Shown here: positions 1 to 32,073 of the stretch, piece after piece | Layout of the letters: each line of letters starts with the position of its first letter | How positions within the stretch are numbered: the first letter of the stretch is position 1 | NCBI RefSeq assembly: GCF_003996995.1 | Contig: NZ_RZTT01000012.1 | Location: forward strand, 1 to 32,073 | Source of the DNA: Mesorhizobium sp. M7A.T.Ca.US.000.02.2.1 | GTDB taxonomy: Bacteria > Pseudomonadota > Alphaproteobacteria > Rhizobiales > Rhizobiaceae | Direction of reading: 5' to 3' | Length of the DNA stretch: 32,073 bases | Program-made: the position numbers and the translations under genes | Notes under the pieces: model-generated | The model's input: only the letters and a program-made list of their open reading frames with translations | What the model was told of the DNA's origin: nothing | Database searches by the model: none

Positions 1-505
1 TTTCTGGATTGGCCGGGTTCTCGAACTGCTGCGGGATGATCGCGTTGGGGATCGTCGCTGCCAGTTCGTCGGCCTTGGCGATGGCGCCCTTCATACCTTT
101 CGGGCCTTCTGTCAGCACCAGTTCGGCGCCCAGCAGCGCCAGCATTTTCCGGCGCTCGATCGACATCGTTTCGGGCATCGTCAGGATCAGCTTGTAGCCC
201 TTGGCGGCAGCGGCGAAGGCAAGCGCGATGCCGGTGTTGCCCGACGTCGGTTCGATCAGCGTGGTCTTGCCGGGAGAGATCTTGCCCGACGCCTCCAGCG
301 CCTCGATCATCGCCACGCCGATGCGGTCCTTGACCGAGGCGATCGGGTTGAAGAATTCGAGCTTGGCGATGAGATTGGCGACGATGCCCTTTTCCCGGGC
401 GAACTTGTCGAGCCGCACCAGGGGCGTATCGCCGATCGTGTCGGTGATGGAATCGTAGACGCGGCCGCGGCCGGGCACGCGGGCTGATGTGGCGGGCTTC
501 TTCAT
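1..505 (-). CDS. cysK: Cysteine synthase A (O-acetylserine sulfhydrylase), 3' end outside the window
   Basis: This PLP enzyme makes L-cysteine from O-acetylserine and sulfide in the cytoplasm. Reading leftward from ATG at 505 gives 168 residues; the C-terminal half lies beyond position 1. The PLP lysine is K59 in NPIASVKDR, and the substrate/phosphate loop TSGNTG is at residues 87-92. The start [20 protein letters not shown] precedes the usual [11 protein letters not shown] core. The stretch from 506 to 699 upstream shows no gene. A second, divergent homologue lies at 25267-26355 and shares the GRGR(V/L)(Y/F)DSI N-terminus. This copy looks like the ordinary biosynthetic enzyme because its core motifs are canonical, although the missing C-terminus prevents full comparison. 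Confidence 0.93.
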
Positions 506-699
506 TTGTTTCGCTCCCAGAACTTCAGGCGAGTAAGGATTTCAGGCAAGTGGAATTGCAGGCAAGATAGGACCTTCGACCGCGCAAGATAGACTGTCGA
601 TTGAAAATATCCGAGTGGGACCTGTGTCTAAAACAGTGCCGTCTCGGAAAAGCATTTCCCGCAAAGGCTTGTTTGCGAAATGCTTTGGCCGAAAGCTCG

Positions 700-1317
700 C
701 TATTGGCGGGCGGCAATCGCTGCAGCGGCACCGACCATGAAGCCGGCAGCCGTGCGGTTCAGCGCCTTGAGCGCGCGCGGAGATTTCAGGAACCAGCGCG
801 CCTTGGCAGCCAGCGCAAGATACGGCACCAGCACCACCAACAGCACGACAACGGTCAGCGCGACGAGGATACCGTAGTCTGCCAGCGTGATGGTTTTCAG
901 GTCGACGATGGTCGGCGTGATGGCGAGATAGAAGATCATCGTCTTCGGATTGCCGAGCGTGACAGTCAGGCCGGCGGCAAAGCTCGACAGCAATCCCGCC
1001 CTGCCCGTTTGGGCTTCGACGGTCTCGGGCGTGATGCCGCTGTTCCAGAATCGCCAGCCGAGGAAGGCGAGATAGGCGACGCCGAGCCATTTGATGGCGA
1101 GAAAGACCATGCCGAAACTCTGCGCGACGAAGGCGAGGCCGAGCACCACGGCGGTCAGATAGGTGATGTCGCCCACCATCAGGCCAAAGGACATCGCCAG
1201 CGACGAGCGGAAGCCGGAGCCGAGCGCACGCGCGACCAGAGCGGTGATGCCGGGACCAGGGATCGCGGCGGCGATGCCGAGGGCGGCGCTGTAGGCGAGG
1301 AATCCGGTAAGGGTCAT
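700..1317 (-). CDS. LysE/RhtB-family amino-acid exporter
   Basis: This is a 205-aa inner-membrane protein of the LysE/RhtB translocator family, which exports amino acids or their derivatives; the substrate cannot be read from sequence. The N-terminus MTLTGFLAYSAALGIAAAIP carries the family PGPG motif right after the first membrane segment. About six hydrophobic segments follow, including one with LGNPKTMIFYLA, where NPK is typical of the family. The reading frame is open 45 codons further upstream, but that extension is hydrophilic and looks non-coding, so the ATG at 1317 fits the family length. Its ribosome binding site is weak. The gene stands alone and does not obviously form an operon with either neighbour. 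Confidence 0.9.
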   Translation of the reverse strand: MTLTGFLAYSAALGIAAAIPGPGITALVARALGSGFRSSLAMSFGLMVGDITYLTAVVLGLAFVAQSFGMVFLAIKWLGVAYLAFLGWRFWNSGITPETVEAQTGRAGLLSSFAAGLTVTLGNPKTMIFYLAITPTIVDLKTITLADYGILVALTVVVLLVVLVPYLALAAKARWFLKSPRALKALNRTAAGFMVGAAAAIAARQ

Positions 1318-1422
1318 GGCATTCGTCTCACGATCAGAATGCCTTGTCGCATGGAGCGGACCAGAATTGAATTCCCGTGGGTCGGAATCCATTGCACCAG
1401 ATATCGATGGACCACGGGAGAA

Positions 1423-1574
1423 GCCCCCCTCATCCGGCCGCTTTGCGGCCACCTTCTCCCCGCTGGGGAGAAGAGACGAGCGCGGGCCCGCCTACCTCCT
1501 CCACCCGCCGGGAAGAGGTCGGATTGTCCCGAATTGCTCTTCGCAATTCGGTTGGCAATCCGGGTGAGGGGGCC
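1423..1574. repeat. Mosaic intergenic repeat with terminal inverted repeats and internal hairpins
   Basis: The 152-bp stretch is bounded by imperfect inverted repeats: GCCCCCCTCATCCGG at 1423-1437 and its counterpart at 1560-1574. Inside are a GGCCG/CGGCC stem (1436-1450), a perfect 9-bp stem CTTCTCCCC/GGGGAGAAG (1453-1473) and a perfect 9-bp stem CCGAATTGC/GCAATTCGG with a 5-nt loop (1529-1551). It resembles RIME-type rhizobial intergenic mosaic elements. It lies between the starts of the exporter and the end of the dehydrogenase and could terminate or stabilise transcripts. No gene is seen here. Confidence 0.75.
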
Positions 1575-1591
1575 TGCGCTACCCGAGCAGA

Positions 1592-2941
1592 TCAGGAGCG
1601 ACCGTCGCCATGGGTGACACGCCAGATGGTACCGTTGCCGTCCTCGCTGACGATCAGCGCGCCGTCGTTCGCCACCGCTACGCCGACCGGCCGGCCCCAG
1701 ACCTCGCCGTTGGAGACGAAGCCGGTGATGAAATCCTCATATTCGCCGGTCGGCTTGCCGTCCTTGAACAGCAATCGCACCACCTTGTAGCCGGTCCGGT
1801 TGCCGCGGTTCCATGAACCGTGCAGCGCGACGAAAGCATCGCCCTTGTATTCGGCCGGAAAGCCCTTCCCTTCGTAGAACGCGATGTTGAGCGGAGCCGA
1901 ATGCGCCTGCATCAGCACATCGGGAACGGTCGTTTTGCCGGCAAGATCGGGGCGCTCACCCTTGTGGCGCGGATCCTCATTGTCGCCGATATAGTACCAG
2001 GGCCAGCCATAGAAGGCGCCCTCCTTGACCACGGTCGCGTATTCGGGCGGCACATCGTCGCCAAGCGCATCGCGTTCGTTGACGACGCACCACAGCGCGC
2101 CGGTCGCCGGCTGCACGGTCATACCCGAGCAGTTGCGCAGGCCGGTGGCAAAGATACGGCCGTTCTTGCCATCGGGATCGAAGGCCAGCACGCCGGCGCG
2201 GCCGTCTTCGGAACCCCAGGCTGCACCCAACGGCTGCGACTTCGCCCAGGCGTCGAGGCCGCCCTTCGGTTCCTTGCCCATGCGCTCGGCCACATTCGAT
2301 CCCGAGCCGACCGACAGATAAAGCGTCTTGCCATCCGGCGAGAAGGCGATGTCGCGGGTCCAGTGATGACTGGCAGGGATGTTGCCGACGATGGTTTCCG
2401 GATCGCCGGAGGCCTTCAGGTCGCCATTGCGGTAGGCAAAGCGCACGATGCTGTCGCTATTGGCGACATAGACCCATTGCGGGTCAGCGCCCGGCGGATA
2501 GAAGGCAATGCCATAGGGCCGTTTGAGACTGCCGGCAAAGATGCCGTCCTGCACAGCGCTCGCACCGCCTTCGGCGAGGCGATAGATGCGGACCTGGTTG
2601 GCTTTGCTGTCGGCGACGAACAGGTCGCCGTTCGGCGCGACGCGCACGACGCGTGGATTGTCGATGCCCGATGCAACCAGCTCGGCCGAGAACCCCGGCG
2701 GCAGTTGCAGCTTCGCGTCTGCCGGCATGTCCGCAACGCCGGCGCTGTTAGAGGTCGATCTGTTGGCATAGGGCTTAGGCAGATCATCCGGTTCGATCAG
2801 GCGGCGTGCGCCCGGCTTGTCCGCTCGCCAGTCACCGAAGGCGTCCGCGCCTTTCAGCACCGGCTCGTCCGCCTGCTGGGCGAATGAAGCGGTCGAGAGA
2901 AACAGTGCGGCGGAAAGTGCGGGGCCGGCAAAACGCATCAT
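1592..2941 (-). CDS. Periplasmic PQQ-dependent sugar dehydrogenase, sorbosone dehydrogenase family
   Basis: The 449-aa protein belongs to the soluble six-bladed beta-propeller dehydrogenases (glucose/L-sorbosone type), which oxidise sugars using PQQ in the periplasm. The N-terminus MMRFAGPALSAALFLSTASF ending in AQQ is a signal peptide. Propeller motifs include LPPGFSAELVASGIDNPRVV, RDIAFSPDGKTLYLSVGSGS, ALHGSWNRGNRTGYKVV and, near the C-terminus, GRPVGVAVANDGALIVSEDG. There is no CxxCH haem site, so electrons would pass to a separate acceptor. The ATG at 2941 is preceded by TGGAGGACCGA, a strong ribosome binding site; a longer frame reaching 3067 is rejected because it would bury the signal peptide. 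Substrate and true cofactor are inferred from family only. No PQQ synthesis genes are in view. Confidence 0.85.
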   Translation of the reverse strand: MMRFAGPALSAALFLSTASFAQQADEPVLKGADAFGDWRADKPGARRLIEPDDLPKPYANRSTSNSAGVADMPADAKLQLPPGFSAELVASGIDNPRVVRVAPNGDLFVADSKANQVRIYRLAEGGASAVQDGIFAGSLKRPYGIAFYPPGADPQWVYVANSDSIVRFAYRNGDLKASGDPETIVGNIPASHHWTRDIAFSPDGKTLYLSVGSGSNVAERMGKEPKGGLDAWAKSQPLGAAWGSEDGRAGVLAFDPDGKNGRIFATGLRNCSGMTVQPATGALWCVVNERDALGDDVPPEYATVVKEGAFYGWPWYYIGDNEDPRHKGERPDLAGKTTVPDVLMQAHSAPLNIAFYEGKGFPAEYKGDAFVALHGSWNRGNRTGYKVVRLLFKDGKPTGEYEDFITGFVSNGEVWGRPVGVAVANDGALIVSEDGNGTIWRVTHGDGRS

Positions 2942-3038
2942 TCGGTCCTCCAATGTTTGGCGTGAAAACAGGAACGACCGGTTTCGTCGATCGTTCCACG
3001 GCACACGATGAGGTGAAGGAAGCTCCCGGTTTCCCGTT

Positions 3039-3236
3039 TCAGGTCCCGGCGGCGTAGAAATCGTCATCGAGGCGTTTTTCCAACTCGACGAGATCGGCCG
3101 GCAGCGGCAGGCCCATGGCGCGCATTTCCTGCAGTTTTTCGCGCAACTGCTCCTGGATCTCGTGCTGGTCTTCCGGCTGGTTGACCATCTCCTCGAGCAG
3201 CAGGCTGATCCGGGCCTTGAATTCTTCGAGCGCCAT
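3039..3236 (-). CDS. Small conserved-looking acidic helical protein of unknown function
   Basis: The 65-aa product (MALEEFKARISLLLEEMVNQ at its start) is charged, strongly helical and has heptad-like leucine spacing, which suggests a small coiled-coil or oligomerising protein. It has no signal peptide or membrane segment. A good ribosome binding site (CCGAGGAGACGACG before the ATG) supports translation. It begins 24 bp after hrcA on the same strand, so it is probably cotranscribed with it in the position where many bacteria carry grpE. It has no resemblance to GrpE apart from helix content. I do not recognise a named family. Confidence 0.75.
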   Translation of the reverse strand: MALEEFKARISLLLEEMVNQPEDQHEIQEQLREKLQEMRAMGLPLPADLVELEKRLDDDFYAAGT

Positions 3237-3260
3237 CGTCGTCTCCTCGGTTGGATCAGC

Positions 3261-4343
3261 TCAGCGCAGCATGCGCGATATCAGCTGCGCCGTATAGTCG
3301 ACCATTGGGACGATACGCGCGTAGTTCAGCCGTGTCGGGCCGATGACGCCGAGCGCGCCGACGACGCGGGCATCCTTGTCGCGATAAGGCGCCACCACCA
3401 GCGACGAGCCCGACAGCGAAAACAGCTTGTTTTCCGAGCCGATGAAGATGCGCACGCCCGAGCCTTCCTCGGCGAGGTCGAGCAACTGGATAAGCCCGTC
3501 CTGCGTCTCCATGTCCTCGAACAGATGGCGCAGCAGTTCGATGTCGGCCTGGGCGGTGACGTTTTCGAGCAGATTGGCGCGCCCGCGCACGATGAGCCGT
3601 GCCGGCAGGCCGCTGTCGGCGCCGGCCCATACCGCCAACCCCTTCTCGACCAGATCCTGCGACAGCGTGTCGAGCGCGGCCCTGGTTTCTTCCTTGATGC
3701 GGGCGATCTCGATCCGCGCCTCGGCCAGCGTGCGGCCGCGTATATGGGCGTTGAGGAAATTCGAAGCCTCGTGCAGTTGCGAGACGGTGATGCCGGCGGG
3801 CAGCTCGACGACGCGGTTCTCGACGTCGCCATTCTGCGACACCAGCACTGCCAGCGCCTTGGTCGGTTCGAGCTGGATGAATTCGATGTGCTTCAGCGCC
3901 ACTTCGTTCTTGGCGGCCAGCACCAGGCCCGCGCCGCGCGACATGCCCGACAGCATCTGGCTGGCCTCGGTCAGCATGTGTTCCAGCGTCGCGCCCGAGC
4001 CGGACGCCCGAACCTGTGCCTCGATGGCACGGCGCTCCTCGTCGGAAAGGTCGCCAAGCTCCATGAAGGCATCGACGAAGAAACGCAGGCCGGCCTGGGT
4101 CGGCAGCCGGCCGGCCGAAATGTGCGGCGCGTAGATAAGGCCGAGATGCTCGAGATCGCTCATCACGTTGCGGATGGTCGCCGGCGACAACGAGGACGGC
4201 AGGATGCGCGACAGGCTGCGCGATCCCACCGGTTCACCGTCCCTGAGGTAGGAATCGACGATGCGCCGGAAGATGTCGCGCGAACGCATGTCGAGCGACT
4301 GGAGCGCGGGCGACTGCGAAGCGGGATCGACTGCCTTGGTCAT
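3261..4343 (-). CDS. hrcA: Heat-inducible transcription repressor HrcA
   Basis: HrcA represses chaperone genes by binding CIRCE operators and is released when GroEL is titrated by misfolded proteins. The 360-aa protein has the N-terminal winged helix ([20 protein letters not shown] followed by [21 protein letters not shown]), the helical dimerisation region, and the C-terminal GAF-like domain with [11 protein letters not shown]-type (here [13 protein letters not shown]) and [19 protein letters not shown]. Length is normal. It is divergent from rph, a common alphaproteobacterial arrangement. I see no CIRCE (TTAGCACTC-N9-GAGTGCTAA) in the 177-bp divergent region, so autoregulation through CIRCE is not supported here. 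grpE is not downstream. Confidence 0.97.
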
Positions 4344-4394
4344 ACGGCCAAAAACCTCCGGCCCAAGGATATAGACTTACACTGCACCCGCGCA

Positions 4395-4436
4395 ACCCGG
4401 TGTCTGTGTGAGATCACCCGGTGTCTGTGTCAGATC
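4395..4436. repeat. Two tandem 21-bp repeats in the hrcA-rph divergent promoter region
   Basis: Positions 4395-4415 and 4416-4436 are head-to-tail copies of a 21-bp unit beginning ACCCGGTGTCTGTGT, differing at a single base (G at 4410, C at 4431). They sit between the divergent starts of hrcA (4343) and rph (4521). They could be paired protein-binding sites on one helix face (21 bp is two turns) or simple slippage. Confidence 0.8.
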
Positions 4437-4520
4437 GTCAGGCCATTTTCCTTTGCGCCACGCGTCCCATGCGGTTACAAGCCGGCCAAGATTCCGAAAA
4501 ATGACAAGAAAGCAGCCTGA

Positions 4521-5237
4521 ATGCGCCCTTCCAAACGCCAATTCGACGAAATGCGTGCCATCTCCTTCGAGCGCGGCGTCTCCAAGCATGCCGAAGGCTC
4601 ATGCCTGGTGAAGTTCGGCGACACGCATGTCCTGTGCACGGCCAGCCTCGAGGAAAAAGTGCCGGGCTGGATGCGCAATTCCGGCAAGGGCTGGGTGACG
4701 GCCGAATACGGCATGCTGCCGCGCTCGACCGGCGAGCGCATGCGCCGCGAGGCTTCGGCCGGCAAGCAGGGCGGCCGCACGCTGGAAATCCAGCGGCTGA
4801 TCGGCCGCTCCCTGCGCGCCGTGGTCGACCTGCAGGCGTTGGGCGAGCAGCAGATCACCGTCGACTGCGACGTCATCCAGGCCGACGGCGGCACCCGCAC
4901 CGCCTCGATCACCGGCGGCTGGGTGGCGCTATACGACTGCCTGCGCTGGATGGAAGCGCGCCAGATGGCCAGCGTCGCCAAGGTGCTGAAGGACCATGTC
5001 GCGGCGATCTCCTGCGGCATCCATGACGGCCAGCCGGTCATCGACCTCGATTACATCGAGGATTCCGCGGCCGGCACCGACGCCAATTTCGTCATGACCG
5101 GCAAGGGTGGCATCGTCGAGATCCAGGGCACCGCCGAGGGCGAGCCTTTCTCCGAGGAGCAGTTCGCGGACTTGATGGGCCTGGCCAAGAAAGGCATCCA
5201 GAGGTTGGTGAGTCTGCAGCAGATGGCGGTGGCTTAG
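4521..5237 (+). CDS. rph: Ribonuclease PH
   Basis: This phosphorolytic 3'-5' exoribonuclease trims tRNA 3' ends and helps degrade structured RNA, working as a hexamer in the cytoplasm. The 238-aa sequence is full length. It shows the N-terminal [20 protein letters not shown], the substrate-binding [20 protein letters not shown] region, [20 protein letters not shown] and the phosphate-binding [17 protein letters not shown] loop. It heads the plus-strand cluster with rdgB and hemW, an order shared with many alphaproteobacteria. A mosaic element follows the stop by about 20 bp and separates it from the VOC gene. Confidence 0.97.
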
Positions 5238-5257
5238 TTTTTCGATGTCGAGTTTGA

Positions 5258-5498
5258 GCGCCCCCCTCTGGCCTGCCGGCCATCTCCCCCTCAAGGGGGG
5301 AGATCGGATGCCGTTTCGGCTTTCGCTAACCTCCGGCTTTGCAGGGTGCGCGACAATGCAGAAGCTGCCAATCTCCCCACCTGAGGGGGGTGAGGCGTGG
5401 TCCGCGAAGCGGACGGAAAGCCAATTGCTTGGCTTTCCGAACAACGAACGCCCAGAGCGGCAGCGAAGGGCCGGGGCCGGCAGGCCAGAGGGGGGCGC
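5258..5498. mobile_element. MITE-like 241-bp element with perfect 24-bp terminal inverted repeats
   Basis: Positions 5258-5281 (starting GCGCCCCCCTCTGGCCTG) and 5475-5498 are perfect 24-bp inverted repeats. Internal modules include a 9-bp hairpin ATCTCCCCC/GGGGGAGAT (5282-5304) and an 87-bp module at 5385-5471, with a 10-bp stem GGAAAGCCAA/TTGGCTTTCC around a TTGC loop (5415-5438). That module recurs inverted at 10274-10357, and the left-end module recurs inverted at 29505-29550. There is no transposase ORF, so any movement would need an enzyme acting in trans. The right terminus lies four bases before the VOC start codon and appears to supply its ribosome binding site. Confidence 0.85.
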
Positions 5499-5501
5499 CT
5501 C

Positions 5502-5912
5502 GTGACGCCCTCGGCCATCCTTGAATCCGCTCTCTACGTCACCGATCTTCCCGCAGCGGAAACCTTCTACACCGACATCCTCGGCCTCAATCTCCTCGGC
5601 AAGGTCGACGGCCGCCACCTCTTCTTCCGCTGCGGGCCGGGCGTGCTGCTCGTCTTCAACGCCGAGGCGACGAAAGTGCCGCCGGCGCCTGACGCCAGGC
5701 TGCCGGTGCCGCCGCATGGCGCGGTCGGCCAAGGTCATCTGTGCTTTACGGCGACCGGCGATGGAATCGCCGGCTGGAAAGCCCATCTCGCGGCGAAGAA
5801 GATCGCCATCGAAAGCGAATTCGAGTGGCCGCAGGGCGGCCGTTCGATCTATATACGCGATCCCTCGGGCAATTCGATCGAATTCGCCGAGCCACGAATC
5901 TGGGGCCTTTGA
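5502..5912 (+). CDS. Glyoxalase/bleomycin resistance (VOC superfamily) protein
   Basis: The 136-aa protein is a single vicinal-oxygen-chelate domain, with the paired beta-alpha-beta-beta-beta modules of glyoxalases and dioxygenases. Recognisable blocks are [47 protein letters not shown] with the probable metal-binding histidine, and the closing [15 protein letters not shown] with the glutamate ligand. Substrate is unknown. The best start is GTG at 5502, preceded by GAGGGGGG from the end of the 5258-5498 element; the upstream open frame is that element and is not VOC-like. Its stop overlaps the rdgB start as TGATG, so the two are translationally coupled. Confidence 0.88.
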
Positions 5913-6559
5913 TGCATTCTCTTGATGGCAAGAAGATCGTCGTCGCCAGCCACAATGAAGGCAAGCTGCGCGAATTCGCCGACCTGATGGGACCGTTCGG
6001 CTTCGAAGCGAAGTCAGCCAAGGAGTATGGCCTGCCGGAGCCGGACGAGACCGGCACCACCTTCGAGGAGAACGCCTACATCAAGGCGCTCGCCGCCGCC
6101 AAGGCGACCGGCCTGCCGGCGCTGTCGGACGATTCCGGCCTGTGCGTCGACGCGCTTGATGGCGCGCCCGGCGTCTACACCGCCAACTGGGCCGAAACCC
6201 CGGATGGCAGCAGAGATTTCGGCATGGCCATGCAACGCACCGAAGTGGCGCTGCAGGAAGTCGGAGCGGCCTTGCCGCAACAGCGCAAGGGACGCTTCGT
6301 CGCCGTCATCTGCCTGGCGTTTCCCGACGGCGAGGCCGAATATTATCGCGGCGAGGCCGAGGGCACGCTGGTCTGGCCGCCGCGCGGCGAACTCGGCTTC
6401 GGCTATGATCCTGTGTTCCTGCCCGATGGCTTCGAGAAAACCTTCGGCGAGATGAGCGCTGAGGAAAAGCATGGCTGGAAGCCCGGCCAGGCCACGGCGC
6501 TGTCGCACCGCGCGCGTGCCTTCCAGAAATTCGCCGAGGCGAGATTGGGCTCGGCATGA
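5912..6559 (+). CDS. rdgB: dITP/XTP pyrophosphatase (Ham1/RdgB family)
   Basis: The enzyme hydrolyses non-canonical purine triphosphates (dITP, ITP, XTP) to monophosphates and keeps them out of DNA and RNA. The 215-aa sequence has the family blocks in order: [20 protein letters not shown] at the N-terminus, [20 protein letters not shown], the substrate-specificity segment [16 protein letters not shown] and the C-terminal [10 protein letters not shown]. The ATG at 5912 overlaps the VOC stop codon (TGATG) and gives normal length. It overlaps hemW by four bases (ATGA), so VOC, rdgB and hemW are very probably one operon. Confidence 0.97.
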
Positions 6560-7719
6560 GCATGCTGCTCGACCGGGCGCCCGGCTTCGGCGTCTATGTC
6601 CACTGGCCATTCTGCGCGGCCAAATGCCCCTATTGCGACTTCAACAGCCATGTCCGCCACCAGCCGGTCGACCAGGAGCGCTTTGCCGCCGCCTTCGAGG
6701 CCGAACTGGCGACGATGCGCGAGCGCACCGGGCCGCGCGAGGTGACCAGCGTTTTTCTCGGCGGCGGCACGCCCTCGCTGATGAAGCCGGAAACCGTGGC
6801 CAGGGTTCTGGACGCCGTGGCGAAGAACTGGACTGTGCCTGACGGCATCGAGGTGACGCTGGAGGCCAATCCGTCCTCGGTCGAGGCCGAACGCTTTCGC
6901 GGCTACCGGGCAGCCGGCGTCAACCGCGTGTCGCTCGGCGTGCAGGCGCTGAATGACAGGGATTTGCGCTTCCTCGGCCGGTTGCACAATGTCGAAGAGG
7001 CCCTGCACGCCATCGGCCTCGCGCGGGAACTATTCCCAAGGCTGTCCTTCGACCTCATCTATGCCCGGCCCGGCCAGACGCCGGAGGCTTGGGCATCGGA
7101 GTTGGAACAGGCGATCGGCCATGCCGCCGACCATCTGTCCCTCTACCAGCTGACCATCGAGGAGGGCACGCCGTTCCACGCCCTGCACGCGGCAAAGAAA
7201 TTCATCATTCCCGACAATGACCACGCCGCCGACCTCTATGCGCTGACGCAGGAGATTACATCGGCGCATGGTTTGCCGGCTTACGAGATTTCCAATCACG
7301 CAAGGCCGGGTGCCGAGAGCCGGCACAACCTCACCTATTGGCGCTATGGCGAATATGTCGGCGTCGGGCCGGGCGCGCATGGCCGCTTCGTCGAGAATGG
7401 TCGCCGCACGGTGACGATCGCCGAGCGGATGCCGGAAACCTGGGCCAATCTGGTCGAAGCCAAGGGCCACGGCGTCACCGGCGGCGAAATCCTGACGCGT
7501 TCGGAAGAGGCCGACGAATTCCTGCTGATGGGCCTGCGGCTCGCCGAAGGCATCGACCTCTCCCGCTACGAGGCGTTCTCCGGACGCGGCCTGTCGTCAG
7601 CACGGCTGTCGATGCTGCAGGGAGAGGGGCTGGTGGCGCCGATCGGCAATGCGCGCCTGCGCGCCACGGCCGCCGGCATGATCGTGCTCGACGCCGTGGT
7701 CGCCGATCTGGCGCGGTAG
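6556..7719 (+). CDS. hemW: Radical SAM haem chaperone HemW
   Basis: HemW is a radical-SAM family protein that binds haem and delivers it to respiratory enzymes; it was long misnamed coproporphyrinogen III oxidase. The 387-aa sequence carries the cluster motif CAAKCPYC following YVHWPF, the GGGTPSLM glycine-rich SAM region, [28 protein letters not shown], and the HemW signature [20 protein letters not shown]. The C-terminal HemN_C domain is present ([17 protein letters not shown]). The true HemN CxxxCxxC-C fourth cysteine pattern is absent, which favours HemW. The start overlaps rdgB by ATGA. Confidence 0.95.
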
Positions 7720-7752
7720 GCAGGTAGCTTTGCCTGCGCCAAGCTCCTCCCG

Positions 7753-8018
7753 CCTCGTCATCCACGGGCGGAGCGACGCGAAGCGGCGCGCAGACCCGAG
7801 GATCCATGCCGCGACGGCTGCTGCGGGGCGTCACGGTCCAGAATGGGCATGCCTGCTCTGCCACTTGTCCCATTCAAACAATAGATTTCGTTGCCGGCGC
7901 ATCTTCTCCACGCCAGCTTTCCAAATTCTGCACCGTAGCGAAAATTCAGAAGTCACGGAATGGATCCTCGGGTCTTCGCGACGTCGCTTCGCTCCTGCTC
8001 CGCCCGTGGATGACGAAG
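7753..8018. repeat. 266-bp element with long imperfect inverted arms, in a 398-bp gene-free gap
   Basis: The left arm (about 7753-7817, beginning CCTCGTCATCCACGGGCGGA) and right arm (about 7953-8018, ending CCGCCCGTGGATGACGAAGG) are imperfect inverted repeats of roughly 60 bp, both containing GACCCGAGGATCCAT or its complement. The central 135 bp are less GC-rich. The short open frames here (for example at 7730-8065) run through the arms and look non-coding. The pattern is that of a dispersed intergenic repeat or the remains of a small non-autonomous element between hemW and the EamA gene. I see nothing else between 7720 and 8117. Confidence 0.75.
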
Positions 8019-8117
8019 GTGGGGAAGCCTCGTCCAATCTCCGAAGCTTAGGATTGCACTTCTGAAGGCACGCGTTTCACGGTATCTCGGTTAAGAACAT
8101 CCGCGAAGGCCACCTTG

Positions 8118-8555
8118 ATGAACCTGACCGTATCCTCCTGGCAATTCTGGGCATTGCTCTCGGCTGCGTTCGCTGCCCTGACGGCGATCTTCGCCAAGGT
8201 TGGCATCGAGAACATCAATTCCGATTTCGCCACCTTCATCCGCACGGTCATCATCCTGATCGTGCTCGGTGCCATCCTGCTTGCCAGCGGCCAGTTCCAG
8301 TCGCCGGCCACGATCTCGGCAAAGACTTGGGCTTTCCTAGGCCTGTCCGGTCTGGCGACCGGCGCGTCATGGCTCTGCTACTTTCGGGCGCTCAAGATCG
8401 GCAATGCGGCGCAGGTGGCGCCGATCGACAAGCTAAGCGTCGTGCTTGTGGCGGTGTTTGGCGCGGCCTTTCTCGGCGAGCGGTTGTCCGGAGCGAATTG
8501 GCTTGGCGTCGCCCTTATCGCGGCGGGCGCGGTGCTGGTCGCCTATCGAGGCTAG
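8118..8555 (+). CDS. Half-size EamA-family (DMT superfamily) membrane transporter
   Basis: The 145-aa protein has about five hydrophobic segments and matches one EamA repeat (half of a typical ten-helix drug/metabolite transporter). Blocks include FAALTAIFAKVGIENINSDF, GLSGLATGASWLCYFRALKI and GAAFLGERLSGANWLGVALI, the latter being the characteristic EamA end with GE(R/K). Such half-size members act as homo- or hetero-dimers; the substrate is unknown. The ATG at 8118 follows GAAGG at suitable spacing; a TTG one codon earlier is less likely. No obvious partner half is adjacent, so a homodimer is the simplest reading. Confidence 0.88.
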   Translation: MNLTVSSWQFWALLSAAFAALTAIFAKVGIENINSDFATFIRTVIILIVLGAILLASGQFQSPATISAKTWAFLGLSGLATGASWLCYFRALKIGNAAQVAPIDKLSVVLVAVFGAAFLGERLSGANWLGVALIAAGAVLVAYRG

Positions 8556-8628
8556 TTGCGCGCCGTTGCGGGCATTCTTTGTTTCAAGACGGGTGATGAA
8601 GATATCGAAGCGATTGGGCATCGTCCGG

Positions 8629-8817
8629 TCAGTGCTCCGTCGTGCTATCGGGTTTGTTGTCGGAAAGCCTGACGTTGGTCGGCAAAGCGCTCACGGCTTG
8701 CTCTTTGGCCAGGCTGTGCTCGGTCTTGGCAGATAGGCGCTTGTCCCTGGGCGCGGCACCGCGCTTGCGGCCGGCATAGTAGGGCTCGAAAGCGTCCTGT
8801 ATCTTCAGGCTGTCCAT
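8629..8817 (-). CDS. Small basic hypothetical protein
   Basis: A 62-aa frame starts MDSLKIQDAFEPYYAGRKRG and continues with a lysine/arginine-rich hydrophilic sequence without membrane segments, cysteines or known motifs. The main support is a near-perfect ribosome binding site: the minus strand reads CCGGAGGAGGACAGG directly before the ATG. Convergent with the EamA gene and divergent from rsmI. It could be a genuine short orphan gene; no function can be proposed. Confidence 0.5.
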   Translation of the reverse strand: MDSLKIQDAFEPYYAGRKRGAAPRDKRLSAKTEHSLAKEQAVSALPTNVRLSDNKPDSTTEH

Positions 8818-8951
8818 CCTGTCCTCCTCCGGAATCAGGGGGCTAATCTGCCAACGCCGGTTTGGTTCCCCACTGTGGCAAAGGAAAGGCGAATTCCTTA
8901 CATCGGCGTCAGCTTTTGCAAGCCCGCGTCAGCCGTGCCAAACAGGGCTGA

Positions 8952-9881
8952 ATGGAGAAGTCATCGGTGACCGCAGAGACGAGCAAGCGCAGCTATGTGG
9001 TCGGGCGGACCGAGATCGCGGCACGGCCATTGGAGCCGGCGCTCTATCTGGTGGCGACGCCGATCGGCAATCTCGCCGACATCACGCTGCGCGCGTTGGA
9101 GACGCTGGCCGCCGCCGACATCGTTGCTTGCGAAGACACGCGGGTGTCGCGCGTGCTGCTCGACCGCTACGGCATTCGCCGCCGCACCACGGCCTATCAT
9201 GAACACAATGCCGGCGAGGCCGGGCCGAAGCTGATATCGGCACTTCAGGCCGGGCAGAGCGTGGCGCTGATCTCCGATGCCGGCACGCCGCTGGTATCCG
9301 ATCCCGGCTACCGGCTGGTCGGCGAGGCGCTCGACCACGGCATCCGCGTCGTGCCTATCCCCGGCCCGTCAGCGCCGCTGGCGGCCCTGACGGCATCCGG
9401 CCTGCCCTCCGATGCCTTCCTGTTCGCCGGCTTCCTGCCGGTCAAATCAGGGCAGCGGCTGACACGGCTGGAAGCACTGAAGGCCGTGCCGGCGACGCTG
9501 ATCTTCTTCGAATCGCCGCGCCGGCTGGCTGACTCCCTGGCTGGCATGGTCGAAGCGCTCGGCGGCGAGCGCAAGGCCGCTATCGGCAGGGAATTGACCA
9601 AGACTTTTGAGGAGATGCGCACCGGTACGCTGCAGGCGCTGGCCGACCACTATGCCGCGGCCGATACGCCGAGAGGCGAAATCGTCGTCTGCGTCGGTCC
9701 GGCCGAGGCCAGGGTCGACGAGCCCGCAGACATCGACCGTCTGCTTCTGTCGCTTGCCGCCGAAATGCCGGCCTCCAAGGCGGCCGCGGAAGCCGCGAAG
9801 ATGACCGGCGGCCAGAAACAGGCCCTCTATCGGCGGCTGCTTGACCTCAGGGAGACTTCTGGAGAAAGCGACAGTGGCTGA
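8952..9881 (+). CDS. rsmI: 16S rRNA (cytidine1402-2'-O)-methyltransferase RsmI
   Basis: RsmI methylates the ribose of C1402 in the ribosomal decoding centre using SAM. The 309-aa protein has the tetrapyrrole-methylase fold, with [20 protein letters not shown], the conserved [45 protein letters not shown] and [20 protein letters not shown]. An alternative GTG at 8967 would trim five residues. It overlaps yraN by eight bases, the common alphaproteobacterial rsmI-yraN pair. The usual third member, gshB, is missing here; convergent uppP follows instead. Confidence 0.96.
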
Positions 9882-10251
9882 GCGCCCAAGCGTCAGCCGC
9901 CAAAAGGCCTATCGACGCGGTCATCGCGGCGAATGGCTGGCGGCGGCAGCACTGATGATGAAGGGCTACAGAATCCTTGCGCGCCGCCACCGCACACGCT
10001 TCGGCGAGATCGACCTGATCGCGCGGCGCGGCGATCTGGTGCTGTTCGTCGAGGTCAAGGCGCGCCGCACGCTGATGGAAGCCATGGAGGCGATCGGTCA
10101 CGAATCGGAGCGTCGCATAGAAGGCGCGGCTGACATCTGGCTGTCACGCCAAGCGGACTATGGCAGATTGTCGATGCGCTTCGACATGGTCGCCGTGCTG
10201 CCTTGGCGCTGGCCGGTGCATGTCGAGAATGCATTTTACGGGAGGAGTTGA
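9874..10251 (+). CDS. yraN: UPF0102/YraN-family nuclease-like protein
   Basis: YraN proteins have a PD-(D/E)xK nuclease-like fold; their cellular role is not settled. The 125-aa sequence shows the family core: [40 protein letters not shown] with the acidic site residues GEIDLI, and EVKARRT (the ExK half). The GTG at 9874 is preceded by GGAGAAAGCGACA and lies inside the end of rsmI, so the two are translationally coupled. An in-frame TTG at 9841 would add eleven residues but lacks such a site. Confidence is high for family and moderate for start. Confidence 0.92.
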
Positions 10252-10273
10252 GGGGCCACTTACGGGCGTTGCT

Positions 10274-10357
10274 CGCCCTTCGCTGGCTCAGGGCGTTCGT
10301 CGTTCGGAAAGCCAAGCAATTGGCTTTCCGTCCGCTTCGCGGACCACTCCTCACCCC
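10274..10357. repeat. Mosaic repeat module between convergent yraN and uppP, overlapping the uppP stop
   Basis: This 84-bp stretch is the inverted copy of the module at 5385-5471. It contains the same 10-bp stem GGAAAGCCAA/TTGGCTTTCC, here read with loop GCAA, a TCCGCTTCGCGGA hairpin and a GGGCG inverted pair. The module end (GGGGGTGAGG on the minus strand) includes the TGA stop codon of uppP at 10351-10353. As the only sequence between two convergent genes, it may act as a bidirectional terminator. Confidence 0.8.
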
Positions 10358-11157
10358 CAGATCATCAGCGCCATCAACCCGACACCGCCGACCACCAGCC
10401 GCCACCAGCCGAACAGCGCGTAGCCGTTGCGCGAAACGTAATCGAGCAGGAAGCGTACGACGATAAGCGCCGTGACGAAGGCGGCGACGAAGCCGACGGC
10501 GATGATCGGCAGGTCGGCACTGCTCAGCACGTTGCGGTTCTTGAACAGGTCGAAGGCGAAGGCGCCGACCATGGTCGGGATCGCAAGGAAGAAGGAAAAT
10601 TCAGCGGCAGCGCGCTTATCGACGCCCAAAAGCAGGGCGCCGACGATGGTCGAGCCCGAACGCGATGTGCCGGGAATGAGCGACAGGCACTGGAAAAGCC
10701 CGATCTGCAGGTAAAGCCGGGTCGGGAAGCGCTCGACGTCGCGGTAGACCGGCTTGAGGTTCATGTGGTCCACCGCCAGCAGCACGACGCCGCCGATGAT
10801 CAGCATGATGCAGATCAGCCTCGGCGATTCGAACAGCACCGTCTTAATGAAATCATGCGCCAGCGCGCCGATGATCGCCGCCGGCAGGAAGGCGATCAGG
10901 ATGCCGATGGCGAAATGCCGCGTCAGCCGGTCATGCGGCAGTTCGAGCAGCATCTTCCACAGGCGGCGGAAATAGACGCTGAGGATCGCCAGGATGGCGC
11001 CGAGCTGGATCAGGATCTCGAAGGCCTTGCCGGTCGAATGGAAGCCGAGGAAATGACCCGCAAGCAGAATATGGCCGGTCGACGACACCGGGATGAACTC
11101 GGTCAACCCCTCCAGCAGGCCGAGCAGCAGGGCTTCGACGATGGTCTGGCTTTCCAT
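10351..11157 (-). CDS. uppP: Undecaprenyl-diphosphate phosphatase UppP/BacA
   Basis: This integral membrane enzyme dephosphorylates undecaprenyl diphosphate to recycle the lipid carrier for peptidoglycan and other envelope polymers, and raises bacitracin tolerance. The 268-aa protein has the two catalytic signatures: [13 protein letters not shown] near the N-terminus and [20 protein letters not shown] in the second half, with about eight membrane helices. The ATG at 11157 follows a GAGG site at suitable spacing. The final codons run into the mosaic repeat at 10274-10357. Divergent from the fzlA-like gene, which is also an envelope/division function. Confidence 0.97.
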
Positions 11158-11317
11158 GGCTACCTCGGCATTGGCGTGACGGCTGACAGAAGGGCTTGCT
11201 TGTCATGGCGTTGAAGTCCCCCTATAGGTCGCAACACCCTGACGGCCCGCTAACCGGGCGGCCAAGACTTACCGGTGCGCCCTGCGATTCGCCAGTGCGC
11301 TTTATCATCGCGGAACC

Positions 11318-12010
11318 ATGCTGACGCTTTTCCACCATCCCATGTTCGCCACCTGCCGCTTCGTCCGCCTCGCATTCGGCGAGTATGGCGAGGAGCTGGC
11401 TTTGATCGAGGAAAAGCCGTGGACCCGGCGCAAGGAGTTCCTGGCGCTGAACCCGGCCGGAACGCTGCCGATCCTGCTGGCCGAAGGCGACGTGCCGATC
11501 GTCGGCGCGACGGTGATTTCGGAGTATCTCGATGAAACGCGCGGCGTGCTGAAGCGCGACAAGCGGCTGTTCGCCGAGGACCCGATGCAGCGCGCCGAAA
11601 TCCGCCGGCTCATCGACTGGTATCTCAACAAGGCTGAAAGTGAAGTCACTCGCCATCTGGTGCGCGAGCGCGTGCTGAAGCCGGTCATGCCGGAAACCGC
11701 TGGCGGCGGCTCGCCCGATTCGGGCGCGATCCGTGCCGCGCGCGCCAACATCCGCCAGCACATGAAATACACCAACTGGCTGGCCGGCACCCGCCATTGG
11801 CTGGCCGGTTCGAGGGTCACCTATGCCGACCTCGCGGCCGCGGCGACGCTGTCGGTGCTCGACTATCTCGGCGAGATCGACTGGCGCGAGCACAGCGCTG
11901 CACGCGAATGGTACACGCGGGTCAAGTCGCGGCCCTCCTTCCGGCCGCTTTTGACCGACCGGGTGCGCGGCCTGTCACCGGTGTCGCATTATGCGGACCT
12001 CGACTTCTGA
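11318..12010 (+). CDS. fzlA: GST-fold protein of the FzlA type (FtsZ-associated)
   Basis: The 230-aa protein has a glutathione-S-transferase fold: thioredoxin-like N-domain ([38 protein letters not shown]) and an all-helical C-domain. In Caulobacter, FzlA is a GST homologue that binds FtsZ and controls filament curvature and constriction, and its C-terminal tail is functionally critical. Here the protein ends in HYADLDF, an acidic tail of the FzlA type, with an aspartate at 227. The usual catalytic Ser/Tyr context of detoxifying GSTs is not evident. Placement between uppP and queG also fits an envelope role. The FzlA assignment rests on length, tail and context, not a computed alignment; a generic GST is the alternative. 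Confidence 0.8.
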
Positions 12011-13145
12011 CGCCGCAAAGCTGCGCGCGCTGATCGACGCGGAGGCGCAGCGCGCCGGCTTCGATGCCGTTGCCGTCACCTCCCCCGATGCGATCCCGCT
12101 GGCGCCGGCGCGCCTGGCCGAATTCGTCGCTGATGGCTTTCATGGGTCGATGGACTGGATCGCCGAGACGCTTCAACGCCGCAGTGAACCAACGGCCCTC
12201 TGGCCACAGGTGCGCTCGATCATCGTGCTGGCGATGAACTACGGCCCCGACCGTGATCCGCGCGGCGTGCTGGCCAAGCGCGACCGTGGCGCCATCTCGG
12301 TCTATGCGCAAAACCGCGACTATCACGATGTGATGAAGGGCCGGCTGAAGGAGATCGCCGGCAAGCTCGTGGCACGCGCCGGCGGTGATGTGAAGGTGTT
12401 CGTCGACACCGCGCCGGTGATGGAAAAGCCGCTGGCCGAGGCCGCCGGGCTCGGCTGGCAAGGCAAGCACACCAATCTGGTCAGCCGCGAGCACGGCTCC
12501 TGGCTGTTCCTCGGCACCATCTTCACCACCGCCGAACTCGTGCCCGACCGCGCCGAGATCGACCATTGCGGCTCCTGCCGCGCCTGCCTCGACGCGTGCC
12601 CGACCGATGCCTTTCCGGCGCCCTACCGGCTCGATGCGCGGCGCTGCATCTCCTATCTCACCATCGAGAACAAAGGGCCGATTCCGCACGAGTTCCGCGA
12701 AAAGATCGGCAACCGCATCTATGGCTGCGACGACTGTTTAGCCGCCTGCCCGTGGAACAAATTCGCCAGGGCGGCTTCCGAAGCAAAACTCGTCGCGCGC
12801 GATGATTTGCGCGAGCCGCCGCTCGCCGACCTTTTGGGTCTCGATGACGCGGCCTTCCGCGCTTTCTTCTCCGGTTCGCCGATAAAACGCATCGGCCGCG
12901 ACCGGTTCATCCGCAACGTGCTGATCGCCGCCGGCAATTCCGGCGATGCCTCTCTTGCCGACACTGTGCGCGCCTTGCTGGACGATGCCTCGCCGCTGGT
13001 CCGGGGCGCGGCAATATGGGCGCTGGCGCGGCTGGTGCCCGATGCCGAATATTCAGAACGGGCAGCCATCGGCCTGAAAACCGAAAGCGACGAAGCCGTG
13101 CGCGACGAATGGCGTCTGGCGCGGCCAACCAGGGCGAATGCATGA
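11991..13145 (+). CDS. queG: Epoxyqueuosine reductase QueG
   Basis: QueG performs the last step of queuosine synthesis in tRNA, reducing epoxyqueuosine with a cobalamin cofactor and two 4Fe-4S clusters. The 384-aa protein has the N-terminal cobalamin-binding domain with the catalytic-region [20 protein letters not shown] (D139), then cluster cysteines C193, C196, C199, C203 ([12 protein letters not shown]) and C219, C246, C249, C253 (CDDCLAACP). A HEAT-like C-terminal region ([15 protein letters not shown]) completes the longer QueG form. The ATG lies inside the end of fzlA (20-bp overlap), and the stop overlaps the next start as ATGA, indicating an operon. Confidence 0.97.
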
Positions 13146-14044
13146 GCGAAAAGCAGATATTCATCTTCGGCGCCGGCTATTCCGGCAGGGCTTTTGCTCG
13201 GGCTAACAAAGGCGCCGCGACGATCTTCGGCACGACACGCTCGCCGGAAAAATTCGAGACGCTACGGCAGGCCGGTGTCGCGCCGCTCCTGTTCGACGGC
13301 GCGATGACGGATGAGATTGCCGATACGCTGGGAGAGACAACACATCTGGTGATTTCGGTCGCCCCGGAAGAGGCCGGCGATCCCGTGCTGAATGCCGCCC
13401 GCGCGGACATCATGACCCGGATGCCGGCGCTCGAATGGATCGGCTATCTCTCCACCGTCGGCGTCTACGGCAATTATGATGGCGCCTGGGTTGATGAAAG
13501 GGCGGAATGCCGGCCGGTGTCGAAGCGCTCGGTGATGCGGGTGGCCGCCGAAGGAGACTGGCTGGAGCTGAGCCGCGAGATCGGCCGACCGGGGGCGATC
13601 CTGCGCCTGTCCGGCATTTACGGCCCCGGCCGCAACGCGCTGGTCAATCTGGAAAACGGCACTGCAAGGCGGCTGGTCAAGCCGGACCAGGTGTTCAACC
13701 GCATCCATTGCGACGACATTGCCGGCGGCCTGTGGCAGCTCATCGAAGGCAATACAGGCGGCATCTTCAACGTCACCGACGACCTGCCGGCGCCGCCGCA
13801 GGATGTCGTCGCCTATGCCGCTTCGCTAATGGGTATCGAACCGCCGCCCGAAATTCCCTTCGACGCCGCCCAACTTTCGCCCATGGCGCGGTCCTTCTAT
13901 GGCGAGAACAAGCGTGTCGCCAACGCGGCGATCAAGGCGGCGGGTTATTCCCTGCGGTTTCCAGACTACCGCGCCGCCTTCGACCATATGTGGGCAAGCG
14001 GCGATTGGCGTGACGGCGAAGCGCGCAGCCCGATGAAGCGCTGA
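13142..14044 (+). CDS. NAD(P)-dependent SDR/epimerase-like oxidoreductase (YeeZ type)
   Basis: The 300-aa protein has a Rossmann fold of the extended SDR/NAD-dependent epimerase class. The N-terminus has [18 protein letters not shown] as a GxGxxG-type dinucleotide site. [18 protein letters not shown] and [20 protein letters not shown] are typical of YeeZ-like proteins. The usual catalytic YxxxK pair is not obvious, so an atypical or non-catalytic role is possible. The ATG at 13142 overlaps the queG stop by ATGA and gives a sensible N-terminus; an upstream open frame is queG read out of frame. The substrate is unknown. It probably belongs to the fzlA-queG transcript. Confidence 0.87.
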
Positions 14045-14109
14045 CGATCGAAGCCGCGGGTGCGGCGTGCTATGATTCGGCCTTGGGATTGCGGTGGAGA
14101 ACCGGGTTT

Positions 14110-15198
14110 ATGAAGACAGCGATGAGGCTATCTCTAGGCAAAACGCCCCTGTTGGCCGCTGCGCTCGGCCTGCTTGCCGTGCTTGGGTTAGCCGTTCAGC
14201 CGGCGAGTGCCGAGGAGCGGGCAAAAGACCTGTTCGGCGCCAAGAAACTGCCGGCCGCGACCGCGGCGCAGTCGATCGGATTCTATTCCAAGGGCTGTTT
14301 TGCCGGCGGCGTCGCCATTCCCTTGGACGGTCCGACCTGGCAGGTGATGCGGCCGTCGCGCAACCGCCGCTGGGGCCATCCGGCGATGATCGCAGTAGTC
14401 GAGAAATTGTCGCGCGACGCAGCGGCCGATGGTTGGCCAGGCCTGCTGATCGGCGACATTTCGCAGCCGCGCGGCGGCCCGATGCTGACAGGACATGCCT
14501 CGCACCAGATCGGGCTCGACGCCGACATCTGGCTGACGCCGATGCCCCGCCGCCCGCTGTCGATGGCGCAGCGCGAATCGATGAGCGCCACCTTGATGGT
14601 CGATGAGAAGACCCATCTGGTGAAGGACGCGCTGTGGACGCCAGCGCACACAAGGCTTCTGAAGCGGGCGGCGAGCTACGGCCAGGTCGAGCGCATCCTG
14701 GTCAATCCGGGCATCAAGAAAAAGCTCTGCGACACCGTCAAGGGCGACCGCTTCTGGCTGCGCAAGGTCAGGCCGTTCTGGGGCCACGACTATCATTTTC
14801 ACATGCGCATCGGCTGCCAGCCGGGCTCGCCCGGTTGCAAGGCGCAGCAAGCGACGCCGGACGATGACGGTTGCGGCAAGCCGCTGGCCTGGTGGTTCAC
14901 GCAGGAGCCTTGGCGGCCCACCAAGAACCCCGATGCGCCCAAGGCGCGCGACCTGATGACGATGGCGAACCTGCCGAGCGAGTGCCGCGCGGTGCTCGAC
15001 GCGCCGGGGCCGTCGTCGGCCGAGGCGGCGACCTACCATGGCGGCGGCGTGCCGGTCGCGGCTGCCGCGCCCGAACCCGAAGCGCCCTCATTGCCCGCCA
15101 CCCCGGCCGCCGCCGGCTTGCCAAGCACGATGAACGCTTTCACGGCGACGCCCGAGATCGGCGTGCCGCTGCCGCGACCGCGGCCGCCTGGAAACTGA
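14110..15198 (+). CDS. mepA: Penicillin-insensitive murein endopeptidase MepA
   Basis: MepA is a periplasmic LAS-type zinc endopeptidase that cuts cross-links between peptidoglycan stems. The 362-aa protein begins with a signal peptide (MKTAMRLSLGKTPLLAAALG to about residue 35, ending ASAEE). The zinc ligand motifs are GHASHQIGLDADIW and GHDYHFHMRI. Paired cysteines (for example KGCFAGG and RIGCQPGSPGCKAQ) suggest disulfides. The family core is followed by an alanine/proline-rich tail of about 50 residues, ending PLPRPRPPGN, that is probably disordered. The ATG at 14110 is chosen because an upstream TTG frame would place charged residues before the signal peptide. Confidence 0.95.
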   Translation: MKTAMRLSLGKTPLLAAALGLLAVLGLAVQPASAEERAKDLFGAKKLPAATAAQSIGFYSKGCFAGGVAIPLDGPTWQVMRPSRNRRWGHPAMIAVVEKLSRDAAADGWPGLLIGDISQPRGGPMLTGHASHQIGLDADIWLTPMPRRPLSMAQRESMSATLMVDEKTHLVKDALWTPAHTRLLKRAASYGQVERILVNPGIKKKLCDTVKGDRFWLRKVRPFWGHDYHFHMRIGCQPGSPGCKAQQATPDDDGCGKPLAWWFTQEPWRPTKNPDAPKARDLMTMANLPSECRAVLDAPGPSSAEAATYHGGGVPVAAAAPEPEAPSLPATPAAAGLPSTMNAFTATPEIGVPLPRPRPPGN

Positions 15199-15358
15199 CG
15201 ATCACGGCTTATAGCTTACAGGCAGGCTCAATCGGTTCAGCGCCTCATTTTTGCGAAACCGTGGCGGTTTGGCCGCAGAGCCGGCCTCAGCGCGCCGCCG
15301 GGGTCGAAAACCGTTTCCCTTTTCAAACCCATGCGCTAGTCAACGGAAGAACGGCCAG

Positions 15359-16417
15359 ATGCCGTCAGGGGCGCCGGAGACGGACGAGAGCATGCCACGC
15401 ACAGGCGACGACGATACTTTGTTGCGGTTTCCGATCCTGATCGGCGACATCGGCGGCACCAATGCGCGCTTTTCGATCGTGCTCGACGCCAATTCCGAGG
15501 CAGGCGAGCCGACCATCGTCCAGACGGCGAACTACAACACCATCGACGAGGCGATCCAGGCGGCCGTGCTCGACCGCTCGTCGGTGCGTCCCAATTCGGC
15601 GGTGCTGGCGGTGGCTGGCCCGGTCGACGGCGACGAGATCGAGCTGACCAACTGCCCCTGGATCGTCAAGCCGAGGAAAATGTTCGCCAGCCTCGGCCTG
15701 AGCGACATCGTCGTGCTCAACGATTTCGAGGCGCAGGCGCTGGCCGTCGTCGCGCTCGGCGAGGAGCACATGGAAAAGATCGGCGGCGGCACGCCGGAGC
15801 CCAATGCCGGGCGCGTCGTGCTCGGTCCAGGAACCGGGCTCGGCGTCGCCGGGCTGGTCCACGCGCTGCACCACTGGATACCGGTCCCCGGCGAGGGCGG
15901 CCATATGGACATCGGCCCGCGCACACCGCGCGATTTCGAGGTTTTTCCGCATATCGAGAAGCTCGAAGGCCGCGTTTCGGGCGAGCAGATCCTGTGCGGA
16001 CGCGGTCTGGTCAATGTCTACCGGGCGGTGGCCAAGGCGGACGGCAAGCCGTCGCCCTTCACCACGCCGGCCGAGATCACTGCCGCGGCACTTGCGAAAA
16101 CCGATCCGGTTGCAGAGGAAGCGCTGGAGATCTTCGTCACCTGCCTTGGGCGCACCGCAGGCGACCTTGCTCTGGTGTTCATGAGCCGCGGCGGCGTGTT
16201 CCTCACCGGTGGCATCGCGCAGAAGATCGTGCCGGCGCTGAAAGCCGGCAATTTCCGGGCCGCTTTCGAGGACAAGGCGCCGCACAGCGCGATGATGCGC
16301 ACCATGCCGGTCTACGTCATCACCCACCCGCTGGCCGCACTTCTGGGCCTTGCCGCCTATGCCAGGAACCCCTTGCTGTTCGGTGTCCAGACGGAGGGCC
16401 GGCGCTGGCAGGCCTGA
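15359..16417 (+). CDS. glk: Glucokinase
   Basis: The cytoplasmic enzyme phosphorylates glucose to glucose-6-phosphate with ATP. The 352-aa sequence matches the proteobacterial glucokinase family, with phosphate-1 loop [64 protein letters not shown], the glutamate/histidine pair in [13 protein letters not shown], and the C-terminal [14 protein letters not shown]. The ATG at 15359 follows GGAAGAACGGCCAG; a later ATG at 15392 would still leave the whole core. The 160-bp gap upstream shows only a small AACCG/CGGTT hairpin near 15256. The gene precedes an ABC exporter on the same strand. Confidence 0.96.
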
Positions 16418-16554
16418 AAGCCAGCGAAGCGCTCGCGCCCCGCGACGAAGTTAATCAGGTGCGGGCATAGGCAATCAGGCCGCAGGGCGTTAAGAGGGGT
16501 GCCGAATTTGCAGCCCCGGTCCCACGAGGCGGAAAACCACAAAGCGCTCCCGAT

Positions 16555-18414
16555 TTGACACTTCAAGCTCCAAACAAACAAAAAGCCCGGCCCGGCGAGG
16601 TCACAGCGGTGCTCCGCCGCATCCTCGCTGAAAACGGCAAAGAGTATCGCTGGACCTATGTCGTCGCCGTCTCTTGCCTGCTGATCGTTTCCGGCACCAC
16701 TGCCTTCACGGCGTGGATCATGGCCCCGATGATCAACCAGATCTTCTACGAACGACGCGGCGATATGCTCTGGTTGATCTGCGCCGGTTTCATGGGGGCC
16801 TCCCTGCTGCGCGGCTTCGCCGGTTACGGCCAAGCAGTCGCGTTGGCCAGTATCGGCAACAATCTGGTCGCGCGCTACCAGAAGCGCAGCTTCGACCATC
16901 TGATGAAGCTCGGCGTCAACTTCTTCAACGATACGCGTTCCGGTCGGCTGGCGGCACAGGTCAGCGAGAATGTCGGCGGCGTTCGCGATCTGCTGTCGCT
17001 GACACTGACCTCCATCAGCCGCGACGCGGTCACGCTGGTCGCTCTCGTCGGCGTAATGATCTATCAGGATCCGGTGTTGTCGCTCAGCTCGCTGCTGATC
17101 GGCCCTCCACTGATCTGGGCCGTCGTCTATATCACCCGCCGACTGCGGCGTATCAACCGGGAATCCGTCCTGATCAATTCGCGGCTGAACGGGTCCGTGC
17201 AGGAGGCCACACAAGGCATCGCCATCGTCAAGGCCTTCACCTTGGAGGCCGAGCTGGCGCGCCGCATCGGCATCATGGCGGACACGGCCGAGCAGCGTAA
17301 CAACAAGATCGCCCGCGTCTCGGAGCGGCTGTCGCCGATTTCCGAGATTCTGGGCGGTCTCGCCATCACCGCCGTGCTTGCCTATTCCGGCTACCGGGCG
17401 CTGTATCTTGGGCAGCCGCCGGGCGCGGTTTTCTCCTTCATCACCGCACTGATCATGGCTTACGATCCGGCAAGACGCCTGGCGCGCACACAGGTGGGCA
17501 TGGAACGTGCCCTGGTCAACGCGCGCATGATCTACGAGTTGCTCGACCTGGAGCCGAAACAGGGCGACGCAGCCGATGCCGTCGAGGCGAGGATCACCAC
17601 CGGCGAGGTGCGTTTCGACAATGTGACGTTCGGCTACAGCGCCGACATGCCGGTGCTTAGGGACCTGAGCTTTACCGCCGCGGCCGGCAAGGTGACGGCG
17701 ATCGTCGGTGCGTCGGGCGCCGGCAAGTCGACGCTGGTGGCGCTCTTGCAGCGCTTCTACGACGTCGACCGGGGCAGCATCGAGGTCGATGGCCAGGACA
17801 TCTCGAAGGTAACCAAGCATTCGCTGCGGCAGTCGATCGCCTATGTGGCGCAGGCGCCCTATCTGTTCGAGGGCACGATCCGCGACAACATCCGCTACGG
17901 CCGTCTGTCGGCCACGGACGCCGAGATCGAGCAGGCGGCGAAACAGGCGGCAGCCGACGAGTTCATCCGCCAGCAGCCGCAAGGTTACGACACGCCGGTC
18001 GGCGAAGGCGGCTCGACGCTTTCCGGCGGCCAGCGCCAGCGCGTCTCGATCGCCCGCGCCATCGTGCGCCAGGCACCGATCCTGCTGCTCGACGAGGCGA
18101 CATCGGCGCTCGACAACGAAGCGGAGGCGCGCGTCCAGGAAGCGCTGACCCAAGTCATGCAAGGCCGCACGACCATCGTCATAGCGCATCGGCTGTCGAC
18201 GGTGGTCAATGCCGACCACATCATCGTGCTGGAAGAGGGACGGTTGGTCGAGGAAGGCACCCATGCGACGCTGATGGCCGACCCGGACAGCATCTATTCC
18301 CGCTTCCACCGCATCCAGGGCAAGAAGGGACTGGGGCTTGTCGAGGACCGCGAGCCGATCCAAACTCCGGTCCGGGCCACGCGTGCGAAGAAGACTGCTG
18401 TGAGGAGCACATGA
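16555..18414 (+). CDS. MsbA-type ABC exporter, fused membrane and ATPase domains
   Basis: The 619-aa half-transporter has an N-terminal six-helix type IV exporter domain (about residues 35-330) and a C-terminal ATPase (about 350-590). It shows Walker [10 protein letters not shown], signature [15 protein letters not shown], Walker [13 protein letters not shown] and the switch region IAHRLSTV. It would homodimerise in the inner membrane and flip a lipid, glycan or drug outward. Resemblance to MsbA is structural; the cargo is not readable. The chosen start is TTG at 16555; GTG at 16609 has a better-spaced GAGG site and would drop 18 residues, leaving all domains. It overlaps dapB by ATGA. Confidence 0.93.
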
Positions 18415-19232
18415 GCGAAGCAAGCGATATGGGCCTTGTGGTGGTGGGCGCTGCCGGCCGCATGGGCCAGACGCTGATCCGCGCCATCCACTCTATCCCC
18501 GGCGCGCGGGTCATCGGCGCGGTCGAGCGGGCGGGTTCGCCCTATCTGGGCAAGGATGCCGGCGAACTGGCGGGCATCGGCATCATCAATGTGCCGATCG
18601 GTGACGACCCGCTGCCGGTCTTCGCCAAGGCAGACGGCGTGCTCGATTTCACCACCCCGGCCTCATCAGTCGAATTCGCTGGCTACGCCGCGCAGGCGCG
18701 CATCGTTCACGTCGTCGGCACGACCGGGTGCACGGCCGACGACAATGCGAAAATCGCGGCGGCGGCGCGCCATGCGACCATCGTCAAGTCGGGCAATATG
18801 AGCCTCGGCGTCAATCTTCTGGCGGTGCTGGTCGAACAGGCGGCGCGCGCGCTCGATGCCGACGATTTCGACATCGAGATCCTCGAAATGCACCATAAGC
18901 ACAAGGTCGACGCGCCATCGGGCACAGCGCTGCTGCTGGGTGAAGCCGCCGCCGCCGGGCGTGGTATTGAGCTTTCAGGCAATGACGTACGCGTCCGCGA
19001 CGGCCACACCGGCGTGCGCAAGGCGGGCTCGATCGGCTTTGCCACCCTGCGCGGCGGCTCTGTGGTCGGCGACCACAGCGTGATGCTGGCCGGCACCGGC
19101 GAGCGCATCACGCTTGCCCACCATGCCGAGGACCGCGCCATCTTCGCTCGGGGCGCCGTCAAGGCGGCGCTTTGGGCGCGCGGCAAGAAGCCGGGGCTGT
19201 ATTCGATGCGGGACGTGCTCGGCCTCAGCTGA
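18411..19232 (+). CDS. dapB: 4-hydroxy-tetrahydrodipicolinate reductase
   Basis: DapB carries out the NAD(P)H-dependent step of the diaminopimelate/lysine pathway, supplying both lysine and the peptidoglycan cross-linking residue. The 273-aa sequence has the dinucleotide site [37 protein letters not shown], the GNMSLGVN loop, and the substrate-binding [20 protein letters not shown] with its catalytic histidine and lysine. Its ATG overlaps the ABC transporter stop as ATGA, so it is cotranscribed with and translationally coupled to that exporter. gpmA follows after 32 bp. Confidence 0.97.
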
Positions 19233-19264
19233 GCGGCCAATCTGCCAACCTGAAGGGAGCAAAC

Positions 19265-19885
19265 ATGTCGAGAACCCTCGTGCTCGTGCGTCACGGCCAG
19301 AGCGAATGGAATTTGAAGAACCTGTTCACCGGCTGGCGCGACGTCGACCTGACCGAGCAGGGTCACGCCGAGGCCAAGGCCGCCGGCCAGAAACTCATGG
19401 CGCGTGGCATGAAATTCGACATCGCCTTCACCTCGGCGCTGATCCGGGCGCAAAAAACCTGCCAGCACATTCTCGACGCGGTCGGCCAGAGCGATCTGAA
19501 AACCATCCGCGACCAGGCACTCAACGAGCGCGACTATGGCGACCTCTCCGGCCTCAACAAGGACGACGCCCGCAAGAAATGGGGCGAGGAGCAGGTGCAT
19601 GTCTGGCGCCGCTCCTACGACGTGCCGCCGCCCGCCGGCGAAAGCCTGAAGGACACCGGCGCCCGAGTCTGGCCCTATTACCTGCACGATCTGCAGCCGC
19701 ATGTGCTGCGCGGCGGCACCGTGCTGGTCGCCGCCCACGGCAACTCCCTGCGCGCGCTGATCATGGCGCTCGACGGCAAGTCGGGCGAGGAGATCGTCAA
19801 GCTGGAACTCGGCACCGGCGTGCCGGTCATCTACCAGCTCAACGCCGATTCCACCGTCGCTTCGAAGGAAGTGCTGGACGACTGA
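19265..19885 (+). CDS. gpmA: 2,3-bisphosphoglycerate-dependent phosphoglycerate mutase
   Basis: GpmA interconverts 3- and 2-phosphoglycerate in glycolysis through a phosphohistidine. The 206-aa protein is the short form common in alphaproteobacteria (the E. coli enzyme is about 250 aa). It has [12 protein letters not shown] with the phosphorylated histidine, [25 protein letters not shown] and the second catalytic histidine in [23 protein letters not shown] before the ATG is a strong ribosome binding site and rules out the longer upstream frame. It probably belongs to the ABC exporter-dapB transcript. Confidence 0.96.
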
Positions 19886-19918
19886 GCCGGCGAACGGAGC
19901 AACCGCGAAAAAAGCGCG

Positions 19919-19946
19919 TTGACAGCAATCGCTTGCCCGCTTACAT
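19919..19946 (+). promoter_or_regulatory. Sigma-70-type promoter for tRNA-Leu
   Basis: A consensus -35 box TTGACA (19919-19924) is followed after 16 bp by TTACAT (19941-19946), a fair -10 box. Transcription would start near 19953, a few bases before the tRNA 5' end at 19960, as expected for a monocistronic tRNA gene. Confidence 0.75.
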
Positions 19947-19959
19947 GAGCCCGCACCAG

Positions 19960-20043
19960 CCCAGATGGCGGAATTGGTAGACGCGCACGGTTCAGGTCCG
20001 TGTTCCGCAAGGAGTGGAGGTTCGAGTCCTCTTCTGGGCACCA
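19960..20043 (+). tRNA. tRNA-Leu, anticodon CAG
   Basis: The acceptor stem GCCCAGA (19960-19966) pairs perfectly with TCTGGGC (20033-20039), followed by A and an encoded CCA. The anticodon stem CACGG/CCGTG encloses the loop TTCAGGT, giving anticodon CAG at 19993-19995, which reads CUG leucine codons. A GGTTCGAGTCC T-arm and a long variable arm confirm a class II leucine tRNA. It has its own promoter and terminator. Confidence 0.97.
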
Positions 20044-20065
20044 AATTAACGGTTCAGAAACTTAG

Positions 20066-20100
20066 AGAAAAAGCCCGGCTCGTCCGGGCTTTTTCTTTTC
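20066..20100 (+). terminator. Intrinsic terminator of tRNA-Leu
   Basis: The stem AAAAAGCCCGG/CCGGGCTTTTT (20068-20078 and 20084-20094) with a 5-nt CTCGT loop is followed by TTTTC, a textbook rho-independent terminator starting about 25 bp after the tRNA. Confidence 0.93.
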
Positions 20101-20175
20101 AGCCAACCTCCCCTCGCGGCTAGCTCCTCAACAAACCGCTTCAAACTCCGCGCCCGCTTCGTTACGCTCAAAACC

Positions 20176-21855
20176 ATGGCTCAATCCACCACCCAGATCT
20201 TCGGTGCCCGCCGCGACCAGGCGTTCCCCACGCTGGCCGCGGTGGATATCGACCGCATGCGCCGGTTCGGCGAGGCCAGCTTCTATGCAGCCGGCGAGCA
20301 CATCATCGAAGCCGGCGATGTGGCGCCCGGTCTGATCGTCGTGCTGTCGGGCAGCGTGGACATCACCCAGGACGGCGGGCTCGGCCGGCGCGAGACGATC
20401 GTCACGCATGGCCCAGGCAGCTTCGTCGGCGAGCTGGCGCAGCTTTCGGCCCGTCCCTCGCTGGTCAATGCGCAGGCCGCCGAACCGGTGGAGGCGTTTG
20501 TCATCGCCTCGCAGCGGCTGCGCGACCTGATGGTGCAGGAGGCCAATCTCGGCGAGCGCATCATGCGGGCGCTGATCCTGCGCCGCGTCGGGCTTTTGGA
20601 GAGCGCCAAGAGCGGGCCGATCATCATCGGACCCCAGGACAATGCCGACGTGTTGCGGCTGCAGGGTTTCCTCGCCCGCAGCGGCCAACCGCACCGCGTG
20701 CTCGATTCCGGCAGCGACCCCTGCGCCAAAACCCTGGTAGAACGCTTCGAGGTCGATCCGCACCACCTGCCGATCGTGCTCTGTCCAAACGGCAGGCTGC
20801 TGATGAATCCCGGCGAAAAGGACCTCGCCCGCTGCATCGGCCTGCTGCGGCCGATCGATGCCGATACGGTGTATGACGTGGCCATCGTCGGCGCCGGCCC
20901 GGCAGGGCTGGCGGCGGCGGTCTATGCGGCCTCCGAGGGGCTATCGACGATCGTGCTCGATTGCCGCGCCTTCGGCGGACAGGCCGGTGCATCCTCGCGC
21001 ATCGAGAACTATCTTGGTTTCCCCACAGGCATTACCGGCATGGCGCTGATGGCGCGCGCCTACAACCAGGCGCAGAAATTCGGCGTCGAAATGGTCATCC
21101 CGGACGAGGCGAAGCTTTTGAGCGCCGCCTCCGACGCGTCTGGCGCCCGCTATCTGCTCGATGTCGGTGATGGCGAGACCGTGCGCACGCGCAGCGTGGT
21201 GATCGCCAGCGGCGCGCGCTATCGCCGCCTCGACATCGCCAATCTGGCGCGGTTCGAGGGAACGTGCGTGCACTATTGGGCGTCGCCCATCGAAGGCCGG
21301 CTTTGCGCGGACCAGGAAGTGGCGCTGGTCGGCGCCGGCAATTCGGCCGGGCAGGCGGCTGTCTACTTGGCCAGTCATGCGCGCAAAGTGGCGCTGCTGG
21401 CGCGCGGTGGCAGCCTCGATGCCAGCATGTCGCGCTACCTGGTCGAACGCATCAAGGCGCAGCCTAACATCGAGGTGCTGACCGGGACCGAAATCGAGGC
21501 GCTGGACGGCGAAGAGGGCAATCTTGGCACGGTGCGATGGCGCGACCGCGCCAGCGGCGCGGAAACGACGCGCCCGATCCGCCATCTCTTTCTCTTCATC
21601 GGCGCCGACCCGAACACCGATTGGCTGGCGAATTGCGATGTGGCGCTGGACGCAAGGGGGTTCGTGCGCACCGGATCGGAGCTGGGATCGGCGCAGATGG
21701 AGACGAGCCGCAGCGGCGTGTTCGCCATCGGCGACGTCCGCGCCGGTTCGGTCAAACGCGTCGCGGCGGCTGTCGGCGAAGGCGCCCAGGTGGTCGCGGC
21801 ATTGCATGCCTATCTCGCGCGCGCGGACGCACCTCAAACAGCAGGGAGACCATGA
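20176..21855 (+). CDS. Cyclic-nucleotide-binding/thioredoxin-reductase-like fusion lacking the redox CxxC
   Basis: The 559-aa protein has three parts. Residues about 20-130 form a cNMP-binding (CRP-like beta-roll) domain (GEHIIEAGDVAPGLIVVLSG; GPGSFVGELAQLS). Residues about 145-220 look like a thioredoxin-like domain (GPIIIGPQDNADVLRLQGFL), but without a CxxC. Residues about 232-545 are a thioredoxin-reductase-like FAD/NADPH module with FAD site VAIVGAGPAGLAAAVYAASE, NADPH site VALVGAGNSAGQAAVYLASH and the C-terminal FAD-contacting SGVFAIGDVRAGSVKRVAAA. Where true reductases have CATC, this reads HYWASPIEG, so it cannot pass electrons through the usual disulfide. It is translationally coupled to the UBP zinc-finger gene. 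Its role is unknown; a ligand-gated flavin oxidoreductase is the likeliest inference. Confidence 0.9.
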   Translation: MAQSTTQIFGARRDQAFPTLAAVDIDRMRRFGEASFYAAGEHIIEAGDVAPGLIVVLSGSVDITQDGGLGRRETIVTHGPGSFVGELAQLSARPSLVNAQAAEPVEAFVIASQRLRDLMVQEANLGERIMRALILRRVGLLESAKSGPIIIGPQDNADVLRLQGFLARSGQPHRVLDSGSDPCAKTLVERFEVDPHHLPIVLCPNGRLLMNPGEKDLARCIGLLRPIDADTVYDVAIVGAGPAGLAAAVYAASEGLSTIVLDCRAFGGQAGASSRIENYLGFPTGITGMALMARAYNQAQKFGVEMVIPDEAKLLSAASDASGARYLLDVGDGETVRTRSVVIASGARYRRLDIANLARFEGTCVHYWASPIEGRLCADQEVALVGAGNSAGQAAVYLASHARKVALLARGGSLDASMSRYLVERIKAQPNIEVLTGTEIEALDGEEGNLGTVRWRDRASGAETTRPIRHLFLFIGADPNTDWLANCDVALDARGFVRTGSELGSAQMETSRSGVFAIGDVRAGSVKRVAAAVGEGAQVVAALHAYLARADAPQTAGRP

Positions 21856-22160
21856 TGGATGAATGCAGGCATACGCGCGACATCAGGAAGGTGACGCCGA
21901 GTGCGCTCGGCTGCGAGGAGTGCCTGAAGAGCGGGTCGCAATGGGTGCATTTGCGGCTCTGCCGCACCTGCGGCCATGTCGGCTGCTGCGACGACTCGCC
22001 CAACCGCCACGCCACCAAACATTTCCACGCCACCAAGCATCCGATCATCGAGGGCTACGATCCGCCGGAAGGCTGGGCATGGTGCTATGTCGACGAGGTG
22101 TTTGTCGACCTCGGCGACGACGTGACCCTGCAGAACGGCCCGATCCCGCGCTTTGTTTGA
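21852..22160 (+). CDS. Bacterial UBP-type (ZnF-UBP) zinc-finger protein
   Basis: The 102-aa protein is one ZnF-UBP domain, the fold that in eukaryotic deubiquitinases grips the free C-terminal GlyGly of ubiquitin. Zinc-ligand candidates are in order: CRHTRD, CEECLKSG, LCRTCGHVGCCDDSPNRHAT and HFHATKHP, matching the C/H spacing of the family. The start is ATG at 21852, overlapping the previous stop (ATGATGG); the second ATG at 21855 is better spaced from GGGAG. Coupling to the flavoprotein suggests the two work together, possibly on a peptide or protein C-terminus or a small molecule. Bacterial functions of this family are not established. Confidence 0.88.
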   Translation: MMDECRHTRDIRKVTPSALGCEECLKSGSQWVHLRLCRTCGHVGCCDDSPNRHATKHFHATKHPIIEGYDPPEGWAWCYVDEVFVDLGDDVTLQNGPIPRFV

Positions 22161-22248
22161 GCGGCGGCGCATGGCGACGGAATCCCGGGAAAAGCGCGAT
22201 CCGTCCGGGCTTCATTGGCGGCGGTTTCCCTGCTGAACGGCCTGGCAG

Positions 22249-22623
22249 TCAGTCAGCGAAATACAGATATCCCAGCCACCCGGCCAGCACGATCGAGGCA
22301 GTCCAGATACAAACAATGATCACCGCCGCGTAGCGGCTCACCGGCCTGTCGGCGGCCAGCGCGGCGGTCTTTCTGTGTTCCGCCATCACCTCGGGCGGTA
22401 TCATCCTGACCACGGCAAGGACGCCCAAAGGGACAAGGATGACGTCGTCGAGATAGCCGATCACCGGAATGAAATCGGGGATCAGGTCGATTGGCGACAA
22501 GGCATAGCTTGCAACACACACGGCAAGCGCCTTGGCGTACCAGGGTGTTCGGGGATCGCGAGCAGCGAGGTAGAGCGCATGCACATCGCGCTTGATCGTT
22601 CGGGCCCACTCATTCAGTGCCAT
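22249..22623 (-). CDS. DUF1232 (YkvA-family) membrane protein
   Basis: The 124-aa protein has the DUF1232 core WYAKALAVCVASYALSPIDL followed by IPDFIPVIGYLDDVILVPLG, a conserved amphipathic/hydrophobic hairpin, and a C-terminal transmembrane helix (YAAVIIVCIWTASIVLAGWL). The function of the family is unknown, although it recurs across bacteria. The gene is convergent with the UBP-type gene, with an 88-bp gap showing nothing clear. The ribosome binding site is weak. Confidence 0.88.
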   Translation of the reverse strand: MALNEWARTIKRDVHALYLAARDPRTPWYAKALAVCVASYALSPIDLIPDFIPVIGYLDDVILVPLGVLAVVRMIPPEVMAEHRKTAALAADRPVSRYAAVIIVCIWTASIVLAGWLGYLYFAD

Positions 22624-22713
22624 CGGATGATTTTAGCGCCAAATGAAAACCGCCGATAGCGCCCGCCAGGCGCCTGCCTCCGAGAGCATCTCGAAGAGCC
22701 GATGACCGCCGGT

Positions 22714-22896
22714 CTACCGCACGGAGCCGGTGACGGTCGGGTCGATCATGCTGGGAACGGACTTGCGTTCGTTGCCGGCAAGCGCCGCTATGATCAGCAG
22801 GCTGGCAACCACCGGGACAAACAGGATGGCAACGCGAGCTTGCACGTAAAAGATGGCGCGCCATTCATTGCGCTTGTCGGGGCTGTTGCTCATCAT
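22714..22896 (-). CDS. Small single-pass membrane protein, hypothetical
   Basis: A 60-aa frame from ATG at 22896 has a polar N-terminus (MMSNSPDKRNEWRAIFYVQA), one clear transmembrane segment (VAILFVPVVASLLIIAALAG) and a short polar tail. A GTG two codons upstream is possible. The ribosome binding site is poor, and no family is recognised. The transmembrane segment and its lone position between two minus-strand genes make it a plausible but unproven gene. Confidence 0.45.
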   Translation of the reverse strand: MMSNSPDKRNEWRAIFYVQARVAILFVPVVASLLIIAALAGNERKSVPSMIDPTVTGSVR

Positions 22897-23023
22897 ACTC
22901 ACTTTGTCGGTCCCCCACGCGGTGACATAGCCGCAAACGGTTAAACAACTCCTTCCGACTTCGTTAACCCAGCGGAATTGAGGCGAAATTCCCGGGCGAT
23001 CCCAGAGATGGCGATGCCAGGCT

Positions 23024-25012
23024 TCAGTTCAGCCCGATAAGCCTGGCGCCCTGCCGGAACAGCGCCACGGCGTCCGGTTCGAAGCGGAAGGTGCCGATGA
23101 AATCGTCGGCGCAATAGTCCGGCCTTGTCTTGCGGATGGCGGCGGCGAAGCCGCGCGCCTCTTCGAGCCGTCCGGCCAGCGCCAGGCAGTGCGCGGCGAT
23201 CGCCAGTATGATGGCGTGGGCGTTGGGCCGCGCCGCCGCCTTCAGCGCCCATTCGGCCGCTTCCGCGAACTGGCCGAGCCGGACATGCGCCATGGCGCGT
23301 GCGCCCAGCATGCCGAACAGCAGCGGGTCGAACGGGCTGAGATGGCGCGAGTGATCCGAAGAGCCTATCGCCGCTCGCGGGTCGCCCGACTGCGAATGCA
23401 CGAAGGACAGCGCGTAGTGGCCGAGCGCGAAGTTGGGGCTGAGATCGACAGCTCGCTCGAGTTCGAACAGCGAACCGTCCTGCTCGCCGCGCAGCCACAG
23501 CGCCCGGCCCATCGCCCAATGCGCGGCCGGATTGTGGTCGTCGACCAGCAGGCTGTGTCCGGCGCTCTCGAAGGCCAGCGCGCTTTCGCGGTCGCGGTCG
23601 CCCCAGCGCTGGAAGGCGTTCTGCCAGTGGGTGAAGGACAGGCCGGCATAGGCGCGGGCAAAGGTCGGGTCGAGCTGCAAGGCCTGGGCAAAGAAATGCC
23701 GCGCCTGTTCGTTTTCCGCCTGGGTGAAGCGGTACATGTGCCAGAGGCCGCGATGGTAGGCCTCCCAGGCGTTGAGCGAGCTGGGCGCCTTCAGCATGGC
23801 GCGGTTGCGCTCGACGGTTTCGATCTCGGCCGAGATCGAGGAGACGATGCTGTTGCCGATGTCGTCGAGCACGGAAAAGACGTCATCGGGCCTGCGCTCG
23901 AACGTCTCGGCCCAGACGATCCTGGCGCTGCGAACCTCGATCAGTTCGACGCTGACGATGAGGCGGCCGGCCGGGCTGCGTACCGTGCCAGTGGCGACAT
24001 AGTCGACATTCAGCCGCCGGCCGGCATCCTCGGGCGCGATGTTCTTCTCGGCCAGTGCAAACACCGATCCGCGCGCGATGACGAAGAAATCCCTGAGCTT
24101 GGCCAGGCGGGTGATGATGTCGTGGGTGAAACCATCGGCCAATCCGCCGCGCGTGCCGCCGCTCTCCTCGACAAACGGCATCACCGCCAGCGACGCGTGG
24201 CTGGGCTCGACCGGGCCGGGTACGGTGGGCATGGTGGCCACCAGTGGCGATAGCGTGGACTGGCAGGCCGCCCGAAGCGAGGTGGCCGACTGTCGGTCAC
24301 GGATCGCCCGCCAGGCCGCGCGAAGCGGTGCGAAATCGAGCTCCTCCGACCGGAACAATCGCTCCGCCGAAGCCAGGTGCTGCTCTGCCGCGCCGGCCTC
24401 GCCGCGCCCTGCCAGACCGGTCAGCAGTGCTGCATGCGCACGCGTGTCGAACGGCGCCAGTTCCACCCATGTGTCGAGATGGGCGATCGCCTCCTCACTA
24501 TGCGCCGGCAGGCTCGCGACAAGCCGTTCCAGCACGGCGGCATGGCAAGCGCTGAAGCGGCGGCGCTGCGCGATCAGCCAGCTGTTGAAATGCGGGCTGC
24601 GCTCGAGCTCCAGCCCGTCGAGGAAATCGCCGGCAAACAGTTTGGCCAGCGCCCGCAAGCGGTCGACCTCAAGGCTGCCGATCCCTTGCTTGGCGGCCTG
24701 GCTGACCTCCAGCGCATCGACCAGGCAATCGCTGAGATCCAGCGCGACCGTGTCGCCCTGTGTCGCGACCCGGGGTCGGCCCGGCGCGTCGAGTGCGCCG
24801 CGCAGCTTGCTCAGGCACCAGCGCAGCTCGCCCCTTGGATCGTTCGGCACATCCCACAGCAGCTCGCACAGACGGCTGCGGCTGACAGGATGCGGCGCCA
24901 GCGCCAGATAGGCCAACAGAGCGCGCAGCTTGCGTGACGACGGCAACGTAACCGGCACATCATTGCGGGAGATCGCCAGCGTTCCGAGCAGGCGCACGGA
25001 AAGGACCGGCAT
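23024..25012 (-). CDS. SARP-type regulator with BTAD, TolB-like and TPR regions
   Basis: The 662-aa cytoplasmic regulator begins with an OmpR-like winged helix (VLSVRLLGTLAISRNDVPVT, then LPSSRKLRALLAYLALAP and SRSRLCELLWDVPNDPRGEL), followed by a bacterial transcriptional activator (BTAD) helical domain. A TolB/adenylate-cyclase-associated N-domain follows (SLAVMPFVEESGG; DGFTHDIITRLAKLRDFFVI; GTVRSPAGRLIVSVELIEV). The C-terminal third is TPR repeats (FAQALQLDPTFARAYAGLSF; ALWLRGEQDGSLFELERAVD). This architecture is typical of rhizobial SARP/CadC-like activators, which respond to unknown signals. The ATG at 25012 starts immediately before the DNA-binding domain; an in-frame GTG at 25069 would add 19 residues. 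It is divergent from the CysK-like/decarboxylase operon and is its likeliest regulator. Confidence 0.9.
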   Translation of the reverse strand: MPVLSVRLLGTLAISRNDVPVTLPSSRKLRALLAYLALAPHPVSRSRLCELLWDVPNDPRGELRWCLSKLRGALDAPGRPRVATQGDTVALDLSDCLVDALEVSQAAKQGIGSLEVDRLRALAKLFAGDFLDGLELERSPHFNSWLIAQRRRFSACHAAVLERLVASLPAHSEEAIAHLDTWVELAPFDTRAHAALLTGLAGRGEAGAAEQHLASAERLFRSEELDFAPLRAAWRAIRDRQSATSLRAACQSTLSPLVATMPTVPGPVEPSHASLAVMPFVEESGGTRGGLADGFTHDIITRLAKLRDFFVIARGSVFALAEKNIAPEDAGRRLNVDYVATGTVRSPAGRLIVSVELIEVRSARIVWAETFERRPDDVFSVLDDIGNSIVSSISAEIETVERNRAMLKAPSSLNAWEAYHRGLWHMYRFTQAENEQARHFFAQALQLDPTFARAYAGLSFTHWQNAFQRWGDRDRESALAFESAGHSLLVDDHNPAAHWAMGRALWLRGEQDGSLFELERAVDLSPNFALGHYALSFVHSQSGDPRAAIGSSDHSRHLSPFDPLLFGMLGARAMAHVRLGQFAEAAEWALKAAARPNAHAIILAIAAHCLALAGRLEEARGFAAAIRKTRPDYCADDFIGTFRFEPDAVALFRQGARLIGLN

Positions 25013-25112
25013 GTCGCCGTCCGGCCTCGATCGGCTGGATTCCACGTGCGTTTCCACGCCTGCTCCCACGCTGGCCTGTCGGCCTCTCCTGTATCACCAA
25101 ACACGACACGGC

Positions 25113-25143
25113 GCATCCGGCAGCGGATTTCAGCGCCGGATGC
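25113..25143. promoter_or_regulatory. Inverted repeat in the divergent promoter region (candidate operator)
   Basis: A perfect 8-bp inverted repeat GCATCCGG/CCGGATGC (25113-25120 and 25136-25143), with a 15-nt spacer, lies between the SARP regulator and the CysK-like gene. Two more short stems are close by: TGCCGC/GCGGCA (25150-25164) and GCCGGTT/AACCGGC (25211-25227). Together they form a cluster of dyads in a 254-bp divergent region. Operator function is inference. Confidence 0.45.
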
Positions 25144-25210
25144 AGCCATTGCCGCTGTGCGGCATGTCAGTCCTAGCGCGGCAAGGTCACCAAACCTCGC
25201 CGCCCGACCC

Positions 25211-25227
25211 GCCGGTTTGTAACCGGC
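25211..25227. promoter_or_regulatory. 7-bp inverted repeat upstream of the CysK-like gene
   Basis: GCCGGTT-TGT-AACCGGC is a perfect dyad 40 bp before the CysK-like start codon. It could be a protein-binding site for the divergent regulator or an RNA hairpin in the leader. Confidence 0.4.
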
Positions 25228-25266
25228 CCGTGAAGACAAGACGCAATGACAATCAAGGAGACCAAG

Positions 25267-26355
25267 ATGTTGCAGCAGCAGAAGATTAGAACCACGGCCG
25301 GGCGCGGCCGCCTGTTCGACAGCATTCTCGACACCGTCGGCGACACGCCGGTGGTTCGCATCAACAATCTCGGACCATCCCACGCGACGATCTACGTCAA
25401 GGCCGAGTACTTCAATCCCGGCGCCTCGGTGAAGGACCGGCTGGCGCTCAACATCATCGAGGAGGGCGAGCGCAGCGGTGCGCTGAAGCCGGGCCAGACG
25501 GTGGTCGAGGCGACCAGCGGCAACACCGGGATCGGCCTCGCCATGGTCTGCGCGCAAAAGGGCTATCCGCTGGTCGTCACCATGGCCGACAGTTTTTCGG
25601 TCGAGCGCCGCAAGCTGATGCGCATGCTGGGCGCCAAAGTGGTGCTGACGCCGCGCGCTGAAAAAGGTTTCGGCATGTACAAGAAGGCGGTGGAACTGGC
25701 CGAGGCCAATGGCTGGTTCCTCGCCCGCCAGTTCGAGACGGCCGCCAATGCCGCCATCCACGAGGCGACGACGGCGCGCGAGATCGTCAATGATTTCGCC
25801 GGCTCGCGGCTCGATTGCTTCGTCACCGGCTATGGCACCGGCGGCACGGTGGTGGGCGTGGCGCGCGTGCTGCGCCGCGAGCGTCCGGAAACCCGCATCG
25901 TGCTCTCCGAGCCGGCCAACGCGCAGCTCATCGGCAGCGGCAAGGTCCAGCAGCGCGGCGCCGATGGTGCCCCCGCCGCCAGCCATCCGGCCTTCGAGCC
26001 GCACCCGATCCAGGGCTGGACGCCGGACTTCATCCCCAACGTGCTGCAGGAGGCGATCGACACCAGCCTCTATGACGAGGTGATGCCGATCGCCGGGCCC
26101 GAGGGCATCAAATGGGCCAGGGAATTGGCGCGGAAAGAGGGCATCTTCACCGGCATTTCCGGCGGCGCCACCTTCGCCGTGGCACGGCAGGTCGCGGAGA
26201 AGGCGCCGGCCGGCGCGGTGATCCTGTGCATGCTGCCCGACACCGGCGAGCGCTACATGTCGACGCCGCTGTTCGACGGGATCGAGGCCGAGATGGATGC
26301 CGAGGAGGCCGCCCTGTCGCGCTCGACGCCCGGCTGCCAGTTCCCGGCGACTTGA
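25267..26355 (+). CDS. Cysteine synthase-like PLP enzyme (beta-substituted alanine synthase family)
   Basis: The 362-aa fold-type II PLP enzyme is related to CysK. The PLP lysine is K56 in NPGASVKDR, the phosphate loop TSGNTG is at 83-88, and GYGTGGTVVGVARVL is the glycine-rich PLP site. It is longer than the usual 310-aa CysK: an extra segment (SGKVQQRGADGAPAASHPAF) precedes the family HPIQGWTPDFIPNVL, and there is a 20-residue C-terminal extension. The 25267 ATG has a strong AAGGAG site; the upstream ATG at 25246 does not. It ends 13 bp before a group II decarboxylase, which suggests it makes a beta-substituted alanine for decarboxylation rather than housekeeping cysteine. That is inference. 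Confidence 0.88.
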   Translation: MLQQQKIRTTAGRGRLFDSILDTVGDTPVVRINNLGPSHATIYVKAEYFNPGASVKDRLALNIIEEGERSGALKPGQTVVEATSGNTGIGLAMVCAQKGYPLVVTMADSFSVERRKLMRMLGAKVVLTPRAEKGFGMYKKAVELAEANGWFLARQFETAANAAIHEATTAREIVNDFAGSRLDCFVTGYGTGGTVVGVARVLRRERPETRIVLSEPANAQLIGSGKVQQRGADGAPAASHPAFEPHPIQGWTPDFIPNVLQEAIDTSLYDEVMPIAGPEGIKWARELARKEGIFTGISGGATFAVARQVAEKAPAGAVILCMLPDTGERYMSTPLFDGIEAEMDAEEAALSRSTPGCQFPAT

Positions 26356-26368
26356 CGGGAGATCTGGT

Positions 26369-27856
26369 ATGGACGCCATGCAAGAAAACCTCGGCCTGGT
26401 GGCCGAGGAAACGCTCGACCCCCTGGACTGGGCCGATGTGCAGGCCCTGTCGCACCGCGTCATCGACGATGCGGTCGATTATCTCCGCGATGTGCGCGAC
26501 CGCCCGGTCTGGCGGGAGATGCCGGCCGATGTGAGAGAGGCCTTCTCGGCGCCGCTGCCGCGCTCGCCGGCGCCGCTTGCCGCCGTCTATGGCGAGGTCT
26601 CGCGCACGGTGATGTCCTATCCGATGGGCAACATCCATCCGCGCTTCTGGTCCTGGTATATGGGGTCGAGCAACTTCACCGGCGCGCTCGGCGACTTCCT
26701 GGCGGCCATCCAGGGCTCGAACCTCGGCGGCGGCAACCACGCCGCCGGGCTGATGGACAGCCAGGTGGTGAACTGGTGCAAGGAGATGCTGGGCTTTCCA
26801 GCTTCTGCCGGCGGCACGCTGGTCAGCGGCGGCTCGATGGCCAACATCATAGGGCTGACCGTGGCGCGCAACGTCAAGGCCGGCATCGACGTGCGCGAGC
26901 ATGGCGTTGCTGCCATCGAGAAGCCGCTGCGCTTCTACGGCTCGGAGCAGATACACTCGTGCCACCGCAAGGCGATGGAGGCACTCGGCCTCGGCAACCG
27001 GGCACTGCGCCGCATCCCGACCGATGCCGGGCTGCGCATCGATATCGCTGCCTTGCGTGCGGCGATCACTGAGGACCGCGCGGCAGGGTTCAAGCCGGCC
27101 TGCGTCATCGGTACGGCCGGCACCGTCAACACCGGGGCGATCGACGATTTGCAGGCGCTTGCGAAGCTGGCACATGAGGAAGGCCTCTGGTTCCATGTCG
27201 ATGGCTGCATCGGTGCACTGATCGCCATTGCGCCTGAAAACGCGCATCGCGTCGCCGGCATCGAACGGGCGGATTCGGTCGCGCTCGATCCGCACAAATG
27301 GCTGCACGCGCCGTTCGAGGTCGGCTGCGCCCTGGTCAGGGATGCCGCCGCGCATCGCGGAACCTTCGCTGTGACGCCGGAATATCTGGAATCGACGCCG
27401 CGCGGCCTCGCCTCCGGCGAATGGCTGCATGATTACGGCCTGCAGACGTCGCGCGGTTTTCGCGCGCTGAAGGTGTGGATGGCGCTGAAGGAGCACGGTG
27501 TCGAGAAATTCGGCCGCCTGATCGACCAGAACATTGCCCAGGCTGTCTACCTTGCCGGCTTGATCGAGGCCGCGCCACAGTTGCAGCTGGCGGCATCGCC
27601 GACCGTCAACATCGTCTGCTTCCGCTATCAGCCCGGTCTGACAGGCGAGGCTCTTAAGGCGCTCAACACGGAGATCATGCTGCGGCTGCAGGAACAGGGC
27701 ATTGCGGCCCTTTCGGACACCACGGTGCATGGCGAGCACTGGTTGCGCGTGGCGATCACCAATCATCGCACACGGCGCGAGGATCTAGACCTTCTGGTGC
27801 ATGAAACGGTGCGGCTGGGGCATGAGATCGCAACGCAGGGTTCCGCGCCTTCCTAG
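26369..27856 (+). CDS. Group II PLP-dependent amino-acid decarboxylase
   Basis: The 495-aa fold-type I PLP enzyme is of the aromatic-amino-acid/glutamate/cysteine-sulfinate/diaminobutyrate decarboxylase group. Key residues are K310 in ALDPHKWLHAPF (the Schiff-base lysine), D278 in HVDGCIGAL, and H196 in SEQIHSCHRKAMEALGLG. NHAAGLMDSQVVNWCKEMLG and SGGSMANIIGL are also typical. The substrate cannot be assigned from these motifs; the HVDGC loop differs from the HVDAA of many aromatic decarboxylases. It has a GGGAG site and begins 13 bp after the CysK-like gene, so the two form an operon. The product is expected to be an amine such as taurine, hypotaurine, cysteamine or a diamine. Confidence 0.9.
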   Translation: MDAMQENLGLVAEETLDPLDWADVQALSHRVIDDAVDYLRDVRDRPVWREMPADVREAFSAPLPRSPAPLAAVYGEVSRTVMSYPMGNIHPRFWSWYMGSSNFTGALGDFLAAIQGSNLGGGNHAAGLMDSQVVNWCKEMLGFPASAGGTLVSGGSMANIIGLTVARNVKAGIDVREHGVAAIEKPLRFYGSEQIHSCHRKAMEALGLGNRALRRIPTDAGLRIDIAALRAAITEDRAAGFKPACVIGTAGTVNTGAIDDLQALAKLAHEEGLWFHVDGCIGALIAIAPENAHRVAGIERADSVALDPHKWLHAPFEVGCALVRDAAAHRGTFAVTPEYLESTPRGLASGEWLHDYGLQTSRGFRALKVWMALKEHGVEKFGRLIDQNIAQAVYLAGLIEAAPQLQLAASPTVNIVCFRYQPGLTGEALKALNTEIMLRLQEQGIAALSDTTVHGEHWLRVAITNHRTRREDLDLLVHETVRLGHEIATQGSAPS

Positions 27857-27905
27857 TTACGGGCAGGCATGCGATTCTGCCGCGATGATTCGGGAGATCC
27901 AGGTC

Positions 27906-28262
27906 GTGACGCTGTTTCGTATGGTTGCACTGGCGGCGCTGGTCTTCACCGCCTCGGCGCAGGCCGCCGACATGGCTTTCTTCGTGAAGAACCTGCGCAA
28001 GGAATCTGTCGCGGTCGAGCTGTTCAGTCGCGACCGTGAGACGGTCTGGCCGGGCAATGACAAGGTGTTCCTGATCGAACCCGAGTCGCAGAAATCCGTG
28101 CCGCTGTCCTGCAATCAGGGCGAACATATCTGCTATGGCGCCTGGGCTGACGGCAATGACAGCCTCTCGGCCGGCGTCGGGCCGGACAATGACCAGCCCT
28201 GCGACACCTGCTGCTTCATCTGCGTGGAACACTCGACCGAGACGATCGATCTGGTGCCCTAG
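27906..28262 (+). CDS. Small exported six-cysteine protein, paralogue 1
   Basis: The 118-aa precursor has a signal peptide (TLFRMVALAALVFTASAQAA from a GTG start at 27906, preceded by GGGAG). The mature part begins near DMAFFVKN and carries the shared blocks VELFSRDRETVWPGNDKVF, SCNQGEHICYGAWADG, GVGPDN and CDTCCFIC, ending IDLVP. Six cysteines align one-for-one with those of the neighbour at 28388-28759, consistent with three disulfides in the periplasm. No family or function is recognised. An ATG at 27885 would place polar residues before the signal peptide and is less likely. Confidence 0.78.
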   Translation: MTLFRMVALAALVFTASAQAADMAFFVKNLRKESVAVELFSRDRETVWPGNDKVFLIEPESQKSVPLSCNQGEHICYGAWADGNDSLSAGVGPDNDQPCDTCCFICVEHSTETIDLVP

Positions 28263-28264
28263 AG

Positions 28265-28325
28265 CGCGGAAGTGTCGTTGGACCCAAATTAAGTCAGGGA
28301 TCGGCCCGTCCGGTCCACTTCCGCG
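28265..28325. repeat. Perfect 10-bp inverted repeat between the six-cysteine paralogues
   Basis: CGCGGAAGTG at 28265-28274 and CACTTCCGCG at 28316-28325 are perfect inverted copies 41 nt apart, starting two bases after the first paralogue stops. It could be a terminator-like stem, an mRNA stabiliser or a binding site; there is no U-tract. Confidence 0.6.
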
Positions 28326-28387
28326 ATTCAGCGCTGCATGCAATGGTCGCCCCGCGGCCGGGTGGGCCGCTTATTCGGGGGGTTATC

Positions 28388-28759
28388 ATGTTTCATGCCT
28401 ATGCGCGCCGCATGCTGGCCGCGCTGTCCTTCGTCATGCTGGTTGCGTCGGCGGCGCAAGCCGACGATGTCACCTTCGCCATCAAGAACAGCCACCCCAA
28501 CGCCATGCGCGTCGAGCTCTACAGCCAGGATCGCGACTATGTTTGGCCGGGCGAGGACAAGGACTATTTCCTCGACGACGGCGAGACCAAGCAGCTGCCG
28601 ATATCCTGCAACGCGGGCGAATCGATTTGCTACGGCGCCTGGGTCGATGGCGACGAGGGCACCTATTGGGGCGTCGGTCCCGGCAACACGGAAAAATGCG
28701 AGGATTGCTGCTACACCTGTAGCGGCGGCGAGACCGAGGAGATCGAACTGGTCCCCTGA
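28388..28759 (+). CDS. Small exported six-cysteine protein, paralogue 2
   Basis: The 123-aa precursor begins MFHAYARRMLAALSFVMLVA and is cleaved near SAAQADD, then runs KNSHPNAMRVELYSQDRDYV, GEDKDYFLDDGE, SCNAGESICYGAWVDG, GVGPGN and CEDCCYTC, ending IELVP. By eye the mature part is about half identical to the preceding gene, with all six cysteines kept, so the two arose by tandem duplication. The ATG at 28388 has a GGGGGG stretch just upstream. The protein is acidic, secreted or periplasmic, of unknown function. The YGAW/DG and VWPG blocks suggest a compact disulfide-stabilised beta domain. Confidence 0.8.
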   Translation: MFHAYARRMLAALSFVMLVASAAQADDVTFAIKNSHPNAMRVELYSQDRDYVWPGEDKDYFLDDGETKQLPISCNAGESICYGAWVDGDEGTYWGVGPGNTEKCEDCCYTCSGGETEEIELVP

Positions 28760-28872
28760 CCGTTTGCCAGCTTGACGGTCTTCGGGCCGGAGCCATAGCC
28801 TGTGCAAATACCCAGCGCGCGCCGCCTCGAACTGTTCAGACGCGACGTGCTTCAGGCAAAAGGAGCCCAGCT

Positions 28873-29499
28873 ATGGCCGGCATGGTCGAAAGCGATAAGA
28901 TCGACGTCGGGTTTTCCGGCAAGCGCTGCATCCATTCGCGCAACTGCGTGCTCGGCGATCCGCATGTCTTCGTGCCCAACGCGCCGGGCCAATGGATCCA
29001 TCCCGAGGCGGCCAGCGTCGAGAAGATCATCGCCATCGCCGAGAGCTGCCCTTCGGGCGCCATCACCTATGTCAGGAAGGATGGCCGGCCGCAGGAGCAA
29101 TCACCGGTGGTCAACACGGTGCGGCTGCGGGAAAACGGCCCGCTGGCGGTACACGCCGAGATCGTGCTCGACGGCGAGACTTCTTATCGTGCCACGCTCT
29201 GCCGCTGCGGCGCTTCGGAGAACAAGCCGTTCTGCGACGGCAGCCACAACAAATCCGGTTTTGCCGCCACCGGCGAGCCGCCGCTGAAGGACACGCTGGC
29301 GCTCGAAGCGAGGAACGGTCCGCTGAAAGTGACGCCGACCACCAATGGCCCGCTCAAGCTTGAGGGCAATCTCGAGATCGTCACCGGAACCGGCCATACG
29401 GTCGACCGTACGCAACGCGCCTTCCTCTGCCGCTGCGGCCATTCCGCCAACAAACCGTTCTGCGATGGGACGCACAAGAAGGTGGGGTTTGTGGGGTAG
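28873..29499 (+). CDS. Triple iron-sulfur protein: Fer4_19-like domain plus two CDGSH motifs
   Basis: The 208-aa cytoplasmic protein has an N-terminal divergent iron-sulfur domain (Fer4_19/DUF1271-like: KRCIHSRNCVLGDP with C19 and C25, then AESCPSGAITYV with C59) followed by two CDGSH 2Fe-2S modules. Module 1 ligands are C110, C112, C121 and H125 (CRCGASENKPFCDGSH); module 2 ligands are C186, C188, C197 and H201 (CRCGHSANKPFCDGTH). CDGSH proteins carry redox-active, pH-labile clusters and are thought to act in electron or cluster transfer. The start follows AGGAG at 28861. A mosaic repeat hairpin begins five bases after the stop and may terminate transcription. Confidence 0.93.
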   Translation: MAGMVESDKIDVGFSGKRCIHSRNCVLGDPHVFVPNAPGQWIHPEAASVEKIIAIAESCPSGAITYVRKDGRPQEQSPVVNTVRLRENGPLAVHAEIVLDGETSYRATLCRCGASENKPFCDGSHNKSGFAATGEPPLKDTLALEARNGPLKVTPTTNGPLKLEGNLEIVTGTGHTVDRTQRAFLCRCGHSANKPFCDGTHKKVGFVG

Positions 29500-29504
29500 C
29501 TGCG

Positions 29505-29657
29505 ATCTCCCTCCTTGAGGGGGAGATGGCCGGCAGGCCAGAGGGGGTCATCTCGCGTAGAGCGCTGGCTTCCTCTTTCGCCTCGTATGAAGTCGCATCC
29601 AGTCGTGCCGACCCCCTCTGTCGCCTTTGGCGACATCTCCCCCTCGAGGGGGGAGAT
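29505..29657. repeat. Mosaic element: two inverted hairpin modules flanking 60 bp
   Basis: The left module (29505-29549) begins with the hairpin ATCTCCCTCC/GGGGGAGAT and matches the inverted left end of the 5258-5498 element. The right module (29610-29657) ends in a near-perfect ATCTCCCCCTCGAGGGGGGA hairpin. The inner ends CAGAGGGGGTC (29539-29549) and GACCCCCTCTG (29610-29620) are perfect inverted repeats. The variable inner stems (GGCCGGCAGGCC and TCGCCTTTGGCGA) show modular exchange. An open frame through here joins the hydantoinase gene but is repeat sequence, not coding. Confidence 0.8.
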
Positions 29658-29748
29658 TACCCGTGGCCCAGCGCTCGCGACTTTATCGCCCGCTCCGTAT
29701 CGGCTAATGGCAGGGACAAATAAATTGCCACCCGGACCGCCGCCAAAA

Positions 29749-31791
29749 ATGACCGCCAAGACCAAGCCAAAGCCGCTGTTCCTCGGGATCGACACCGGCG
29801 GCACCTATACCGATGCCGTGCTGTGGTCTGAAACGGAAGGCCCGCAAGAAGGGCCGAACAAGGGCAAGGTGCTGGCCAAGGCCAAGGCGCTGACCACACG
29901 GCATGATCTCGCCGTCGGCATTTCAGGTGCCGTCGACGCGGTGCTGCGGAAGGCCGGCACCGATCCGGCCGCGATCAAGCTGGTCTCGATGTCGACGACG
30001 CTGGCCACCAACGCGCTGGTCGAGGGACAGGGCGGCCGCGTCGCGCTGGTGATGATCGGCTTCTCCGAGGGCGACCTCGCCCGCGACGGGCTCAAGGCCG
30101 CGCTCGGCACCGACCCGGTGGTTTTTTGTCCGGGCGGTCACGACGTGCACGGCAATGCCGCCAGGCTCGACCTGTCTGGGCTGGAAGCGATGCTGCCGGA
30201 ACTCGGCGCGTCGGTGTCCGGCTTTGCCGTCTGCGCCTATTTTGCCACCCGCAATCCGGCGCATGAGATCGCCGCCCGCGAGCTGATCCGCGAAAAGACA
30301 GGTCTGCCGGTCACATCGAGCCACGAGTTGTCGGCCAAGCTCGGCGGCCCGCGCCGGGCGTTGACCACTTTGCTCAACGCCAGGCTGATCTCGATGATCG
30401 ACCGGCTGGTGGCGGCAACCGAAGGTTTTCTTGGAGAACGCAACATCGCGGCACCCCTGATGGTCGTGCGCGGCGATGGCGCGCTGGTTTCGGCGGCGTT
30501 TGCCCGCCAGCGGCCGATCGAGACCATTCTGTCCGGCGCGGCCGCCAGCCTCGTCGGGGCCCGCCACATGACCGGGCTCGACAACGCCGTGGTGTCCGAC
30601 ATCGGCGGCACCACAACCGACGTCGCCGTGCTCGATGGCGGCCGTCCCAGGCTCGATCCGGAAGGCGCCACCGTCGGCGGCTTCCGCACCATGGTCGAGG
30701 CTGTCGCCATGCGCACCTTCGGCCTCGGCGGCGATTCCGAAGTGGCGCTGGAAGATGGCGCGCTCAATCCCAGGATCCTGCTCGGGCCGCGCAGACTGGT
30801 GCCGTTGGCGCTGGCCGGCATCGCGCATGGCGTAGCGGTGATTTCAGAGCTGGAGCGCCAGCTGCGCGCACCCAATCCTGGCCGCATGGACGGCCGTTTC
30901 GCGGTGCGCACCGGCGTGCCCGACCGGCTCGCCGCCGGCCTGACCGGCGCCGAAGCCAGGCTTTACGAGGCCATTGGTGCCGTGCCGCTCGCCGTCGACA
31001 GGCTTTTGACCTCGAACGCCCAGAACGCGACGCTGAACCGGCTGGTGTCGCGCGGGCTGGTGCATGTCGCCGGCTTCACCCCGTCGGACGCTGCCCACGT
31101 GCTCGGCAAGCAGGCGAACTGGGATCCCGTTGCCGCGCGCCTCGGCGCCGAACTGTTCGCCCGCAAGCGTGACGGCCGTGGCCAGAACATCGCAGCTTCG
31201 CCGGAAGCGATCTCGGAACGGGTGCTGGTGACGCTGACGCGCTGGTCGGCCGAATATATCCTCGAGACCGCCTTTGCCGAGGATGGGCTCGATGGCGCGT
31301 CGACGGTGGCGCACGCCCTGGTGCAGCGCGCCGTCGACGCGCATCCCGGCATCGCCCGCCTGAGCGTTGCGCTCGACCGCCCGGTCATCGGCCTCGGCGC
31401 CTCGGCGCCGCTGCACTATGCCGGGCTGCCGCCGCTGATCGGCAATGACTGCGTGGTGCCCAGGGATACCGATGTCGCCAACGCGCTTGGCGCCGTCGTC
31501 GGCCAGGTCAGGGTTTCGGCCGAGGCGCGGGTCAGCCAGCCCATAGAAGGGCTGTTTCGTCTCGCCTCGGGCGAGACCGTGCGCGATTTCCTCGACGAGG
31601 CGACGGCTATCGCGGCGGCCGAGGCCGATGTCCGCGCCATCGTCGCGGAGCGCGCTATGGAGGCCGGCACCGACAGCGCCGAGATCGACGTCGCCACCGA
31701 ATTCCGGGTCTCGACCGTCGAAGCCCAGCGCATGTTCATCGAGGCGCATGTGGTGGCGGTGGCCTCGGGAAGGCCAAGGATTGCGGTTTGA
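29749..31791 (+). CDS. Hydantoinase A/oxoprolinase-family ATPase-like protein
   Basis: The 680-aa protein belongs to the hydantoinase/5-oxoprolinase large-subunit family of ASKHA fold, ATP-dependent enzymes that open cyclic amides. It has an N-terminal FLGIDTGGTYTDAVLWSE phosphate motif, STTLATNALVEGQGGRVALV, and a second phosphate motif DIGGTTTDVAVLDGGRPRLD near residue 283. No HyuB-type partner is adjacent in the window, and many single-gene homologues of this length exist, so the substrate is unknown. The start at 29749 is favoured because it begins just before the domain; ATG at 29707 would add 14 residues. Both lack strong ribosome binding sites. Confidence 0.88.
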   Translation: MTAKTKPKPLFLGIDTGGTYTDAVLWSETEGPQEGPNKGKVLAKAKALTTRHDLAVGISGAVDAVLRKAGTDPAAIKLVSMSTTLATNALVEGQGGRVALVMIGFSEGDLARDGLKAALGTDPVVFCPGGHDVHGNAARLDLSGLEAMLPELGASVSGFAVCAYFATRNPAHEIAARELIREKTGLPVTSSHELSAKLGGPRRALTTLLNARLISMIDRLVAATEGFLGERNIAAPLMVVRGDGALVSAAFARQRPIETILSGAAASLVGARHMTGLDNAVVSDIGGTTTDVAVLDGGRPRLDPEGATVGGFRTMVEAVAMRTFGLGGDSEVALEDGALNPRILLGPRRLVPLALAGIAHGVAVISELERQLRAPNPGRMDGRFAVRTGVPDRLAAGLTGAEARLYEAIGAVPLAVDRLLTSNAQNATLNRLVSRGLVHVAGFTPSDAAHVLGKQANWDPVAARLGAELFARKRDGRGQNIAASPEAISERVLVTLTRWSAEYILETAFAEDGLDGASTVAHALVQRAVDAHPGIARLSVALDRPVIGLGASAPLHYAGLPPLIGNDCVVPRDTDVANALGAVVGQVRVSAEARVSQPIEGLFRLASGETVRDFLDEATAIAAAEADVRAIVAERAMEAGTDSAEIDVATEFRVSTVEAQRMFIEAHVVAVASGRPRIAV

Positions 31792-31839
31792 TGTCGTGAA
31801 AACCGGTTGGCGCATTCAAGCAAATGCGCATCGCAGCCG

Positions 31840-32073
31840 TCAAATCGAGGATTTGGACACGGCAAGTCGCTCGAACACCGCGTGTACCCGTATTCGACTG
31901 CCGTTCGGGTCCACGATTTGCATGATCAAAAACAGCTTGTCCTGATGAAGCTTGAAGGCTGCCGACAGGGCTCGGGCCTTGGCGCTTGCCGATGTCGATC
32001 CGGGCCAATTGCCATTTCCGATCAAGGCCTGTTCCCCGTTGATCGTTTTCTCTTTCAGATTGGCCGTCCACCC
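31840..32073 (-). CDS. C-terminal fragment of an unrecognised protein, 5' end outside the window
   Basis: The frame is open from the window edge to TGA at 31840, giving 77 residues that begin GWTANLKEKTINGEQALIGN and contain FKLHQDKLFLIMQIVDPNGS and HAVFERLAVSKSSI. The hydrophobic core pattern and the FLIMQIVDPNGSRIR segment look protein-like. Codon choice is noticeably less GC-biased than in the neighbours, which hints at an accessory gene. It is convergent with the hydantoinase gene, leaving a 48-bp gap. No family is recognised. Confidence 0.5.
   Translation of the reverse strand, partial: GWTANLKEKTINGEQALIGNGNWPGSTSASAKARALSAAFKLHQDKLFLIMQIVDPNGSRIRVHAVFERLAVSKSSI

Follow-up and report, generated by a model that had tools for sequence, protein, structure and literature searches.

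What a thioredoxin-reductase-like flavoprotein may do once its redox cysteines are gone, and what partner it finds in a ZnF-UBP protein, a type best known from the ubiquitin systems of eukaryotes, are the questions raised by a gene pair of the soil bacterium Mesorhizobium sp. M7A.T.Ca.US.000.02.2.1. The window, i.e. the whole analysed stretch of 32,073 nucleotides, covers positions 1-32,073 of the forward strand of contig NZ_RZTT01000012.1 (assembly GCF_003996995.1), and all features described here lie on its + strand. The sensor-fused, CxxC-less flavoprotein (559 aa; 20176..21855) was assigned from its open reading frame and from Pfam and TIGR scores. It is followed by the gene for a free-standing ZnF-UBP protein (21852..22160), which starts at ATG 21852 or 21855 and encodes 101 aa from the latter. 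Both open reading frames are present, and the in-frame ATG at 21852 and the flavoprotein TGA (21853-21855) overlap within ATGATG, as an earlier note on this DNA had stated. Read from the sequence, a Shine-Dalgarno-like AGGGAG (21843..21848) precedes the ZnF-UBP gene, and a terminator-like hairpin with a T-run (20068..20099) separates the pair from a tRNA-Leu(CAG) gene located directly 5' of it (19959..20043). Of nine other Mesorhizobium loci, five also have this tRNA gene upstream, at up to ~1.7 kb from the flavoprotein.

The TrxR-like FAD/NAD(P)H core occupies residues 232-550 (20869..21825), as delimited by Pfam, by alignment and by a model in an FR-like arrangement. Pyr_redox_2 covers residues 233-536 (1.5e-34), and structure comparison likewise assigns the FAD and NAD(P)H domains to the TrxR fold, with TrxR chains reaching Z values up to 35. 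The predicted core lies close to the FR structure 5mh4 (rmsd 2.1 A) and far from the FO structure 5mjk (7.4 A), an AlphaFold conformation being no proof of function. In alignments with thioredoxin reductases, YWASPIEGRLC (residues 367-377; 21274..21306) stands at the place of the CATCDG-type site, in agreement with the earlier reading that HYWASPIEG had replaced CATC. CxxC is absent from the window protein and from all 114 scorable rows of the family (116 rows in total). Among 93 aligned family rows, including partial ones of which the shortest has 353 aa, none has Cys at position 368 or 369 or CxxC at the site; the loss is conserved in the fused family. Glu373, which occupies the position of the thioredoxin reductase acid, is invariant (93/93), and Cys377 is kept in 90 of these rows. 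Both dinucleotide sites were also correctly described as kept, their residues being invariant over a 45-row alignment. The TrxR-like scaffold stayed conserved after losing the very cysteines that define TrxR chemistry.

Two further domains precede this core. A cNMP-binding-type, CRP-like domain, already noticed in the sequence, was confirmed at residues 36-121 (20281..20538) by PF00027 (1e-17; 64.3 bits against a gathering score of 27.5), and cNMP_binding also matches 44 of the 45 proteins in alignment A2. Glu86 (82 of 87 rows) and Arg93 are presumably the Glu and Arg of the phosphate-binding cassette of cNMP domains. A sensor-gated redox role fits these data; the ligand gating suggested in the earlier note is less well supported, with the putative phosphate-binding Arg present in 61 of 88 rows and with some UBP-linked relatives carrying REC or no sensor in place of the cNMP domain. 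Residues 145-231 (20608..20868) form the predicted glutaredoxin/NrdH-like domain (AlphaFold pLDDT 91), which VIA-align superimposes on cGrx1 with Z 11.5 and rmsd 1.4 A over 73 residues. Pfam matched nothing over residues 146-229, and Foldseek E-values for the model were weak (best 1.7e-3). No CxxC was read in this domain of the window protein, in line with the CxxC-less thioredoxin-like domain proposed before.

The 101-aa partner is indeed a free-standing ZnF-UBP, with a zf-UBP (PF02148) match of 3.2e-13 (50.1 bits against a gathering score of 22.7). C20, C23, C36, C39, C44, H52, H56 and H62, which we take to be the zinc ligands, are invariant in 96 of 96 bacterial ZnF-UBP rows. All 96 also have Asp46 (codon 21990..21992), which in an ungapped alignment faces an Arg of USP16, and an Arg of this type is assumed to serve the terminal diglycine of ubiquitin in the ZnF-UBP pocket. 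In the HMMER alignments with USP49 and USP33, position 46 falls opposite a gap, so that their Arg or Glu faces residue 47 (Asp47 in the window protein). The bacterial rows almost always have D, Q, S or E at 47, and no Arg appears among the residues listed. Residues 4-101 match the bacterial ZnF-UBP of PDB 2ida (E 4e-56), deposited as 'Hypothetical protein', and our searches of the open literature found no experimental study of a bacterial ZnF-UBP. The nearest parallel in charge comes from the USP20/USP33 fingers, in which the Arg of ubiquitin binders gives way to an acidic residue (PMC13376213; for USP33 also its sequence). They differ in being eukaryotic and located within deubiquitinases. 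According to PMC13376213, USP20/33 with Glu in the pocket show no measurable binding of the ubiquitin C-terminus, and these acidic-pocket fingers recognise [KR]xxL[NED] motifs instead of the tail of ubiquitin. The earlier description of the partner as C-terminus-recognising is weakened accordingly by Asp46 and by this eukaryotic precedent.

The two genes do occur together, and they do so across many bacteria. Among 297 genomes of the order, ZnF-UBP was found in 28, of which 26 also have the flavoprotein (Fisher, p 1e-20), compared to 2 of 245 genomes without the flavoprotein; the two genes lie within 1 kb of each other in 20 of the 28, and 26 of 52 flavoprotein genomes have no ZnF-UBP. Among 299 Pseudomonadota genomes, all 10 with ZnF-UBP fall within the 29 with the flavoprotein (p 1.5e-11; by genus, p 3e-5), the Fisher tests in both sets ignoring shared ancestry and the window's own genome being counted in each. 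Absences in these counts are soft because a limited number of candidates was scored per genome. A recheck with the window ZnF-UBP matched 0 of 25 genomes, in a set that included no genome known to match. At least 589 related ZnF-UBP stretches were matched, and we analysed the best 80 of them, a set which is therefore biased to near relatives. ZnF-UBP and flavoprotein lie within 6 kb in 55 of these 80 loci, with the flavoprotein upstream, downstream or on the opposite strand. The 25 loci without a near neighbour include 5 cut by a contig end, and a flavoprotein homologue is found elsewhere in 22 of the 25 genomes. In a 101-row tree, the UBP-adjacent label changes 9 times over 82 rows counted, the count leaving out the whole group 'otherUBPgenome', to which nine UBP-adjacent rows (loci L010-L019) had been wrongly assigned. 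Sequence conservation and conserved adjacency rule out a chance pair or a pseudogene. A restriction to close strains, which would have refuted the reading of the note, is ruled out as well, adjacency extending over Pseudomonadota and Actinomycetota.

In a second phylum, where genomes are listed without quality figures, ZnF-UBP accompanies CxxC-less flavoproteins in 15 of 22 genomes, one of which (G721, L260) has CAASD, with one Cys and an Asp, lacks ZnF-UBP and may group with the CxxC-bearing sisters; the sisters themselves have ZnF-UBP in 4 of 33 genomes. Adjacency is rare here, with just 2 of 43 pairs within ~1.5 kb, and 24 of 43 ZnF-UBP genomes have no flavoprotein match at 1e-50. Cys377 is absent from 20 of 24 CxxC-less rows, and its presence in only four rules it out as a universal catalytic Cys. 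The sisters, CxxC-bearing Grx-TrxR-like proteins from 34 genomes (loci among L223-L261), are 32-38% identical in the TrxR core, and in most the match begins in the Grx-like region. They differ in keeping C(A/S)TCD, with CxxC also in the Grx-like part in 9 of 11 scored, and their open frames of mostly ~400-470 aa leave, by length, no sensor. In a sampled tree, one branch (support 84) separates CxxC-less from CxxC rows (56 versus 34), and from the sequences we infer a single loss of CxxC in the flavoprotein family. ZnF-UBP is the partner of the CxxC-less branch. Retention of CxxC by homologues of the fusion was rejected for the fused family, the sisters lying on the other side of the branch and showing no link to ZnF-UBP.

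We read the pair, with a probability of about 0.5, as a two-protein redox signalling module in which a flavin switch, fed by NAD(P)H and gated by a sensor, is joined to a ZnF-UBP docking partner. In this module, NAD(P)H would deliver hydride to the FAD of the flavoprotein. Having lost the CxxC pairs of core and Grx-like domain alike, the flavoprotein would be unable to hand on electrons as a dithiol, and either electrons or the redox state of the flavin would instead be passed to a partner protein or an acceptor. The exchangeable N-terminal domain would gate the flavoprotein, and ZnF-UBP would be a dedicated docking partner that recognises a peptide, from the flavoprotein itself or from a target, and not the ubiquitin tail. 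Chaperone, thioredoxin and antiporter operon contexts in some relatives offer candidate targets.

It is unlikely that the flavoprotein still reduces thioredoxin or disulfides by means of cysteines provided in trans by ZnF-UBP thiols, Cys377 or an operon thioredoxin. The frequent Cys377 of the family and a trxA gene directly 5' of ZnF-UBP and flavoprotein in 4 of the 8 actinobacterial plasmid regions examined (WCxPC in the two read) would suit this role, but CxxC is missing at the core site and in the window's Grx-like domain, Cys377 is mostly missing in the second phylum, the ZnF-UBP cysteines are invariant at presumed zinc-ligand positions, and the organism also carries a distinct TrxB-like gene with CATCDG that seems to be divided between two contig ends. 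An NAD(P)H:ferredoxin/flavodoxin oxidoreductase of FNR type, i.e. a CxxC-less TrxR-like donor to a small carrier, seems equally improbable. FNRs are not known to carry CxxC, and the solved Bacillus FNR 8c16_B aligns with Z 29.2 (rmsd 3.3 A, 22% identity); however, TrxR chains align better, and no carrier gene was noticed adjoining the pair.

Lost dithiol pairs beside retained dinucleotide-site residues, together with the attached sensor domains, would also be consistent with a pseudoenzyme for which NAD(P)H/FAD binding serves solely to sense redox state or dinucleotides, and which signals conformationally via ZnF-UBP. We give this explanation little credence, and the invariance of Glu373 points to the survival of some proton or electron chemistry. 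Reading of a protein C-terminus by ZnF-UBP, as in eukaryotic ubiquitin recognition, would be in keeping with common family membership and with the sequence similarity to eukaryotic ZnF-UBP domains of solved structure, but is highly improbable in view of the invariant Asp46 and the ligands of the USP20/33 fingers.

How far does the redox signalling module coincide with known systems? Burroughs, Iyer and Aravind (2011, Mol BioSyst 7:2261) reportedly proposed bacterial ZF-UBP to act in a cyclic-nucleotide-dependent redox signalling system. That prediction reportedly links bacterial ZF-UBP with redox genes and with cyclic-nucleotide genes, which would be the pairing described here, and linkage of a ZF-UBP gene to a cNMP-domain redox gene, which reportedly belongs to its definition, is found in the window. 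A redox signalling system built on this pairing has probably been put forward before as a prediction, and the label 'undescribed' in the earlier note is probably wrong. The present analysis adds an inferred single loss of CxxC, a reversal of charge, sensors that can be exchanged (cNMP, REC or none) and chaperone or antiporter contexts in some relatives. A partner of the CxxC-less branch, the opposite charge at the ubiquitin-binding position and the operon contexts make an old prediction directly testable.

Among characterized enzymes, TrxB, the low-molecular-weight thioredoxin reductase, shares the FAD and NAD(P)H domains and overall fold, whereas the window flavoprotein lacks CxxC, has Glu for Asp, carries extra sensor and Grx-like domains and scores 218.1 bits against the cut-off of 343.45 of TIGR01292, the thioredoxin-disulfide reductase equivalog. 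AhpF also has a TrxR-like core, and its whole chains 1hyu and 4o5q are the top Foldseek matches. In AhpF, thioredoxin folds precede the core, CxxC occurs in both the N-terminal domain and the core, and the peroxiredoxin AhpC is the partner. In contrast, the window flavoprotein has no CxxC in either part and one small Grx-like domain, with cNMP or REC fusions in its family, and reaches 170 bits on TIGR03140 (AhpF), below the cut-off of 503.

A more far-reaching and rather doubtful proposal makes the cysteine-free Grx-TrxR offshoot a second-messenger- or phosphorelay-gated flavin switch, with the acidic-pocket ZnF-UBP as a peptide-binding adaptor coupling the NAD(P)H state of the cell to protein quality-control machines and cation antiporters. 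If so, ZnF-UBP would be a bacterial redox-stress adaptor used without ubiquitin. Contexts cited for it are ClpB/DnaJ/CbpM/TrxA operons, a Clp-Hsp20-PsiE plasmid cluster and antiporter-UBP fusions. In the best 80 of at least 589 loci, single-query tblastn at 1e-8 found no CLPB, CBPM or CNG channel, one TRX, one USP and three antiporters; the USP and antiporter queries came from loci of the set, which leaves TRX in L066 and KEF in L103 as independent matches. A chaperone/thioredoxin context as a general feature was rejected on this near-absence. In 15 selected plasmid regions, a Clp-type chaperone adjoins the pair in 5; unseen in the best 80, the chaperone context is a lead only. A family flavoprotein lies near ZnF-UBP in 9 of these regions; tblastn did not find it in 4 of the remaining 6, and none is annotated in the other 2. 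Some ZnF-UBP loci have no flavoprotein gene in reach, and some ZnF-UBPs are fused to cation antiporters. Sensor exchange is exemplified in Streptomyces, where a REC-fused flavoprotein adjoins ZnF-UBP and a protein with cNMP and HATPase domains.

The gene pair lies in a draft genome of 6.65 Mb whose closest named relatives belong to Mesorhizobium. In the order of genes, dapB, gpm and tRNA-Leu(CAG) are followed downstream by two overlapping genes (20176-21855 and 21855-22160, forward strand), each present in a single copy in this genome. The 559-aa product of the first gene joins a TrxR-like core to a cNMP-type and a glutaredoxin-like domain, while the second encodes a 101-aa ZnF-UBP that is matched by the solved protein 2ida, itself a 'Hypothetical protein' in its deposition. 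A DUF1232 protein gene (22249-22623, reverse strand) adjoins the pair, and the same neighbor is found in loci L032 and L035. The genome also has a separate TrxB-like sequence with CATCDG, the halves of which, at two contig ends (C124 and C192, loci L003 and L004), seem to form one split canonical TrxB gene.

The adjacency noticed in this one stretch proved to be conserved. A flavoprotein gene was nearby in all of the first eleven ZnF-UBP loci opened, adjacent in ten and at 5.3 kb on the other strand in one. Among the best 80 of at least 589 ZnF-UBP relatives, 55 loci have a flavoprotein gene within 6 kb (47 on the same strand within 500 bp, five on the opposite strand within 500 bp, and three farther). 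Five of the other 25 loci have short sequence on at least one side; the genomes of these 25 loci hold a homologue elsewhere in 22 cases, only a canonical-reductase-like core match in one, and no match in two. In the order sample of 297 genomes, ZnF-UBP was found in 28 and the flavoprotein in 52, with 26 shared (p = 1e-20) and both genes at most 1 kb apart in 20 of the 28. The respective numbers for the phylum sample are 10, 29 and 10 of 299 genomes (p = 1.5e-11), or 4/13 versus 0/140 when counted by genus (p = 3e-5); these and later p values are Fisher tests that ignore shared ancestry, and both samples include the genome studied here. In the family sample, zf-UBP occurs in 4 of 101 genomes.

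Aligned with mycobacterial TrxR, the flavoprotein has Ile372 for the second Cys and Glu373 for the acid, in a loop longer by one residue; its glutaredoxin-like domain also lacks CxxC. The loss that the earlier note read from a single protein is a family trait, as CxxC precedes the NAD(P)H motif in none of the 114 scorable homologue rows (116 in total, duplicates and own genome counted; one unscored row is truncated and in the other the NAD(P)H motif was missed by the pattern). Once duplicates, rows of the own genome and the one truncated row had been dropped, 93 aligned rows remained, this protein included. None has Cys at 368 or 369, and Glu373 is conserved in all 93, Tyr367 in 92 and Cys377 in 90. 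The last (21304-21306) is a single Cys four residues past the invariant Glu.

We also analyzed 201 genomes of a second phylum, that of the genome containing locus L110, which is labelled Thermomicrobiales, an order placed by NCBI in Thermomicrobiota. Flavoprotein matches at 1e-50 occurred in 55 genomes, all of which were sorted: 22 carry a protein without CxxC and 34 one of the C(A/S)TCD type, with one genome counted in both groups. The CxxC-less rows keep the Glu in 23 of 24, whereas Cys at 377, nearly general in the 93-row set, is found in only 4 of 24. The C(A/S)TCD Grx-TrxR-like proteins (loci among L223-L261) are apparent sisters of the cysteine-less family and mostly shorter, with open frames of ~400-470 aa; their Grx-like part also has CxxC in 9 of 11 CxxC rows detected among the first 30 rows. 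In a FastTree tree of 90 motif-masked rows (the protein studied here, those of the second phylum, six from plasmids and 25 drawn at random), one branch with support 84 parts 56 CxxC-less from 34 CxxC rows. Because both row types are split by one branch, a single CxxC loss is the simplest reading of these sequences.

ZnF-UBP was found in 43 of the 201 genomes, 19 of them shared with any flavoprotein match (p = 0.007) and 24 without a match at 1e-50. It occurs in 15 of the 22 genomes with CxxC-less members (p = 6e-7) versus 4 of the 33 CxxC-only genomes (p = 0.24). Since adjacency is rare here, with both genes within 1.5 kb by coordinates only in genomes G705 and G695, the link in this phylum is one of co-occurrence.

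Among TrxR structures, the flavoprotein model fits those in the FR arrangement (5mh4 at Z 34.8 and rmsd 2.1 A; 1f6m at Z 34.0 and rmsd 2.4 A) better than one in the FO arrangement (5mjk at Z 29.0 and rmsd 7.4 A). Since no dithiol is left for it to serve, the flavin might plausibly face NAD(P)H lastingly. We favor, at a probability of about 0.5, a sensor-gated flavin switch fed by NAD(P)H, with ZnF-UBP as its docking partner. A disulfide reductase would, in a family without CxxC, take its cysteines in trans, which we regard as unlikely. An FNR-like donor and a pseudoenzyme acting as a sensor are held to be just as unlikely.

The sensor of the proposed switch is exchangeable. In the flavoprotein alignment A2, 44 of 45 members, all from ZnF-UBP loci, match cNMP_binding. 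Glu86 of this domain is kept in 82 of 87 rows and Arg93 in 61 of 88, with no Arg in four actinobacterial cNMP-type members examined, and ligand binding is putative. A UBP-linked relative in Streptomyces fungicidicus has a REC domain instead, beside a protein that contains both cNMP and HATPase domains; this plasmid operon (L162:841-4324), which also encodes ZnF-UBP, resembles a phosphorelay variant of the module. No sensor domain was detected by Pfam in the UBP-linked relatives of Rhodococcus qingshengii and Paraburkholderia dioscoreae, and that of Burkholderia pyrrocinia (423 aa) is without one, judged by length. Thus, the gating input varies, while the set of core and ZnF-UBP is constant.

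On the side of the finger, Asp46 is present in 96 of 96 ZnF-UBP rows, including the one studied here and the cyanobacterial and antiporter-fused ones. It faces the USP16 Arg, ungapped, in the HMMER alignment, which has a gap at 46 for USP49 and USP33 and sets their Arg or Glu opposite residue 47; counted from the preceding Cys, the comparison is C-G-R and C-G-E versus C-C-D. For the zf-UBP of USP20 and USP33, the relevant passages of a 2026 study give ubiquitin C-terminus binding as not measurable, and [KR]xxL[NED] peptides as targets, bound via Glu55 and Asp59 of USP20 (PMC13376213). By analogy with these two, the bacterial ZnF-UBP may recognize a peptide that is basic or internal.

Relatives of both proteins already carry public annotation: 'cyclic nucleotide-binding domain-containing thioredoxin-disulfide reductase' or 'FAD-dependent oxidoreductase' for the flavoprotein, where the thioredoxin-disulfide reductase label is doubtful because CxxC is lost, and 'UBP-type zinc finger domain-containing protein' for the partner. 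A 2011 abstract by Burroughs, Iyer and Aravind reportedly placed bacterial ZF-UBP domains in a new redox signalling system that depends on cyclic nucleotides, so the possible 'undescribed system' of the earlier note had probably been proposed before. That paper appears in the reference list of PMC4506424, and a 2008 survey lists, in the part consulted, zf-UBP mini-proteins of several phyla, called putative Zn-finger or hypothetical proteins (PMC2602986). The reported proposal, the listing and the annotation together therefore assign the pair to a known, predicted kind. An experimental study of bacterial ZnF-UBP was not found in the open literature searched.

Chaperone, antiporter and channel contexts are chosen examples, such neighbors being nearly absent in the best 80 of at least 589 loci. 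Of eight actinobacterial plasmid regions, four (Rhodococcus twice, Nocardia and Streptomyces) have the pair downstream of genes for a J-protein, CbpM, ClpB and thioredoxin, and the other four do not. The four operons with this context (L151:1-5936, L153:1-5988, L158 and L159) have the order J-protein/CbpM/ClpB/TrxA/ZnF-UBP/flavoprotein, and two of them have a DUF1931 gene after the flavoprotein. On a Paraburkholderia plasmid, the pair occurs together with Clp ATPase, Hsp20 and PsiE, a set that recalls the stress-tolerance island which is transmissible and carries KefB, Trx, PsiE and chaperones (PMC8290217); 'UBP' and 'zinc finger' are absent from the portion of that article consulted. Natural fusions of the form Na_H_Exchanger-TrkA_N-ZnF-UBP (loci L109:4327-6252 and L152:1222-3255) are present in a Phycisphaerae MAG and in Deinococcus, and a cyclic nucleotide-gated channel gene stands behind the pair on one Rhizobium leguminosarum plasmid. 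For the cyanobacterial plasmid ZnF-UBPs (L154, L165), a TrxR-like gene was not found within 4 kb. A faecal 'Bacteriophage sp.' record (MT838110.1, 4216-5151) encodes part of the flavoprotein core at 48% identity and may be a misassigned bacterial contig.
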